Below, piece after piece: positions 1-64,000 of a stretch of DNA of 64,000 bases (the first letter of the stretch is position 1; each line of letters begins with the position of its first letter). This DNA comes from Paraburkholderia phenazinium. GTDB taxonomy: Bacteria; Pseudomonadota; Gammaproteobacteria; Burkholderiales; Burkholderiaceae. The stretch is from positions 2,356,001-2,420,000 of the forward strand of contig NZ_FSRU01000002.1 in assembly GCF_900142845.1 (NCBI RefSeq), in the 5' to 3' direction. The notes beneath the pieces were generated by a model that saw only the letters and a program-made list of their open reading frames with translations, did no database searches and was not told where the DNA came from. The translations under genes and the position numbers were made by a program.

Positions 1-1
1 G

Positions 2-394
2 CCCAGTACCCGCAGCATCGATTGGGCGAGCATCCTCGCCGCGCTGATCGCCGCCGTCGTCTATGTCGTGCTGATGGTGGCCGTCACCGGCGTCGATCCG
101 CTCGCGCTGTGGCCAACCTTGCTGATCGTCGCGCTGCTGACGGTGGTCAAGTGGGGGCTCAACCTGATCATCTGGTTGACCATCCTGATGGCGCTGCTGT
201 CGTGGCTCAATCCGCGCTCGCCGGCTATGCCGATTCTGTTTCAGCTCACTGCGCCGTTTCTGAATCCGCTGCGCCGCGTGGTGCCGAATCTCGGCGGCAT
301 CGACCTGTCGCCGATCCTGTTGTTCGTGATCGTCCAGGTGCTGTTGATGATCGTCACCCGGGCCGCCGTGCAACTGACGTACTTCGTCATCTGA
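2..394 (+). CDS. YggT family membrane protein (5' truncated)
   Basis: This is the last 130 residues of a YggT-family integral membrane protein; the start lies before the window. The frame is open from base 2. It shows a hydrophobic segment near the beginning (ILAALIAAVVYVVLMV), a second long hydrophobic block (WPTLLIVALLTVVKWG onward), and then the family pattern of a conserved loop, LTAPFLNPLRRVVPNLGGID, followed by SPILLFVIVQVLLMI. The family normally has two such half-repeats, so roughly a third of the protein is missing. YggT proteins are inner-membrane proteins of uncertain function, often beside proC and linked to osmotic tolerance or cell division in other bacteria. It ends 10 bp from the stop of the convergent Sel1 gene. 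Confidence 0.85.
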   Translation, partial: PSTRSIDWASILAALIAAVVYVVLMVAVTGVDPLALWPTLLIVALLTVVKWGLNLIIWLTILMALLSWLNPRSPAMPILFQLTAPFLNPLRRVVPNLGGIDLSPILLFVIVQVLLMIVTRAAVQLTYFVI

Positions 395-404
395 GTTGTC
401 GTCG

Positions 405-3400
405 TCATGACGCGGTCGCCGACACCGTCCCCGTCGAAACCGCCGCCGCAAGACTGCCCGGCACGGTCGCCAGCAGATGGTCCGCGAGGCGGCCCGCGCG
501 TTCGCGCTCGTCGGCGCTCAGACGCGCCGCCACCCGCGCTTCGACGATCCGCGTCGCCTGCGCGTACACACTGAACCCGGGCTCGGCGGCGAAGCTCGCC
601 TGTGCGCGTCTGAGCCAGGCATCGCCCAACGCCCGGTCCAGCGTCATGCCCTCGCCGGTCAGATAGCGAACGCCAAGTTCGTACTGCATCATCGCATCGC
701 CCAGCAGGGCCTGGTTCAAACACGACAGCGCGGCCCACTCGGCCTCGGCCCCCACGCCTGGCCGCACGGGGACGCTGTTGTTGCCGCTCGTGTCGCTCGC
801 GTGGCCCGTGCCGCCGGTGCCGCCCGACGACGATGCGTCGTCCATCAGCCAATGCGCCTCGCTCGCGCTCAAACCCTGCACGTCGCCCGTGGCCAGCGCG
901 CGCAGAGCCAACGCGATCTCCGACGTATCGGCTCCCTTCGCCGCAGCCTTGCGATGCCAGCTCAGCGCGACCCCATCGTCATGCGGCACGCCGGCGCCCA
1001 TTTCGTAGAGCCGCGCGATGTCGCTGGCGGCCCAGCTCTCGCCACCGGCCGCGGCTTTCTCGAACCACGCGCGGCTCGCCGTCGCATCCGCCGCGACGCC
1101 GCGTCCGGACAGATAGGCCGCGCCCACCATCTCCTTGCCTTCCGGACCGCCGTTTGCCGCACGGCTCGCCCATTCGAACGCCTCGCGCTCATCGCGCTCG
1201 CCACCGAGTCCGGTGAGCAGATGCCACGCGAGCGAACCCTGCGCCGAGACGTCGCCTTGCTCCGCGGCCTTGCGGAACCAGTACACGGCCGCGCCGTAGT
1301 CGACGGGAACACCGTTGCCCAGATCGTAGGCGTCGCCCAGCATGGACTCGTAGCGGGCTTCGCCATGGCTCGCGAGACGCCACATCCAGTAAGCGCGGGC
1401 ACTGGCGTCCACGCCCGCCAGATGTCGGTCCAACACCAGAATGCGCGTGGCCGGGAGATCGCCGTTGCGCGCGGCGGCGGAACACCAGCGCGTCGCCGTC
1501 GAGACGTCGCGCGGCACATCGACGCCATCCAGATACACCCCGCACAGGGCCGCTTGCGACACCGACTGGTTCGCTTGCGCGCCGCGCGTGAACCAGTCGA
1601 GCGCCACGCTGCGATCGGGCGTCACGCCCTGACCGTTCCAGTAGAGACGGCCCAACGCGAGGTAGGCCGGAGCGTAGTGCTGCGCGGCCGACTTCTGCAT
1701 CCACGCCACGCCGGCACTAACGTCTCCCGCCTGCTTGCGATCGACCAGATGACCGCCGAACAGAAGCTGCGCCTGTGGGTCGCCGGCTTGCGCCGCCGCG
1801 CCGAGATACTGCTCGCCGAGCGCGACATCGCGCGGCACGTTGACGCCGGTCAGATACTCCCAGCCGACGGCGCGCGCGGCATCGACGCTTCCCAAATCCG
1901 CCGCCTTGCGATACCAGGCGACGGCCTCACGTTTATCCGCCGCCACACCATCGCCTTTGAACAGCAGCGAGCCGACCATCACGCTCGCCTCGCGGTTACC
2001 GCGCTCGGCGCCGACGCGCGCGAGCCGGTAGGCGGCGGCGTAATCGCGCGGTGTGCCTGTGCCGCTGTACGCGAAAGAAGCAAGATTGAAATCGGCCACC
2101 GCCAGTCCCTGCGCGGCCGCTTTCTCGTACCAGGTTTTTGCTTCGACGAGGTTCTGCGGCTCGCCCTCGCCATGCTGCAGCATCGTGCCGAGATCGTTCT
2201 GCGCCTCGGCCACGCCGGCGTCCGCCGCCCCGCGCATCCAGCCGATCGCCGCCGCCGGATCCTTCGGACCGCCACGGCCGTTGCGATACTCGAACGCGAG
2301 ACCGAACTGCGCGTGCGGATCGCCTTCGAGCGCGGCCTTGCGATACCAGGCGCGGGCAGTCGCATCGTTGCGCGCCACGCCGATGCCGTTCGCGTACAGG
2401 TCGCCGAGCCGACGCTGCGCGTAGGTCACGTCACTGTGCGCGGCGCTCGACATCAGCGCGAAACCCCGTTTCGGGTCGCGCGGCAGTCCCGTGCCGCTCA
2501 GGTAGAGATCGCCCAGCAGGGCCTGCGCGTCGACGTGATGCTGGGCCGCCGCGGCGCTCACCCACGCGCTGCCCTTCGTCACGTCTTGCGCGACGCCGTT
2601 GCCTTGCAGCAAGGCGAGTCCGAGCATGAACTCGCCATCCGCGTCGCCGCCCACCGCGCTGCGCGTGAACCATACGACCGCGCCCGCGGCGTCGCGCGGC
2701 ACGCCCTGGCCATTCATCATCAGACGGCCGGCGTTGGCCGCGCCGTGCGGGTCGCCGTGCTCCGCGGCGCGTGCGAACAGGGCGTAGGCCGCGACGTTAT
2801 CGACCGGTGCGCCTTCGCCGCTGTAGTTCATCAAACCGAGGGTGTCTGCCGCAAAACCGTCGCTGCCGTCCGCCGCGAGCGCAAGCCAGCGACGCGCCGT
2901 CGCGTAGTCCTGCGGCACCCGCAGACCCTGCCGGTAGAGCGTGCCGAGCAACCGCCCTGCGACGCCGGAGCCGTCGCGCGCGGCGTCTTCAAGCAGCGCG
3001 AGGCCGCGCTCGGTGTCGGGCCGCGTAGCCACGCCGAACAGGATCATCTGCGCATAGAGCGCCCGTGCATCGAGACGGCCGGTGGCCGCTTCGGCAGCGC
3101 AGGTCGCCAGTAGTTGCGCCGGTTTGGCGAGCGGCGAAACGGCCCATGCGGCGTACGTGCTCGATAGTGCGCATGGGGTCGTGGGATCGCTGAACGCGGC
3201 GAGCGGCGCGCGCGTTGTGATCGACGGTGTGCCTGGGGTCTGGGATAGCAGCCATGTTGCGGGGCTGGCGGAGGCGGAGGTGCCAACGGTGCTGGCGGCC
3301 GGCATGGCGCCGGCGTCGAGCGCAGACAGCGCCGGCAGGGCGACCATGAGACAGACGTAAAGCCGGTGCAGAACGGGCCGGCGCAGCGCGAGGCCGCGCG

Positions 3401-3422
3401 AACGGCCGATAGTGTGATTCAT
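405..3422 (-). CDS. large Sel1-repeat (tetratricopeptide-like) exported protein
   Basis: This is a 1005-residue protein built almost entirely from Sel1-like repeats of about 36 residues, well over twenty of them. The recurring signature is A...WYRKAA..G...A...LG..Y..G.GV..D. I chose the ATG at 3422 because it opens with a basic stretch and a hydrophobic core ending in DAGA, a plausible signal peptide; a TTG 19 codons upstream also stays in frame. Sel1 repeats form an alpha-solenoid that binds other proteins, and exported members act in envelope signalling or host contact. No catalytic domain is visible. It is transcribed alone, convergent with yggT, and its partner cannot be read from context. 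The family call is firm; the function is unknown. Confidence 0.85.
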   Translation of the reverse strand: MNHTIGRSRGLALRRPVLHRLYVCLMVALPALSALDAGAMPAASTVGTSASASPATWLLSQTPGTPSITTRAPLAAFSDPTTPCALSSTYAAWAVSPLAKPAQLLATCAAEAATGRLDARALYAQMILFGVATRPDTERGLALLEDAARDGSGVAGRLLGTLYRQGLRVPQDYATARRWLALAADGSDGFAADTLGLMNYSGEGAPVDNVAAYALFARAAEHGDPHGAANAGRLMMNGQGVPRDAAGAVVWFTRSAVGGDADGEFMLGLALLQGNGVAQDVTKGSAWVSAAAAQHHVDAQALLGDLYLSGTGLPRDPKRGFALMSSAAHSDVTYAQRRLGDLYANGIGVARNDATARAWYRKAALEGDPHAQFGLAFEYRNGRGGPKDPAAAIGWMRGAADAGVAEAQNDLGTMLQHGEGEPQNLVEAKTWYEKAAAQGLAVADFNLASFAYSGTGTPRDYAAAYRLARVGAERGNREASVMVGSLLFKGDGVAADKREAVAWYRKAADLGSVDAARAVGWEYLTGVNVPRDVALGEQYLGAAAQAGDPQAQLLFGGHLVDRKQAGDVSAGVAWMQKSAAQHYAPAYLALGRLYWNGQGVTPDRSVALDWFTRGAQANQSVSQAALCGVYLDGVDVPRDVSTATRWCSAAARNGDLPATRILVLDRHLAGVDASARAYWMWRLASHGEARYESMLGDAYDLGNGVPVDYGAAVYWFRKAAEQGDVSAQGSLAWHLLTGLGGERDEREAFEWASRAANGGPEGKEMVGAAYLSGRGVAADATASRAWFEKAAAGGESWAASDIARLYEMGAGVPHDDGVALSWHRKAAAKGADTSEIALALRALATGDVQGLSASEAHWLMDDASSSGGTGGTGHASDTSGNNSVPVRPGVGAEAEWAALSCLNQALLGDAMMQYELGVRYLTGEGMTLDRALGDAWLRRAQASFAAEPGFSVYAQATRIVEARVAARLSADERERAGRLADHLLATVPGSLAAAVSTGTVSATAS

Positions 3423-3616
3423 TCGATCTCGTGGGAGGGGTCCCGTCCAAACGGCAACCGGCACACGATTCAGTGCCAACCCAAGGGTATCGGCACGCCG
3501 CGAAAAAACTTGATGGCTTGCAACGGCAGGTAAGGACGCTGCGCGAGATGCAGCGCGCAGCGGCTTGCACCACCGCCTTTATATAACGACGGCGACGCGA
3601 TCAGGTCACGCCTCGC

Positions 3617-4489
3617 TTATTGCGGCGACACCTGACCATAGGCGACAGCGCTGTTGCTCGACGTGTGCAGCGAGTAGAGGATCGTGCGCTGGTACAGCGA
3701 GCTGGACTGGATCGGCAGGAACACAATCGCTGCGCTCCCCGAAAGCGTCACGTTCGGCGTTTGGCATGACGTATTCGTGCCGGTGGTGACGTTCAGCGTG
3801 TAGAGATTCTGGTTGGACCCGGCAGTAGCCAACAGCATCGTGCCGGAGACCGGGCAGTTGCTCAGCGTGCCGGAAACCGCGCCGCTGCTGCTGATCGTGA
3901 TGGACGAATTGGTTTCCGCCCACGTACCCGCCACCATGGCTTGGGTCACCGCAAGCGCATTCGCCGGATCGTAGGTCCAGCCGATGTTCACCGTATTGCT
4001 GCCTTCGACGTAGCTGCCGTTGAACGCCTGATTGCCCGTGAAAGTCCCCGAGCCCGACGTTGCCGCCGTGTAGATATTCAGGTTGAACAGGCCGCCCGAC
4101 GTCAATGTCCAGGCCGAGCTGCCCGGCGTGATGACACCGAAGAACTCCTGCATGACGGTCGTACCCAGCACGCTCAGGTACGACAGATTGTTTTGCGGAT
4201 CGACGAAGGCCGTGGTCTTGTTGACGCTGGACGTGACCGACCAGATCCCTTCCACGCGGTTGCCGGTTGCCGCGGTCGAGCCGGCTTGCGGGCTGCTCAG
4301 ACTCGGCAGTTGCTCGCCGGTCACGGTCGGTGTGGAAGCCGGCGAGTTCGCTGCCGGTGCGCTCGCCGTCGACGGTGACGACGCGCTGGTGGCGGCAGTC
4401 GGCGACGCATTGGAACCCCCGCCCCCGCCGCAAGCCGCCAGAACCAGCGATGCAAGCAGGGATAACGTCAGTGTTGCTTTGTTTTTCAT
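3617..4489 (-). CDS. putative lipoprotein, function unknown
   Basis: This 290-residue protein starts at the ATG at 4489. A short basic N-terminus and hydrophobic core lead to a lipobox LAAC, followed by a Gly5 linker and a Ser/Ala/Thr/Pro-rich spacer to about residue 65. This is typical of outer-membrane lipoproteins in Burkholderiaceae. The remainder is rich in Ser, Thr, Asn and Gly with alternating beta-type patterning, and I recognise no enzymatic motif in it. An in-frame start 12 codons upstream is unlikely because it would bury the signal peptide. It is a single-gene unit. The lipid anchor is well supported by sequence; the function is not known. Confidence 0.7.
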   Translation of the reverse strand: MKNKATLTLSLLASLVLAACGGGGGSNASPTAATSASSPSTASAPAANSPASTPTVTGEQLPSLSSPQAGSTAATGNRVEGIWSVTSSVNKTTAFVDPQNNLSYLSVLGTTVMQEFFGVITPGSSAWTLTSGGLFNLNIYTAATSGSGTFTGNQAFNGSYVEGSNTVNIGWTYDPANALAVTQAMVAGTWAETNSSITISSSGAVSGTLSNCPVSGTMLLATAGSNQNLYTLNVTTGTNTSCQTPNVTLSGSAAIVFLPIQSSSLYQRTILYSLHTSSNSAVAYGQVSPQ

Positions 4490-5200
4490 ATCTGTTTGTT
4501 TTATTGGGCCGGTGCGGCCTCTCAAGTCCGCGATCGCATGCCGTTAGTTAGATTGACCTCGATGGTTTGCTGCCAGCACGTATTCGGTGAATTACTCCAG
4601 GTATCCGCTTGACAGATGCACATCTATGCGGATTGGTGTAATAAATTGAAATGGTGCTATGGAGGTATACGGCTGGATTTCTTCTGGCTTTAATATTCTT
4701 GTGTGCGAAATCTTTGAGATTTGTGGTGAGGCGTTGTTATTGTGGGGTTTGGCTTGAATGCATAAATTAAGCTGTAACGCAAGGTGTGGCGTGCTTTGGC
4801 GAGGAATGCGCTTCTCGTCGCACACGTATGCGCTTTAGATAATTTTTTGATTTATCTTCTATCACGCGCCATCAAGGTATTAACGGACGAACGAGATCGT
4901 TCAATGCAATGGATAGTTAGTTGCATTGGCGGTGTATTCGTATCGGTTATAAGAGCGAGATCTGAACACGATTCGTAGTCGTTGAATTGCTAGTTAATTC
5001 AGGGAGTTATAGAAAACGAATCGCACCGGGGCCGCTAACGGCGGCCGGCCCGCAAGCTGCTGTTGACAACACCTGCGCGTTTCCGCACCACAGCGTCTAC
5101 GAGACGCCAGCGAACCAACCGCTTCGGCCCCACGTTACACCCCGCCTACCCAGGCCCGATTTGCCTAAACGACCCAAACCCGCGTAAAATAGCGCGCTCT
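4490..5200. other. AT-richer intergenic region, no gene recognised
   Basis: About 0.7 kb lies between the lipoprotein gene and tRNA-Gly. Its central part (roughly 4560-5010) is visibly richer in A and T than the rest of the window. The open frames here (for example 4592-4825 on the minus strand and 4784-4978 on the plus strand) have no recognisable family and no good ribosome-binding site. It presumably holds the lipoprotein promoter. The base composition and the adjoining tRNA would fit a remnant of acquired DNA, but I see no integrase, transposase or direct repeat. Confidence 0.5.
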
Positions 5201-5274
5201 GCGGGCGTCGTATAATGGTAATACCCTAGCTTCCCAAGCTAGAGCCGTGGGTTCGATTCCCATCGCCCGCTCCA
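5201..5274 (+). tRNA. tRNA-Gly (anticodon CCC)
   Basis: This is a complete 74-nt cloverleaf. The acceptor stem GCGGGCG pairs with CGCCCGC, followed by TCCA with encoded CCA. The D arm is TCGTATAATGGTA, the anticodon stem CTAGC/GCTAG has loop TTCCCAA giving anticodon CCC, and the T arm carries GGTTCGATTCC. It is closely similar to the glycine CCC isoacceptor of other proteobacteria. Confidence 0.95.
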
Positions 5275-5309
5275 CATTCAGCTGACCGTCAGCGGAATTC
5301 CAGCACGAG

Positions 5310-5335
5310 AGCCGCCTCCACGAAGGCGGCTTTTT
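5310..5335 (+). terminator. intrinsic terminator after tRNA-Gly
   Basis: An 8-bp perfect stem AGCCGCCT/AGGCGGCT with a 6-nt loop is followed immediately by a T run, 36 bp after the tRNA. This is a standard Rho-independent terminator. Confidence 0.8.
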
Positions 5336-5442
5336 CGTACTGAGGGCGGTAATGTAGGGCATCGCTGCTGTCGCGCCTTCCGGTGCACGCTGCGCCGCTC
5401 CTGCCGCCCTCACTCTTGCCGCTACCTTTGTAGCCATCGAAG

Positions 5443-6237
5443 ATGATCCACGATCCGAACCAAGCCGGCCAGCCAGGCGAGCCCTCCCACACCGCCGAAG
5501 ACAGCAACGAAGCCAACGCGGCCAACGCAACAAGCGAGTCGACCGATCCGAAAGAAGCCCTGCGTTTGCGCCGCATCCGCAGCTTCGTCACGCGCGCCGG
5601 GCGTGTCTCGACCGGCCAGCGTCGTGCGATGGACGAGTTCGGTCCGCGCTTCGTGCTGCCCTACACGCCGCAGCAGCCCGACTGGGACACGTTGTTCGGC
5701 CGACAGGCGCCGCGCGTGCTGGAAATCGGCTTCGGCATGGGTGCGACGACGGCTGAAATCGCCGCGCATCGCCCGGGCGACGATTTCCTCGGCGTCGAAG
5801 TCCACGAGCCGGGCGTCGGCGCTTTGCTCAAGCTGATGGGCGAGCAGTCACTGTCGAACATCCGCATCATCCAGCACGACGCGGTTGAAGTGCTCGAGCA
5901 GATGATCGCGCCGGACAGCCTCGACGGCGTGCACATCTTTTTCCCCGATCCGTGGCACAAGGCGCGGCATCACAAGCGCCGTCTGATTCAGCCGAAGTTC
6001 GTCGCGCTGCTGGTATCGCGCCTAAAGCCGGGCGCGTATCTTCACTGCGCGACGGACTGGCAGAACTACGCCGAACAGATGCTCGAAGTGCTGGGCGCGG
6101 ACCCCGCACTCGAAAACACCGCCGACGGCTATGCGCCCCGCCCGGAGTACCGTCCGGTGACGAAATTCGAGCGCCGCGGCCTGCGGCTCGGCCACGGTGT
6201 CTGGGATCTGGTCTTCAAGCGGCGCAACGGCAGTTAA
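5443..6237 (+). CDS. trmB: tRNA (guanine-N7-)-methyltransferase TrmB
   Basis: This 264-residue enzyme transfers a methyl group from S-adenosylmethionine to N7 of G46 in the variable loop of tRNAs. The Rossmann glycine loop [12 protein letters not shown] sits near residue 90. The family hallmark [15 protein letters not shown] follows near residues 165-180, and the C-terminal [12 protein letters not shown] segment matches the tRNA-binding end. The N-terminal 40 residues (acidic, Ala/Asn/Ser-rich) are extra relative to shorter homologues, so an internal start cannot be excluded; the chosen ATG has only a weak Shine-Dalgarno. It is a single gene followed by a strong terminator. Confidence 0.95.
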
Positions 6238-6264
6238 GCACTCGCGCGTTGACCATCAACGTCA

Positions 6265-6292
6265 AAAGGTCCGCACTCACGCGGACCTTTTT
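6265..6292 (+). terminator. intrinsic terminator after trmB
   Basis: A ten-base-pair perfect stem (AAAGGTCCGC / GCGGACCTTT) with a 6-nt loop runs into a T tract, 28 bp after the trmB stop. It lies between the convergent trmB and uppP genes. Confidence 0.85.
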
Positions 6293-6325
6293 GTTTCCGG
6301 CTCAAGGGGTTCAGGAACGAGCGCG

Positions 6326-7162
6326 TTACTCCGACCAGTCCAGCGCGTCGCTATATCCCAGCAGCAGGATCAGCAAGCCGAAGGCGATCCGATACCACGC
6401 GAACACCGTGAAGTCATGCGCCGCGATGTAGCGCAGCAACCAGCGCACGCAAGCGAACGCACTGACGAACGCGGCGACGAAACCCAGCGTGAACAGCCCC
6501 AGCGCATCCGCTGATAGCAGACGCCAGCCGCGAAACAGTTCGAAGGCCGTCGCGCCGAAAATAATCGGCATGGCGAGGAAAAAGGAAAACTCGGTGGCCA
6601 CGCGCCGCTCGAGGCCGAACAGCATGCCGCCGATGATGGTCGAACCGGAGCGCGACATGCCCGGAATCAGCGCGAAGCACTGCGCCAGACCCACCTTCAA
6701 CGCATCGAGCGGGCTCAGGGCATCCACCGACTGCACGCGCGGCGGCACAACACCGCGAGCGCGCTGCCGCGCCTCCGCCCACAGGATCGCGAGACCGCCC
6801 ACCACCAGCGCATAGGCAACCGGCAGCGGCGAAAACAGTTCGGCCTTGATGGCCTTTTCGAACAGCAGACCGAGGACGACCGCTGGAATCGTCGCGATCG
6901 CCACATTGAGCGCAAAACGCCGTGCATCGGGCCGCGAAGGCAAACCGGTAAGGACGCTGCCGATCCGCCGGCGATACTCCCAGCACACGGCCAGAATCGC
7001 GCCGAGCTGGATGACCACATCGAAGGTCTTGGCGTGATCGCCGGTGAAGTCGATCAGACTGCCCGCGACGATCAAATGGCCCGTACTCGATACCGGCAAA
7101 AATTCCGTCAGGCCTTCGACGACCCCGAGTATCAGCGCCTTGCCAGCCAGTAACCAGTCCAT
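6326..7162 (-). CDS. uppP: undecaprenyl-diphosphatase UppP (BacA)
   Basis: This 278-residue polytopic membrane phosphatase dephosphorylates undecaprenyl pyrophosphate to regenerate the lipid carrier for peptidoglycan and O-antigen synthesis; its loss or excess alters bacitracin sensitivity. Both signature loops are visible: [14 protein letters not shown] near residues 16-30 with the catalytic Glu pair region, and [10 protein letters not shown] near residue 170 with the active-site Arg. Seven to eight hydrophobic segments and the length match the BacA family. The start has a GAGGGGG ribosome-binding site. It is convergent with trmB. Confidence 0.95.
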
Positions 7163-7241
7163 CCATCCCCCTCATCGCCCACGGTTGTCGAATCAGGGCT
7201 GGTCCCGCCTGCAACGCGCGGCCCTGGCGGCCGCGCGCGCG

Positions 7242-7826
7242 TCATTTCTCGACGATCTGCACGCGTATGCCGTTTGTAAGGATGGTGATTGTACCGGGTT
7301 CGTAGTTCACGCCCGCAAATTGCAACTGTTCGGGCTTGAAAGTGTAGATGGGATAGTTGGTCAGCAACTGCGTGGCGAGCAGCGCCGCGGCGGCGTTGAT
7401 CTGCTGCGTGTAGGCCTGGGCGCCGCCGCTGACATTGACGCTGTCGACGTTCGGTGACTTCAGCACCACGGACTTGCTCGCCTCGTCATAGGCGAGTTCG
7501 CTCGACAACGTGAACACGCCATCCACCGGCTGGCGCAGGAAGGGGCTCGCGAGATGCGCATCGAGCCGCACCGAAACGCGGTTGGTATCCGGCAGGAAGC
7601 CGACGACGGGGTTGGTCAGCGCAACGTCGAAGACCTGCGAAATCGTGCGCTGATACGGGAATTTGCGTTGCACGGCCTCCTGCACCTGCTGCTGCGAGAA
7701 CGTGTAATGCGACGGGATGAACGGAAAGGTCGACGCCGCGCAAGCCGCCAGCGACAGCGTGATGGCCGCGGCCGCACTGGCCGCGAGCAGGAATCGGCGC
7801 CGGGTCGGCGCAACGGGTTGAGTCAT
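7242..7826 (-). CDS. DUF1439 (YceB-like) lipoprotein
   Basis: This 194-residue lipoprotein starts at 7826, where AGGAG lies 7 nt before the ATG. The N-terminus has an RRRF motif, a hydrophobic core and a lipobox LAAC near residue 28. The mature part has the DUF1439 pattern also seen in E. coli YceB: KFPYQRTI, then a series of alternating beta strands, and a C-terminal hydrophobic-strand region. YceB-like proteins are periplasm-facing lipoproteins of unknown role with a lipid-binding-type fold. It lies about 80 bp from uppP on the same strand and could be cotranscribed with it. Confidence 0.8.
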   Translation of the reverse strand: MTQPVAPTRRRFLLAASAAAAITLSLAACAASTFPFIPSHYTFSQQQVQEAVQRKFPYQRTISQVFDVALTNPVVGFLPDTNRVSVRLDAHLASPFLRQPVDGVFTLSSELAYDEASKSVVLKSPNVDSVNVSGGAQAYTQQINAAAALLATQLLTNYPIYTFKPEQLQFAGVNYEPGTITILTNGIRVQIVEK

Positions 7827-7925
7827 GCACATTCTCCTGTTGAAGCAGCCCCGTTGCGGGGATCGAACCATGGTTGTCAGTGAACGCGGCAGCAGGGTAA
7901 GCGGCACATGAGAAGCAGGGCTGAC

Positions 7926-8237
7926 TCAGCCGTGCAGCAGGCCGTGCGCGGCGGGCTGCGTCAGCGTTTCGAGTCGGGTGAGCCAGGCGAGCGCCTCGGT
8001 GCGCGTCGTGCCGCACATCTCGGCCTGCGGCTGCAGGCCGGAGCAGCACGCCGGTCGCTCGGGCCGGCCGAAGATGGCGCAGCGCAGGTCGTCGCCGAGC
8101 TGCACGCAGCGCACCCCCGCCGGCTTGCCGTGTGGCATACCCGGAATCGGACTCGAGATTGACGGCGCGATACAGCACGCCCCGCAATCCGGACGGCACG
8201 CATGACCCACCACGTTAAACGGAGATTCGACAGTCAC
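7926..8237 (-). CDS. YkgJ family cysteine cluster protein
   Basis: This 103-residue protein carries the zinc- or iron-chelate cysteine cluster of the YkgJ (CxxCxxCC) family: CRPDCGACC near residue 14, a conserved [19 protein letters not shown] segment, then C...GRPERPACC and MCG. Function is unknown. I chose the GTG at 8237 because AGGAAG lies 6 nt upstream and homologues begin about here; an upstream ATG at 8303 would add 22 residues unlike the family. It lies about 100 bp before the lipoprotein gene on the same strand. Confidence 0.8.
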
Positions 8238-8483
8238 CACACTCTTCCTGAAACTTCCTGAAACGCATCGACACTCGCTGGCCGTAACCATGCGGCACGC
8301 CAACCCTGCATTGTGCCACTGCGCCGCGTGCGACCTTTTTACACAATGCGGAGCATGACTGCTCCCGTAAACTTGGACACATACGAAAGGCCACGCTCAA
8401 GAGGCGCCTGTCCCGTTCCATCCGGTCTAGCCGACCCGCAGGTCTCTGTCGCACTCCCCGGCGTGGCGCCCACCGAGCCGCCC

Positions 8484-9869
8484 ATGACCCACGCCGACAC
8501 GCTCTTCCGCCCCGACCTGCTCGCCAAGTACAGCGCAAACGGTCCACGGTATACGTCCTATCCGACCGCCCTTCAGTTCCGCGACAATTTCGATCCGGCC
8601 GACTACCGGCGCGCCGCGGCCGATCCGGGCGCCTCTGCGACGGATCTCTCGCTCTACTTCCACATTCCGTTCTGCGACACCGTCTGCTTCTATTGCGGCT
8701 GCAACAAGGTGGCGACGAAAAACCGCGCACGCGCGCGCCCTTACCTCGACCGCCTCAAGCGCGAACTCGCGTTACAAGCGGCCTGCTTCGACACCTCGCG
8801 GCCGGTTTCGCAACTGCACTGGGGCGGCGGCACGCCGACCTTCCTGTCGCACGACGAAATGAGCGAGTTGATGGCGGCCACCCGCCGGCACTTCACGCTG
8901 AGTCCCGATGCGTCCGGCGAGTTTTCGATTGAAGTCGACCCGCGCGAGGCATCGGCGCAGACCATCGTGCATCTGCGCACGCTCGGCTTTAACCGGTTGA
9001 GCCTCGGCGTGCAGGACTTCGATCCGCTGGTCCAGCAGGCCATCAACCGTATCCAGCCGCTCGAGATGACAGCCTCGGTGATGCGCGCCGCACGCGCGAC
9101 GGGGTTTCACTCTATCGGCGTCGACCTGATCTACGGACTGCCGCATCAAACCGTCGACAGCTTCAGCCGCACGCTCGACACCATCCTCGCGCTCGCGCCT
9201 GACCGGCTGTCGGTGTTCGGCTATGCGCACATGCCGCAGCTCTTCAAGATGCAGCGGCAAATGGACGCCACCGCGCTGCCCTCACCCGCCGTGCGTCTGG
9301 CGATCCTGCGGCTGGTGGTGGAGCGTCTGACGAGCGCGGGGTATGTGTACATCGGCATGGATCATTTCGCGCTACCCACCGACGAGCTGGCGCGCGCACA
9401 GCAACAGCGCACCTTGCAGCGCAATTTCCAGGGTTACAGCACGCGGGCGGAATGCGATCTGATCGGCTTTGGGGTGTCGTCGATCGGCAAGGTGGGCGAC
9501 GTGTATGCGCAGAACGCCAAGGATCTGCCGGGCTACGGCGCGGCGATCGACGCCGGCCGCCTCGCGATCGCGCGTGGTGTGAAGCTGACCGCCGACGACC
9601 GCTTGCGGCGCGACATCATCACGCAACTGATGTGCAACCTCGAACTGCGCTTCGATGAATTCGAAGCGGCGTATGGCATCCGCTTCGCCAAGACGTTCGC
9701 CCCGGAACTGGAACGCTTGCGCGGGTTTGCGGTGGACGGGCTAGTGTCGCTCGGCGTCGGCAAGCTCGAAGTATTGATGGCCGGAAGGATGCTGGTGCGC
9801 AACATCGCAATGGTGTTCGACCGGTATCTTGGGCAGCAGACCATAGAGCGGTTTTCACGGACGGTTTGA
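8484..9869 (+). CDS. hemN: oxygen-independent coproporphyrinogen III oxidase HemN
   Basis: This radical-SAM enzyme converts coproporphyrinogen III to protoporphyrinogen IX without oxygen, in haem synthesis. The cluster motif CDTVCFYCGC provides the three cysteines for the 4Fe-4S centre. GGGTPTFL is the SAM-binding loop, and GVDLIYGLPHQT and the C-terminal HemN domain follow. The chosen ATG gives 461 residues and aligns the opening with GPRYTSYPTA, as in E. coli HemN. The frame is open back to 8313 and could add up to 57 unrelated residues, so the start is uncertain; no good Shine-Dalgarno marks either choice. I see no clear FNR-type palindrome upstream. Confidence 0.95.
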   Translation: MTHADTLFRPDLLAKYSANGPRYTSYPTALQFRDNFDPADYRRAAADPGASATDLSLYFHIPFCDTVCFYCGCNKVATKNRARARPYLDRLKRELALQAACFDTSRPVSQLHWGGGTPTFLSHDEMSELMAATRRHFTLSPDASGEFSIEVDPREASAQTIVHLRTLGFNRLSLGVQDFDPLVQQAINRIQPLEMTASVMRAARATGFHSIGVDLIYGLPHQTVDSFSRTLDTILALAPDRLSVFGYAHMPQLFKMQRQMDATALPSPAVRLAILRLVVERLTSAGYVYIGMDHFALPTDELARAQQQRTLQRNFQGYSTRAECDLIGFGVSSIGKVGDVYAQNAKDLPGYGAAIDAGRLAIARGVKLTADDRLRRDIITQLMCNLELRFDEFEAAYGIRFAKTFAPELERLRGFAVDGLVSLGVGKLEVLMAGRMLVRNIAMVFDRYLGQQTIERFSRTV

Positions 9870-10009
9870 GGGGCGGGTAAGTGCAGACCGGTCGCAGATT
9901 CTGCCCGGGAAGCCGATTGTCACCAGGCGAACTTGCCCGGCGCGGCGTTTTCGGACATAATCTGCGTTTCCCGCCGCGCGCAGCCTTATGCGCACGTGTC
10001 GCAAGACAA

Positions 10010-10094
10010 GCCCAGGTGGTGAAACAGGTAGACGCAGGGGACTCAAAATCCCCCGCCGCAAGGCGTGCCGGTTCGAGTCCGGCCCTGGGCACCA
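10010..10094 (+). tRNA. tRNA-Leu (anticodon CAA)
   Basis: This is a class II tRNA of 85 nt with a long variable arm. The acceptor GCCCAGG pairs with CCTGGGC, followed by ACCA. The anticodon stem GGGGA/TCCCC has loop CTCAAAA giving anticodon CAA. The variable arm CGCCGCAAGGCGT and the T arm GGTTCGAGTCC are clear. A weak GC stem followed by T-rich sequence lies at 10123-10160. Confidence 0.93.
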
Positions 10095-10253
10095 GTCAAT
10101 CGTTTCGTCAAGTTCTACTCCCAACCCCGCAAGAGCCTCGTGCCTGTGGGGTTTGTTGTTTCAAGGGACTCCGCGCAAGTTTGTTGCCGCCGCGCGTGGC
10201 AAACCGCCCAGGCGCAGCGACACCCGTGCCCGCCCCGCGGCACGGCGCGTATC

Positions 10254-11366
10254 TCACCCCTCCAGAAACTCGTTCAGCAAACGATTCACCTCCGACGCCG
10301 CTTCCATCTGCACCATGTGCCCTTTGCCCCCTAGCACATGCACGCGGACCTCGCCCGGCAGTCCCTGCGCATGCGAAGCCGGGATGATCTGATCGCCCTC
10401 CCCCCAGATCACCAGGACGCGCGGCGCGAGCCCCGCCAGCCGGTCGCGATAGCCCGCGCGCTGCGCGTCGCCCTCAAATGCGGACGCAGCAATCTTGCGC
10501 AACGCCTCCTGCACGCCTTCGAGCCGCTTGTACTTGACGATATCCTCCACGAGCTGACGCGTGACGAGCGACGGATCGGCGAACAGCTTCGCCAGTTGCG
10601 GCTTGAGCGCATTGCGATTGCTGCCTTCCGTGAAGCCGTTGATGTAAGCGCCATTGATCTCCTTGCCCAGACCCGCACCGGAAATCAAGGAGAGCGAAGC
10701 AACGCGCGTGGGCGCCTGATCGGCCACCGTCATCGCCACTAGCGCGCCCATCGAATGGCCGATCAGATGCGCACGTTCGATGCCGCGCTCGTCCATGAAC
10801 GCGATCACGGCATCCGCCAGCTCCTGCGCACTGCCGCTCTCGACGGCTTTGCCCGACTCGCCGTGACCCGGCAAATCAAGCGCCCACACGGTGCGATGCG
10901 CGGCGAGATCGGCGTGATTGAACAGCCAGTTGTTCAGATCGCCACCGAAGCCGTGAATCAGCACCGCGGGTGTGCCGCCCTCGCCCAGCTTCAGATAGCG
11001 CACCGTGCGTCCGCCGATCTGCGCTTTCTCAGGCTGTGGCCCGCTTTCGCCCGCTTCCGCGCTGGCCGGCACGAAGTCGCGCTGGAACGCTTCCACCGCG
11101 GCATCGATCTCGGCCTCGCCGGCTTCGGCGTCGGCCACCACCGCGAGCAACGTGCCGACGGCCAAGGTGTCGCCCTCCTGCGCGATCTGCCGCCGCAAGA
11201 TGCCGTCGAACGCACATTCGACGCCCGACGCAATCTTGTCCGTCTCCACGTCGAGGATCTCATCGCCTTTGGCGACCCGGTCGCCGATCGCCTTGAGCCA
11301 GCCGTTCACCTGTCCGTGCTCCATCGACAGGCCCCACTTGGGCATCGTAATCATATGAATCGGCAT
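10254..11366 (-). CDS. acoC: acetoin dehydrogenase E2, dihydrolipoyl acetyltransferase AcoC
   Basis: This 370-residue E2 component of the acetoin dehydrogenase complex transfers the acetyl group from the E1 enzyme to CoA. Residues 1-75 form a lipoyl domain with the attachment lysine in DVETDKIAS. From about residue 120 the rest is an alpha/beta-hydrolase fold with nucleophile elbow GHSMGA and the C-terminal GKGHMVQME histidine region. This lipoyl-hydrolase fusion, rather than a classical catalytic E2 domain, is characteristic of AcoC of Pseudomonas and Cupriavidus. It starts 3 nt after acoB and is the last gene of the operon. No E3 gene (acoL) follows, so a lipoamide dehydrogenase from elsewhere must serve. 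Confidence 0.92.
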   Translation of the reverse strand: MPIHMITMPKWGLSMEHGQVNGWLKAIGDRVAKGDEILDVETDKIASGVECAFDGILRRQIAQEGDTLAVGTLLAVVADAEAGEAEIDAAVEAFQRDFVPASAEAGESGPQPEKAQIGGRTVRYLKLGEGGTPAVLIHGFGGDLNNWLFNHADLAAHRTVWALDLPGHGESGKAVESGSAQELADAVIAFMDERGIERAHLIGHSMGALVAMTVADQAPTRVASLSLISGAGLGKEINGAYINGFTEGSNRNALKPQLAKLFADPSLVTRQLVEDIVKYKRLEGVQEALRKIAASAFEGDAQRAGYRDRLAGLAPRVLVIWGEGDQIIPASHAQGLPGEVRVHVLGGKGHMVQMEAASEVNRLLNEFLEG

Positions 11367-11369
11367 CGC

Positions 11370-12374
11370 TTAGCCTCGCACTTTCAGCACGGCGTCGGCA
11401 ATCTGCTGGGCCGACGGGATGTACATGTCCTCGAGCACGCCGGCGAACGGCGTGGGCGTATGCGGCGCGGTCACCATTTCGATCGGCGCCTTCAGCGAAT
11501 GAAACGCGCGTTGCGCGATCAGTGCGGAAATGTCGGTGGCCATCGAGCAGCGCGGGTTGGCTTCGTCGACCACCACCACGCGGCCGGTCCGCTCGGCGCT
11601 CTCGAGGATCGTCTCCTCGTCGAGCGGCGAGGTGGTGCGCAAATCGATCACCTCCACGTCGATGCCGTCCTTCGCGAGTTTTTCCGCGGCCTCCGTGGCG
11701 TAGTGCACCATGCGCCCATACGTGACGATCGTCGCGTCGTTACCCTCACGCACCACATTGGCTTCGCCGAACGGAATCGCATACGACTCTTCCGGCACGT
11801 CGCCTTCGCGTCCGTATAGCAGCTTGTGCTCGCAGAAGATCACCGGATCGTTGTCGCGGATCGCCTGAATCAAGAGGCCTTTCGCGTCATAAGGCGTGGA
11901 CGGACACACCACTTTCAAACCGGGGATATGCGTGAACAGCGAGGTCAACATTTGCGAATGCTGCGCGGCCGCTCGCAAGCCGGCGCCCTGCATCGCGCGA
12001 ATCACGACCGGCGTGACCGCCTTGCCGCCGAACATATAACGGAATTTCGCGGCCTGATTGAAGATCTGGTCAAAGCAGACGCCCATGAAATCGATGAACA
12101 TCAACTCTGCCACCGGCCGCATGCCGCACGCCGCCGCACCCACTGCCGCGCCGATATAACCGCCCTCGGAGAGCGGCGTATCGAGCACACGGCCCGGATA
12201 CTTGTGAAACAGGCCTTTCGTCACACCGAGTACGCCGCCCCATGCATCCTGCTCGCCGGGCGAGCCGGCGCCGCCGGCGTTGTCCTCGCCCATCACGATG
12301 ACGGTTTCATCGCGGGCCATTTCCTGACTCAGTGCTTCGTTGATTGCCTGAGAGAAGGTGATTTTGCGTGCCAT
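11370..12374 (-). CDS. acoB: acetoin dehydrogenase E1 beta subunit AcoB
   Basis: This 334-residue beta chain of the thiamine-diphosphate-dependent acetoin:DCPIP oxidoreductase cleaves acetoin to acetaldehyde and an acetyl unit together with AcoA. It has the transketolase pyrimidine-domain pattern (GEDNAGGAGSP, then DTPLSEGGYIGAAVGAA with the cofactor Glu) and the C-terminal transketolase domain (EVIDLRTTSPLDEETI, VVVDEANPRCSMATDI). An AGGAG sits 7 nt before the ATG. It lies 38 nt downstream of acoA and 3 nt upstream of acoC, consistent with one transcript. Confidence 0.95.
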   Translation of the reverse strand: MARKITFSQAINEALSQEMARDETVIVMGEDNAGGAGSPGEQDAWGGVLGVTKGLFHKYPGRVLDTPLSEGGYIGAAVGAAACGMRPVAELMFIDFMGVCFDQIFNQAAKFRYMFGGKAVTPVVIRAMQGAGLRAAAQHSQMLTSLFTHIPGLKVVCPSTPYDAKGLLIQAIRDNDPVIFCEHKLLYGREGDVPEESYAIPFGEANVVREGNDATIVTYGRMVHYATEAAEKLAKDGIDVEVIDLRTTSPLDEETILESAERTGRVVVVDEANPRCSMATDISALIAQRAFHSLKAPIEMVTAPHTPTPFAGVLEDMYIPSAQQIADAVLKVRG

Positions 12375-12412
12375 GTCTATCTCCTGGATCGTTTAGGTAT
12401 GCAACGGATGCG

Positions 12413-13396
12413 TTACGGATAGGACACGTACACGTCGCTCAACAGGTCCTCGGCGGTGGGCAACGGCGCGGCTTTAGCTTCGCTCACGGCGCTGTCGATC
12501 AAGCTCTTCACCTCCGCATCGATGCCGCGCAACTGAGCCGCGGTGAGCATCTCCGCGCGCACCACGCGCTCCTCGAAACGCTTCAGGCAGTCTTTCTCGT
12601 CGCGCAGTTTCTGCACTTCGCCGGGCGCGCGATAAGTCTGCGCATCGCCTTCGAAATGGCCGAAATAACGCGAGAATTTCACTTCGACGAGCGTCGGGCC
12701 GCCGCCCTGACGCGCCCTTTCGATCGCTTCGCCGAGCGCTTCGTGCACCGCGAAGAAATCGAAGCCGTCGACGATCACGCCCGGCATGCCGAAGCCGCTC
12801 GCGCGGTCTGCGATGTTGTCGGTCGCCACCGACCACGTCGACGACGTCGCTTCCGCGTAACCATTGTTCTCCGCCACGAAAATCGCCGGCAAGCGCCACA
12901 CCGAGGCGAGGTTCATCGACTCGAAGATCACGCCCTGATTCGACGCGCCGTCGCCGAAGAAACACACGCCCACGCCGCCGGACTTCTTGTACTTGGCCGC
13001 GAGCGCCGCCCCGCAGATCAACGGGCCGCCCGCGCCGACGATGCCGTTCGCGCCGAGCATCCCCTTCGACAGATCCGCAATGTGCATCGAGCCGCCTTTG
13101 CCGTGGCACACCCCGGTTTTGCGGCCGTAGATCTCGGCCATCATGCCGCGCACGTCCACGCCTTTGGCGATGCAATGCCCGTGGCCCCGATGCGTGGTCG
13201 CCACATAGTCCGCGTCGTTCAGATGCAGCATCGTGCCGACCGCCGACGCCTCTTCGCCCGCGTACAGATGCACGAAACCGGGTATTTCGCCGGTTGCGAA
13301 CTCCACGTGCAGGCGCTCCTCGAACTCGCGGATCGTACGCATCATCCGATACGCCTTCAGCAATTCGTCCTTGCTCAAATCCGTTGAAACCGACAT
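12413..13396 (-). CDS. acoA: acetoin dehydrogenase E1 alpha subunit AcoA
   Basis: This 327-residue alpha chain binds thiamine diphosphate. The ThDP motif runs from GDGASNQG near residue 155 to the ENNGYAEAT segment near residue 182. The HRGHGHCIAKG segment and the GKGGSMHIAD phosphate-binding loop are as in pyruvate and branched-chain dehydrogenase E1 alpha chains. Neighbouring acoB, acoC and acoX make acetoin the likely substrate. AAGGAG precedes the ATG by about 8 nt. About 40 bp separate it from acoX. Confidence 0.95.
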   Translation of the reverse strand: MSVSTDLSKDELLKAYRMMRTIREFEERLHVEFATGEIPGFVHLYAGEEASAVGTMLHLNDADYVATTHRGHGHCIAKGVDVRGMMAEIYGRKTGVCHGKGGSMHIADLSKGMLGANGIVGAGGPLICGAALAAKYKKSGGVGVCFFGDGASNQGVIFESMNLASVWRLPAIFVAENNGYAEATSSTWSVATDNIADRASGFGMPGVIVDGFDFFAVHEALGEAIERARQGGGPTLVEVKFSRYFGHFEGDAQTYRAPGEVQKLRDEKDCLKRFEERVVRAEMLTAAQLRGIDAEVKSLIDSAVSEAKAAPLPTAEDLLSDVYVSYP

Positions 13397-13439
13397 GGTG
13401 TGTCTCCTTGAAATGAATGCCCTGTCTGTCCACCGCTAC

Positions 13440-14504
13440 CTACGTGTGCTGTGCAACGCCATTTGCCACTTCCCGAACCAGTTGCCGCGACGCCGAGTAA
13501 CGCAGCGTGCGTTCGACATCGACGGTGAGCGGTCCGTCCCAGTCGAGCGAGATTTCGTACTGGTCGCCGCGCTCGAGTTCGATTTCGCGCTCGCCGTCGA
13601 AGGCGAGCGTGCCGCGCTCCGTCTCGAGCGGCATCCAGCCGCCGACTTCGAAACGCTCGCAGGTGCGCATCAGCACCCGCTCGACGCGGCCCGGCGCGAT
13701 CGGCGCGACCAGCGGCACGCCGGATTCGCCGTGCCGCGCGAAACGCAGATGCAGGCCATGCGCCGCCGTACGCTCGACCGGCGCCCACGCGCCGCCGATC
13801 GACGACAGGCCGATACCGTCGGGCGAGGCAAAGGTGAGGAACAGCGTTTCGATATCGGACGGCTCGGAGATCGCGCGAGCGCCGACGAAGCGTTGCCGGC
13901 TCACGCAGACATCTACGAGCGCGATCTCCGAGCGGCCGCGATTGGGACCGGCGACGCAGCGCACCACGAGCCGCTTGTTGCGCGTGAAGGCCACCTCGGC
14001 CGGCACGGCGCCGGAGGTCGCCAGCGCGCCGGCGAGTCCGGCGACGGTCGCCTCGCGCAGATCGGGGAAGGCGTTGTTGGTGCCGGTCGATAACGTCAGG
14101 AGCGGCACCCGGCCGCAATGCGCGGCCACCGCGCGATGCGTGCCGTCGCCGCCGAGCACCGCGATCAGTTCCACACCGGCGCGCAGCATCGCGGCGACAC
14201 CTGCATGCGTGTCGGCGACGCTGTCGGTGATCGGTAGATCGATGAAATCGACCACGGGCCAGCGCTGCTGCGCACCCACCGCCGCATGGGTGTCGAGCGC
14301 GCGCAACAGCAGCGCAGCGACGCCGGTGCGATCGCGCAACGTCAGCACACGATCGACGCCCAGCGCGCCGAGTCCCGCCAGCAAACGCACCACCATGTTG
14401 GCTTTCTCTGAAGTCGGGAACACGGACGCGTAGCTGGTCAGGCGGCGTATATCGCGTCCCGATGCGGGGTTCGCGATCACACCAACGGTAAAGGGCGCTG
14501 GCAC
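13440..14504 (-). CDS. acoX: AcoX, NAD kinase-like protein of the acetoin operon
   Basis: This 354-residue protein belongs to the ATP-NAD kinase superfamily. It shows NPASGRDIRR at the N-terminus, the diagnostic GGDGTHR loop near residue 140 and STGTNNAFP near residue 165. AcoX is the first gene of acetoin operons in Cupriavidus and relatives; its exact reaction is not established and it is not needed for the E1/E2 chemistry. It starts with GTG, with AGGAGA about 9 nt upstream. The sigma-54 promoter at 14593-14608 lies about 90 bp upstream, so acoX leads the acoXABC transcript. Confidence 0.9.
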   Translation of the reverse strand: MPAPFTVGVIANPASGRDIRRLTSYASVFPTSEKANMVVRLLAGLGALGVDRVLTLRDRTGVAALLLRALDTHAAVGAQQRWPVVDFIDLPITDSVADTHAGVAAMLRAGVELIAVLGGDGTHRAVAAHCGRVPLLTLSTGTNNAFPDLREATVAGLAGALATSGAVPAEVAFTRNKRLVVRCVAGPNRGRSEIALVDVCVSRQRFVGARAISEPSDIETLFLTFASPDGIGLSSIGGAWAPVERTAAHGLHLRFARHGESGVPLVAPIAPGRVERVLMRTCERFEVGGWMPLETERGTLAFDGEREIELERGDQYEISLDWDGPLTVDVERTLRYSASRQLVREVANGVAQHT

Positions 14505-14592
14505 TGTGCTTGTCTCCTGTCCACGGGATATGCGGACGTTTTATTCGACACGCGGTCTTCGAATGAACGCGCGTTTGTCGTGAGCGAGACAC

Positions 14593-14608
14593 TGCAAAGC
14601 GTGTGCCA
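14593..14608 (-). promoter_or_regulatory. sigma-54 (-24/-12) promoter of acoXABC
   Basis: Read on the minus strand this is TGGCACACGCTTTGCA. It has a complete -24 TGGCAC and -12 TTGCA with the canonical 16-nt span and no mismatch at the invariant GG and GC. Transcription should begin about 12 bp downstream near 14582, roughly 78 nt before the acoX GTG. It lies between acoX and the divergent sigma-54 activator gene acoR, which explains its use. Confidence 0.88.
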
Positions 14609-14833
14609 ATGTTTCCAAACGAGCACGATGCCCCGTGAAAGTGCCTTGTTTAAAGGGCTCTTCTGTTAGTAGCGAGTGTGCGGGCCACGTCGAACGCGGC
14701 GTGACGCAACGCGCCGCGCGTCTCAAGCGGACCATGAACGCGCGTCGTGGCGAGACAGGCAAACCGGGCAGCGTCGCGTTGAGCCATATAACGCCTGCTT
14801 TGCAGCGCTCAGCGACCGCGTCTCAGGCACCGA

Positions 14834-14849
14834 TGAGACGAACGTCTCA
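14834..14849. promoter_or_regulatory. putative AcoR upstream activating sequence
   Basis: This is a perfect 7-bp inverted repeat, TGAGACG-AA-CGTCTCA, about 260 bp upstream of the predicted acoX start. Further CGTCTC half-sites occur at 14719-14725, 14819-14825 and 14852-14858. Activators of sigma-54 bind such palindromes 100-300 bp upstream, and AcoR has a C-terminal Fis-type helix-turn-helix. Assignment to AcoR is inference from position and symmetry. The site is about 100 bp before the acoR start and could also autoregulate it. Confidence 0.65.
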
Positions 14850-14945
14850 CGCGTCTCGCATGCTGCATTGCAGTGTGATTGATGCTGCTGGATGTGCTAC
14901 AAGATCAGCCTGAACTGACTGTGTGTCGCTCGACTGGAGCCGACC

Positions 14946-16913
14946 ATGCCTTACGTTTCGCAAAACCAGCATGTCGAGCGCGTGCGCGGCGCTATCGAAG
15001 GGCGCTTGCCCGCGCCCGCGGATTCCGCGCGGCTCGTCTCGTCATGGCAGCGTTCGTTCGAACAGTACCGGCTCGATCCGGGCGCCGTGATTGGACCGCG
15101 CGTCCTCACGTCTGCGGAATTGCGCGACGTACAGGGCAAGGAGGAAGCGTTCCTGCGCGCCTCGGGCCAGTGTCTGACGCGTCTGCACGACATGATCCGC
15201 GTGGCCGACTATTGCGTGATGCTCACCGACGCTCACGGGGTCACCATCGATTACCGTATCGACCGCGAGCGGCGCAGCGATTTCAAGCACGCAGGGCTCT
15301 ATATCGGATCGTGCTGGTCCGAACGCGAAGAAGGCACCTGCGGCGTGGCAAACGTGCTGACCGATCTCGCGCCCATCACCGTGCACAAGACCGATCACTT
15401 CCGTGCGGCCTTCACGACGCTGACCTGCAGCGCCGCGCCCATTTTTGCGCCCACCGGCGACATGATCGGCGTGCTCGACGCCTCCGCGGTTCGCTCGCCG
15501 GACAACCGCGACAGCCAGCGGCTTGTGTTTCAACTGGTGCGGCAAAGCGCGGGGCTGATCGAAGACGGTTACTTCCTCAATCAAACCACGCAGCACTGGA
15601 TGCTGTTCGGGCACGCGAGCCGCAACTTCGTGGAGGCGCAACCGGAGGTGCTGATCGCCTTCGACGAAAGCGGCAACCTGGTCGCCGCGAATCGCAAAGC
15701 GCGCGAATGCATTCCAGCCTTGAACGGCCCACGTCATATCGACGACGTATTCGACACTGCCGACGTGCATCTGCACGATGTCGCCCGCACGGATGCGATT
15801 GTCTGTTTGCGTCTGCGCGCAACCGGATCGACGCTCTATGCGCGGATTCGCGCGCCGCTCAAACGTGCTTCACGGACATCGGCCAGCGCAGCGGTTGGCG
15901 CTGCCCGGCTGTCGCCCAACAGCGCCCACGACCACCTGCAGGTTGGCGCACTGAGCCGTTTTCTGGGGAGCGCGGACTCGCGCATCGCACACAACGCGTC
16001 CGTGGCGATGCGGCTGATCGGCAAGCGGCTGCCGATTCTGATTCTCGGCGAAACGGGTGTCGGCAAAGAGGTCTTCGCCCGTGCGGCGCACGATTCGGGC
16101 GCACGACGCACGCGGCCATTCATCGCGGTAAATTGCGGCGCAATTCCGGAGTCGCTGATCGAGAGTGAATTGTTCGGCTACGCCCCCGGCGCGTTTACCG
16201 GCGCACGCAGCCGCGGCGCTCGCGGCAAGATTGCGCAGGCGCATACCGGCACGCTCTTTCTCGACGAAATCGGCGATATGCCGCTCAATCTGCAAACGCG
16301 CTTGCTGCGCGTGCTGGCCGAAGGCGAGGTGATGCCGCTGGGCGGCGATGCGCCGGTACGTGTCGACATTGACGTGATTTGCGCAACGCATCGCGACCTC
16401 GCGCAGATGGTTGCCGAAGGATCGTTTCGCGAGGACCTGTACTACCGTCTAAGTGGCGCCTGTTTGCCGATGCCGCCGCTGCGCGAGCGCGCGGATATCC
16501 GCGATGTCATCGCTGCCGTGTTCGACGAAGAAGCGCAAATGGCCGGCCACGTGCTGACGATAGACCCGCGGCTCGCCGAGCGCCTCGCGAGCTTCGCGTG
16601 GCCGGGCAATATCCGGCAGTTACGCAATGTGCTGCGGTATGCGTGTGCGATCTGCGATTCGTCGCGGGTCGAAATGCGGCACGTTGCGCCTGACGTCGCG
16701 GCACGGCTCGATCCTGAGGCTGCGGGCAATCGGACGTTGCCCGCAATGTTGCCGCCACAATACGACTCGCGCGACGAACGCACGCGCATAGTCGAAGCGC
16801 TCACGCGACATCAATGGCGGCCCAACGCCGCAGCGCAGGCATTGGGGATTTCGCGGGCCACCCTGTACCGGCGAATTGCCAAACTGGAGATCGTGGGGCC
16901 GCACCGTAGTTGA
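14946..16913 (+). CDS. acoR: sigma-54-dependent activator of acetoin catabolism AcoR
   Basis: This 655-residue enhancer-binding protein has a GAF-type sensor region at about residues 70-200, then a AAA+ domain: Walker A GETGVGKE, the sigma-54 contact loop GAFTGA and Walker B TLFLDEIGD. It ends in a Fis-family helix-turn-helix (NAAAQALGISRATLYRRI). Divergent placement from acoXABC and the sigma-54 promoter between them identify it as AcoR, which in Cupriavidus responds to acetoin or a related inducer. The family assignment is certain; the inducer is inferred. Confidence 0.93.
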   Translation: MPYVSQNQHVERVRGAIEGRLPAPADSARLVSSWQRSFEQYRLDPGAVIGPRVLTSAELRDVQGKEEAFLRASGQCLTRLHDMIRVADYCVMLTDAHGVTIDYRIDRERRSDFKHAGLYIGSCWSEREEGTCGVANVLTDLAPITVHKTDHFRAAFTTLTCSAAPIFAPTGDMIGVLDASAVRSPDNRDSQRLVFQLVRQSAGLIEDGYFLNQTTQHWMLFGHASRNFVEAQPEVLIAFDESGNLVAANRKARECIPALNGPRHIDDVFDTADVHLHDVARTDAIVCLRLRATGSTLYARIRAPLKRASRTSASAAVGAARLSPNSAHDHLQVGALSRFLGSADSRIAHNASVAMRLIGKRLPILILGETGVGKEVFARAAHDSGARRTRPFIAVNCGAIPESLIESELFGYAPGAFTGARSRGARGKIAQAHTGTLFLDEIGDMPLNLQTRLLRVLAEGEVMPLGGDAPVRVDIDVICATHRDLAQMVAEGSFREDLYYRLSGACLPMPPLRERADIRDVIAAVFDEEAQMAGHVLTIDPRLAERLASFAWPGNIRQLRNVLRYACAICDSSRVEMRHVAPDVAARLDPEAAGNRTLPAMLPPQYDSRDERTRIVEALTRHQWRPNAAAQALGISRATLYRRIAKLEIVGPHRS

Positions 16914-16984
16914 ACGCGGTTGACGCGTATCGCGAGGCACCGCCTGGATACTCAGGCCGTCACCCCGCAGAAGCATATCGACGG

Positions 16985-18370
16985 TTAGCGCGTAGCGTGA
17001 ACCACGGCCCCCGCCCGCCGACGCTTCACCACATAGCCGACCCACATCGCCAGCAACCAGACCGGCACCAGCCACACGGATACGGACAACCCCGGCGTCA
17101 TCGCCAGAATCACCAGGATCATTGCCATGAAGGCGAGGCAGATCCAGTTGCTAACCGGGAACCAGAACGACTTGAACACCAGCGTCTCTCCGGCCTGCAT
17201 CATCGCCTTGCGCGACTTCAGATGCGTGAGGCTGATCAGCGCCCAGTTCAGCACCAGCGCTGCCACGACCAGCGCCATCAGCATACCGAGCGCTTCCGAC
17301 GGAATCACGTAGTTGATGATTACGCAGGTGAACGTAGCGAGCGCCGACAGGCCGATCGCCAGATACGGCACGCCGCGGCGGTCCACCTTCATCAGCGCGC
17401 GTGGCGCGTTGCCCTGCTCCGCGAGGCCGTACAGCATGCGGCTATTTGCGTACACGCCGCTGTTGTAAACCGACAGCGCAGCCGTCAACACGACGACGTT
17501 GAGGATATTCGCCGTGAGGGTCGAGCCGATTTGCGAGAAGATCATCACGAACGGGCTGCCGCCTGCGGCGACCTGATTCCACGGATACAGCGACAGCAGC
17601 ACCACCAGCGAGCAGATGTAGAAAATCAGAATCCGGTAGATCACCTGATTCACCGCTTTCGGAATGCTCTTGCGCGGTTCGTCCGCTTCAGCCGCCGTGA
17701 TGCCGATCAACTCGAGGCCACCGAACGAAAACATGATCACGGCCAGCATCATGAAGAGGCCATGGAAACCGTGCGGGAAGAAACCGCCATCCGCCCAGAG
17801 GTTGGTGATCGATGCTTGCGGACCGCCATGGCCGCTGATCAGCAGATAGCCGCCGAACAGGATCATGCCCATCACCGCGACCACCTTGATGATCGCAAAC
17901 CAGAATTCGGTTTCGCCGTAGGCCTTCACGTTAGCCAGATTGATGGCGTTGATGCCCACGAAGCAGACCAGCGCCGATACCCAGGTGGGCACACCCGGCC
18001 ACCAGAAATGCACGTAGGTCCCGACCGCCGTCAACTCCGCCATGCTGACCAGCACGTAGAGCACCCAGTAATTCCAGCCCGACAGAAAGCCCGGGAAATC
18101 GCCCCAGTACTTGTAGGCAAAGTGGCTGAACGAACCGGCCACGGGCTCTTGCGCGACCATCTCGCCGAGTTGCCGCATGATCATGAAGGCGATGATGCCG
18201 CCTATTGCGTAGCCGAGAATCATGGACGGCCCGGCTGCCTGCAACACGCTAGCCGACCCGAGGAACAAGCCCGTGCCGATCGCCCCGCCCAGCGCGATGA
18301 GCTGGATATGACGGTTCTTCAGCCCGCGCTTCAGGCCTTCTAGGCCTTCTTGCTGCTGTGGACTATTCAA
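16985..18370 (-). CDS. aroP: aromatic amino acid permease AroP
   Basis: This 461-residue amino acid/proton symporter of the AAT (APC superfamily) group has twelve predicted membrane segments. It opens with LKRGLKNRHIQLIALGGAIG and contains GSFSHFAYKYWG, GWNYWVLYVLV, FSFGGLELIGITAAEAD and TAALSVYNS. These segments match E. coli AroP almost residue for residue as I recall it, so phenylalanine, tyrosine and tryptophan uptake is likely; the close paralogue PheP is the alternative. The start appears to be TTG at 18370, a few codons before the conserved beginning. It is convergent with acoR and monocistronic. Confidence 0.88.
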   Translation of the reverse strand: MNSPQQQEGLEGLKRGLKNRHIQLIALGGAIGTGLFLGSASVLQAAGPSMILGYAIGGIIAFMIMRQLGEMVAQEPVAGSFSHFAYKYWGDFPGFLSGWNYWVLYVLVSMAELTAVGTYVHFWWPGVPTWVSALVCFVGINAINLANVKAYGETEFWFAIIKVVAVMGMILFGGYLLISGHGGPQASITNLWADGGFFPHGFHGLFMMLAVIMFSFGGLELIGITAAEADEPRKSIPKAVNQVIYRILIFYICSLVVLLSLYPWNQVAAGGSPFVMIFSQIGSTLTANILNVVVLTAALSVYNSGVYANSRMLYGLAEQGNAPRALMKVDRRGVPYLAIGLSALATFTCVIINYVIPSEALGMLMALVVAALVLNWALISLTHLKSRKAMMQAGETLVFKSFWFPVSNWICLAFMAMILVILAMTPGLSVSVWLVPVWLLAMWVGYVVKRRRAGAVVHATR

Positions 18371-18544
18371 AATTGCGCCCCACTGTAGGGATGTCGATCA
18401 CCCAGACAAACTGATGGTTTGAGCTGGCAAAGCCAAAGATTTTAGCGTGTCCGCTATGACCCACGTACTGGGAGGAACCCGTGGCGCGAGATTCGTCCCG
18501 TTTCGCATGACGTTTATGCCTCGTGATTCATACGTCTTGGCTGC

Positions 18545-18574
18545 GTGCGTTTGTGGCGTGCGTTTGTGGCGTGC
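18545..18574. repeat. 13-bp tandem repeat upstream of aroP
   Basis: Two and a third copies of GTGCGTTTGTGGC lie head to tail in the 256-bp gap between poxB and aroP, about 180 bp upstream of the aroP start. It could be a direct-repeat binding site or simple slippage; nothing else marks it. Confidence 0.55.
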
Positions 18575-18626
18575 ATTCGCTGCAAGCATTTGCGCGCCAT
18601 GCGACATCGCATCGCCGCAGGGGCCG

Positions 18627-20351
18627 CTAGCGAAGATTCGTGTTCGCCAGTTCCACTACCTCGTCGCCGCGACCGTTCAATACTGCCCGCAACATGTACA
18701 GGCTGAAGCCCTTGGCCTGGGACCACTGGATCTTCGGCGGCAGCGCCAGCTCATGCTTCGCGATGACCACATCGATCAACGCGGGCCCGGGATGCGCGAA
18801 GGCATCGCGCAGTGCATCGCCAATTGCTTCGGAATCCTCCACACGCACGCTGTAGATTCCGGCGGCCTGGGCGATAGCTGCAAAATCCGTGGCGCTGAGA
18901 TCGGTGCCGCTATCGAGGTAACCGCCGGCCTTCATCTCCATCGCGACGAAGCCGAGCGAACTGTTGTTGTACACCACCACCTTGATCGGCAGATCGAGTT
19001 GACGGGCGGTCAGCAGATCGCCGAGCAGCATCGACAGGCCGCCGTCGCCGGACAGCGAGATCACCTGCCGGTTCGGCTGCGCCGCTTTCGCACCCAGCGC
19101 CTGCGGCATGGCGTTCGCCATCGAGCCGTGGTTGAACGAGCCGTGCAGGGTACGCTTGCCGTTCATGGTCAGATAGCGCGCGGCCCATAGCGTTGGCGTG
19201 CCGACGTCGACGGCGAACACGGCGTCCTCGTCGGCCACTTCGTCGACGATGCTCGTCAGGTATTGCGGATGAATCGGCTTGCCGGGATCCGAGGGACGCG
19301 CGAGATCGTCGAGCGTGACGCGCGCAGCGAAGTAATGAGTGCGGGCACGCTCGATGAAATCGCGATCGGTCTTGCGCGTGAGCTTCGGCAGCAGCGCCTG
19401 CAGGGTGGGCTTGATATCGCCGACCAGTCCCATCTTCAGGGGGGCGCGCTTGCCGAGCGCGCTGCCACGGCGATCGATCTGCACGATATTGCCGTGCGAC
19501 GGATAAAAGTTGCGATAGGGGAAATCGGTGCCGAGCATGACCAGCATGTCGGACGACATCATGGCGTAGTAGCCGGAACTGAAGCCGATCAGGCCGGTCA
19601 TGCCGACGTCGTAAGGGTTGTCCCACTCGACGTACTGTTTGCCGCGCAACGCGTGGACGGTTGGCGCGCCGAGCGCGTCGGCGAGCGCGACGACTTCGTC
19701 GTGTGCGCCGGCGCAACCGCTGCCGCACAGAAGCGTGACGCCTTCGGCTTGATTCAGGAGCGTGGCGAGGCGGTCGATATCGGCGGCGGCGGGCAACAGC
19801 GTGGCGGGCGCCGATGCGCCGGACCAGGCGGGCGCTTCATTGGGTGCTTCGGCGAGCGCGACGTCGCCGGGTAGCACGATGACTGCGACGCCCTGCTGCT
19901 CGATCGCAGTGTGCATCGCGGTGGCGAGTACGCGCGGGAACTGCGATGGGTTCGTCACCAGTTCGACGTAGTGGCTGCACTCTTTGAACAGCGCTTGCGG
20001 ATGCGTTTCCTGGAAGTAGCCGAGGCCGATTTCCGATGAGGGGATATGCGCCGCGATGGCGAGTACCGGTTGGTGATTGCGATGGCAGTCGTACAGGCCG
20101 TTGATCAGGTGCAGGTTGCCGGGGCCACAGCTGCCGGCGCAGACAGCTAGTTTGCCGGTGGCGGCGGCATCGGCGCCTGCGGCGAAGGCGGCGACCTCTT
20201 CGTGGCGGGTGTGCATCCAGCGGATCGACCCGAGGCGATAGAGGCTGTCGGAGAGGCCGTTCAGGCTGTCGCCGGTCACGCCCCAGATTCGTTCGACGCC
20301 GGCTGCGTGAAGGGTTTTTGCCAGGTAGTCTGCGATGGTCTGGGTGGGCAT
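18627..20351 (-). CDS. poxB: pyruvate dehydrogenase (quinone) PoxB
   Basis: This 574-residue ThDP- and FAD-dependent peripheral membrane flavoprotein decarboxylates pyruvate to acetate and CO2 and passes electrons to ubiquinone. The N-terminal ThDP half ([49 protein letters not shown]) is nearly superimposable on E. coli PoxB. The central FAD domain has [17 protein letters not shown], and the C-terminal ThDP-Mg motif is [11 protein letters not shown]...NNSSLGF. The ATG at 20351 matches the family start; the open frame further upstream runs into the repeat element. It is monocistronic, with its promoter next to that element. Confidence 0.95.
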
Positions 20352-20426
20352 GGGTTTGCTCCGCAGGGTGGGGGGGCAGGTGGGGTCTATTGTCGTACAG
20401 GTTTGGGGGTTTTGTCCTTTGGGACC

Positions 20427-21196
20427 GGGGTTTTGCCTGCGGCGCCTTGTTTTTGGCTGTTTTCTTGGGGTGTTGGCCTTTCCTTGCATTCTTAGCGGTC
20501 TATTAGGTTCGCCCCTGTGCGGGGCGGCACTTACTTTCTTTGCCGCCGCAAAGAAAGTAAGCAAAGAAAGCGGGCTGCAACCGCCAGCCCGTAGTGAGCC
20601 ACCGCTCATGCGACCACGAAGTGGTCCGAGACAAGACAGTCTTTCGCACCACCCGCGTAAGTGGCACAGCACTCATTCATCCCGCCAGCGCACTGCGTGC
20701 GCGGCGGAAGGGTCTGCTAGGGGTGGGATGCGGGTGTGAACACGTAAGGTATGTGCGTTAAATGTTTCGATGCCTAATCATAAGTGAGACGAGACGAGAC
20801 GTGACAGGCGTACCGAAGATCTGTTGTACCGTGCCGTACGCTATTTAGGCATCCAAACATTTCAATGTAAGCATTGGCAGTTCACACTTGCGTGCCACCA
20901 TGGTGTGGACCCATCCGCTGCGCACGGAGTGCGAAGGCGGGATGGATGAGCGCTGTGTCACGAACGGTGGAAACGCGATAGCAGGTCTCGTTTTGGGCCG
21001 TTCCCGGTGGAAGACCGGGATGGCTCACTACGGGCTAGCGGTGGCAGCCCGCTTTCTTTGCTTACTTTCTTTGCGGCGGCAAAGAAAGTAAGTGCCGCCC
21101 CGCACAGGGGCGAAGCTAATAGACCGCTAAGAAAGCAAGGAGAGGCCAACGCCGCAGGAACAACGCCAAAACCAAGGCGCCGCAGGCAAAAACCCC
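20427..21196. repeat. 770-bp giant imperfect inverted repeat (intergenic repetitive element)
   Basis: Two arms of about 350 bp (20427-20777 and 20845-21196) are reverse complements with scattered mismatches and almost no length change, around a 67-bp centre. Each arm contains a 14-bp perfect hairpin (CTTACTTTCTTTGC/GCAAAGAAAGTAAG, at 20530-20561 and 21061-21092), the GC box CCCCTGTGCGGGGCGGCA, and matching outer ends (TTTTGCCTGCGGCGCCTTG). The inner ends are GATGCCTAA/TTAGGCATC. The centre has three GAGAC units. Related sequence is, from memory, common between genes in Paraburkholderia. No transposase is encoded. It begins 75 bp upstream of poxB and ends 4 bp from the stop of the MFS gene. 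Confidence 0.85.
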
Positions 21197-21200
21197 ACCC

Positions 21201-22439
21201 TTACCCCCCCTCCGGCACGCCATCAAGCCGCGCAGCAGCCGACCCAACAATAATGAAAACCTGAACAAAAAACGCGCCGGCCGCGACCAAAAGACAAACC
21301 TCCATCCCCCAACACCCACTAACACCCGCACCGAGAAGCGCCCCAACCGGCCGCGCCCCATACGTAGCGGTACTATTGATCGCCGAAACCCGCCCCATCA
21401 TCCCATCGGGAGTAATAGCCTGACGCAACGTCGTCGACCCCACCACCCAAAGTATCGGCCCAACCCCAAGCAAAAAGAAACTTAGCATTGCCAACCAGAA
21501 CGACGGCACGATCAACGTCGCCACCATCACCAGCGAAGCCAGCAACCCGCAAAACGGCCCAATCGTCAGCACCCGTCCAAACCTGATCCGCGCCGCGATT
21601 GAAGGCGCTGCCAACGCCCCGCACACCATGCCAACCCCATACGCGCCCAACGTCACCCCCACCGCCGACGCCGTCAGCCCAAGCCGATGCACCGCATACG
21701 GCACATACACCGCCTGCAACATAAAAAAACCAAGATTGAAAAACACCGCCGTAGCGATCATCGGACGCAACAAGGCATCACGCAGCACGAAACGCGTGCC
21801 GTCACGCAACTCACGCAGGAAATGCCGTTGCCCCGTCTGCGCGCGCGGCGGCTCGCGCAACCCCGCCAGCAACGCCACCGCCAACGCCGACAGCCCCGCC
21901 GCGCAGCCATACGCCCACCCCGCGCCGATCCAGCCCACCAGCATCCCGCCGAGCGCTGGTCCCGCTGAATACGCCGCGCTGCGCGCCAATTCGAGCCGCC
22001 CATTCGCGACAGCGTAAGACTCGCGCGACACGAGCGAAGGCACCAGCGACGGCGCCGCCACGTTGTACGCCACCGTGCCCGTTGCGCCCAGACACCCGAG
22101 CGCGGCAAGCCACAGCAAGGTCAACCCATGCAAGCCCACCAGCAACAGCACGCTCAGCATCGCAATCACCCGCATGCCCTCTGCAAGCGCCATCAAGGTT
22201 CGACGCGAGCGGCGGTCGGCCCAGACACCGAACGGAATCGACAGCAGCAGGAACGGCAAGGTCTGTGCGGTCTGCAGCAAACCGGTCTCGCGCGCGCTCG
22301 CGCTGAGTGCGAATACTGCGACGAGCGGCGCCGCGGCCAGGCTGATCTGCTCGGCAGACTGCGCCACGAGGTTCGACCACGCAAGCCGCTGGAACGCGGC
22401 CGGCAGTCTGACAACGGAATGGGGAACAGGAATACGCAT
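21201..22439 (-). CDS. MFS transporter (DHA3-type exporter)
   Basis: This 412-residue major facilitator superfamily protein has twelve hydrophobic segments. The loop 2-3 motif GVWADRRSRRTLM and the loop 8-9 region AAPSIAARIRFGRVL are as in multidrug and siderophore exporters of the DHA3 group (EntS-like). The substrate cannot be told from sequence. It stands alone, divergent from no obvious partner, and its stop codon nearly touches the inverted-repeat element, so the last residues may be altered by that insertion. Confidence 0.8.
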   Translation of the reverse strand: MRIPVPHSVVRLPAAFQRLAWSNLVAQSAEQISLAAAPLVAVFALSASARETGLLQTAQTLPFLLLSIPFGVWADRRSRRTLMALAEGMRVIAMLSVLLLVGLHGLTLLWLAALGCLGATGTVAYNVAAPSLVPSLVSRESYAVANGRLELARSAAYSAGPALGGMLVGWIGAGWAYGCAAGLSALAVALLAGLREPPRAQTGQRHFLRELRDGTRFVLRDALLRPMIATAVFFNLGFFMLQAVYVPYAVHRLGLTASAVGVTLGAYGVGMVCGALAAPSIAARIRFGRVLTIGPFCGLLASLVMVATLIVPSFWLAMLSFFLLGVGPILWVVGSTTLRQAITPDGMMGRVSAINSTATYGARPVGALLGAGVSGCWGMEVCLLVAAGAFFVQVFIIVGSAAARLDGVPEGG

Positions 22440-22607
22440 CGATGACCTCCGGCTTCAATGAGGTCATCGTCACCGCTTCGGCCGCGCGGTACGCCCCGCT
22501 TCTTGCTCTGTTATTGACGGGACGTCGTCGCGAGCCTTTAACGCTTCGCCTGGTTAAGACGCCGGGGACGCCGAAGGCGCAATGGGCACCGCGCACGCTT
22601 CATTCGC

Positions 22608-24035
22608 TCAGGGCGCATACGACGAAGCCATGCCGCTCTCAAGCCCATGATCGAGCGTCGTCCGAATAATCGACAACCCGCGCGCGAGCGCTTCGCGCGA
22701 CGGCGCGCCGGTCATGCAGACGCGAATCGCGTGCGGCGCAGCGTTGCGCCCAATCACGAAGCTGTCCGCCGTCTTGACGAGTACACCCTCGTGACGCAGC
22801 GCCGCCGCGAATTCCGCCGCGCGCCACGGTTCCGGCAGCGGCAGCCACAGGTGCGAGCTGGTCTCCGCATGCCGGTACGCCACACCCTTCAGCACCTCGC
22901 TCGCCACCTCGTGCTGGGTCTCGATGTGCGCGCGCTGCAAGCCGTTCAACCGCTCCATCTCGCCGTTCTCGATCCAGCGCGACACCACTTCCGCCATCAA
23001 TGGCGCCGTCATCCAGCAATCGCTGCGAATCACCGCCGCAATCTTCGAACACCAGGCCGGCGGCGCCTGCAGATAGCCCACACGCAAACCCGGCGCAACG
23101 GACTTCGACAAGCCCGCAATCAGAAACGACTGATCCGGCAAACGCGTCGCCAGCGGTTCGGGTGGCGCGTCGAGCAACATGGCCGGCACGAGGTCTTCGA
23201 TCAGCAGCACGCCATGGCGCTGCAGGATCGCGGCGACGGCGTCGCGCCGCTCGCTCGACATCGTCGCCGTGGTCGGATTGTGGATGGTCGGCACGCAGAA
23301 GATGGCGCGCGGATGCAGCGACTTGCACGCCAGTTCGAGCGCGGCCGGCACCAGACCTTCGGCATCGATTTCGACGCCCACCAGATGCAGCCGCAGTTGC
23401 CGCGCCAGCGCGATGATGCCCGGATAGCTCACCACTTCGGCCAGCACAGTATCGCCCGGCCGCGCGACCGCGCGCAGCACCGACGCCAGCGCGTGCTGCG
23501 CGCCCTGCGTGACCAGCACGCGCGACGCGCTCGCCGGACTGCCCGCCCGGCCAAGCCATGCGGCGCCCGCCAGGCGATGCCGCATCGAGCCCGCCTCCGG
23601 CGCGTATTGCAGCAATTCGGCGGCAAGCCGCTCGTCGTTGGCGATCTCATGCAGCGTCGCGGACAGCGCCGCCGCCTCTCCAGTGGACTGCGGCACGTTC
23701 TGACCCAGATCGATCAGCGCCGGGGGCTGCGGCATGCCCGGCCGCAACATGCCATGTGCCGCGCCGGACGACATCTCCCGCGCACGGGCCTGCGCCACGT
23801 AGGTGCCGTCGCCGACGCGCGCATTCGCAAGCCCCTGGCGTTCCAGCTCGGCGTACGCGCGGCTGATGGTGCCGGTGGTCACATGCAGTTCGCTGGCGAG
23901 CGACCGGTGCGGCGGCAGTTTTTCGCCCGCCGGCAACTGGCCGTTGAGGATCGCCTGCGCAAACGCTCGCGCAATGACCTGGTATTTCGGATCACTGCCC
24001 GCTTCGATCCGGGGCAGCCACGCGTTCATCGCCAT
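22608..24035 (-). CDS. MocR-type GntR/aminotransferase-like transcriptional regulator
   Basis: This 475-residue MocR-family regulator has an N-terminal GntR winged helix at residues 15-80 (YQVIARAFAQAIL, LPPHRSLASELHVTTGTISRAYAELE). It is followed by a fold-type I aminotransferase domain whose PLP-binding lysine lies in IAGLSKSVAPGLRVGY. Such proteins bind PLP and usually control transport or amine metabolism genes next to them. The start at 24035 has AAGGAG 11 nt upstream; two further ATGs (one 2 codons later) are possible. It is divergent from the enolase-superfamily and betaine transporter genes across a 203-bp gap containing a TGACGTCA palindrome (24173-24180), so it probably regulates them. 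Confidence 0.9.
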   Translation of the reverse strand: MAMNAWLPRIEAGSDPKYQVIARAFAQAILNGQLPAGEKLPPHRSLASELHVTTGTISRAYAELERQGLANARVGDGTYVAQARAREMSSGAAHGMLRPGMPQPPALIDLGQNVPQSTGEAAALSATLHEIANDERLAAELLQYAPEAGSMRHRLAGAAWLGRAGSPASASRVLVTQGAQHALASVLRAVARPGDTVLAEVVSYPGIIALARQLRLHLVGVEIDAEGLVPAALELACKSLHPRAIFCVPTIHNPTTATMSSERRDAVAAILQRHGVLLIEDLVPAMLLDAPPEPLATRLPDQSFLIAGLSKSVAPGLRVGYLQAPPAWCSKIAAVIRSDCWMTAPLMAEVVSRWIENGEMERLNGLQRAHIETQHEVASEVLKGVAYRHAETSSHLWLPLPEPWRAAEFAAALRHEGVLVKTADSFVIGRNAAPHAIRVCMTGAPSREALARGLSIIRTTLDHGLESGMASSYAP

Positions 24036-24238
24036 GATGCGACGGTCTCCTTCTTGGTGGCATTGCTCTGCCATGGGTGTCATTAACATGATACGCATTC
24101 AATATCACGACATTGCATGCAGTCATTTACTTTAATTGAAGCGATTGAGTTGCTCGTTTCGGCTCCATAGCATGACGTCATTCCCAATTCAATGTGCCGC
24201 CTCGATGCGGCACTGCGGCATCCACCCAGGAGCGCCCC

Positions 24239-25378
24239 ATGAGCCGTGAGACACCTCGTATCAGCCGGATCGACATCACGCATCACCAGCTCGAACTCGA
24301 CCCGCCGTTCCCGGCCTCGTGGGATAGCCAGCCGCGCCGCAAATTTCCCGCCACGATCGTGCGCGTCCATGACGATGCGGGTCATGTCGGCATCGGCTCG
24401 GGCGATGCGATGTACGGCTTCGCCGATTACCAGCACCTGTTCGTCGGTACCGATCCGCTCGACCTCGCGCGCCATAGCGCCGTCCTCGACAACATCGGCT
24501 TTCACGCCGGCCGCCCGTGGCCGCTCGATATCGCGCTGTGGGATCTGGCCGGCAAGATTCGCGGCGAACCCTGCTGGAAGATGATGGGCGGCCGCAGCAA
24601 CCGGATTCGCGCGTATGCATCGAGCGGCGTGCACCGGCATCCGGACGAGATGGCGAAAATGGCGCTGCACGTCGCGTCACGCGGCTTCCCGGCGCTGAAG
24701 ATCCGCTTCGGCCGCCCGAGTCTCGCGGACGATTTCACCGCCCTCGCCGCCGTGCGCGACGCGGTAGGCAGCCGGCTCGAACTGATGGTGGACTGCAACC
24801 AGGGCTGGCGCATGCCGTGGGACACGGCTGCGCCGTGGACGGTGAGCGAGGCCCTCGAAGTGGCCCGCGAACTGGAAAAGCAGGACGTCTACTGGATGGA
24901 AGAGCCGCTGCACCGCGGCGACTACGAGGGCTACGCCGCGCTGCGCCGCGCCACCACGCTGCGCATCGCCGGCGGCGAAATGACCCGCGAGCGCTATGAG
25001 TTCGATCAGTTGCTCGCGCACGACTGCCTCGATGTGTTTCAGCCCGACGTGGCCTGCTCGCTCGGCATGGAAGGCCTGCGCAAACTCGCGCAGGCGGTCG
25101 AAGCGCGCGGCAAGGTGTTCACCCCGCACACCTGGGGCAACGGCATCGGTCTCGCGGCCAACCTGCATCTGACGGCGGGCGCCGCGTCGGCGCCCTTCAT
25201 CGAGTTCCCATACGACCCGCCGGAATGGTCGATCGAGCGGCGCGACTTCATGTTGACGCGGCCGATCGACGTCGACGGCGAAGGCTGGCTCACGCTCTCC
25301 GACGAACCGGGCCTCGGTCTGACGCTCGACGAAGACGTGCTCGCCGCAACGCAAAGTTCACGCAGTACTTACGCCTGA
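24239..25378 (+). CDS. mandelate racemase/muconate lactonizing enzyme family protein
   Basis: This is a 379-residue enolase-superfamily enzyme. Metal ligands are visible at D185 (VDCNQGW), E222 (WMEEPL) and E247 (AGGEM). H297 (TPHTWGNG) with the preceding FQPDV Asp suggests the His-Asp dyad of the mandelate-racemase subgroup. The catalytic KxK position reads K154-I-R156, so the second lysine is replaced by arginine. The reaction is therefore a dehydration or epimerisation of an unknown carboxylate. CAGGAG precedes the ATG. It is followed at 41 bp by a betaine-type ABC importer, suggesting a quaternary-amine carboxylate as substrate; this is inference. Confidence 0.85.
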
Positions 25379-25419
25379 CGCCTCGCAAGAGGCCCACACG
25401 AAAAAGACGGAGACAGACC

Positions 25420-26460
25420 ATGCAAATCAAACCCTGGATGCGCGCCGCTTGCGTCGCGCTGGCCGCCGGTGCCTTATTTCCGGCCGCCGCCCATGCCGGC
25501 ACCTGGTGCTCGAGCGGCAAGACGGTGCACTTTGCCGGCGTGACGTGGGAAAGCGGTTCGTTCACCTCCGAAGTACTGCGCTATATCGCCGAGAAGGGCT
25601 ACGGCTGCAAGACCGACACCGTGCCGGGCAGCACCGCCGCCACCGAAACGGCACTCGCACGCGACGATCTGCAGGTCTGGGGCGAACAGTGGACAGGCCG
25701 CTCGGAGATCATCGCCAAGGGCGTCGCGGCCGGCCAGGTCAAGCTGATCGGCGACACGCTGCCCGGCGGCACCAACGAAGGCTGGTTCGTGCCGGAATAC
25801 GTCGTCAAGGGCGACCCCGCGCGCGGTATCAAGCCGCTCGCACCGAACCTGACATCGGTGGCCGATCTGCCGAAATACAAGGATCTCTTTGAGGACGACG
25901 AAGAACCCGGCAAGGGACGTTTCCTCAACTGCCCGGCCGGCTGGGATTGCGAACGCGTCAACACGCGCCTCCTGAAAGTGCTCAAGCTCGACGACAGCTA
26001 CACGAATTTCCGTCCAGGCACCGGCGCCGCGCTCGACGCCGCCATCGCGTCCGCCTATCAGCGCGGCAAGCCGATCCTGTTCTATTACTGGGAACCGGCT
26101 GCGTTGATGGCAAAGTACAAGTTCGTGCAACTGAAGATGCCGCCGTTCGACCAGAAGTGCTGGGAGACGCTGCGTGCCGACAACAGCACGTCGCAATGCG
26201 CGTCGTCGTATCTGGTCTCGCACCTGAAGATCGGCGTCTCGACGCCGTTCTATCAGGCCGAGCCTGACCTGATGGCCGCTTACGCGAAAGTGACCTTCTC
26301 GATGGACTTCCTGAACAAGACCATTCTCGAGATGACCAGCAAGAAGATCGACGGTCAGACGATGGCCAAACAGTTCCTCCACGATCATCCGGAAATGTGG
26401 AAACCGTGGGTTTCGAACGACGTCGCGTCGAAGATCCAGGCCTCGCTCGCAGGCGCCTGA
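25420..26460 (+). CDS. betaine-type ABC transporter substrate-binding protein (ProX/OpuAC)
   Basis: This 346-residue periplasmic protein has a Sec signal peptide (hydrophobic core, cleavage after AHA). The mature part follows the OpuAC family: TVHFAGVTWESGSFTSEV, then LQVWGEQWTGRS and FYYWEPAALM, with several tryptophans that could form the aromatic box for a trimethylammonium group. GGAGA lies 9 nt before the ATG. It is followed by matching permease and ATPase genes. The ligand could be glycine betaine, proline betaine, carnitine or a related compound; the adjoining enolase-superfamily enzyme favours uptake for catabolism over simple osmoprotection. Confidence 0.88.
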   Translation: MQIKPWMRAACVALAAGALFPAAAHAGTWCSSGKTVHFAGVTWESGSFTSEVLRYIAEKGYGCKTDTVPGSTAATETALARDDLQVWGEQWTGRSEIIAKGVAAGQVKLIGDTLPGGTNEGWFVPEYVVKGDPARGIKPLAPNLTSVADLPKYKDLFEDDEEPGKGRFLNCPAGWDCERVNTRLLKVLKLDDSYTNFRPGTGAALDAAIASAYQRGKPILFYYWEPAALMAKYKFVQLKMPPFDQKCWETLRADNSTSQCASSYLVSHLKIGVSTPFYQAEPDLMAAYAKVTFSMDFLNKTILEMTSKKIDGQTMAKQFLHDHPEMWKPWVSNDVASKIQASLAGA

Positions 26461-26545
26461 TCTGCGACGACGTCGCGACGCTTTGGGCTTGGGCTGAACG
26501 GATGGCGTTTGACGCCGTCCGTTCAGGCGCATCGGAGGTTTGATC

Positions 26546-27532
26546 ATGCATTCGTTTTTCCTGCACCTGTCGATTGCCGACTGGGTCAACGACGCGGTTC
26601 AGTCGTTCGTCACCCAGTACGGCGACAGCTTTCATAACTTCAGCATCGCGCTGCTGCGCTATCTGCTGGTGCCGCTCGAAGGCGCATTGCGCGCGACGCC
26701 GCCGTGGCTGATCCTGCTTGCCGTAGGCGCGATTACGTGGAATGCGACGCGGCGGCTCGGTATCGCCGGCTTCTTCGTCCTGCTGCTTTACGCGATCGGC
26801 TGCTTCGGTCTGTGGGACAAGCTGATGGAGACGCTCGCGCTGATGCTGGTGGCCACCGTGCTCTCCGTCGCGCTCGGCGTGCCGCTGGGTATCTTCACCT
26901 CGCGCAGCGCATGGCTGCGGCGCATCCTGCTGCCGGTGCTCGACATCATGCAGACGCTGCCGAGCTTCGTGTACCTGATCCCCGTGCTGATGCTGTTCGG
27001 CCTCGGCAAGGTGCCCGCGATTCTCGCCACCATCATCTATGCGCTGCCGCCGCTGATCCGTCTGACCGATCTCGGCATCCGTCATGTGGATGCAGACGTG
27101 GTCGAAGCCGCGCGCGCATTCGGCACGACGCGCTGGCAGTTGCTGGTCAACGTGCAGTTGCCGCTCGCGCGCCCCAGCATCATGGCCGGCATCAACCAGA
27201 CCACGATGATGGCGCTGTCGATGGTGGTGATCGCCTCGATGATCGGCGCACGTGGGCTCGGTGAGGATGTGCTGGCGGGGATTCAGACGCTCGATGTCGG
27301 CAAGGGCACGCAGGCGGGCATTGCGATCGTGATCCTGGCGATTGTGATCGACCGGATCAGCCAGGGGTATGGACAGGATCGTCGTACGCGGCGTCTGCTG
27401 GCGTTGCGCAGGAAGGCGAAGGCGGTGTCGCGCGTGCCGTACAAGGTCGCGGCTACCGAAGCCGGGGCGGATGAGGCCAACGGTGAGGCTCATGCCGCTC
27501 AGGGCGGCCTTGAAACCCGCGCGGCGAAGTAA
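26546..27532 (+). CDS. betaine-type ABC transporter permease (ProW-like)
   Basis: This 328-residue inner-membrane permease has six or more hydrophobic segments and the binding-protein-dependent permease motif EAARAFGTTRWQLLVNVQLP near residue 190, which docks with the ATPase. GGAGG lies 7 nt before the ATG at 26546; a TTG two codons earlier is less likely. The Ala/Glu-rich C-terminal tail after about residue 290 is hydrophilic. It is the second gene of the importer operon, 85 bp after the binding protein and 36 bp before the ATPase. Confidence 0.9.
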   Translation: MHSFFLHLSIADWVNDAVQSFVTQYGDSFHNFSIALLRYLLVPLEGALRATPPWLILLAVGAITWNATRRLGIAGFFVLLLYAIGCFGLWDKLMETLALMLVATVLSVALGVPLGIFTSRSAWLRRILLPVLDIMQTLPSFVYLIPVLMLFGLGKVPAILATIIYALPPLIRLTDLGIRHVDADVVEAARAFGTTRWQLLVNVQLPLARPSIMAGINQTTMMALSMVVIASMIGARGLGEDVLAGIQTLDVGKGTQAGIAIVILAIVIDRISQGYGQDRRTRRLLALRRKAKAVSRVPYKVAATEAGADEANGEAHAAQGGLETRAAK

Positions 27533-27568
27533 TCGTCAGGAACGCAGAGAAGCGCTCAGGAGAATGAC

Positions 27569-28393
27569 ATGGCAGCGATAGAAGTCAGACACGTCTACAA
27601 GCTGTTCGGCCCCGAGACCGGGCATGCACGCGTGCTCGACCTGCTCAAAAGCGGCAAGGGCAAGGCCGACGTGCTCGCGCAAACCGGCTGCAACGTCGGA
27701 CTGAACGACGTGAGCCTGAACATCGGTTCGGGCGAGATTTACGTGATCATGGGCCTCTCGGGTTCCGGCAAGTCCACGCTCGTGCGCCACTTCAACCGGC
27801 TGATCGAGCCGACCGCGGGCGAGATCGTGATCGACGGTTCGGACGTCATCAGGCTGAACCCGCAGGGCCTGCGCGAACTGCGCCGCTACAAGGTCAGCAT
27901 GGTGTTCCAGAACTTCGGACTGCTGCCGCACCAGACCGTGCTCGACAACACCGCGTATGCGCTGCGCACGCGCGGCGAAGGCAAGGCCGAAGCGAACGAG
28001 AAGGCGCGCACGTGGCTCGGCAAGGTGGGGCTGAACGGCTACGGCGAGCACTATCCGGACGAGCTGTCCGGCGGCATGCGCCAGCGCGTGGGCCTCGCCC
28101 GCGCGCTCGCCGCCGATACCGACGTGCTGCTGATGGACGAAGCGTTTTCCGCGCTCGATCCGCTGATCCGCACGGAAATGCAGGATCAGTTGCTGCAGTT
28201 GCAGGCGACGCTGAACAAGACCATCGTGTTCATCACGCACGATCTGGATGAGGCGCTGCGCATCGGCAACCGCATCGCAATCCTGAGAGACGGGACGCTG
28301 GTGCAGGAAGGCACGCCGGACGAGATTCTCACGCGTCCCGCCGACGATTATGTGCGGCGCTTCGTGGAGCGGCGCGCGGGCGTACCGCATTGA
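27569..28393 (+). CDS. betaine-type ABC transporter ATP-binding protein (ProV-like)
   Basis: This 274-residue ATPase has Walker [11 protein letters not shown]-loop [10 protein letters not shown], signature [15 protein letters not shown], Walker [13 protein letters not shown] and the H-loop ITHD. The N-terminal 50 residues (KLFGPE..., typical of ProV/OpuAA) precede the nucleotide-binding fold. E. coli ProV has C-terminal CBS domains that sense ionic strength; this protein stops at about the end of the ATPase fold, so osmotic gating of that type is absent. AGGAG is 6 nt before the ATG. It is the last gene of the importer. Confidence 0.9.
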
Positions 28394-28542
28394 AGCAGTC
28401 GGATCAAGCGAGGAACCCGGGGCAGACCGTGCGTCTATGTGCGTACGGCACCCGCTCGGCGCCGGGTAGAATGCACGCGAAGTGACAGATTGCGGACCAC
28501 GGTCCGTCGTCTGCATTTCGCCCTGCCGTTCTCTCGTTCCCC

Positions 28543-29247
28543 ATGAATCTCGAAAGCATTCTCTTTACCCAGGGTTTCGGTTCACGACGTCAATGCCGCG
28601 CGCTGATCGCCGACGGCCGCGTGACGATCGACGGCGCGCTCCACGCCGACCCCGATGCCGAGGTGCCGACCGAGGCGCTCAACTTCGCCGTCGACGGCAT
28701 CACGTGGCCGTACCGCGAACACGCCTATCTGCTGCTCAACAAACCCGCCGGCTACGAATGCTCGCGCGAGCCGCAGCATCATCTGAGCGTGTTCAACCTG
28801 CTGCCGCCACAGTTTGCGGCGCGCGGCGTGCAGTGCGTCGGCCGGCTCGATCAGGATACGACCGGCCTCCTGCTGCTCTCCGACGACGGCAAGTTCGTCC
28901 ATGCGTTCACCTCGCCGAAGCGCAAGGTGCCGAAGGTCTACGTGGCGACCACCCGCCATCCGCTCGACGATGCGCAACTCGGCGCCCTGCGCGAGGGCGT
29001 GCTGCTGCACGGCGAGCCGAAACCGATCGCCGCCGTCGCGGCACAGGCACGCAGCGAGCACGCGCTCGAACTCACCGTGCTCGAAGGCAAATACCATCAG
29101 GTCAAGCGCATGGTCGCGGCGGCAGGCAACCGCGTGGAGGCGCTGCATCGCGAGCGGATCGGCGGCTTGAGCTTGCCTGCCACCCTGGCCGAAGGCGCAT
29201 GGCAGTGGCTCGACGAAACCGACCTCGGATCTTTACGGAGCGGGTAA
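28543..29247 (+). CDS. rsuA: 16S rRNA pseudouridine synthase RsuA-type
   Basis: This 234-residue pseudouridine synthase of the RsuA/RluB group has an N-terminal S4-like RNA-binding region (residues 1-50, LFTQGFGSRRQCRALI). The catalytic motif GRLDQDTTGLLLLSDDG carries the nucleophilic aspartate. The C-terminus has ELTVLEGKYHQVKRMVAAAGN, and the short form with NKPAGYECS fits RsuA, which modifies U516 of 16S rRNA. RluE-type 23S activity cannot be fully excluded. There is no clear Shine-Dalgarno. It is a single gene between the transporter operon and a small membrane protein. Confidence 0.85.
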   Translation: MNLESILFTQGFGSRRQCRALIADGRVTIDGALHADPDAEVPTEALNFAVDGITWPYREHAYLLLNKPAGYECSREPQHHLSVFNLLPPQFAARGVQCVGRLDQDTTGLLLLSDDGKFVHAFTSPKRKVPKVYVATTRHPLDDAQLGALREGVLLHGEPKPIAAVAAQARSEHALELTVLEGKYHQVKRMVAAAGNRVEALHRERIGGLSLPATLAEGAWQWLDETDLGSLRSG

Positions 29248-29413
29248 ACCGGTAAGCGGGCCGCGCGGCCCCGTGGCGTCGAGCGTCCTGTGTGCACCGC
29301 CCCACCCAGGACGGCGTCGCCGCTCCGTTTGCGCTGCGACGCAGCATGCCCTTCCTGACAAGTCGCTCTATACTCGATTAAAGAATGACTACAAAGGTTC
29401 AGGGAGGGGCGCC

Positions 29414-29602
29414 ATGATCATCAACAATTCGTTCGAGATCCCGGCCGCGATCATTGGGTTTATCAGCCTTGCTGTGGTCCTGGTGGGTGCGCTGCTGTTC
29501 GTCATGCGTGTGCGCCACAAGTATCATCCGAGCCTGATCGGCGCGCTGGTCGGCGCGGTCCTGTGCTTCCTGCTGCTGGAAGCGCTGCCCGCGCTCACCT
29601 GA
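29414..29602 (+). CDS. small membrane protein, 62 aa, function unknown
   Basis: GGGAGGGG lies just upstream of the ATG at 29414. The 62-residue product has two hydrophobic helices (PAAIIGFISLAVVLVGALLFV and LIGALVGAVLCFLLLEALP) separated by a basic loop RVRHKYHP. I do not recognise the family. The two-helix hairpin topology and the good ribosome-binding site support a real gene. Its stop overlaps the stop of the convergent SDR gene by 8 bp. Confidence 0.65.
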   Translation: MIINNSFEIPAAIIGFISLAVVLVGALLFVMRVRHKYHPSLIGALVGAVLCFLLLEALPALT

Positions 29603-30638
29603 GATCGCTTGAGGCGGGTGTCGCGTCACCCTGCGCGCTGCGCAGGAAATCCGCTACCGTCGGATAGCGCAGACGCACGCGCAGTTCGCGCTTCATCCGC
29701 TCGTTCACGAGCCGCCGCGATTCGCGCATGAACGACATCATCATCGGTTCAAGTTGCGCCTCCGCTTGCGCCCGCGTGATACGCGGGGCACGTTCGAGGC
29801 CGTACGCGTCGGCCACCGCATCGAAGTACTCGCCCATTTTCAGCGTCGTATCGTCCGACGCGTGGACCACCCGCCCGCGCCGCCCGAGCCGCATCATGCG
29901 CACCAGAATCGCGGCGAGGTCGTCGGCGTGGATATGGCTGGTATAGACGTCGTCCGCATCGATCAGCGCGGGGGTGCGCTTTTCGAGCCGCGCGAGCGGC
30001 AAGCGGTTGCCCGCATAGATGCCGGGAATCCGCGCGATGCTCGCCTGCACGGCGCCGCGCGCGGTGGCGCGCCGCAATTGCCGTTCGGCCGAGACCCGCC
30101 GCATCGCGCGCGGATTGGCCGGGCGGACCGTACGCGTTTCGTCGATCAGCGCCCCGCCACAGTCGCCGTAAACCCCCGTCGTGCTGGCGTAAACCATACG
30201 CACGGGCGGGCGCCTAGCGGCAGGGCGGCCTACCCCGTCGGGTACAATATCGGCTGTTTCCCGTTCCATCCATGCAGCGCGCAGGCGGCGCAGCCGTGCT
30301 ACCGGCGCAACCGCACCGCGTGCCGGACGGATGCGGCGTGCGCTCAGGGCCGCGAGCAACCCGCGTGTGCGGCGGTCGTCGTCACCGGTCTTTTGTGGTG
30401 GCGCCAGATGCAGCACGCGCGGTGCGAGGCCCGCGAGCCGCTTCAGGCTGCTGCGCGCATCGAGGTCGCCGACAATCGGCGTCACGCCCGCCGCGCGCAA
30501 TTCGGCGCACCGGGCAGGCTGGCTTGTCAGCGCAAACAGGCGCGCGCGCGGCCGCAGCAGTTCGACGCAACGCATGCCGACATCGCCGCAGCCCACAATG
30601 AGCACGCGCGGCCGGCGCAAGTTTCGTATGGCTTTCAT
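29595..30638 (-). CDS. SDR/NAD-dependent epimerase-like protein (YeeZ-like)
   Basis: This 347-residue extended-SDR-type protein has the nucleotide-binding motif VLIVGCGDVGMRC near residue 15 and the YASTTGVYGDCGG segment near residue 170, where the active-site Ser and Tyr of the family normally sit. SFMRESRRLVNERMKRELRVRLRYP near the C-terminus is as in YeeZ-type proteins. About 40 residues between the Rossmann half and the YASTTGVYG motif are Arg/Ala-rich and look like an insertion. The substrate is unknown. The ATG at 30638 is chosen because it directly precedes the Rossmann fold. It is divergent from the reductase gene at 30706. Confidence 0.75.
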   Translation of the reverse strand: MKAIRNLRRPRVLIVGCGDVGMRCVELLRPRARLFALTSQPARCAELRAAGVTPIVGDLDARSSLKRLAGLAPRVLHLAPPQKTGDDDRRTRGLLAALSARRIRPARGAVAPVARLRRLRAAWMERETADIVPDGVGRPAARRPPVRMVYASTTGVYGDCGGALIDETRTVRPANPRAMRRVSAERQLRRATARGAVQASIARIPGIYAGNRLPLARLEKRTPALIDADDVYTSHIHADDLAAILVRMMRLGRRGRVVHASDDTTLKMGEYFDAVADAYGLERAPRITRAQAEAQLEPMMMSFMRESRRLVNERMKRELRVRLRYPTVADFLRSAQGDATPASSDLR

Positions 30639-30705
30639 GGTGGACGCATTGTAGCCGTCAAGGACGGCTCGCACCGATTACCGACTCTTCGAACTCGAAC
30701 ACGCT

Positions 30706-31737
30706 ATGGCATTTAATGTAACCCTCCGGCAAAGCGGCCGGCAGTTTCAAGTAGAACCCGATGAACCGGTCCTGACCGCCGCCCTCCGCCAGGGCATCGG
30801 CTTGCCGTACGGCTGCAAGAACGGCGCCTGCGGCTCCTGCAAGGGCACCGTGCTGAGCGGTGAAGTCGAACAGCGCCAGCACTCGTCGTCGGCGCTGTCG
30901 AACGACGAAAAGACCCGCGGCATGGCGCTCTTCTGCTGCGCGACGCCATGCACCGATCTCGAGATCGACATCCGCGAAGTGGCCGGCGTCGGCGATGTGC
31001 AGGTCAAGAAGCTGCCGTGCCGCGTGAACGCAATCGAACGCAAGGCCGACGACGTCGTCGTGCTGAAGCTGCAATTGCCCGCCAACGAGCGTCTGCAATA
31101 TCTCGCCGGCCAGTACCTCGAATTCATCCTGAAGGACGGCAAGCGCCGCAGCTATTCGATGGCGAATGCGCCGCACGTCGAAGGCCCGATCGAACTGCAC
31201 ATCCGCCATATGCCCGGCGGCGCATTCACCGATCACGTCTTCAACACCATGAAAGAGCGCGACATCCTGCGCTTCGAAGCGCCGCTCGGCACCTTCTTCC
31301 TGCGCGAAGATTCGGACAAGCCGATCGTGCTGCTCGCCTCCGGCACCGGCTTCGCGCCGCTGAAGGCGATCGTCGAACACGCGGCGTTCAAGAATCTCGA
31401 GCGGCCCATGACCCTCTACTGGGGCGCGCGCCGCAAGAAAGACCTGTACCTGCTGGAGCTCGCCGAGCAATGGGCGCGCGAGATCCCGAACTTCAAGTTC
31501 GTGCCCGTGCTGTCCGAGCCGGACCCGAGCGACGCCTGGACCGGCCGTACCGGCTTTGTTCATCGTAGCGTCATCGAAGACCTGCCAGACTTGTCGGGTT
31601 ATCAGGTGTACGCCTGCGGCGCACCGGTGATGGTCGAATCGGCGCAGCGCGATTTCACGCAGCACCACGGCCTGCCGGAAGACGAGTTCTATGCGGATTC
31701 CTTCACGAGCGCAGCGGATCTCGCCAACCCGGTGTAA
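30706..31737 (+). CDS. ferredoxin-NAD(P)H reductase-like protein (CDP-6-deoxy-glucoseen reductase type)
   Basis: This 343-residue electron-transfer flavoprotein has an N-terminal plant-type 2Fe-2S domain with cysteines at 37, 42 and 45 (GCKNGACGSC) and a fourth in the FCCATPC segment. It is followed by an FAD domain (RSYSMAN) and an NAD domain (VLLASGTGFAPLKAI, VYACGAPVMVESA). The closest named family is CDP-6-deoxy-delta-3,4-glucoseen reductase, but no deoxysugar genes are nearby, so it is more likely a general reductase partner. It is divergent from the SDR gene and about 120 bp upstream of the argD leader. Confidence 0.85.
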   Translation: MAFNVTLRQSGRQFQVEPDEPVLTAALRQGIGLPYGCKNGACGSCKGTVLSGEVEQRQHSSSALSNDEKTRGMALFCCATPCTDLEIDIREVAGVGDVQVKKLPCRVNAIERKADDVVVLKLQLPANERLQYLAGQYLEFILKDGKRRSYSMANAPHVEGPIELHIRHMPGGAFTDHVFNTMKERDILRFEAPLGTFFLREDSDKPIVLLASGTGFAPLKAIVEHAAFKNLERPMTLYWGARRKKDLYLLELAEQWAREIPNFKFVPVLSEPDPSDAWTGRTGFVHRSVIEDLPDLSGYQVYACGAPVMVESAQRDFTQHHGLPEDEFYADSFTSAADLANPV

Positions 31738-31826
31738 CTCGCCGGTGAAGCCATGAAGCGCGCCACCGTAAGCTCTGAAAGCCCACGCGGCGGACCCAAA
31801 AAATCCGCCGCCGACTAAATTCATGG

Positions 31827-31856
31827 TTTACACCGGCGCTCGCGTTGTCGTATTCT
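31827..31856 (+). promoter_or_regulatory. predicted sigma-70 promoter of the argD leader
   Basis: TTTACA at 31827-31832 and TATTCT at 31851-31856 are separated by 18 bp. The start site would fall near 31862-31864, at or next to the leader ATG, so the leader message may be leaderless. A perfect 8-bp hairpin (31787-31811) lies just upstream after the reductase gene. Confidence 0.6.
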
Positions 31857-31863
31857 TTCGCCC

Positions 31864-31914
31864 ATGAACCGCATCCAGTCCGAACTTCGACGTCGCCGCT
31901 CGCTGCTCCCTTAG
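31864..31914 (+). CDS. putative arginine-rich leader peptide of argD (16 aa)
   Basis: The frame encodes MNRIQSELRRRRSLLP and then TAG. Five of 16 residues are arginine, four of them consecutive (CGA CGT CGC CGC at 31888-31899). It lies between a promoter and an intrinsic terminator ahead of an arginine biosynthesis gene, the position of attenuator leader peptides. There is no Shine-Dalgarno, but the predicted transcript begins at or beside its ATG. Translation is inference. Confidence 0.65.
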   Translation: MNRIQSELRRRRSLLP

Positions 31915-31924
31915 GGACGCCGCC

Positions 31925-31979
31925 GGCTTTGTCACGGATTCGCGCCGATCAGGCGCATGTTGTTCGAATCACGAAAGCC
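31925..31979 (+). promoter_or_regulatory. putative antiterminator fold upstream of argD
   Basis: Three nested helices are possible: GGCTTT (31925-31930) with AAAGCC (31974-31979), GATTCG (31937-31942) with CGAATC (31965-31970), and CGCC/GGCG around a GATCA loop (31943-31955). The outer helix uses the same six bases that start the terminator stem, so the two folds exclude each other. A ribosome at the leader stop codon would cover about to 31926 and block the outer helix; a ribosome stalled at the arginine codons would leave it free. Confidence 0.65.
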
Positions 31980-32000
31980 ACGGCATGCCGTGGCTTTTTT
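31974..32000 (+). terminator. intrinsic terminator (attenuator) ahead of argD
   Basis: A 24-bp perfect palindrome (31974-31997; half AAAGCCACGGCA) folds into a strong hairpin and continues into a run of T to 32000. It lies 58 bp before the argD ATG and after the leader peptide. As the upstream reductase gene ends about 240 bp earlier, it is better placed to regulate argD than to end that gene. Confidence 0.85.
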
Positions 32001-32058
32001 GTTTTTGCCGTTTCCTTTTTCCGATCCTTCACCCCTGCAACGCCCGGAGCCTGCCGCC

Positions 32059-33243
32059 ATGAATTTCAATGAGTACCCCGTCGAGTCGCTGATGTACATC
32101 ACCAACCGGCCCGAGATCGTTTTCACGCACGGCAAGGGTTCGTGGATCTACGACAACACCGGCAAGCGATACCTCGACTTCATCCAGGGGTGGGCCGTCA
32201 ACAGCCTCGGGCATTGCAACGAAGGCATGATCGACGCGCTGAACAAGCAGGCGCAACTGTTGATCAATCCGTCGCCGGCCTTCTACAACGCGCCGATGGC
32301 GCAGCTCGCGGGCCTGCTCACGCAGCATAGCTGCTTCGACAAGGTGTTCTTCGCGAACAGCGGCGCCGAAGCCAACGAAGGCGCCATCAAGCTCGCTCGC
32401 AAGTGGGGCAAGAAGCATAAGGACGGCGCTTTCGAGATCATCACGTTCGACCACAGCTTCCACGGCCGCACGCTCGCCACCATGTCGGCAAGCGGCAAGC
32501 CGGGCTGGGACACCATCTACGCGCCGCAAGTGCCGGGTTTCCCGAAGGCCGACCTGAACGACATCGCCTCGGTCGAGAAGCTCATCAGCGGCAAGACCGT
32601 CGCCGTGATGCTCGAACCGATCCAGGGCGAAGGCGGCGTGATCCCCGCGACGCGTGAGTTCATGCAGCAACTGCGCGCGCTGACGCAGAAGCACAACCTC
32701 CTGTTGATCGTCGACGAAGTGCAAAGCGGTTGCGGCCGTGCAGGCACGCTGTTCGCGTATGAGCTGTCGGGTATCGAGCCTGACATCATGACGCTCGGCA
32801 AGGGCATCGGCGGCGGTGTGCCGTTGGCGGCGCTGCTGTGCAAGGCCGCGGTCGAAGTGTTCGAAGCCGGCGATCAGGGCGGCACCTATAACGGCAACCC
32901 GCTGATGACGGCGGTGGGTTACTCGGTGATCTCGCAACTGACCGCGCCGGACTTCCTCGAAGGCGTGCGGGCGCGCGGCGAATATCTGCGCGCGAAGCTG
33001 CTGGAGCTATCCGAAGAACGCGGTTTCGAGGGCGAACGTGGCGAAGGGTTGCTGCGCGCGCTGCTGCTCGGCAAGGACATCGGCAACCAGATCGTCGAAA
33101 AGGCTCGCAACATGCAGCCGGACGGCTTGCTGCTGAACGCGGCGCGCCCCAACCTGCTGCGCTTCATGCCGGCGCTGAACGTGACGAACGAAGAAATCGA
33201 CCAGATGATGGCCATGCTGCGGTCGATTCTCGACACCCTGTAA
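32059..33243 (+). CDS. argD: acetylornithine aminotransferase ArgD
   Basis: This 394-residue class III PLP aminotransferase makes N-acetylornithine from N-acetylglutamate semialdehyde in arginine synthesis, and can also serve succinyldiaminopimelate in lysine synthesis. It shows [32 protein letters not shown], the [10 protein letters not shown] cofactor aspartate and the Schiff-base lysine K248 in [12 protein letters not shown] lies 9 nt before the ATG at 32059. Expression is probably controlled by the leader peptide and attenuator at 31864-32000. A GNAT acetyltransferase follows after 16 bp and is probably cotranscribed. Confidence 0.92.
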
Positions 33244-33259
33244 TCCGCCCGGAGCGCAT

Positions 33260-33748
33260 ATGACGATGACGACGACCGCACCGCTCTCGATCCGCTGCTT
33301 CGAAGCCCGCGACACCGATGCCGTGGTCGCGCTGTGGCAAGAGGCGTTCCCCGAGTACCGGGACCTCACACGGCCGCAGCGCAATCCGCATCTGTCGATC
33401 GCCAACAAGATGACCACGCAGCCGGAACTGTTCTTCATCGCCGAGTTCGAGGGACAGCTGGTCGGCACGGTGATGGCGGGCTATGACGGGCACCGAGGCT
33501 GGATGTACTCGCTCGCAGTGGACACGACGCGGCGGCGGCTCGGCATCGGCACGCGGCTGGTCGCACATGCGGAGGCGGCGCTGACCGCGCGCGGCTGCCC
33601 AAAGGTGAATCTGCAGGTGCTCTCGGCGAAGGAAGATATTCGCGGGTTTTATGAAGCGCTCGGATATCGCGCAGATGCTGTGATCAGTATGGGCAAGCGG
33701 CTGGGGGAATTCGCCGACGCCGCGCCGGACGTCATGTGTCTGAAATGA
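33260..33748 (+). CDS. GNAT family acetyltransferase (YpeA-like)
   Basis: This 162-residue GNAT protein has the acetyl-CoA binding motif A, RRRLGIGTRLVAHAE, at about residues 93-107. It also carries segments shared with E. coli YpeA: LVGTVMAGYDGHRGWMYSLAV, ARGCPKVNLQV and a final SMGKRL. The acceptor is unknown. It begins 16 bp after argD, which could point to an amino acid-derived substrate, and ends at a strong terminator. Confidence 0.85.
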   Translation: MTMTTTAPLSIRCFEARDTDAVVALWQEAFPEYRDLTRPQRNPHLSIANKMTTQPELFFIAEFEGQLVGTVMAGYDGHRGWMYSLAVDTTRRRLGIGTRLVAHAEAALTARGCPKVNLQVLSAKEDIRGFYEALGYRADAVISMGKRLGEFADAAPDVMCLK

Positions 33749-33749
33749 C

Positions 33750-33788
33750 AAAGGCCGCATGCATCGAACGACGCATGCGGCCTTTTTT
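33750..33788 (+). terminator. intrinsic terminator after the argD-GNAT unit
   Basis: The thirteen-base-pair stem AAAGGCCGCATGC / GCATGCGGCCTTT has a 10-nt loop followed by more T, and overlaps the stop of the acetyltransferase gene. It separates this unit from the convergent liv operon. Confidence 0.9.
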
Positions 33789-33808
33789 CCTTAGCAGGTC
33801 AGCGAAGC

Positions 33809-34525
33809 TTACTCACCCAGATAAGCAGCCCGAACCTTCGGATCATCCAGCATCTGCTTCGCGTCGCCGGACATCGTCACCAGACCCGAGTCCATCACGT
33901 AGCCGCGATTGGCCGCCTGCAACGCCAGACGCGCGTTCTGCTCGACCAGCAGCACGGTCATGCCTTCGGCCGAGATCGCCCGCACCACTTCGAAGATCTT
34001 CTCGACCATGATCGGCGACAGGCCCATCGACGGCTCGTCGAGCAACAACAGCTTAGGCTTGCTGATGATTGCGCGCGCCATCGCCAGCATCTGCTGCTCA
34101 CCGCCCGACAACGTGCCCGCGTACTGCGAAGCGCGTTCCTTCAGACGCGGGAAGAAGCCGAACATGCGATCCACGTCCGCCTTGATGGCGTCCGTGTCGT
34201 TACGCAGATACGCGCCCATCTGCATGTTCTCGACAATCGACATGCGCGAGAAGATGCCACGGCCTTCCGGCACCATCGCCAGACCGCGCTTGAGCAGCTC
34301 GTGTGCGGGCAGGCCCTTGATCGACTCGCCCATGTACTCGATGTCGCCCGCCGCGTACGCCTTCAGGCCGGTAATCGCCTTCATGGTCGTGGTCTTGCCT
34401 GCGCCGTTCGCGCCGATCAGCGTGACCAGTTCGCCCTGCGCCACTTCCAGGTCGATACCCTTGACGGCCTGAATACCGCCGTAATTGACCTGCAGGCCCT
34501 TGATTTTCAACATTGCCGTAGCCAT
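33809..34525 (-). CDS. livF: branched-chain amino acid ABC transporter ATPase LivF
   Basis: This 238-residue ATPase has Walker A GANGAGKTT, LSGGEQQMLAMARA and Walker B LLLLDEPSMGLSP. MVPEGRGIFSRMSIVENM identifies the LivF type. It pairs with LivG to drive high-affinity import of leucine, isoleucine, valine or related amino acids. It is the last gene of livHMGF; its ATG overlaps the livG stop by one base (TGATG), indicating translational coupling. Confidence 0.95.
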   Translation of the reverse strand: MATAMLKIKGLQVNYGGIQAVKGIDLEVAQGELVTLIGANGAGKTTTMKAITGLKAYAAGDIEYMGESIKGLPAHELLKRGLAMVPEGRGIFSRMSIVENMQMGAYLRNDTDAIKADVDRMFGFFPRLKERASQYAGTLSGGEQQMLAMARAIISKPKLLLLDEPSMGLSPIMVEKIFEVVRAISAEGMTVLLVEQNARLALQAANRGYVMDSGLVTMSGDAKQMLDDPKVRAAYLGE

Positions 34526-35301
34526 CAGTGGACCCCCGCACCCAGATATGCCTCAATCACCTTCGGGTCCTTCTGCACGTCTTGCGGCAGACCCTGGGCA
34601 ATCACCTTGCCGTAATCGAGCACTGTCATGTTGTTGCACAGGCCCATCACCAGTTTCACGTCGTGCTCGATCAGCAGGATCGTCTTGCCGTCGCTGCGGA
34701 TCTTGTCGAGCAGCTTGGTGAGTTCGACCTTCTCCGTCGCGTTCATGCCGGCGGCCGGTTCGTCCAGCGCCAGCAGCTTCGGATCCGTAGCCAGCGCACG
34801 AGCGATTTCCAGACGACGCTGGTGACCATACGACAGGTTGCGCGAGGTGTAGTCCGCGTATTGCAGCACGCCGACGTACTCCAGCAACTCCAGCGCGCGT
34901 TCCTTGATCTCGCGCTCTTCCTTGCGCTCCGACGGCGTCTGGAATACGGCGCCGATCAGGCCATGCTTCGTGCGCACGTGACGGCCCACCATCACGTTTT
35001 CCAGCGCGGTCATGCCGCCGAACAGACGGATGTTCTGGAACGTACGGGCAATGCCGGCCTTCGCAACCTGGTACACCGCGGTCGGCGTGTAGGTCTCGCC
35101 GTTGAGCCTGAAGTCGCCGGAGTCCGGCGTGTACAACCCCGTGATCACATTGAAGAACGTGGTCTTGCCGGCGCCGTTCGGACCGATCAGACCGTAGATC
35201 TCACCGGCCTTGATTTCCAGGCCCACATCGGACAGTGCCTGCAGGCCGCCGAAACGCTTGTTCACGCCCTTGACGGACAGGCGGATTTGATTGTCGCTCA
35301 T
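34525..35301 (-). CDS. livG: branched-chain amino acid ABC transporter ATPase LivG
   Basis: This 258-residue ATPase of the LivG type has Walker A GPNGAGKTTFFNVITG, IARTFQNIRLFGGMTALENVMVGRH, NLSYGHQRRLEIARAL and Walker B LLALDEPAAGMN. The start at 35301 has GGAGGAG 8 nt upstream; the open frame runs 22 codons further but without family similarity. It lies 19 bp after livM and is coupled to livF. Confidence 0.95.
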   Translation of the reverse strand: MSDNQIRLSVKGVNKRFGGLQALSDVGLEIKAGEIYGLIGPNGAGKTTFFNVITGLYTPDSGDFRLNGETYTPTAVYQVAKAGIARTFQNIRLFGGMTALENVMVGRHVRTKHGLIGAVFQTPSERKEEREIKERALELLEYVGVLQYADYTSRNLSYGHQRRLEIARALATDPKLLALDEPAAGMNATEKVELTKLLDKIRSDGKTILLIEHDVKLVMGLCNNMTVLDYGKVIAQGLPQDVQKDPKVIEAYLGAGVH

Positions 35302-35320
35302 TAGATTTCTCCTCCAGGCC

Positions 35321-36490
35321 TTAGGCGCGCACCGGCTTCTTGCTGTTGCGCTTCGCGATTTTCGCAATCTTGTCCTCGTGCTTCGGTGCCGGCCACAGGC
35401 CTTCCGAGCGGTACAGCATGATGAGAACCATCGCGAGACCGTACAGCAACTGACGGATCACTTCCGTATCGACAATTTCATGGCCGAAGATCATGTTCTG
35501 CAGCGGACCCATCGTCGAGCGCAGGAATTCCGGGAACACCGCGAGCAGCACCGCACCGAGAATCACGCCCGGGATGTGGCCCATACCGCCCAGCACCACG
35601 CAGGCCAGCACCACGACCGATTCCCAGAAGGTGAACGATTCCGGCGACACGAAGCCCTGGAAGCCGCCGAACATCGCGCCCGACAGGCCGCCGAACGATG
35701 CGCCCATCGCAAACGCCAGCAGCTTCACGTTACGGGTGTTGATGCCCATCGCCTTGGCGGCGATTTCGTCTTCACGAATCGCGGCCCATGCACGGCCGAT
35801 CCGCGAGTGCTGCAGACGCGTACACACCCAGATCACCAGCAAGGCACACAGCACGAACAGGTAGTAATACATGTACACCGTCGTGAACTGGAAGCCGAGG
35901 AACGTATGGGTCTGCGCGAGACTGAAGCCGCCGACCTGCACCGGGTCGATCCCCGTGATCCCCTGCGGCCCGTTGGTGATGTTCACCGGACGGTCGAGGT
36001 TGTTCATGAAGATCCGCACGATTTCCCCGAAGCCCAACGTCACGATGGCGAGGTAGTCGCCGCGCAGACGCAGCGTCGGAGCGCCGAGCAGCACGCCGAA
36101 CATCGCCGCGAGCGCCATGGCGATCGGCACGATGATCCAGAACGGCGTATGCAGGCCGCCCGGGAACAGATGCGCGATCCAGGCGAACTGGGTCGTCAGG
36201 TGCGGCGACGACAGCAGGGCCGTCGTGTAGGCGCCGATCGCGTAGAACGCGATGTAGCCCAGGTCCAGCAGGCCGGCGAAGCCGACCACCACGTTCAGGC
36301 CCAGTGCCAGCATCACGTACAGCATCGCGAAGTCGAGCACGCGCACCCAGTAGTTGCCGCCGACTGCACCGATGATCATCGGTGCGGCGATGACGAAGAT
36401 CGCGGTGATGACGCCGACCGTCAGGGTCTTCGTCATGTTCTTTTCAGGGATGAGCGTCGTGGACGGCTCGATCGGTTGAATTGAGGTCAT
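35321..36490 (-). CDS. livM: branched-chain amino acid ABC transporter permease LivM
   Basis: This 389-residue permease has about ten hydrophobic segments. It contains NVVVGFAGLLDLGYIAFYAIGAY, the EAA-like region RAWAAIREDEIAAKAMGIN that contacts the ATPases, and GASFGGLSGAMFGG. It forms the channel with LivH. AGGAG precedes the ATG at 36490, and it follows livH after 22 bp. Confidence 0.95.
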   Translation of the reverse strand: MTSIQPIEPSTTLIPEKNMTKTLTVGVITAIFVIAAPMIIGAVGGNYWVRVLDFAMLYVMLALGLNVVVGFAGLLDLGYIAFYAIGAYTTALLSSPHLTTQFAWIAHLFPGGLHTPFWIIVPIAMALAAMFGVLLGAPTLRLRGDYLAIVTLGFGEIVRIFMNNLDRPVNITNGPQGITGIDPVQVGGFSLAQTHTFLGFQFTTVYMYYYLFVLCALLVIWVCTRLQHSRIGRAWAAIREDEIAAKAMGINTRNVKLLAFAMGASFGGLSGAMFGGFQGFVSPESFTFWESVVVLACVVLGGMGHIPGVILGAVLLAVFPEFLRSTMGPLQNMIFGHEIVDTEVIRQLLYGLAMVLIMLYRSEGLWPAPKHEDKIAKIAKRNSKKPVRA

Positions 36491-36512
36491 GTTATTTGCT
36501 CCTTAGCCCAGG

Positions 36513-37463
36513 TCAGGCGCGATCTGCGACACGTTCGCCAAGCAGGCCCGACGGACGGAACACCAGCACGACGATCAGCACGATGAATGCGAACACGTCC
36601 TGGTAGTTACTGCCGAACACGCCACCCGTCAGGTTGCCGATGTAGCCCGCACCCAACTGTTCGATCAGGCCAAGCACGACACCGCCGACCATGGCGCCGC
36701 CGAGATTGCCGATGCCGCCCAGCACAGCCGCGGTAAAGGCCTTCAGACCGGGGATGAAGCCCATGTAGAAGTGCGCGTTGCCGTATTCCGAGGCGATCAT
36801 GACGCCGGCCAGCGCAGCGAGCGCCGAGCCGATCATGAAGGTGGCGGAGATCACGAAGTTCGGATTCACGCCCATCAGGCTCGCGACGTTCGGATTTTCG
36901 GCAATCGCACGCATGGCGCGACCGAGCTTCGTCTTGTGCACGAGCAGCAGCAGCCCGCCCATCACGAGGAACGCGACCACGATGATGACGATTTCAGTCA
37001 TCGAGATCACGGCGCCCGGATTGTTGGGGCCGGCCTTGATCACGTTGAGCGGATCGGTAGGCAGCAGTTGCGGGAACGGCAGCGGATTGCGCGACCAGAT
37101 CATCATCGCGAGCGTCTGCAGCAGGATCGACACGCCGATGGCGGTGATCAGCGGCGCGAGACGCGGCGCACGGCGCAACGGCCGGTAGGCCACGCGCTCG
37201 ATCGTATAGCCGACCACCGAGCACACGACCGCTGCGATGATCAACGCGATGATGAGCGTCGGCACATTGCCTAGCCCCGGAAAGTGGTTCTGAAGCACGC
37301 CTATGGCTGAGAGCGCAACCATCGCGCCCACCATCAACACATCGCCGTGCGCGAAGTTGATGATGCCCAAGATGCCGTAAACCATCGTATAGCCCAGTGC
37401 GATGATGGCGTAAACGCTGCCAAGCACCAGTCCGTTGAGGATCTGCTGGATGAAGATATCCAT
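36513..37463 (-). CDS. livH: branched-chain amino acid ABC transporter permease LivH
   Basis: This 316-residue permease has about eight membrane segments and family motifs LNGLVLGSVYAIIALGYTMVYGI at the N-terminus, IINFAHGDVLM, and RAMRAIAENPNVASLMGVN at the coupling helix. AAGGAG precedes the ATG. It is the first gene of livHMGF; its promoter should lie in the 226-bp gap that separates it from the damaged livK-like gene. Confidence 0.95.
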   Translation of the reverse strand: MDIFIQQILNGLVLGSVYAIIALGYTMVYGILGIINFAHGDVLMVGAMVALSAIGVLQNHFPGLGNVPTLIIALIIAAVVCSVVGYTIERVAYRPLRRAPRLAPLITAIGVSILLQTLAMMIWSRNPLPFPQLLPTDPLNVIKAGPNNPGAVISMTEIVIIVVAFLVMGGLLLLVHKTKLGRAMRAIAENPNVASLMGVNPNFVISATFMIGSALAALAGVMIASEYGNAHFYMGFIPGLKAFTAAVLGGIGNLGGAMVGGVVLGLIEQLGAGYIGNLTGGVFGSNYQDVFAFIVLIVVLVFRPSGLLGERVADRA

Positions 37464-37689
37464 TTAATGCTCCTTAGCCCGTGCGACTGGATTCGCGTCT
37501 GCATCGACCGGTGGGCGGTCATGTTGTACGGAATCGCAACGGCACTGCGGGTACTGATGTAAAAGACCGGTAAGGGTTATCCGCCGCCAACTCGTCATGC
37601 GACCGGGATGCAGTCGCCGCTTCGTCGGCACCGGATGCAAAAACGACACCAATGGGTGGGCCAGGTGCCGTCAGGCTGTACTACCGTCA

Positions 37690-38460
37690 TTACATCTCTA
37701 CGGCGTCGAGGACCGCTGCTTCGCTGTCCTTGAAGTCGTAAAGCGTAATGGCGCCTTCTTTCAAATCACCCTTGTGGTCGAATGCGATGTGGCCGGTTAC
37801 CCCGTTGTAACCGGTGGACGGCATCGCAGCCAGCACCTTGGGCGCGTCGATTGAGTTGGCGCGCTTCATTGCATCGACGATCACGCACAAAGCGTCATGC
37901 GTGAACGGCGCGTCAATCTGCACCGGCGTGTGGGAACGGTCTTCGGCCTGCTGCTTGAAGTCCGCTCCCGGGTTCCGCATCGAAAGCACAACACCCGCCT
38001 TCGAACAGACCGGGTTGCGCATGGCGGATTCCGCCAGCTCCCCCACCTTGGCGGTATACACGCCGTCGCCGCCAAGGATTTGTGCCCCGATACCGGACGT
38101 GGCCGCCTGCTTCGCATGCGCCCCGTCCGTCGTGTTCATTCCGCCGGACTGGCCTACGTCCGGCTGAACACGCTTGAACATGGTGAGAATGGCCCGGATC
38201 TCCGGGACCTCGTCATTTGCTAACGGGACGCGCTGGCTGCCGCTCGCCCGCCGCTCGATGCTGATTTCCTCAACCGCCAATCGCGTCCCGTTTTCGTTGT
38301 GTTTGCCTGGATAGGCAATCCTTCCCATTAATGGGGCCGCATGACCGGCGATGGCGCTCGTTGCGCCCGTGCCCGCCTCGACATCGCTCTTCTTGCTGCA
38401 CGCGGTCAGCATCTCTACCGCGGCCGGAGCGGACACGGCGTAAGCAAACTTGACTCGCAT
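37690..38460 (-). pseudogene. internally deleted LivK-type branched-chain amino acid binding protein
   Basis: The 256-residue frame starts at the ATG at 38460 with GGAG 9 nt upstream. It has a lipoprotein or signal segment MRVKFAYAVSAPAAVEMLTAC, then GHAAPLMGRIAYPGKHNENG and LAVEEIS. The C-terminal half of LivJ/LivK follows directly (ILGGDGV, TPVQIDAPFTHDALCVIVDA, GHIAFDHKGDLKEGAITLYD). Against the roughly 370-380 residues usual for the family, about 115 central residues are missing in frame, including the first lobe and hinge. Several conserved residues are also changed. It sits just upstream of livHMGF, where livK is expected. A functional protein is unlikely. Confidence 0.75.
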
Positions 38461-38950
38461 TAAGTAGGTCTCCAGCGCCTTGCCAAATTCATTGCTCGAG
38501 ACCCGGAGGCCTTGAGAACGCGCGCATTGTAACTCCAATTATGCGATGGGCAATATTGTTGAAACGGCAGGGTTTTCCTGCATTGCAACCGCATTTTGTG
38601 AGCAATAACGCACAAAAGGCGCAACCCGGTTGCGACATTTTTTCGTGCATCAGTTGCACCATCGTAGACCCCAGCAGCATCAAGTGTTGCAGCGATCGTG
38701 GTGGCCGCCTGATTTCATCGCGCTGAGCGATAGGTACTACGTTTCTATATCGGCCGGACTGTCCGCACAATGTTAGTGCATCAAAAATCGCCAGTGTCGA
38801 ATATCACGGTCACAAATGGGGATCGATCATTGCCCGGACGATAAAATAAAATCATCGGGACGCAGAAAATTTGTGTGGCGTGCGCTGAAAACAGCTCCAT
38901 TTTTGTGATTTGGCACTTATTAATGGAAAGCGCCGCTTCCTCGGGGGACA
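38461..38950. other. intergenic region between livK remnant and ispH, no gene recognised
   Basis: About 0.5 kb lies between the two leftward genes. It presumably carries the promoter of the livK-like remnant. Open frames here (for example 38489-38770 on the minus strand and 38541-38726 on the plus strand) resemble nothing known and lack convincing starts. The part from 38760 to 38930 is AT-richer than its surroundings. Confidence 0.5.
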
Positions 38951-38951
38951 T

Positions 38952-38980
38952 AAAAAAAGCGCGCCCAAGGCGCGCTTTCT
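38952..38980 (-). terminator. intrinsic terminator after ispH
   Basis: On the minus strand a GCGCGCC/GGCGCGC stem extended by AAA/TTT pairs, with a 3-nt loop, runs into a T7 tract 22 bp past the ispH stop. Confidence 0.85.
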
Positions 38981-39001
38981 TACAGAGACGTGAGCGGAAT
39001 G

Positions 39002-39961
39002 TCAGGCCGGCAAGCCCAAACCGCGCGGCAACGGAAACGCGATGTTTTCTTCGATGCCTTCAAGCGCGCGCACGTTGCGCACACCCAGTTCGCGCAAACG
39101 GGCAATGACCGCCTGGGCGAGCACCTCGGGAGCCGAGGCGCCGGCTGTCACGCCAATGCGGCGCTTGCCGACGATCCAGGCCGGATCGATCTGGTCGGGC
39201 GAGTCCACCATATACGAAGGAATGCCGCGCTTCTCGGCAACCTCGCGCAAGCGGTTCGAATTGGAACTGTTCGGGCTGCCCACCACGATCACCACGTCGC
39301 ACTGCGGCGCCATGAACTTGACCGCATCCTGGCGATTCTGCGTGGCGTAACAGATGTCCTGCTTTTTCGGCTCCTTGATGGCCGGATACTTGGCCTTGAG
39401 CGCGGCGATGATCTCGGCCGCATCGTCGACCGACAGCGTGGTTTGCGTGACGAACGCAATCCGTTCCGGGTCGGCGAGTTGCAGCGCCTGCACGTCCTCG
39501 ATATCTTCGACGAGATACATGCCCTCGCCCGCCTGCCCCATCGTGCCCTCGACCTCCGGGTGGCCCTTGTGACCGATCATCACGATATCGAAGCCTTCCT
39601 GGCGCATCTTCGCCACTTCGATATGCACCTTGGTGACGAGCGGACAGGTTGCGTCATAAACCCGCAGGCCGCGCGATTCGGCTTCCGAGCGCACGGTCTT
39701 GGAGACGCCGTGCGCGCTGAAGATCACCGTATTGCCGGCCGGCACTTCTTCCAGCTGCTCGATGAAGATGGCGCCCTTCTTGCGCAGATCCTCGACGACA
39801 TAGGCGTTGTGGACAATTTCGTGGCGCACGTAGATGGGTGAACCGTGCAGCTTGATCGCGCGTTCGACGATTTCGATGGCCCGATCGACACCCGCGCAAA
39901 ACCCACGCGGTTGCGCCAGCAGGATCTCGGCTTCAGTCAGAGTCGTATCCGTGGTGCTCAT
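39002..39961 (-). CDS. ispH: 4-hydroxy-3-methylbut-2-enyl diphosphate reductase IspH (LytB)
   Basis: This 319-residue 4Fe-4S enzyme performs the last step of the MEP isoprenoid pathway, making IPP and DMAPP. Cluster cysteines are visible in [12 protein letters not shown] near residue 21, YDATCPLV near residue 105 and the third Cys region after [18 protein letters not shown] and the [11 protein letters not shown] substrate loop are also present. It starts 2 nt after the fkpB stop, the same pairing as in E. coli. Confidence 0.96.
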
Positions 39962-39963
39962 GT

Positions 39964-40419
39964 TTACAGAATCCCGATGATTTTCACTTCGAACGCCAAC
40001 GCCTGGCCGGCGAGCGGGTGATTGAAATCGAACAGGGCGGACGTTTCGCCGACTTCCTTCAACACGCCTGCGTAACGTCCGCCACCTGGTGCGTTGAATT
40101 CGACGAGATCGCCCGGCGAAAAATCCTCACCGATCATGCTGTTTTCGCGCAACGTGGCGAGCGAAACCCGCTGAAGCAGTTCCGGATTGCGGGGGCCGAA
40201 CGCCTGCTCCGGCGTTAGCTGAAAGGTCGAATGGTGGCCGACCTTCAATCCCAGCAAAATATCTTCCAGCGGCGGAGCCAGTTGACCGGCGCCCAGCAGG
40301 AGCGTGGCCGGCTTTTCGGTAAAGGTGTTGATGACTTCGGCGCCATCGGCAAGCGAAAGCCGGTAATGGAGCGTGACGTGCGAACCGGGTTTCACTTCAG
40401 AGATGTCGATGATGCTCAT
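39964..40419 (-). CDS. fkpB: FKBP-type peptidyl-prolyl isomerase FkpB (SlpA)
   Basis: This 151-residue SlyD-like FKBP has the opening strand [12 protein letters not shown], the flap region [22 protein letters not shown] of the IF domain, and [18 protein letters not shown] to [17 protein letters not shown]. It catalyses prolyl isomerisation and acts as a chaperone. It lacks the metal-binding histidine tail of SlyD, and adjacency to ispH supports FkpB. It is the first gene of the two-gene unit. Confidence 0.92.
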
Positions 40420-40610
40420 GCAATAACTCGTTCAGTCGGGACGCGCCGCACACGTGCGCGCAGAGCGCAGCCGGTGCGGGTGGCAAACCGTCATGGTGCC
40501 GTGCGCAAAGGCCCTATTGTAAGCCACATATCCAGCGGCGGCTTGGGTGCATCGTATCCGCTGCCGCCACAGGTGAGGACTTTCCCGCCTTCTAACCGGA
40601 GAACAATGAG

Positions 40611-41540
40611 ATGGACGATTACGCCTGCGTGGAAACAGCGGCAGATCCTGTAGAGACCAACGCTGCGGCGAAAGTGTCCGGGCTAGCGGCGCCCCAAGCG
40701 GCGGCGCGCAGGCCGGCCAGGCTCAGGCTGGCCGCATGCGCGGGGGTGCCCGAGCCGCACGGACCGGGCACCCCCGCCGCCAGGCCAGACAAGTTCGGGG
40801 CGGACGTGCTCGCGTTCAGCGCGGCCCGCCCGGATACATCGTGGGCAACCCCGCGCCGGCCCACCGGACGCAAGCGTTCGCGCGGCAAACGCGATATGCC
40901 GCGCGAACGCCTGCTCGATTTCGGGCCCGCAACCCTGAGCAATGCCGATCTGGTCGCATTGGTGCTCGGTTCGGGGCTGCCGGGGCACGATGTATTTCGC
41001 ATCGCCCACTCCCTGCTGAAGCGATTCGGCTCGCTGCGGGCGCTGCTCGACGCCACACCGGCGGATTTCGACGGCCTGCCGGGCATCGGCCCGGCGAAAA
41101 CGGCCCAGTTGCTCGCCATCCTCGAACTGGCGCGGCGCTCGCTCGTGGAAAAGATGCGCGAAAAGCCGCTGATCGATTCCCCCGAAGCAGTCGAAGACTA
41201 TTTGCGCCTGTTGATCGGCTCCAGGCCCCATGAAGTCTTCGTGTGCCTCTTTCTGGACGCCCGGCACCGCCTGATCGACTTTGAAGAAAGCTCGCGCGGT
41301 TCGCTCACGCGCATGGCGGTCTATCCGCGCGAAATCGTCCGCCGCGCGCTAGCGGCAAATGCAGCCAGCATGATCGTGGCGCATAATCACCCCTCCGGCG
41401 CGGTCAAACCCAGCGCCAGCGACCGGCGCCTGACGCAGGTGCTGCGCGACACCCTTGCGTTGATCGACGTCCAACTGGTCGATCATCTCGTGATCGGCAC
41501 GCACGAGACGTTCTCGTTTGCCCGAGCCGGCTGGTCGTGA
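40611..41540 (+). CDS. radC: RadC family JAMM-domain protein
   Basis: This 309-residue RadC protein has a UBA-like helix-hairpin-helix region ([15 protein letters not shown]) followed by the MPN/JAMM metalloprotease-like domain, with [14 protein letters not shown] supplying the two His and Asp ligands. Its role is unclear despite the old DNA-repair name. The ATG at 40611 follows GGAG by 9 nt and adds about 95 Ala/Pro/Arg-rich residues before [10 protein letters not shown], where E. coli RadC begins. The ATG at 40896 would give the standard 214 residues. Both starts are possible. Confidence 0.88.
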
Positions 41541-41645
41541 GCTTGCGCGGTCCCGGCGCCGCGGGGCCCGCCGTATCGCTGCTGCGCCCTTACGCCGTCG
41601 CGCCGTTGTCGTACGGTTGCCCCCATGGCCGATCGCAAATAAGGT

Positions 41646-41675
41646 TTGATTTATCGGGTTTTTTTCTGCTAGAAT
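41646..41675 (+). promoter_or_regulatory. predicted sigma-70 promoter of rpmB-rpmG
   Basis: TTGATT (41646-41651) and TAGAAT (41670-41675) are separated by 18 bp including a T7 tract. Transcription would start near 41682, leaving a leader of about 134 nt before rpmB, long enough for regulation. Confidence 0.65.
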
Positions 41676-41815
41676 TCCGGTTTGCCTGTTTCCAACCCTG
41701 TTCCGAAGCCATCAAAGGCCTTCCGGCGGATAAGCGACTGAGTAATCATCGCAACCCTTCCGGATAACTTTCGCGGCGTCCGAACTCAGAATTAGCGTAT
41801 TAGGAGTGCTCTCAT

Positions 41816-42049
41816 ATGGCACGCGTATGCCAAGTAACTGGGAAAGCGCCGATGAGCGGCAACAACGTTTCCCACGCGAACAACAAGACCAAGCGCCGGT
41901 TCCTGCCGAACCTGCAAAACCGCCGTATTTGGGTGGAAAGCGAAAACCGTTGGGTGCGTCTGCGCGTTTCGAACGCCGGCCTGCGTCTGATCGACAAGAA
42001 CGGTATCGACGCTGTGCTCGCAGATCTGCGCGCACGCGGTGAAGCCTAA
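41816..42049 (+). CDS. rpmB: 50S ribosomal protein L28
   Basis: This 77-residue L28 begins [20 protein letters not shown] and continues [13 protein letters not shown] and FWVE-type strand [16 protein letters not shown], as in all proteobacterial L28 proteins. AGGAG lies 9 nt before the ATG. It is followed after 10 bp by rpmG, the conserved order. Confidence 0.97.
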
Positions 42050-42059
42050 GGAGTAAATG

Positions 42060-42227
42060 ATGGCAAAAGGCGCACGCGACAAGATCAAGCTGGAATCGAC
42101 CGCAGGCACGGGTCACTTCTACACCACGACGAAAAACAAGCGCAACATGCCGGAAAAGATGGAGATCAGCAAGTTTGATCCCGTCGTCCGCAAGCATGTG
42201 CCGTACAAGGAAACCAAGATCAAATAA
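42060..42227 (+). CDS. rpmG: 50S ribosomal protein L33
   Basis: The 55-residue product begins [18 protein letters not shown] and continues [17 protein letters not shown], with KKYDP-type [15 protein letters not shown] at the end. This is a standard L33 of the cysteine-free type, so it does not bind zinc. AAGGAG sits 7 nt upstream. It is short, overlaps nothing, and is translated in the rpmB transcript. Confidence 0.97.
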
Positions 42228-42257
42228 GATCTTGCTTCCTGTTTGTTGACGAAGACG

Positions 42258-42285
42258 AAAGCCCCGCATCCGTGCGGGGCTTTTT
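42258..42285 (+). terminator. intrinsic terminator after rpmG
   Basis: The stem AAAGCCCCGCA/TGCGGGGCTTT (11 bp) with a TCCG loop continues into T, 31 bp after rpmG. Confidence 0.92.
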
Positions 42286-42493
42286 GTTTTCAGCGCGCTT
42301 TTTTCAGCACCGCCCATCAACGTCGTGCGAACCGCGGCCCTGAGCGTACCTGAGCGTCTCAGCCCATTTCCCTGCACGTTCTCCTTTGCTTGCGGCATTG
42401 GCCATTCGGCTAGCTTTCCCTCGAGTCATGCGACGCGTATCCTCTCTCGTTTATCGGTGAGCGGCGACACGAGTCGCAACGGCTGATCAAGCG

Positions 42494-44107
42494 ATGGAGA
42501 CGCAGGAAATGAATTTTGATGTGGCAATTGTCGGTAGCGGCCTGGCGGGTCTGAGTGTTGCATTGAATCTGGCGGAGACGCGGCGGGTCGCGGTGATTGC
42601 CAAGGTTTCAATGACCGAAGGCGCGAGCGACTGGGCACAGGGTGGCATCGCCGCCGTGCTGGATTCCGCGGACAGCATCGAAAACCATGTCAGCGACACG
42701 CTGATTGCCGGCGGCGGCCTGTGCGACGAAGCGGCCACGCGGTTCATCGTCGAACATGGGCGCGAAGCCATTGAATGGCTGATCGCCCAGGGCGTGCCGT
42801 TCACCAAAGACGATGCGGCCGAACTCGGCTTTCACCTCACGCGCGAAGGCGGCCATAGTCACCGCCGGATCATTCATGCAGCGGACGCCACCGGCCACGC
42901 GGTCGTCGCCACGCTCAGCGAGCGCGTGCGCCGACATCCGAACATCACGCTGCTGGAAAATCACTATGCCATCGACCTGATCACGTCGGACCGCCTCGGC
43001 CTGCCGGGCCGACGCTGTCACGGGCTGTATGCGCTCGATCTGGAAAGCGGCCGCACGGTCACCATCGAGGCGCCGCATACGGTGCTCGCCACGGGCGGCG
43101 CGGGCAAGGTGTACCTCTACACCACGAACCCGGACACCGCGACCGGCGACGGTATCGCCATGGCGTGGCGCGCCGGCTGCCGCGTCTCGAACATGGAATT
43201 CATCCAGTTCCATCCGACCTGCCTGTTCCATCCCTACGCCAAATCCTTTCTGATCTCGGAAGCGGTGCGCGGCGAAGGCGGCATTCTGAAGCTGCCGGAT
43301 GGCACGCGCTTCATGCCCCAGCACGACGAGCGCGCCGAACTGGCGCCGCGCGACATCGTCGCGCGGGCGATCGACTTCGAGATCAAGAAGCGCGGCATCG
43401 ACTGCGTGTACCTCGATATCAGTCATCAGCCCGCGAGTTTCCTGCAAGAGCATTTTCCGACCATCCTCGCGCGCTGCCTCGAGTTCGGCATCGACATCAC
43501 CAAAGAACCCATTCCGGTCGTGCCCGCGGCGCACTACACCTGCGGCGGCGTCGTCACGGACCTGGCAGGCCGCACCGACCTGTCGGGCCTCTATGCGGTC
43601 GGCGAAACCTCCTGCACCGGATTGCACGGCGCCAACCGCCTCGCCAGCAATTCGCTGCTGGAGTGTCTCGTGATCGGCCGCTCCGCGGCGGCCGCCATCG
43701 AAGCGGAAGGTTTCAGCGCCGCCGCCCATGCGCCGCTGCCCGATTGGGACGAGAGCCGCGTGTCCGACCCGGACGAAGAAGTGGTCGTCGCTCACAACTG
43801 GGACGAATTGCGCCGCCTGATGTGGAATTACGTCGGCATCGTGCGAACCGACAAGCGGCTTGCCCGCGCCAGGCATCGCCTCGCGCTGCTGCGCGACGAA
43901 ATCCTCGAGTACTACGCAAACTTCAAGGTAAGCCGCGATCTGCTCGAATTGCGCAACCTGGTGGACGTGGCGTCGCTAATCGTCGACAGCGCCCGCTCGC
44001 GGCGCGAAAGCCGTGGACTCCATTTCAGCCGCGATTGGCCCGCCGCGCTACCGAAAGCATTGCCGACAGTGCTGTCGCCCGAGAACGTGCGGAACCGCAA
44101 CATCTGA
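42494..44107 (+). CDS. nadB: L-aspartate oxidase NadB
   Basis: This 537-residue flavoprotein oxidises L-aspartate to iminoaspartate, the first step of de novo NAD synthesis. The FAD loop is [35 protein letters not shown], the active-site EFIQFHPT, and [26 protein letters not shown] complete the succinate dehydrogenase/fumarate reductase pattern. The ATG at 42494 is used; an ATG five codons on, directly after GCAGGAA, is equally possible. nadC and nadA lie nearby on the other strand, so the quinolinate pathway is complete here. Confidence 0.95.
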
Positions 44108-44166
44108 TACGCGGTTTATCGTGCGGGCGGCGGGTCATCCATCGTCCCGACCGAACCCGCGTGAAA

Positions 44167-44204
44167 GCGAAAAGGCCATCACTGGTGTGCGATGGCCTTT
44201 TCGC
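44167..44204. terminator. bidirectional hairpin between nadB and nadC
   Basis: A fourteen-base-pair perfect stem (GCGAAAAGGCCATC with its complement) has a 10-nt loop and T4/A4 near the outer ends. It sits between the two convergent gene ends and can act for both. Confidence 0.7.
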
Positions 44205-44236
44205 CGCAGAGGCATTGATGCACGGCACGGCAGCCT

Positions 44237-44269
44237 GAAGCCGAAGCCGAAGCCGAAGCCGAAGCCGAA
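44237..44269. repeat. GAAGCC hexanucleotide microsatellite
   Basis: Five perfect head-to-tail copies of GAAGCC plus a partial GAA end 3 bp before the stop codon of nadC. It is non-coding as read here. Slippage would change the spacing between nadC and the terminator hairpin. Confidence 0.9.
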
Positions 44270-44272
44270 AAA

Positions 44273-45184
44273 TCAGACAATCCGCATCGAGTAATCCGTT
44301 GCGCGCACGTCCTTCGTCAACGCGCCGATCGAAATACGATCCACGCCGGTCTCCGCGATCGTCCGCACCGTCTCGAAGTTCACGCCGCCCGATACTTCGA
44401 GCACCGCCCGCCCCGCCGTGAGGCGCACGGCATCGCGCATGGCGTCGAACGAGAAGTTGTCGAGCAGAACGGATTGCGCACGATGCGCCAACGCCGTTTC
44501 AAGCTGCTCCAGCGTCTCCACCTCGATCTGGATCGACACGCCCGCGTTCAAGGCGAGCGCGGCGTCCATCGCCGGCCCCACTCCGCCCGCTGCCGCGATG
44601 TGGTTTTCCTTGATGAGAATGCCGTCGTAGAGCGCAAGCCGCTGGTTGGCGCCGCCGCCCACGCGCACCGCGTACTTCTGGGCGAGCCGCAGACCAGGCA
44701 AGGTCTTGCGCGTATCGAGAACGCGCGCCTGCGTATGGGCGATGGCGTCGACGTAGCGGCGCGTCGCGCTCGCCACACCTGAAAGCATTTGCAGGAAATT
44801 CAGCGCGTTGCGCTCAGCCGTGAGTAATGCGCGCGCCGGGCCGCGCAGTTTGCAAACCGTCGTGTCGGCCGTCATAAGTTCGCCTTCACGATAGCGCCAC
44901 TGCACGTCGATGCGCGGATCGACGTGGTGCATCACTGCGTTGAACCACGGCACGCCGCACAACACAGCGTCCTCACGCACAATGATGCGGGCGTCGCGTA
45001 GATCGTCGGCGGGCACGAGGCGGCCGGTCTGATCGCCGGCGCCCACATCTTCCGCCAGCGCATCGGCAACATTGCGCGCGAGCGCTACGTCGAACGCCGC
45101 GCCGTATTGGGCACGCACTTCCGCAAACAACGGGGAGACCGCGTCAACCTGATACCGCGTGTATGTCTGTTCGACCGCCCCCAT
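44273..45184 (-). CDS. nadC: nicotinate-nucleotide pyrophosphorylase (carboxylating) NadC
   Basis: This 303-residue quinolinate phosphoribosyltransferase makes nicotinate mononucleotide from quinolinate and PRPP. Visible motifs are LAEDVGAGDQTG, ERNALNFLQMLSGVA, DTRKTLPGLRLAQKYAVRVGGG and KENHI. The VEVETLEQ-type strand IQIEVETLEQ and SGGVN near the C-terminus belong to the phosphate-binding barrel. The ATG at 45184 overlaps the nadA stop by one base (TAATG), so nadA and nadC are translationally coupled; the frame upstream of that ATG belongs to nadA antisense space and is not used. Confidence 0.95.
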   Translation of the reverse strand: MGAVEQTYTRYQVDAVSPLFAEVRAQYGAAFDVALARNVADALAEDVGAGDQTGRLVPADDLRDARIIVREDAVLCGVPWFNAVMHHVDPRIDVQWRYREGELMTADTTVCKLRGPARALLTAERNALNFLQMLSGVASATRRYVDAIAHTQARVLDTRKTLPGLRLAQKYAVRVGGGANQRLALYDGILIKENHIAAAGGVGPAMDAALALNAGVSIQIEVETLEQLETALAHRAQSVLLDNFSFDAMRDAVRLTAGRAVLEVSGGVNFETVRTIAETGVDRISIGALTKDVRATDYSMRIV

Positions 45185-46323
45185 TACGCCGCTCCCACGT
45201 TCGAAAACAATGCCGTGTCTTTCGCGAGGTCGCCGCTCGTCTGCACCCGCTTCTTGTGACGCGCGGCGAAGTCGAGCATGCGGTCGATCGGCAAGCGCGC
45301 CCGTTCGCCCACGGCGCGATCGACAAGGATCTCGTTGTGACCACGCTCCAGCACGTCGGCCAGATTCGCCAGTCCGTTCATTGCCATCCACGGGCAATGC
45401 GCGCAACTTTTGCAGGTTGCGCTATTGCCGGCCGTCGGGGCTTCGATAAAGGTCTTGCCAGGCGCAGCCAGACGCATCTTGTACAGAATGCCGAGATCCG
45501 TCGCCACGATAAAGTGCTTCGCATCGAGCCGTTGCGCGGCGTCGATCAGTTGAGTCGTCGAGCCCACGACATCGGCCAGCGCCACAACGCTCTCCGGAGA
45601 CTCGGGATGCACCAGCACCTTGGCGTCCGGATACTGTTCGCGCAGCAGATCGAGTTCAATCCCCTTGAATTCGTCGTGCACGAGGCACGAGCCCTGCCAG
45701 AGCAGCATGTCCGCGCCGGTCTTCTTCTGGATGTAGCTGCCGAGATGCCGGTCCGGCGCCCAGATAATCTTTTCGCCGCGCGCGTGCAGGTCGGCGACGA
45801 TCTCGAGGCCGATCGACGACGTCACCATCCAGTCCGCCCGCGCCTTCACGGCTGCGCTGGTGTTCGCGTAGACCACCACCGTACGATCCGGATGCGCGTC
45901 ACAGAATGCGGAAAACTCGTCGACGGGACAGCCCAGGTCGAGCGAGCAGGTTGCATCCAGATCCGGCATCAGCACGCGCTTGCCGGGACTGAGGATTTTC
46001 GAGGTCTCGCCCATAAAGCGCACACCGGCGACGACCAGCGTCTGCGCCTCATGATCGCGGCCGAAACGCGCCATTTCGAGCGAGTCCGCCACGCAGCCGC
46101 CGGTCTCGTCGGCGAGCTCCTGCAGCTCCGCGTCGACGTAATAGTGCGCAACGAGCACCGCCTTCTCACGCTCAAGCAACGCGCGGATACGCGCCTTCAG
46201 CGCAACCTTTTCTTCTGCCGACGGCGCCTCGGGCACCTTGGCCCACGCCTGTCCGATGCCGCAGGTCAAGCCCTGCGCCTGCGGCCGGTCGTATTCGACG
46301 CTCCTGATCGCCTGCTGATTCAT
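45184..46323 (-). CDS. nadA: quinolinate synthase NadA
   Basis: This 379-residue 4Fe-4S enzyme condenses iminoaspartate with dihydroxyacetone phosphate to quinolinate. Expected features are present: [55 protein letters not shown] and the C-terminal cluster cysteines in [20 protein letters not shown] lies 4 nt before the ATG at 46323; in-frame sequence upstream overlaps the terminator of the next gene and is not used. It is coupled to nadC. Confidence 0.95.
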
Positions 46324-46398
46324 GATCCCCTCTGCCCTGCTGATGCGCCGCAGATCGCCGTGCGCCTTATGCCTCGCGTCCGACGTTTTATGCGGCCC

Positions 46399-46431
46399 AA
46401 AAAAGCAAAACCCCGCCAACGCGGGGTTTTG
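46399..46431 (-). terminator. intrinsic terminator after the desaturase gene
   Basis: On the minus strand the stem CAAAACCCCGC/GCGGGGTTTTG with a 4-nt loop continues into GCTTTTTT. It lies 45 bp past the desaturase stop and just upstream of nadA. Confidence 0.88.
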
Positions 46432-46475
46432 TGACGAACCTGAATCTTAATAGATTTCGTGCTTAGTTTCCTGGC

Positions 46476-47672
46476 TCAGGCATAGCGGCGCAGACGCGTC
46501 GCAAACTCCTGGAGTGCCTTGATACCGCTTTGTTCTGCACGATGACACCAATCCTGCAATTGCACGAGCAGTTGTTCGCGCGAGGCGTTCGAACGCTCCC
46601 ACATGGCTGCGAGCTCGTTACGCAACTCGATGTAGGTGCGCAGCTTCTGGCTGTTCGCGAAGATTTGCGGCAATTGACGCTTCTGCGGTTCGTCGAGGCC
46701 GGCTTCTTCCTTGTGGAACCAGCTACGTGCACCGCGCATCACCTGGTACTTTTCGCGCGCGCCCACTTCCTTCAGGTGCGCCAGTTCCTGGCGATATGCG
46801 CGCTTGAGCGCCTTACCGTAGCGGGCCATGACTTCGTAGCGGTTGGCCAGCACGGCCTGCAAGGTGTCCTGGTCCAGCACGAGCTTGCCGGTGGTCAGGC
46901 GCGGCGTGGGTGCAATCTTCTTCACCTTGGCCAGACGGAAGGCCGACATGATACGGATATACATCCAGCCGATATCGAACTCGTACCACTTGTTCGACAG
47001 CTTGGCCGACGTCGCATACGTATGGTGGTTGTTGTGCAGTTCTTCGCCACCGATCAGGATGCCCCACGGGAAAATGTTGGTGCTCGCATCAGCCGAGTTG
47101 AAGTTGCGATAGCCCCAGAAGTGCGCGAGACCATTGACAACACCCGCCGCCCAGAACGGAATCCAGATCATCTGCACGGCCCAGACCGTCAGGCCGACGA
47201 GGCCGAACAGCGCGACGTTGAGCACCATCATCAGGCTCACGCCAAGAATCGGGTACTTCGTGTAGACGTTGCGTTCCATCCAGTCGTTCGGCGTGCCGTG
47301 ACTGAACTTGCGCATGGTTTCTTCGTTCTTCGCTTCGCTGCGATAGAGCTCGGCGCCTTCCAGCAACACCTTCCAGATGCCGCGCGTTTGCGGGCTGTGC
47401 GGATCTTCTTCGGTCTCGCACTTGGCGTGGTGCTTACGGTGAATCGCGGCCCATTGGCCGGTCAACATGCCTGTGGTCATCCACAGCCAGAAGCGGAAAA
47501 AATGACTGACCGCGGGATGCAGGTCGAGGGCGCGGTGCGCCTGGCAGCGGTGCAGATACACCGTCACGCCAATGATCGTGATGTGCGTCACCACGGCCGT
47601 GTACACCGCGAGTTGCCACCACGAGAAGCGCAGCAGACCGTGGGCAAGAAAATCAAGCAAGGAATTCAACAA
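46476..47672 (-). CDS. acyl-CoA/acyl-lipid delta-9 fatty acid desaturase
   Basis: This 398-residue membrane desaturase has the three histidine boxes of the stearoyl-CoA desaturase family: HRCQAH (residues 41-46), HRKHH near residue 75 and HNNHH near residue 215. These bind the di-iron centre. Four hydrophobic segments flank the boxes. The C-terminal 150 residues are helical, charged and unusual for the core family (RRYA end). It introduces a double bond into saturated acyl chains, adjusting membrane fluidity. It is monocistronic. Upstream, TTGACA at 47756-47761 (minus strand) and two GGTTAGT/GGTTACT direct repeats suggest a regulated promoter. Confidence 0.92.
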   Translation of the reverse strand: MLNSLLDFLAHGLLRFSWWQLAVYTAVVTHITIIGVTVYLHRCQAHRALDLHPAVSHFFRFWLWMTTGMLTGQWAAIHRKHHAKCETEEDPHSPQTRGIWKVLLEGAELYRSEAKNEETMRKFSHGTPNDWMERNVYTKYPILGVSLMMVLNVALFGLVGLTVWAVQMIWIPFWAAGVVNGLAHFWGYRNFNSADASTNIFPWGILIGGEELHNNHHTYATSAKLSNKWYEFDIGWMYIRIMSAFRLAKVKKIAPTPRLTTGKLVLDQDTLQAVLANRYEVMARYGKALKRAYRQELAHLKEVGAREKYQVMRGARSWFHKEEAGLDEPQKRQLPQIFANSQKLRTYIELRNELAAMWERSNASREQLLVQLQDWCHRAEQSGIKALQEFATRLRRYA

Positions 47673-47910
47673 GGCAATTTACCTGTGGAACGAGAGTGAC
47701 AGGACACCAAAAGACAACACGTACAGAGTAACCGAGAGACTAACCAAAAACGCGGTGTCAAGAAAGTGAAAGCATACGAACAGATTGGACGTTATTCTAC
47801 GCGAACCGTTCCAAGTGTTTGTAACAATTGGGGATTTTTTGTAGCGCATCAACCAGGGCAAACACGCTGATGCGGTATTTTTGGCGGCCTTGCAAGGCCG
47901 CACAGCCGCC

Positions 47911-49263
47911 TCAGGCGGCGCTGCCGGGCTCGTTGGCTGCGTCTCCGGTCAGATTTACCGGTCGCGACAGAATGTCGCCCGCGCCGACAATCCGCAGCTC
48001 GCGTTGCGCGTAGGGAATCGAAATGCCGTGCTCGCCGAACAGACGCCAGATATTGCGGTTGATCGCCGAGCGCACGCTGGAGGTGCCGGTTGCCGCGTCC
48101 TCGATCCAGAAACCCAGTTCCAGGTTGATGCCGTCCGGGCCGAATCCGACCAGATAAGGCGTCGGGGCGGGATCCAGCAGCACCCGGTCGACGCCGTGCG
48201 CAGCCTCGGCAAGCAGCGCCATGGCCTCGTCCACATCCGACGTGTACGCCACCTGAACGGCGATCTTCGCGTACCCGCGAGTCAGATAGGACGACTGGTT
48301 CTGCACGACATCGGTGATCAGCTTTTCGTTTGGAATCAGCGTTTCGATGCCGTCCAGTCCGCGCACCACCGTGTAGCGCGTGCGGATCTGCGTGACCATG
48401 CCCTGCAGGCCGCCGGTATTGATGGTGTCGCCGATCCGCAGCGAACGGTCGATCAGGATGATGAAGCCCGACACGTAATTGCTGGCGATCTTCTGCAAGC
48501 CGAAGCCAAGCCCCACCCCCAGCGCGCCGCCGAACACCCCCAGCACCGTAATGTCGATGCCCACCAGCGACAGGCTGATCAGCACCGCCGCCAGCATGAA
48601 CGACGCGCGGCCGACCCGCGCCACCACCACTTTCAGGTTCGCATCGAGCGTGCGGGCGCGCATCAGCCGCTCCTCGAACGCCGAGCCGAGCCACATCGCC
48701 ACCACCATCGTCACGCAGACCCACAGCAGCCCCGTCGACAGGGACAGCAGCGTCATGTGCGCATTGGCCACACGAAAGCGCACGCTGGCCATCCAGTCGA
48801 GGACGTCGTCCTGAATGCCCATCACGGTCAGCACCATGCCGACCCAGACGATCAGCGAGACGACCTTTTCGACGAAAAACAGCAGCGTATGGGCTTCGCC
48901 GTCGCTGCCGAAGACGCGCCGGGCGAAGAAGAACATCACATAGATCAGCCCGATGCCGAACAGCGGCACCAGCGCCAGGTCGAGCAGCGCCGTATGCATG
49001 AAGGGCGAGGCGACCGCCTGCGCGAGCCAGACCAGCGCCGCGCCGATCAGCGGAAAGAACGCGCGGTTCAGGCTTTCCGCGCCGAAGCGCAGCGCCTGAT
49101 AGCGCGTCTGCCGGCGCAGGTCGAGCGTGCGGCGCAGCAGCCAGGCAAGCCCCCACGCGAGCAGGAGCGTGCCGAGCAGCAAGCCGACCTGCCAAAGCAT
49201 CACCGGCTGACCGAAGTCGTGGCCGACGTCGCCGAACAGGTGAGAGAAGATCCGATTCTGCAT
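47911..49263 (-). CDS. mechanosensitive ion channel MscS family protein
   Basis: This 450-residue MscS-type channel has an N-terminal membrane region of about four helices (residues 20-180). The pore-lining helix TM3 is GVFGGALGVGLGFGLQKIASNYVSGFIILIDRS in pattern, and the cytoplasmic beta domain (RIGDTINTGGLQGMVTQIRTRYTVVR, LIPNEKLI) and C-terminal alpha/beta domain follow. It releases solutes on hypo-osmotic shock. The ATG at 49263 precedes a normal N-terminus; the frame runs further upstream into the methyltransferase gene and is not used. Confidence 0.9.
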   Translation of the reverse strand: MQNRIFSHLFGDVGHDFGQPVMLWQVGLLLGTLLLAWGLAWLLRRTLDLRRQTRYQALRFGAESLNRAFFPLIGAALVWLAQAVASPFMHTALLDLALVPLFGIGLIYVMFFFARRVFGSDGEAHTLLFFVEKVVSLIVWVGMVLTVMGIQDDVLDWMASVRFRVANAHMTLLSLSTGLLWVCVTMVVAMWLGSAFEERLMRARTLDANLKVVVARVGRASFMLAAVLISLSLVGIDITVLGVFGGALGVGLGFGLQKIASNYVSGFIILIDRSLRIGDTINTGGLQGMVTQIRTRYTVVRGLDGIETLIPNEKLITDVVQNQSSYLTRGYAKIAVQVAYTSDVDEAMALLAEAAHGVDRVLLDPAPTPYLVGFGPDGINLELGFWIEDAATGTSSVRSAINRNIWRLFGEHGISIPYAQRELRIVGAGDILSRPVNLTGDAANEPGSAA

Positions 49264-49328
49264 GGTGGGGTAGGTGCGTCCGGCACGCCGCGACTCGTTT
49301 GCGCAACGGCCGGGCGCGCCCAGGCCGC

Positions 49329-50588
49329 TTAGGAGCGGCGCTCCAGCACGGCAGCGAAGAAGCCGTCGGTGGCGTGGCGGTGCGGCCACAGCGACAGGTA
49401 GTCGCCCATCTCCAGCTCGACACGCTGCTCGGCCAGCACTTCGCCCGCCGGCACCACGGCAAAGCCGGGGTGATTGGCGAGGAACTGCTCGACGATGGTT
49501 TCGTTTTCGGCTTCCAGAATGCTGCAGGTCGCGTAGACGAGCCGGCCGCCCACCTTCACGAGGCGCGCGGCGCTCGTCAGGATGGACAACTGCTTGGGCG
49601 CCAGTTCGGCGATGGATTCCGGCGACTGGCGCCATTTCAGATCAGGATTGCGCCGCAGCGTGCCGAGACCGCTGCACGGCGCATCCACCAGCACGCGGTC
49701 GATCTTGCCCGCCAGACGCTTGATCTTGGCGTCATGCTCGCTGTCGATCAGCACCGGGTTGACGTTCGACAGCCCGCTGCGCGCGAGGCGCGGCTTGAGC
49801 TTGGCGAGGCGCCGCTCGGAGATGTCGAACGCATACAGACGGCCCGAGGAGCGCATCATCGCGCCCAGCGCGAGCGTCTTGCCGCCCGCGCCGGCGCAGA
49901 AATCGACGATCATTTCGCCGCGCTTGGGCGCCACCAGCGTGCACAGCAACTGGCTGCCTTCATCCTGCACTTCGACCCAGCCGTTCTGGAACGCGTCGAG
50001 CTTGGTGAGCGGCGGCTTGCCGACCACCCGCACGCCGAACGGCGCAAACGGCGTGGCGCCGGCCTCGATGCCGGCCTTCGACAGCGCGCCGAGCACGTCG
50101 TCGCGGCTTGCCTTGATCGGATTGGCGCGCAGGTCGAGCGGCGCCGGATAGTTCAGCGCGGCGGCGAGCTGCGCCAGTTCGTCGGCTTCGAAACGCTTGG
50201 AGAGCGCCTGATAGATCCAGTCCGGCAGGTTCATGCGAATCCGCAGCGGCAGGCTCTCCGGGTCGATCTTCGCGACGTGTTCAAGCCAGTTGGACTCGCT
50301 GTCGGAGACGAACGGCTTCAGGGCCGAGCGCCCCGCCGTCTGCATCAGGCCCAGCAAGGCCATGCGGCGCGCCGGGCTGCCGGTGCCGCTTTCGGCCAGA
50401 TGGGCGAACTCCATCCGCCGCCGCAACACCGCGAACACCGCTTCGGCGATGACGCCGCGCTCGCCGTGCCCGAGCTTCGGGTGGGCGCGGAAAAAACGGC
50501 TGGTGGCGGCGTCGGCGGGGCCGGCCAGCTTCAGCACGTCCGCGAGCAGCGTTTCAGTTTGTCCAATCAGAAATCCATGCAGTCTCAT
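49329..50588 (-). CDS. RsmB/NOP family RNA (cytosine-5) methyltransferase
   Basis: This 419-residue SAM-dependent m5C RNA methyltransferase has the SAM loop DFCAGAGGKTLALGAMM. The catalytic motif IV VDAPCSGLGTLRRNPDLKW and motif VI YATCSI provide the two cysteines. The N-terminal 130 residues are related to the NusB-like/PUA-type region of RsmB but shortened, so the exact rRNA target (C967 in E. coli RsmB) is not certain. Its ATG overlaps the purN stop (ATGA), so it is cotranslated with purN. Confidence 0.9.
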   Translation of the reverse strand: MRLHGFLIGQTETLLADVLKLAGPADAATSRFFRAHPKLGHGERGVIAEAVFAVLRRRMEFAHLAESGTGSPARRMALLGLMQTAGRSALKPFVSDSESNWLEHVAKIDPESLPLRIRMNLPDWIYQALSKRFEADELAQLAAALNYPAPLDLRANPIKASRDDVLGALSKAGIEAGATPFAPFGVRVVGKPPLTKLDAFQNGWVEVQDEGSQLLCTLVAPKRGEMIVDFCAGAGGKTLALGAMMRSSGRLYAFDISERRLAKLKPRLARSGLSNVNPVLIDSEHDAKIKRLAGKIDRVLVDAPCSGLGTLRRNPDLKWRQSPESIAELAPKQLSILTSAARLVKVGGRLVYATCSILEAENETIVEQFLANHPGFAVVPAGEVLAEQRVELEMGDYLSLWPHRHATDGFFAAVLERRS

Positions 50589-51250
50589 ACGCCCTCTCCG
50601 GCGATCTTGTTGCTATTGATGTCGGCAAAGAGCCATTGCGGCTCCGGCGGCGTGAGCGTGACGCGCAGTCCGTCGAGCGCAAGGCGCCCTTCGACGAACC
50701 AGCGCACCGCGCGGGGGTAAATCGTGTGTTCGGTCTCGAGCACGCGCCCGGCCAGCGCCGCGGCGTCGTCGCCCTGCAGCACCGGCACGGCGGATTGCAG
50801 CACGATAGGCCCATGATCCAGTTCGGACGTAACAAAATGGACCGACGCGCCGTGCAGCCGCACGCCGGCGTCGAGCGCCTGCTGGTGCGTCTTGAGGCCC
50901 GTAAAGCTCGGCAGCAGCGACGGATGAACGTTCAGCATGCGGCCCGCGTAGCGGTCGACGAAGCCGGGCGTCAGCACCCGCATGAAGCCGGCAAGCGCAA
51001 CCAGATCGGGCGCGAAAGCGTCGATTTCGCGTGCCAGGGCCGCGTCGAAGGTCTCGCGGTCGGGAAACTGGCGGTGGTCGACCACCGCCGTGGCAATGCC
51101 GTGCGACGCGGCGAACTCAAGGCCCGCAGCGTCTGGACGGTTGGCAATCACGGCGGCGACTTGCGCCGGCCAGCCTTCGCGCGAACAGGCGCGAACGATG
51201 GCTTCCATGTTGCTGCCCCGCCCGGAAATCAGGATGACAAGTTTTTTCAT
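50585..51250 (-). CDS. purN: phosphoribosylglycinamide formyltransferase PurN
   Basis: This 221-residue enzyme transfers a formyl group from 10-formyl-THF to GAR in purine synthesis. It begins KLVILISGRGSNMEAIV, followed by AGFMRVLTPGFV, the active-site NVHPSLLPSFTG with the catalytic Asn and His, and HFVTSELDHGPIV with the catalytic Asp. The length matches the family. It is divergent from ribF and overlaps the downstream methyltransferase gene by 4 bp. Confidence 0.96.
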   Translation of the reverse strand: MKKLVILISGRGSNMEAIVRACSREGWPAQVAAVIANRPDAAGLEFAASHGIATAVVDHRQFPDRETFDAALAREIDAFAPDLVALAGFMRVLTPGFVDRYAGRMLNVHPSLLPSFTGLKTHQQALDAGVRLHGASVHFVTSELDHGPIVLQSAVPVLQGDDAAALAGRVLETEHTIYPRAVRWFVEGRLALDGLRVTLTPPEPQWLFADINSNKIAGEGV

Positions 51251-51316
51251 CCGCGGATTTTATCATTCGGGGACCGCCGGAACGGCGCTGCGCCGCCGTG
51301 GCTTGCTTTGAGCGTT

Positions 51317-51322
51317 TATAAT
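51317..51322 (+). promoter_or_regulatory. possible -10 element of the ribF promoter
   Basis: A consensus TATAAT lies in the purN-ribF divergent gap, 135 bp before the ribF start. No matching -35 hexamer is present at 17 bp, so the assignment is tentative. Confidence 0.4.
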
Positions 51323-51456
51323 CGTGTGTTTTGCGGAGTCCGGTCCGTCCCTGCCGGCCGCCCTTGCGGCCCGGCATGATACGTTACCGTTATGGATGCC
51401 GTCACACGTCGCCGTTACACGCCGTCCCCACACACAACGTCGCCCAACACGCTATT

Positions 51457-52452
51457 GTGAGAGTCTTCCGCGGTCTTCCCAATGCCGAGAGCCGTGCGCC
51501 CTGCGCACTGACCATCGGCAACTTCGACGGTGTCCACCGCGGCCATCAGGCTTTGCTCGCCCATGTGCGGGCCGCCGCCGACGCCCGCGGCCTGCCCGTT
51601 TGCGTGATGACCTTCGAGCCGCACCCGCGTGAATTCTTCAATCCGGCCGGCGCCCCGCCGCGGATCGCCATGCTGCGCGACAAGCTCGAGGCGCTGCGCA
51701 CCAATGGCGTCGACCGGGTGGTGGTCGAGCATTTCAACCACACCTTCGCCAGCCAGTCGCCGGATGCGTTCGTCGAGCGGATCATCGTCAACGGCTTGCA
51801 CGCGCGCTGGGTGATGATCGGCGACGACTTCCGCTATGGCTCGAAGCGCGCGGGCGATTTCGAATCGCTCAAGGCCGCCGGCCTGCAGCACGGTTTCGAA
51901 GTCGAACAGATGGCCACCGTCGCGGATCCGTCCGGTGCGCGCATCTCCAGCTCCGGCGTGCGCGCGGCCCTGATTGCCGGCGACCTCGACTCGGCGCGCG
52001 CCGCGCTGGGCCGCGATTACCTGATCAGCGGCCACGTCGTCCACGGCATGAAGCTGGGCCGCGACCTCGGCTTTCCCACGCTGAACCTGCCGATCGCCCA
52101 CAAGCGCCCGGCGCTGGCGGGGATTTTCGTGGTCCGCGTGCACGGCATCGCAGCGGAGCCGTTGCCGGGCGTCGCCAGCCTCGGCTTGCGCCCCACCGTC
52201 GACGACTCCGGCCGCGTGCTGCTCGAGGTACACCTGCTCGACTGGCACGGCGACGCGTATGGCAAACTCGTACGCGTCGAATTTCTGAAGAAGCTGCGTG
52301 ACGAGGAGAAGTACGTCGACCTCGAAACGCTGACCGCCGCCATCGCGCGCGACGTCGCCAACGCGCGTGCGTGGTTCGCGGCGGTGGGCACCGGTACGCC
52401 GGGCAGCCGCTCCACCGGCTTTGCCACTTCAGCCACCGACCGAATTAGATAG
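51457..52452 (+). CDS. ribF: bifunctional riboflavin kinase/FAD synthetase RibF
   Basis: This 331-residue enzyme phosphorylates riboflavin to FMN and adenylates it to FAD. The N-terminal nucleotidyltransferase part has LTIGNFDGVHRGHQALL and ISSSGVRAAL. The C-terminal flavokinase has GHVVHGMKLGRDLGFPTLNL, SLGLRPTVD and LRDEEKY. The start is a GTG at 51457 that places the family N-terminus VRVFRGLP; no good Shine-Dalgarno is visible, and upstream in-frame codons look non-coding. It is followed by ileS, the usual order, and opens the ribF-ileS-lspA-coaBC-dut run. Confidence 0.93.
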   Translation: MRVFRGLPNAESRAPCALTIGNFDGVHRGHQALLAHVRAAADARGLPVCVMTFEPHPREFFNPAGAPPRIAMLRDKLEALRTNGVDRVVVEHFNHTFASQSPDAFVERIIVNGLHARWVMIGDDFRYGSKRAGDFESLKAAGLQHGFEVEQMATVADPSGARISSSGVRAALIAGDLDSARAALGRDYLISGHVVHGMKLGRDLGFPTLNLPIAHKRPALAGIFVVRVHGIAAEPLPGVASLGLRPTVDDSGRVLLEVHLLDWHGDAYGKLVRVEFLKKLRDEEKYVDLETLTAAIARDVANARAWFAAVGTGTPGSRSTGFATSATDRIR

Positions 52453-52626
52453 CCGCCGCGGTACGTGCCGGCGCTGTCAGCATCAAGCGTCGCACGTACC
52501 CTCCGCCGCGCGCATCGAAGGGCGTCCGTGGATCACGCGACATGCCTGCCGGGCGCGCAACGCCCCGCGCATCGTGCGCATATTGCGCCTTTAGTGCGCA
52601 TCGAAAGAATTCACCGCGACCACACC

Positions 52627-55464
52627 ATGAGCAACAAGAAAGCCGATTCGAAACCGCAGTCCCGATACCCGGTCAACCTGCTCGACACGCCGTTCCCGAT
52701 GCGTGGCGACCTGCCCAAACGCGAGCCGCAATGGGTCAAGGAATGGCAGGAGCGCAAGGTCTACGAAACGATCCGCGCCGCCTCCAAGGGCCGCAAGAAG
52801 TTCATCCTGCACGACGGCCCGCCGTATGCGAACGGCGACATCCACCTCGGCCACGCAGTGAACAAGATCCTCAAGGACATGGTCGTCAAGTCGCGCAACA
52901 TGGCGGGCTTCGACGCGGCCTACGTGCCGGGCTGGGACTGCCACGGCATGCCGATCGAAATCCAGATCGAAAAGCAGTTCGGCAAGTCGCTGCCGGCCGC
53001 CGAGGTCATGCAGAAAGCGCGCGCCTACGCCACCGAGCAGATCGAGAAGCAGAAGGTCGGCTTCCGCCGTCTGGGCGTACTCGGAGAGTGGGACAACCCG
53101 TACAAGACCATGAACTTCACGAACGAAGCCGGCGAAATCCGGGCGCTCGCGAAGATCATCGAAAAGGGCTACGTGTTCCGCGGCCTGAAGCCGGTGAACT
53201 GGTGTTTCGACTGCGGCTCGGCGCTGGCTGAGGCGGAAGTCGAGTACAAGGACAAGACCGATCCGACCATCGACGTGCTGTTCGCCTTCGCCGAGCCGGA
53301 AAAGACCGCGCAAGCATTCGGCCTCGCGGCGTTGCCGAGCAGCGAAGGCGGCATCGTGATCTGGACCACGACGCCGTGGACGATCCCCGCCAACCAGGCG
53401 CTGAACGTCCACCCGGAGATCGTCTACGCGCTGGTGGAAACGCCGCGCGGCCTGCTGATCCTCGCGCAAGAGCGTGTCGAAGCGTGCCTCAGGCAATACG
53501 GCCTCGAAGGCAGCGTCGTCGCCACCACCGCGGGCGCCAAGCTCGCCAACCTGCGTTTCCATCACCCGCTCGCTTCGGCACATCCGAGCTACAAGCGCAC
53601 GGCGCCGGTCTATCTCGGCGACTACGTGACGACGGAAACCGGCACCGGCATCGTGCACTCGTCGCCCGCCTATGGCGTGGAAGACTTCGTGTCGTGCAAG
53701 GCGCACGGCATGGCCGATTCGGACATCGTCAGTCCGGTGATGGGCGACGGCCGTTATATCGAATCGCTCGCGCTGTTCGGCGGCCTGTCCATCTGGGCGG
53801 CCAATCCGAAGATCGTCGAAGCGCTTGAAGCGGCCGGCTCGCTGCTGCGCACGGAAAAGTACACGCACAGCTACATGCACTGCTGGCGCCACAAGACGCC
53901 GATCATCTACCGCGCCACCTCGCAGTGGTTCGCCGGCATGGACGTGAAGCCGAACGACACCGACAAGACGCTGCGCGAAACCGCTCTGGAAGGTATCGAG
54001 AACACGGCGTTCTATCCGTCGTGGGGCAAGCAGCGTCTGTTCAGCATGATCGCCAACCGTCCTGACTGGACGCTGTCGCGCCAACGCCAATGGGGCGTGC
54101 CGATGGCCTTCTTCGTGCACAAGGAAACCGGCGAGCTGCATCCGCGCACGCTGGCGCTGCTCGAAGAAGTCGCGCAACGCGTCGAGAAGGCCGGCATCGA
54201 AGCGTGGCAAACGCTCGATCCGCGCGAACTGCTCGGCGACGACGCCAACATGTACGAAAAGAACCGCGACACGCTCGACGTGTGGTTCGATTCCGGCACG
54301 ACGCATTGGCACGTGCTGCGCGGCTCGCACAAGGACGAGCTGCAGTTCCCGGCCGACCTGTATCTGGAAGGCTCGGACCAGCACCGCGGCTGGTTCCATT
54401 CGTCGCTCCTGACGGCGTCGATGCTCGACGGCCGGCCGCCGTACAACGCGCTGCTGACGCACGGCTTCACCGTCGACGGCGAAGGCCGCAAGATGAGCAA
54501 GTCGCTTGGCAACGGCATCGATCCAGAGGAAGTGGCGAACCGTCTCGGCGCGGAAATCATCCGCCTGTGGATCGCTTCGACCGACTACTCGGGCGAGCTG
54601 GCTATCTCCGAGGAAATCCTGAAGCGCGTGACGGAAGGCTACCGCCGCATCCGCAATACGCTGCGCTTCCTGCTCGCGAATCTGTCGGACTTCGACTTCG
54701 AGAAACACGCGCGTCCGGAAGAAGACTGGCTCGAGATCGACCGTTATGCGGTGGCGCTGTCGGCCAATCTGCAGACGGACATCCTCGCGCACTACGACAA
54801 GTACGAGTTCCACCCGGTCGTGGCCAAGCTGCAGACGTTCTGCTCGGAAGACCTCGGCGGTTTCTACCTCGACGTGCTGAAGGACCGCCTGTACACCACG
54901 GCGGCCGATTCCGTCGCCCGCCGCGCCGCACAGACCGCGCTGTATCACATCGCCCACGGCCTGCTGCGCATCATGGCGCCGTTCCTGTCGTTCACCGCGG
55001 AAGAAGCGTGGAAGGTGTTCCAGCCGAACAGCGAAACCATCTTCACGGAGACGTATCACGCCTATCCGGAAGTCGCGGATGCCGCCGCGCTGCTCGACAA
55101 GTGGACGCTGCTGCGCGCGGTGCGCAGCGACGTCACCAAGGCGCTGGAAGAAGCGCGCGTCGCGAACCTGATCGGCTCGTCGCTGCAGGCGGAAGTCGAA
55201 ATCCGCGCGAGCGGCGCGCGTCATGACGCGCTGGCGAGCCTCGGCGCGGATCTGAAGTTCGTGCTGATCACGTCCTCGGCGACGGTCGTGAAGGTGGCGA
55301 GCGAAGCGGACGAAGGCGTCGAAGTGAGCGCCTCGAAGTATCTGAAGTGCGAACGCTGCTGGCACTACCGCGCGGACGTCGGCGAGAACGCTGAGCACCC
55401 CACGCTGTGCGGCCGGTGCTTCAGCAACCTGTTCGGAAGCGGCGAAACGAGGAGCGCGGCATAA
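52627..55464 (+). CDS. ileS: isoleucyl-tRNA synthetase
   Basis: This is a 945-residue class I synthetase. The HIGH motif is [13 protein letters not shown] near residue 72, the KMSKS motif is RKMSKSLGN near residue 620, and an editing domain lies between them ([18 protein letters not shown]). The C-terminal zinc finger has cysteines in [14 protein letters not shown] and [10 protein letters not shown]. It attaches isoleucine to tRNA-Ile and edits valine. The ATG at 52627 is the family start. Its stop overlaps the lspA start (TAATG), showing coupling. The 174-bp gap from ribF contains no clear promoter. Confidence 0.97.
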
Positions 55465-55964
55465 TGGCAAGAACCCTGTCGAAACCCGCCAGCGGTTCGC
55501 TGGCACCGTGGCTTGGCGTGGCGCTGATCGTCATCCTGTTTGATCAGCTCACGAAAATCGCTATCCAGAAGGTGTTTGCCTACGGCGTCCCGCATGCGGT
55601 CGCGCCGTTTTTCAACCTCATTCTGGTGTACAACCGCGGCGCCGCCTTCAGCTTCCTCGCCATGGCGGGTGGTTGGCAGCGCTGGGCCTTCACGGGCCTT
55701 GGCGTGGTCGCGGCGCTGGTGATTTGCTACCTGCTCAAGCGTCACGGCGGGCAGAAGCTGTTCTGCACCGCCCTGGCGCTGATTCTCGGCGGGGCGCTCG
55801 GTAACGTGATCGACCGGCTGGCTTATGGCCACGTGATCGACTTCCTCGATTTCCACGTGGGCAGCTGGCACTGGCCGGCGTTCAACCTCGCCGACAGCGC
55901 GATTACGATCGGCGCGATACTGCTCGTGCTCGACGAATTGCGGCGCGTGCGCGGCTCGCGCTAA
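55464..55964 (+). CDS. lspA: lipoprotein signal peptidase (signal peptidase II)
   Basis: This 166-residue inner-membrane aspartyl protease cleaves prolipoproteins after lipid attachment. It has four membrane helices and the conserved blocks DQLTKI near residue 24, [16 protein letters not shown], and the catalytic aspartates in [19 protein letters not shown] and [12 protein letters not shown] lies 10 nt before the ATG, which overlaps the ileS stop. It follows ileS, as in most proteobacteria. Confidence 0.96.
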
Positions 55965-56026
55965 CGCCGCGAGTTTCGGGGCCGGCGCGCCTGGCCGGCC
56001 ATCATGCTTTGTCTCGGAGGCTTGCG

Positions 56027-57241
56027 TTGGCAACCGCAGAACTCGCAGGAAAACATCTCGTCCTCGGCCTCTCGGGCGGGATTGCCTGCTACAAGATCGC
56101 CGAACTCACGCGCCTGCTGACCAAGGCAGGCGCAACCGTGCAGGTCGTCATGACCGAAGCGGCGACGCAATTCATCACGCCGGTCACCATGCAGGCGCTA
56201 TCGGGCCGTCCGGTCTACAGCAGCCAGTGGGACGGGCGCGTGCCGAACAACATGGCGCACATCGACCTGTCGCGTGAAGCGGATGCGATCGTGATTGCGC
56301 CGGCTTCGACCGATTTCCTCGCCAAACTGGCACATGGCATGGCCGACGACCTGCTGTCGACGCTGTGCGTCGCACGCGATTGTCCGCTGCTGGTCGTGCC
56401 GGCGATGAACCGTCAGATGTGGCAAAACCCGGCCACACAGCGCAACGTCGCGCAACTGCGCGCGGACGGCGTTGAAGTGCTCGGGCCGGATTCCGGTCCG
56501 CAAGCCTGCGGTGAAGTGGGCGATGGCCGGATGCTCGAAGCCGCCGCCACCTACGAGGCGATCGCTTCGTTCTTCCAGCCGAAGATTCTCGCCGGCCGCC
56601 GCGTGCTGCTGACCGCCGGCCCCACCTTCGAACCGCTGGATCCGGTGCGCGGCATCACCAACCGCTCGAGCGGCAAGATGGGTTTCGCGCTGGCGCGCGC
56701 GGCCCAGCAGGCCGGCGCCGACGTGCATCTGGTAGCCGGTCCGGTCGCGCTCGAAACACCGTGGGGCGTGATCCGCGAGGACGTGCAAACCGCGCAGCAG
56801 ATGCACGATGCGGTGATGCGCGCCGTGCCCGACTACGACATCTTTATCGGCGTGGCGGCGGTCGCCGACTGGCGCGTCGATCATGTCAGCGAACACAAGA
56901 TCAAGAAGACCGCTGAGCGTGCCATGCCCACGTTCAGCTTCGTCGAAAATCCGGACATCCTTGCCGCAGTGGCGAAGCTGCCTCACCCGCCTTTCTGCGT
57001 CGGTTTTGCGGCGGAAAGCGGCGACCTGGAAGTCCACGGCGAAGAAAAGCGCGTGCGCAAGAATGTGCCGCTGCTGATCGGCAATCTGGGCCCATTGACC
57101 TTCGGCCTCGACGACAACGAAGTGGTCCTGTTCGAGGCCGGCGCCGCGACGAAGCTGCCGCGCGCGGACAAGCAGGCGCTCGCGAGCGCATTGATTGCCG
57201 AAATCGCGAAGCGGCTGCCCGATACGAGCCTGATCCGGTAA
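56027..57241 (+). CDS. coaBC: bifunctional phosphopantothenoylcysteine synthetase/decarboxylase CoaBC
   Basis: This 404-residue enzyme performs two consecutive steps of coenzyme A synthesis. The N-terminal CoaC flavoprotein has LGLSGGIACYKIAEL, the active-site histidine in NNMAHIDLSREAD, and PAMNRQMWQNPATQRN. The C-terminal CoaB has LLTAGPTFEPLDPVRGITNRSSGKMG and the KIKKT CTP-binding segment. The start is TTG at 56027, 6 nt after GGAGG; no ATG fits. It lies 62 bp after lspA and is probably in the same operon. Confidence 0.95.
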   Translation: MATAELAGKHLVLGLSGGIACYKIAELTRLLTKAGATVQVVMTEAATQFITPVTMQALSGRPVYSSQWDGRVPNNMAHIDLSREADAIVIAPASTDFLAKLAHGMADDLLSTLCVARDCPLLVVPAMNRQMWQNPATQRNVAQLRADGVEVLGPDSGPQACGEVGDGRMLEAAATYEAIASFFQPKILAGRRVLLTAGPTFEPLDPVRGITNRSSGKMGFALARAAQQAGADVHLVAGPVALETPWGVIREDVQTAQQMHDAVMRAVPDYDIFIGVAAVADWRVDHVSEHKIKKTAERAMPTFSFVENPDILAAVAKLPHPPFCVGFAAESGDLEVHGEEKRVRKNVPLLIGNLGPLTFGLDDNEVVLFEAGAATKLPRADKQALASALIAEIAKRLPDTSLIR

Positions 57242-57303
57242 CGCTCGGGCAACTGAGCAGTCCTCTTTGCCGGAACCTTGAGTCACACTGGAGCAGTACT
57301 GTC

Positions 57304-58305
57304 ATGACGCTACTATCCGTGCTCGATCAAACGCCCGTGATCGACGGGCACTCAGTGGCGGACGCGATCGCCGCCACCGTTGAACTCGCGCAGCTCGCCG
57401 ACGATCTCGGCTACACGCGCTACTGGTGCGCCGAGCATCACGGGCTGCGCGGCGTGTCGAACCCCTGCCCCGAGGTGATGCTGGCGCGCCTTGGCAGCGT
57501 CACGCAACGGATTCGCCTCGGCTCCGGCGGCGTGATGCTGCCGTACTACAGCCCGTTCAAGGTCGCCGAGCAGTTCATGATGCTCGAAGCGCTGTTTCCC
57601 AATCGCATCGACCTCGGCGTCGGCCGCGCGCCTGGCGGCGATATGCGCACGGCACAGGCCGTCGCCGCCGGCGACTACAACCGTGGCGACATCTTCCCGC
57701 AGCAGGTCGCCGATCTGGTCGGGCTGATGAAGGGCACGCTGCCGGCCGATCACGTCGCACAGGGTGTGCTGCTGCAGCCGCAGGTCGAGACTCGCCCGCA
57801 GTTATGGGTGCTGGGTTCGAGCGAATTCGGTGGACTGCTCGCCGCGCAACTCGGCATTCGCTTCGCGTTCGCGCATTTCATCAACGCGCATTTCGGCCAT
57901 CAGGTGGCGCACGCGTATCGCGAGCGCTTCAAGGCCGGTAACGAAGCGCAGCCCTATCTGGCCGCCGCTGTATTCGTGATCTGCGCCGACACCGAACAGG
58001 AAGCGGCCGATCTGGAAAAAGCCGTCGATCTGCGCCGCGTGCAGATGGCCTATGGTCTGAACGCACCGATTCCCAACATCGAACAAGGCCTTGCCCAGGA
58101 GTACGGCGAACGCGAAAAGCTGGTGATCGACCGCGAGAAGCCACGCAGCATCATCGGCACGCCGGAGCAGGTGACCGAGCGCATGCTCGACCTGCAGGCG
58201 CAGTTCCAGGCCGACGAGCTGGTGGTGCTGACCGTAGCGGGCAGTTACCGCGCGCGGCTGCGTTCGTACGAACTTCTTGCCGACGCGTTCCAGCTCGGAC
58301 GCTAA
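57304..58305 (+). CDS. LLM class flavin-dependent oxidoreductase (luciferase-like monooxygenase)
   Basis: This 333-residue bacterial-luciferase-family TIM barrel has YTRYWCAEHHGLRGVSNPCPEV, IRLGSGGVMLPYYSPFKVAEQF, RIDLGVGRAPGGD and QLWVLGSSEFGG. These segments are typical of the YhbW-like subgroup, which uses reduced FMN. The substrate is unknown. It is inserted between coaBC and dut in the operon, with GGAG 10 nt before the ATG. Confidence 0.88.
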   Translation: MTLLSVLDQTPVIDGHSVADAIAATVELAQLADDLGYTRYWCAEHHGLRGVSNPCPEVMLARLGSVTQRIRLGSGGVMLPYYSPFKVAEQFMMLEALFPNRIDLGVGRAPGGDMRTAQAVAAGDYNRGDIFPQQVADLVGLMKGTLPADHVAQGVLLQPQVETRPQLWVLGSSEFGGLLAAQLGIRFAFAHFINAHFGHQVAHAYRERFKAGNEAQPYLAAAVFVICADTEQEAADLEKAVDLRRVQMAYGLNAPIPNIEQGLAQEYGEREKLVIDREKPRSIIGTPEQVTERMLDLQAQFQADELVVLTVAGSYRARLRSYELLADAFQLGR

Positions 58306-58352
58306 AGCAACGCTGAGCCTTTCCCCTCTTCCCACCCATTGATTCGAACTGC

Positions 58353-58799
58353 ATGAAACTCGACCTGAAGATTCTCGACGCGCGCATGCGCGACCAACTC
58401 CCGGCATACGCCACGACCGGTAGCGCGGGCCTCGATCTGCGCGCGTGCCTCGACGAACCGCTGACGCTGCAACCCGGCGAAACGGCGCTGGTGCCGACGG
58501 GTCTGGCAATTCACGTGGGCGATTCGGGATATGCAGCGCTGATCCTGCCGCGCTCGGGGCTGGGACATAAGCACGGTATCGTGCTCGGTAATCTGGTGGG
58601 GCTGATCGACTCGGATTACCAGGGGCAACTGATGATCTCAACATGGAATCGCGGACAGACCACGTTCACGCTGAATCCGATGGAGCGGCTGGCGCAACTC
58701 GTGATCGTGCCGGTGGTGCAGGCCGAATTCAACATCGTCGACGATTTCGAAACCAGCGAGCGTGGCGCGGGTGGGTTCGGGAGTACCGGCAAGCACTGA
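58353..58799 (+). CDS. dut: dUTP diphosphatase
   Basis: This 148-residue trimeric dUTPase has the five conserved motifs: [57 protein letters not shown] and [11 protein letters not shown]. It hydrolyses dUTP to dUMP, keeping uracil out of DNA. It is downstream of coaBC, with one oxidoreductase gene between, and followed by a strong terminator. Confidence 0.97.
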
Positions 58800-58871
58800 G
58801 GTTTTTTCTAAAGCGCTCGTACCTGGCAGAGGCGGTACAGTTGACACCGCGCCTATCTGACTGACGCGCAT

Positions 58872-58908
58872 AAAAAAACGGCGCGGGCTTTTAGGCCCGC
58901 GCCGTTTT
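58872..58908. terminator. bidirectional intrinsic terminator between dut and clpA
   Basis: A perfect stem of 14 bp (AAAACGGCGCGGGC with its complement) around a 6-nt loop is flanked by A7 on the left and T4 on the right. It can stop transcription from both convergent genes. Confidence 0.92.
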
Positions 58909-58936
58909 GCTTTGCTAGCTACGTAGCGCTAAGCGC

Positions 58937-61234
58937 TTATTCGACTTCGATCGCTTCCGGATTCGGATTACGCGGCGCCGGTTGCTCGTCGAACGTGAGC
59001 TGCACCTTGTCTTCCGCATCCACGTCGACTGTCACACGGCCGCCGCTCATCAGCTTGCCGAACAGCAGTTCGTCCGCCAGTGCACGACGGATCGTGTCCT
59101 GGATCAGACGCTGCATCGGACGCGCGCCCATCAGCGGATCGAAACCGTGCTTGGCGAGATGCTTGCGCAGCGCGTCGGTGAAGAGCGCGTCCACCTTCTT
59201 CTCGTGCAACTGGTCTTCGAGCTGCATCAGGAACTTGTCGACCACACGCATGATGATTTCCTCATCGAGCGAGCGGAAGCTGATGGTTGCGTCCAGACGG
59301 TTACGGAACTCCGGCGTGAACATGCGCTTGATGTCGACCATTTCGTCGCCGGTTTCGCGGCGCGTCGTGAAGCCGATCACCGACTTGCCCATTGCCTCGG
59401 CACCCGCGTTCGTCGTCATGATGATGATGACGTTGCGGAAATCTGCCTTGCGACCGTTGTTGTCCGTCAGCGTGCCGTGGTCCATCACCTGCAGCAGCAC
59501 GTTGTAGATGTCTGGATGCGCCTTTTCGATTTCATCGAGCAGCAGCACGCAATGCGGCTTCTTCGTCACGGCTTCGGTCAGCAGACCGCCCTGATCGAAA
59601 CCGACATAGCCCGGCGGCGCGCCGATCAAACGGCTCACCGCATGACGCTCCATGTACTCGGACATGTCAAAGCGGATCAGCTCGATACCCAGCGTGAACG
59701 CCAGTTGCTTCGCCACTTCGGTCTTGCCGACACCCGTCGGACCGGAGAACAGGAACGCGCCGATCGGCTTGTCCAGCTTGCCGAGGCCTGCGCGCGCCAT
59801 CTTGATCGCGGCCGACAGCGCGTCGATGGCCGGGTCTTGCCCGAACACCACGCTCTTCAGGTCGCGGTCCAGCGTCTGCAGCTTGCTGCGATCGTCTTGC
59901 GACACGCTTTGCGGCGGGACACGCGCGATCTTCGAGATGATTTCCTCAATCTCGCCCTTGCCGATGGTCTTCTTCTGCTTCGACTTCGGCAGGATGCGTT
60001 GTGCCGCGCCGGCTTCGTCGATCACGTCGATGGCCTTGTCCGGCAGATGACGATCCGTGATGAAGCGTGCCGACAGCTCAGCAGCCGCCGACAGCGCACC
60101 CGACGAGTACTTCACGCCGTGATGCTCTTCGAAGCGCGACTTCAGGCCGCGCAGGATCGCCACCGTCTGTTCGACGGTCGGCTCGGTCACATCCACTTTC
60201 TGGAAGCGGCGTGACAGGGCCGCATCTTTTTCGAAGATGCCGCGGTATTCGGTGAACGTCGTCGCGCCGATGCACTTGAGCGTGCCCGACGACAACGCCG
60301 GCTTCAGCAGATTCGACGCGTCCAGCGTACCGCCCGAGGCCGCGCCTGCGCCGATCAGCGTATGAATTTCGTCGATGAACAGGATGGCATGCGGACGTTC
60401 CTTCAATTCCTTGAGGACCGTCTTCAGGCGTTGCTCGAAATCGCCGCGATACTTCGTGCCGGCCAGCAACGCGCCCATGTCGAGCGAGTACACCTGGGCG
60501 TCGGCCAGAATATCCGGCACTTCGCCGCGCGTAATGCGCCAGGCGAGCCCTTCGGCGATCGCCGTCTTGCCGACGCCGGCCTCACCGACCAGTAGCGGAT
60601 TGTTCTTGCGCCGGCGGCACAGCACCTGCACCACGCGCTCGACTTCCGACTCGCGACCGATCAGCGGATCGATGCGGCCGTCTTTCGCCATCTGGTTCAG
60701 GTTCTGCGTGAATTGGGCGAGCGGCGTTTCTTTCTGCGCGGCCGCTTCGTCAGACTCGGCGTTGGCATCGCTCGCCTTGGCGGCGTCGGTGCTGCTGGTC
60801 TTGGCAATGCCGTGCGAGATGAAATTCACCACGTCCAGACGCGTCACACCCTGCTGTTGCAGGTAGTAGACCGCGTGCGAATCCTTTTCGCCGAAGATCG
60901 CCACCAGCACGTTCGCGCCGGTCACTTCCTTCTTGCCGTTCGAGGTGGACTGCACATGCATGATGGCACGCTGGATCACGCGCTGGAAACCCAGCGTGGG
61001 CTGCGTGTCGACGTCGTCCGTGCCAGGCACGGTTGGCGTGTTGTCATGAATGAAGTTGCGCAGGTTCTGGCGCAGATCCTCGATGTTGGCCGCGCAGGCG
61101 CGTAACACCTCTGCCGCCGTCGGATTGTCCAACAGGGCCAGTAAAAGATGTTCGACCGTAATGAACTCGTGCCGCGCCTGGCGTGCTTCCATGAACGCCA
61201 TGTGCAAGCTGACTTCCAGTTCCTGGGCAATCAT
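58937..61234 (-). CDS. clpA: ATP-dependent Clp protease ATP-binding subunit ClpA
   Basis: This 765-residue AAA+ unfoldase has an N-terminal Clp-N domain (residues 1-145). D1 has Walker [16 protein letters not shown] and D2 has Walker [16 protein letters not shown]. The DEIEKAHPD Walker B and the ClpP-binding loop region around GVTRRETGD-type ITF..R are present ([13 protein letters not shown]; the IGF/L tripeptide). It feeds substrates to ClpP. The ATG at 61234 overlaps the clpS stop (ATGA) and has GGAGG 5 nt upstream, so the two are coupled. Confidence 0.96.
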
Positions 61235-61545
61235 GCTTCCTCCATCACACACTGCAGCGGATGCCCGGCCTGCCGTGCGTGGGTAACGACTTGCTCGACT
61301 TTGGTCGACGCGATGTCCCGCGTATAGACCCCACAAACTCCCCTGCCTTCGCGATGCACCTTCAGCATAATCTGCGTTGCGGTTTCACGATCTTTATTGA
61401 AGTATTCCTGCACGATCATCACGACAAATTCCATTGGCGTGAAGTCGTCGTTCAACAGCACCACCTTATACATGGAGGGCGGTTTCAGCTTTTTTTCCTG
61501 CCGCTCCAGTACGGTGCCGTCCTGCTTGTCCGGGATAATTGCCAT
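61231..61545 (-). CDS. clpS: ATP-dependent Clp protease adaptor ClpS
   Basis: This 104-residue adaptor binds N-degron substrates and delivers them to ClpA. It contains [21 protein letters not shown] with the conserved Asn-Asp residues, [20 protein letters not shown] and the C-terminal [10 protein letters not shown]. It is adjacent to and overlaps clpA, as is usual. Confidence 0.97.
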
Positions 61546-62198
61546 ACACCCATTCTAAACAACTCGCACAGGCCCGCAATCCTGTCAAAACCCGACCGGC
61601 TGGCCGGCGTTCCCATTCGCCTCCACATGACGGCACTGCCTGTCACGCGTGCGCCTTGCACGGAGCCGATTGCGGAGCCGGCCCTCCTGGAATTTCGTTG
61701 CTTCTGCTGTTGCAGTGCACTTGGATCGAGTATCGCACAACCTGCCGCAGCAAGCTGAACGTGTGCGCGGCAGCCTCCCGCAAAACGCCGGGCTGCCCCA
61801 AGTTTGCTGGCCCCGAGGGGCCTCGCGCGAAGAGACAGGTCCGGGGCGCTCGCGCGCCACCTGATCCTGATACGGTAAGACTTGCGGGAGCACCGACCCG
61901 CAGAACAGCATGTGAGTCGATTATGCGACTTTTCAAGACGGGACGCTTGCGCCACCGCACATAAGAAAAGCGGTAAAAACCCTGGAAATGGGATGTTTGC
62001 AACGCCGTTGGAGGCGTCTCAAAATTTTCTTGACACTCGAATAAAGAGCCTCAACAATCAAGCTGGCACTTTTTTCAGTCAGCCACAAATTCGAAAAAAT
62101 GCCGATGGTGAGCTTGTGAGGAGGGAGCGGCTGCAGACTGCGGCCGTTAAGCTTTTCGAGGGCTCGTGGTGGTGTCATGAGTTACAGGGGAAGTAGGT
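61546..62198. other. divergent control region between clpS and the cold-shock gene
   Basis: This 650-bp gap has no convincing gene. It must hold the clpS promoter at the left. On the right a TTGACA (62030-62035) and AACAAT (62053-62058) spaced by 17 bp form a plausible promoter for the cold-shock gene, leaving about 134 nt of untranslated leader. Several overlapping open frames here (for example 61485-61955) are antisense artefacts of high GC. Confidence 0.6.
62030..62058 (+). promoter_or_regulatory. predicted promoter of the cold-shock gene
   Basis: A perfect -35 TTGACA, a 17-bp spacer and a -10 AACAAT that matches consensus at 4 of 6 positions. The predicted 5' leader of about 134 nt is in the range used by cspA-type RNA thermosensors. 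Confidence 0.6.
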
Positions 62199-62405
62199 AT
62201 GGCAACTGGTACGGTCAAATGGTTCAATGACGCGAAAGGTTTCGGATTCATTACGCCCGACGAAGGCGGTGAGGATCTGTTTGCACACTTTTCGGCCATC
62301 CAGATGAATGGGTTCAAAACCCTGAAGGAAGGTCAAAAGGTCAGCTTTGAGGTCGTGCAAGGCCCCAAAGGCAAGCAGGCATCGAACATCCAGGCCGCTG
62401 CCTGA
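62199..62405 (+). CDS. cold-shock protein (CspA family)
   Basis: This 68-residue single cold-shock domain carries RNP1 KGFGFITP and RNP2-like DLFAHFSAI. It begins [14 protein letters not shown] and ends [13 protein letters not shown]. It binds single-stranded RNA and DNA and melts RNA structure. GGGGAAG lies about 6 nt before the ATG. Position beside clpS-clpA is usual for beta-proteobacterial csp genes; which paralogue it is (cold- or growth-phase-induced) cannot be told. Confidence 0.95.
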
Positions 62406-62430
62406 ATCTGTTCGATACCCGTACCCTGGA

Positions 62431-62455
62431 AACCCGGCTTCGTGCCGGGTTTCTT
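62431..62455 (+). terminator. intrinsic terminator after the cold-shock gene
   Basis: The stem AACCCGGC/GCCGGGTT with a 5-nt loop is followed by TCTTC, 25 bp after the stop. The T tract is short, so it may be weak. Confidence 0.65.
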
Positions 62456-62534
62456 CATTCTGGGGACGCGTTTTGCGCGGCCCGCGTTGCCGGCGTTGCG
62501 CGCGGGCCATCCGCGGGTCGGGTTGGGCGCGCCG

Positions 62535-64000
62535 TCAGATCACTTTAAGCATGCCCATCATGCCGAGGTCCTCGTGTTCGAGGATGTGGCAGTGGAACAT
62601 CCGCTCGCCCGCCTGGTTCTGCATCGTAGCGATGCGCACCGTTTCACCCGGTTGCACGTTGACGGTATCGCGCCACGCCAGATAAGGCTCAGGTGTCACG
62701 ACACCCTCCTGTTCGCGCTCGAGTATCTGAAATTGCGTGCCGTGCAGATGGAACGGGTGATCCATATCCGTGCGGTTTTCAATCGACCAGCGTTCGACCT
62801 CGCCGCGGCGGCTGGTCAGCGTGATGCGCCGGGGATCGAAGCTCGCGCCGTTGATCATGAAGGTCATGCCGGCAGGCATGCCGTTGCGGGATGCGCCGGG
62901 ACGGTGCATCGCGGCCATGTCCATCCGCTCCGAAAACACCACGGATTTTTGGCTGACGGGCGCTCCGAGTGGGGATATCTCACGCAGCGTCGTGGGAATG
63001 GCTACCGCGCGACCGGGCGCGTTTGGCGTGCGCGGTTCGAACTGCACGTCGGCAAGCGGGTGGGCGGAATCGGGCGGCAGGCTGCCGTGCGACATGGCCA
63101 TCTTGCGGCGGTCGTAGACCTCGGCGCTCAGGATTGCGCGCGCAGACTGGGCAGACGTCGCGGACCGGTCTGGCTGCGCAGATTCGCCGGATTGCGGCTG
63201 TCCTTCGGGCTCGCGCGTCCCCCCGACGCTCCGGACAATCAACTCTGCACGCTCGCCGGGCGCCAGCAACAGCTCGGTCAGGCCTTCGCGCGCCTGCTGC
63301 AGCAGGCCACCGTCCGTCCCCACTTGCGCAAAGGTGCGCCCCTTCCCTAGCGACAATCTCAGATAGCGGGCATTGCAGGCATTCCATACGCGCCAGCGTT
63401 CGTCCGCCGCCATCACGATGAGCGGACGCCGCGCGCCGTTGACCAGCACGAACTGCCCTTCGCGGCCGTTCATCCAGTCCATCATGTCGTTCGGCGCAAT
63501 CGTGCCGTCGCTCGCGAGCTTCAGATCGGAGAAGAACAGATGGCGCTCGGGCCAGCCGGCGAGCGGATCGACGGCCGCGCGGACCACGATCGGCCCCGCG
63601 AGTCCGCGAAACACCTGTTCGGCCGACATCATATGCGGATGAGGGTGATACCAGTAAGTGCCGGCGCTGCCCGGCGGCAGTGTGAAGCGGTAGATGCGCG
63701 AGGCGCCCGGCGCGACCGGGTCCGACGGATTGCCGTCCTGGTCCGGCGGCACCGGCAAACCGTGCCAATGGATCGTCGACGCTTGTGGCAAGCGGTTCAC
63801 GAAGCGGATTTCAACCGTGTCACCCTCGCGCACATCGATCAGCGGTCCGACAACCTGGCCTTGCATGGCCGCGGTGTCCGGATGGTCGCCGGCCTGTCCG
63901 TACTGCCAGAAGGTCGTCGGGTGGCCGGGCATGAGCGTATGTTGCGCCGGTTGCGCGACCAGCGTGGCCCGGAACACGCCCGCCTCACGGCTTTCGTTGA
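62535..64000 (-). CDS. multicopper oxidase (5' end outside the window)
   Basis: The frame stays open to the window edge, so the signal peptide and first residues are missing; about 488 residues are visible. All four copper-binding blocks are present: HWHGLPVP, WYHPHPHMM, HPFHLHGTQF and HCHILEHEDLGMMGM. They supply the type 1 copper and the trinuclear centre. The HEDLGMM end and the Met-rich stretch MDMAAMHRPGASRNGMPAGM suggest a periplasmic CueO- or CotA-type oxidase acting in copper tolerance or on metal and phenolic substrates. It is convergent with the cold-shock gene. Confidence 0.92.
   Translation of the reverse strand, partial: NESREAGVFRATLVAQPAQHTLMPGHPTTFWQYGQAGDHPDTAAMQGQVVGPLIDVREGDTVEIRFVNRLPQASTIHWHGLPVPPDQDGNPSDPVAPGASRIYRFTLPPGSAGTYWYHPHPHMMSAEQVFRGLAGPIVVRAAVDPLAGWPERHLFFSDLKLASDGTIAPNDMMDWMNGREGQFVLVNGARRPLIVMAADERWRVWNACNARYLRLSLGKGRTFAQVGTDGGLLQQAREGLTELLLAPGERAELIVRSVGGTREPEGQPQSGESAQPDRSATSAQSARAILSAEVYDRRKMAMSHGSLPPDSAHPLADVQFEPRTPNAPGRAVAIPTTLREISPLGAPVSQKSVVFSERMDMAAMHRPGASRNGMPAGMTFMINGASFDPRRITLTSRRGEVERWSIENRTDMDHPFHLHGTQFQILEREQEGVVTPEPYLAWRDTVNVQPGETVRIATMQNQAGERMFHCHILEHEDLGMMGMLKVI

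Follow-up and report, generated by a model that had tools for sequence, protein, structure and literature searches.

The 5' leader of argD in the 64,000-nucleotide stretch of Paraburkholderia phenazinium DNA analysed here (below, the window) is very probably an arginine-specific, ribosome-mediated transcription attenuator, which would sense charged arginyl-tRNA and control argD, with arginine-dependent termination as its prediction. We give this reading a probability of about 0.86. It is based on the anatomy of the leader, on its conserved frame, codons and position, on strand exchange, on modelled ribosome states, on the occurrence of the layout in seven families and on the finding of no ArgR; from these we infer where exactly transcription starts, that the frame is translated, that ribosomes stall when arginine is short and that read-through depends on arginine. 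The preliminary description had already read an arginine attenuator before argD, and in substance this reading is supported, with three amendments concerning a protector helix, a leaderless AUG and the footprint of the ribosome at the stop codon. The features are listed in Table 1.

Table 1. Features of the argD leader region, with positions in the window and the basis of each assignment
Feature	Positions	Strand	Details	Basis
-35 box TTTACA	31827..31832	+		sequence
-10 box TATTCT	31851..31856	+	ends 7 nt ahead of the leader AUG	sequence
Leader-peptide frame MNRIQSELRRRRSLLP, probably leaderless	31864..31914	+	ATG 31864, 16 codons, stop TAG 31912-31914	sequence, conserved Arg run, whole-codon length changes
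Putative regulatory codons CGA CGT CGC CGC (four Arg)	31888..31899	+		sequence and codon conservation
Protector (1:2) hairpin, predicted	31877..31940	+	31877-31882/31935-31940; 31889-31892/31930-31933; 31895-31898/31924-31927; 31907-31910/31914-31917	predicted fold; strand exchange; weak column counts
Antiterminator (2:3), predicted	31919..31984	+	31925-31930/31974-31979; 31937-31941/31966-31970; 31942-31946/31952-31956 (hairpin 31942-31956); extension 31919-31922/31981-31984	folding models, strand exchange, column counts
Intrinsic terminator (3:4)	31974..32000	+	palindrome 31974-31997, 10-bp stem, 4-nt loop; T tract up to 32000	sequence, fold
argD, acetylornithine transaminase, putative controlled gene	32059..33243	+		NF002985, 802 bits against a cut-off of 568

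The argD leader and the family RF02884

Positions 31850..32000 (+) match the Rfam family RF02884 (BcKCsr7, "Burkholderia sRNA 7") with 129.4 bits against a gathering cut-off of 59. No T-box or other riboswitch model reached threshold on the leader, and since RF02884 was the sole covariance-model match at threshold here, a T-box or other riboswitch was rejected. The leader is more than a local feature, as its RNA belongs to an established Rfam family that has no function assigned; RF02884 has the Rfam type "Gene; sRNA", and we found no function on record for it or for Bc_KC_sr7, which is filed as an sRNA. PMC10987360 describes RIT34, nc5U30 and Bc_KC_sr7 as one expressed RNA of 147 nt in B. cenocepacia, whose level is altered under some conditions.

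The family has 66 matches, of which 63 are genuine; the other three (L063, L065 and L066) were excluded on sight, have no argD downstream and are left out of all counts. In all 63 genuine loci argD lies directly downstream, and the amino acid that would be sensed is thus the product of the downstream gene's own pathway. Judged by this comparison of loci, the RF02884 RNA is the 5' leader of argD. A stand-alone, trans-acting sRNA as filed by Rfam, with its own terminator, a chance position before argD and other target messages, is very improbable: the Rfam type and the altered expression in B. cenocepacia speak for it, but argD follows in every locus, and an RNA acting in trans would have no need of the conserved Arg frame. 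Names of the nc5U type, moreover, come from a study that describes short 5'UTRs produced by processing or attenuation (PMC5688073); nc5U30 fits among these by our own reading of its prefix. Tested against five arg messages, the leader also paired with none better than shuffled leaders did (the best, argG, was equalled by 10% of shuffles), and a second role in trans would still be compatible with this result.

The same order of parts precedes argD in six further families, or seven including the own family, and Arg-rich frames are kept there in quite different surrounding RNA. The RF02884 model recognised none of the 13 leaders tested from the six other families. Among the argD upstream regions examined in an order-wide draw, the leader is absent from 11 of 28; this draw comprised 200 genomes, 171 of which, lacking an argD above the NF002985 cut-off, were hardly examined, and two NF002985 matches (G238 contig 553 and G269) were left out. 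ArgR was found in none of the 60 family genomes, against 9 of 14 controls, and ArgR operator control of argD was rejected on these grounds.

We recognised no Arg leader before argF, carA or the weak argC match (below its family cut-off) of the own genome. A second Arg leader before argF was rejected: the own genome has a CGN run there, but relatives retain a hairpin and not the frame. About 280 nt upstream of argG, the own genome has a frame containing a single RR pair.

Leader frame and arginine codons

The promoter TTTACA-18-TATTCT and the 16-codon frame with four consecutive Arg codons are read directly from the DNA, as the preliminary description had them. Of 105 leader rows, 94 have a -35 box (at least 5 of 6 matches) at a distance of 15-20 nt from a -10-like box; once two doubly entered loci of family f8 (L095 = L194, L097 = L196) are removed, the count is 92 of 103. 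Of the 63 genuine RF02884 loci, 62 have 6-8 nt between the -10 box and the AUG and one has an N-masked start codon, and the leader is therefore probably read leaderless; an AUG at or adjoining the expected transcription start leaves no room for a ribosome-binding site. A comparable promoter just ahead of an ATG was found for 2 of the 846 plus-strand ATGs in the window, the argD leader among the two.

The frame is conserved as coding sequence, with a fixed start position, whole-codon length changes and synonymous changes, the in-frame ATG being chosen by script; the frames of L108, L163 and L197 were chosen by hand and not by the automatic choice. Six to nine codons precede the Arg run, the lengths differing by whole codons, and outside the run the peptide is variable in sequence and length. 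The run itself is kept, as expected by the preliminary description of a genuine leader: RRRR is present in 57 of the 63 genuine loci and at least RR in all of them, with synonymous codon changes inside the run. Among 85 distinct leaders containing an RR run, 81 open the run with CGA, a codon that makes up 2 of the 114 Arg codons in seven genes of the window. At the first four places of the run the Arg codons of these 85 leaders are CGA, CGT or CGC, and never CGG, AGA or AGG. Taken alone the leader is unremarkable, with RRRR in 8 of the 666 short ATG frames of the window (its own frame included) and an uninformative folding energy (31860-32060), not lower than that of shuffles (z -0.37), yet its conservation across the 63 RF02884 loci raises it above chance.

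SpeFL and the fungal arginine attenuator peptide are examples of arrest leaders, and arrest peptides require conserved side chains. An arrest leader of this kind before argD, in which arginine or a relative would bind the ribosome and the peptide in its tunnel in place of empty-tRNA sensing, is no more probable than the stand-alone sRNA; the peptide is Arg-rich and the Arg-coding leader of speF is known and related in kind (PMC6386406), but the variability outside the run argues against it, and so does the conservation of codon choice as well as of the residues. Least probable of all, by a little, is that the run is an untranslated by-product of a conserved GC-rich RNA acting as a plain terminator or factor-bound structure, since, even with CGACGUCG palindromic, part of the run paired in the 1:2 helix and RRRR not rare in short frames, the AUG is held 6-8 nt from the -10 box, the lengths change by whole codons, the run changes synonymously, the frames recur in quite different surrounding RNA, and the argF run shows what a by-product looks like.

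Predicted folds and the proposed switch

The attenuator reading returns here with its RNA structures. The predicted helices give the classical arrangement of 1:2, 2:3 and 3:4. The perfect 24-nt palindrome with its T tail, described earlier as a terminator, folds as such; it is kept between the leader frame and argD in all 63 genuine loci and is paired in 440 of 440 cells (46 leaders). The nested antiterminator proposed at 31925-31979 is recovered as the predicted fold once a ribosome occupies the Arg codons. The remark that no protector helix was obvious does not stand, as one is predicted between 31877-31882 and 31935-31940, together with inner helices.

Exchange of strands among nine genera weakens the antiterminator (p 0.004; for the extension alone, p 0.007). 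For the protector p is 0.02, or 0.09 under other strand limits, and for the control with unrelated strands p is 0.60. A cross-family exchange gave p 0.009 and carries no weight in the argument, several groups being single-sequence and some arms badly cut. Alignment A2 contains 46 of 58 distinct leader stretches. Column counts for the antiterminator amount to 24 both-sided cells against 11.9 +/- 2.5 in shuffles (0 of 500), and its covariation score exceeds every shuffle and every slid register; by cells, the register slid by +2 reaches 27, above the structure's own 24. For the protector, both-sided change is seen in 3 pairs; shuffles give 4.0 and slid registers up to 6. The conservation of the stems, on which the preliminary description had made its case depend, is thus largely borne out, for the terminator by its pairing and for the antiterminator by strand exchange and, less firmly, by column counts.

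We modelled the folds of 60 distinct leaders from nine genera and averaged the antiterminator probability by genus. With no ribosome it is 0-0.07 in eight of the nine genera and 0.31 in g8; with a ribosome stalled at Arg codon 1 or 4 it is 0.79-0.99 in seven of nine; with a ribosome at the stop and a footprint of at least 15 nt it is 0-0.01 in all nine. The antiterminator is weaker in g12 (0.17-0.76 over Arg codons 1-4 and footprints of 12-13 nt) and in g11 (0.28-0.59). In the own leader, pairing of the terminator arm with upstream sequence rises from 0.08 naked to 0.97 stalled, a change matched by none of 60 shuffles; for some leaders up to 27% of shuffles match. The claim that the antiterminator and the terminator exclude each other, and that stalling on the Arg codons frees the former, thus agrees with the models in seven of nine genera, less well in g11 and g12. 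The claim that a ribosome standing at the stop codon covers the antiterminator agrees in part: it stands if the footprint reaches about 15 nt past the A-site codon, and fails with 12-13 nt, where such a ribosome does not block the antiterminator in g1, g10 and g8. Since about 15 nt are needed in the own genus, release of the ribosome and re-forming of 1:2 may matter as much as masking. In the other families, the 17 distinct leaders of f8 have a mean arm pairing of 0.10 naked, 0.58 stalled and 0.03 at the stop; the modelled switch is smaller in f5 and f3, the naked and stalled states are alike in f24, and for L093 the stop-state value stays at 0.91.

We propose that RNA polymerase would start at the leader AUG or no more than one or two bases away, and that the 16-codon Arg-rich peptide would be translated leaderless. 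When arginine is scarce, the ribosome would halt on CGA-CGT-CGC-CGC and cover region 1 (31877-31899), so that region 2 (31919-31946) would remain exposed and could pair with region 3 (31966-31984); with the terminator arm occupied in this way, polymerase would read into argD. When arginine is plentiful, the ribosome would reach the stop and mask region 2, or leave and let 1:2 re-form; either way the terminator could fold and an RNA of about 140 nt would be released, presumably the published Bc_KC_sr7/nc5U30 of B. cenocepacia. In an untranslated leader 1:2 would form too, and transcription would stop.

Known systems and meaning

Classical attenuation is textbook knowledge for Trp, His, Leu, Thr, Phe and Ile/Val, and the control of arginine biosynthesis is usually ascribed to ArgR. 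The ribosome-mediated attenuators trpL and hisL of E. coli share with the argD leader a leader frame with many codons for the end product, the 1:2, 2:3 and 3:4 helices and a terminator ahead of a biosynthetic gene; the argD leader differs in that arginine would be sensed, the peptide is probably leaderless, the gene stands in mid-pathway and the family genomes yielded no ArgR-type repressor. T-box leaders sense uncharged tRNA, act by antitermination, bind the tRNA directly and have no leader peptide, unlike the argD leader with its Arg frame and no T-box match. T-boxes for arginine genes are mentioned in PMC1262725. Two other leaders also offer parallels. First, the RNA of Sinorhizobium meliloti trpL (rnTrpL) starts at the AUG, and the attenuator RNA, once released, accumulates as an sRNA, with attenuation control in place of transcriptional repression and with trans roles shown (PMC7298713); the argD leader is predicted to resemble it in the start at the AUG, in the release as an sRNA and in relying on attenuation with no transcriptional repressor, whereas rnTrpL belongs to tryptophan and to Alphaproteobacteria and has trans roles. 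Second, the orf34 leader of Salmonella speF has consecutive Arg codons, and pausing at low arginine alters the RNA fold (PMC6386406), as predicted for argD; unlike the argD leader it has two consecutive Arg codons, acts through Rho, exposure of the ribosome-binding site and RNase G, and serves a polyamine gene.

In a lineage without detected ArgR, an arginine gene appears to be controlled by leader-peptide attenuation; the peptide is probably leaderless, and its first Arg codon is nearly always the rare CGA. A function is proposed for the orphan Rfam "sRNA" RF02884, and the layout extends to six families, from which 13 tested leaders escape the Rfam model. The leader would lend itself to simple tests of how an attenuator is tuned by codon choice and by the placement of the start site. 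More speculatively, and on analogy, ArgR-independent control across Burkholderiales might go back to an early-arisen leaderless argD attenuator whose RNA of about 140 nt and/or RRRR peptide act in trans, as rnTrpL/peTrpL do in Sinorhizobium; we consider this unlikely, but if true, trans action would connect a single arginine sensor with the remainder of the pathway.

A published RNA of the Burkholderiaceae ahead of argD

The stretch at window 31850-32000 matches the Rfam family RF02884 (BcKCsr7, "Burkholderia sRNA 7") with 129.4 bits against a gathering threshold of 59; the argD leader is an already known RNA, without function assigned. In its passages on this RNA, a 2024 review (PMC10987360) equates Bc_KC_sr7 with RIT34, nc5U30 and IG1_2967543, lists it as expressed from chromosome 1 of B. 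cenocepacia J2315 (+ strand, 2,967,641-2,967,787; 147 nt), cites Ghosh et al. 2017 as the original report of the KC sRNAs and states that no functional characterization of them was carried out. The relevant section of Sass et al. 2017 (PMC5688073) describes 82 "short 5'UTRs" originating from processing or attenuation, the latter seen as a coverage drop at the terminator, and we read the prefix nc5U as the marker of this class. These published data are experimental evidence for the existence of the short RNA, not for arginine dependence.

The RF02884 RNA is listed without a function, and arginine attenuation, the function proposed here, is the best explanation. With a probability of roughly 0.86, we regard the leader as a ribosome-mediated attenuator of argD that is specific to arginine, is probably leaderless and occurs in at least seven families. 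Its mode would be of the trp type: a ribosome would translate the leader and stall on the Arg codons, giving arginine-dependent read-through into argD. Searches of open-access full text brought up no recognisable description of argD being attenuated by arginine. Closest is the Salmonella speF leader, in which a pause at two Arg codons changes both the fold and the susceptibility to RNase G (PMC6386406).

Every element that the preliminary description had placed ahead of argD was found in position when the sequence was read directly. The leader of the window taken alone is weak evidence, because RRRR is present in 8 of its 666 short ATG frames, the leader frame among them, and 31860-32060 folds no better than shuffles (z -0.37).

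Features of the argD leader, and two tRNA genes elsewhere in the window
Feature	Position	Strand	Basis or remark
-35 box TTTACA	31827-31832	+	sequence
-10 box TATTCT	31851-31856	+	sequence; 18 nt from TTTACA
Leader frame MNRIQSELRRRRSLLP	ATG 31864, stop 31912-31914	+	sequence
Protector (1:2) hairpin	31877-31882/31935-31940; 31889-31892/31930-31933; 31895-31898/31924-31927; 31907-31910/31914-31917	+	predicted fold, no ribosome
Antiterminator (2:3)	31919-31922/31981-31984; 31925-31930/31974-31979; 31937-31941/31966-31970; hairpin 31942-31956	+	predicted fold, ribosome on Arg codons
Terminator (3:4), perfect 24-nt palindrome	31974-31997, T tract to 32000	+	10-bp hairpin predicted
argD, acetylornithine transaminase	start 32059	+	NF002985, 802 bits vs cut-off 568
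tRNA gene	5201-5271	+	RF00005
tRNA gene	10010-10091	+	RF00005

RF02884 was searched in 120 genomes of the own family, under stringent filtering that misses weaker matches. At E <= 0.001 it matched in 64 genomes, in 47 of them above the cut-off, and in 9 of 25 genera. After three short or unrelated matches (L063, L065 and L066) were dropped from the 66, 63 loci in 63 genomes remained. All 63 have argD downstream, the alignment to the window's ArgD starting 34-132 bases past the match.

Arginine codons and the putative leaderless start

The Arg codons, whose conservation in relatives had been singled out for checking, are kept: RRRR occurs in 57 of the 63 loci and at least RR in all, while the peptides are highly variable outside this run. 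Eight codons precede the run in 46 loci, nine in 8, seven in 6 and six in 3, an agreement that is partly by construction, as a script picked the in-frame ATG. Apart from genera with an ATG inside the -10 box, it is the single ATG within the first 30 bases; the start codon of one locus, L044, is hidden by N. The distance from the start of the run to the stop varies, being 24 nt in genera g1, g8 and g10 and 39-72 nt in the others. Judged from these patterns the frame is coding, and it would be translated.

Among 86 distinct leaders, 85 have an RR run and 81 begin it with CGA. Its first four places use only CGA, CGT and CGC for arginine, never CGG, AGA or AGG; in seven window genes, CGA accounts for 2 and CGG for 21 of 114 Arg codons. 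One inosine-bearing tRNA-Arg reads CGA, CGU and CGC, and CGA is poorly read. Thus the run would depend on a single tRNA, with the slowest codon first, and this codon choice may tune stalling.

In 62 of the 63 loci, a TANNNT box lies 6-8 nt ahead of the ATG. Moreover, a -35 box (at least 5/6 matches) 15-20 nt from a -10-like box, itself 5-9 nt before the ATG, is present in 94 of 105 leader rows (92 of 103 without two loci entered twice); among the window's 846 plus-strand ATGs, only two have the same arrangement, the leader's own ATG included. Since the promoter boxes sit just before the ATG, transcription should start at the AUG or within a base or two, and the peptide is probably read leaderless. 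In the leader of B. cenocepacia NCTC13227 (locus L080), a deposit of J2315, the A of the AUG is at L080:7457 and the last terminator G-C pair at L080:7603. Measured back from that pair, the 147 nt of the published RNA start exactly at this A; with the closing A-U pair or T tract counted in, the RNA would start 1-6 nt further in, and it is the former end-counting convention that we infer. The S. meliloti trpL leader also starts at its AUG, and its attenuator RNA is released (PMC7298713).

Exclusive helices and the modelled ribosome switch

The preliminary description saw no obvious protector helix, but a long 1:2 hairpin is predicted for the ribosome-free leader. Once a ribosome on the Arg codons hides the first bases, prediction favours the antiterminator, which takes up the 5' arm of the terminator. 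The claim that antiterminator and terminator cannot coexist holds in these predictions, where protector, antiterminator and terminator arrangements are mutually exclusive, as are the three of the trp attenuator.

When strands were swapped between nine genera and helix stability compared, the antiterminator was more stable native than exchanged (-14.95 vs -13.17 kcal/mol, p 0.004), also outside its invariant GGCU/AGCC (-10.83 vs -9.25 kcal/mol, p 0.007). The protector gave -9.79 vs -8.88 kcal/mol (p 0.02, or 0.09 when the strand limits were set differently), and exchange made no difference to a control strand pair (p 0.60). Column counts, which kinship inflates, drew on 46 of the 58 distinct leader stretches and are mixed. 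The antiterminator has 24 both-sided cells vs 11.9 +/- 2.5 in shuffles (reached in 0/500), but 27 with the register slid two columns; its covariation score, 0.089, is higher than that of any shuffle or slid register (0.030-0.082). The protector scores 0.135, reached by 10/500 shuffles and no slid register, but changes on both sides in 3 pairs, against 4.0 for shuffles and as many as 6 for slid registers. In the terminator 440/440 cells are paired, with little variation. Conservation of the stems is supported by terminator pairing and antiterminator strand exchange, and less firmly by the column counts of the antiterminator.

Folding models of the 60 distinct RF02884 leaders gave, for each genus, a mean probability of pairing between region 2 and the terminator arm while the 3' arm is still missing. 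With no ribosome it was 0.00-0.07 in 8/9 genera and 0.31 in g8. With a ribosome on Arg 1/Arg 4 it rose to 0.96/0.90 (g1), 0.91/0.90 (g25), 0.91/0.91 (g10), 0.99/0.99 (g14), 0.98/0.98 (g8), 0.84/0.87 (g3) and 0.82/0.79 (g24), and was weaker in g12 (0.66/0.18) and g11 (0.28/0.36). The leader of the window went from 0.08 naked to 0.97 stalled, a change equalled by 0/60 whole-leader dinucleotide shuffles; over 27 leaders, three per genus, the fraction of shuffles equalling the respective leader's change was 0 to 0.27.

A ribosome finishing at the stop had been proposed to mask the antiterminator. In the model, pairing there is 0 in six genera with all footprints tried; in the early-stopping g1, g10 and g8 it is 0-0.01 with at least 15 nt masked beyond the A-site codon, but 0.69-0.98 with 13 nt. 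Masking is borderline in these three because their stop lies where the ribosome begins to cover the antiterminator; release at the stop, after which 1:2 would re-form, is the safer explanation.

Leaders in other families and genomes in which no ArgR was found

The NF002985 (argD) profile was searched in 200 genomes of the order, 29 scoring above cut-off. Thirty proteins scored at or close to this limit, and the upstream regions of 28, those of the own genome and G009 among them, were inspected by eye and script. An Arg-rich frame right after a -10-like box, followed by a terminator, was found in 17 of the 28, from seven families (the own family f1, f3, f5, f8, f15, f24 and f39). Such a leader was absent in 11: f4 (4/4), f21, f30, f1 genus g13 (twice), f8 genus g111 and f39 (2/3). 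Rfam at its gathering threshold recognised 0/13 such loci (six families). The other 171 genomes have argD relatives of other types, and the three of their upstream regions inspected (L120-L122) showed no leader-terminator pair.

Deeper draws found the layout in 13/13 NF002985-type argD genes of f5 (10 above cut-off, 3 just below), with scattered, unclustered Arg codons and RR in 12/13; the sensor there seems spread out. These f5 leaders (L157-L169), of which RRNNAAARASSAGRGAL is an example, are also rich in Ala codons and have strong terminators. In f8 the leader was present in 17/20 and absent from two; L205 retains leader, promoter and terminator with the Arg run down to one CGA codon, a candidate natural loss-of-sensor.

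In the model, the terminator arm paired with some upstream stretch at mean values (naked/stalled on first Arg/at stop, footprint 15) of 0.10/0.58/0.03 in f8 (17 leaders), 0.54/0.83/0.45 in f5 (13), 0.66/0.86/0.46 in f3 (4), 0.84/0.81/0.38 in f24 (3), 0.52/0.63/0.10 in f15 (1), 0.56/0.79/0.47 in f39 (1) and 0.29/0.74/0.91 in L093 of f1. The predicted switch therefore stands out clearly in f8 and is reduced in f5 and f3; in f24 and f15 it shows at the stop alone, and in L093 it does not close there.

In the window a ferredoxin-reductase-like gene lies upstream of argD. In L094, L098 and L099, which lack the leader, argD is close behind a gene whose end resembles that gene (by eye), which makes a loss or gain of leader and gap between these two genes probable.

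In the own genome no such leader was recognised before argF, carA or a weak argC hit. Some 280 nt ahead of argG (L123) there is a short frame, MINPMLDRMRRKPCRCRPPNTFRYITDRA, containing a single RR pair. A group II intron (RF00029, 57.6 bits) stands directly before the argF leader (L125:1345-1421); none was recognised by eye there in 29 other argF upstream stretches. In several genera of the family (loci L135, L142, L139 and L143, for example) a conserved hairpin (ACGGCGGCGCCGUCCGGC ... CCGCCGUAUUUGUUUCAUG) runs up to the argF start codon, possibly another regulatory RNA. A survey of Actinobacteria reports, in its part on arginine operons, no RNA element before them (PMC1262725).

A regulon survey, in its account of the arginine repressor ArgR, describes it as highly conserved in many gammaproteobacterial groups and absent from other classes (PMC5343134). 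ArgR (PF01316) was found in 0/60 genomes of the family, the own genome included, and in 9/14 control genomes; an RNA-level arginine sensor would fit this gap.
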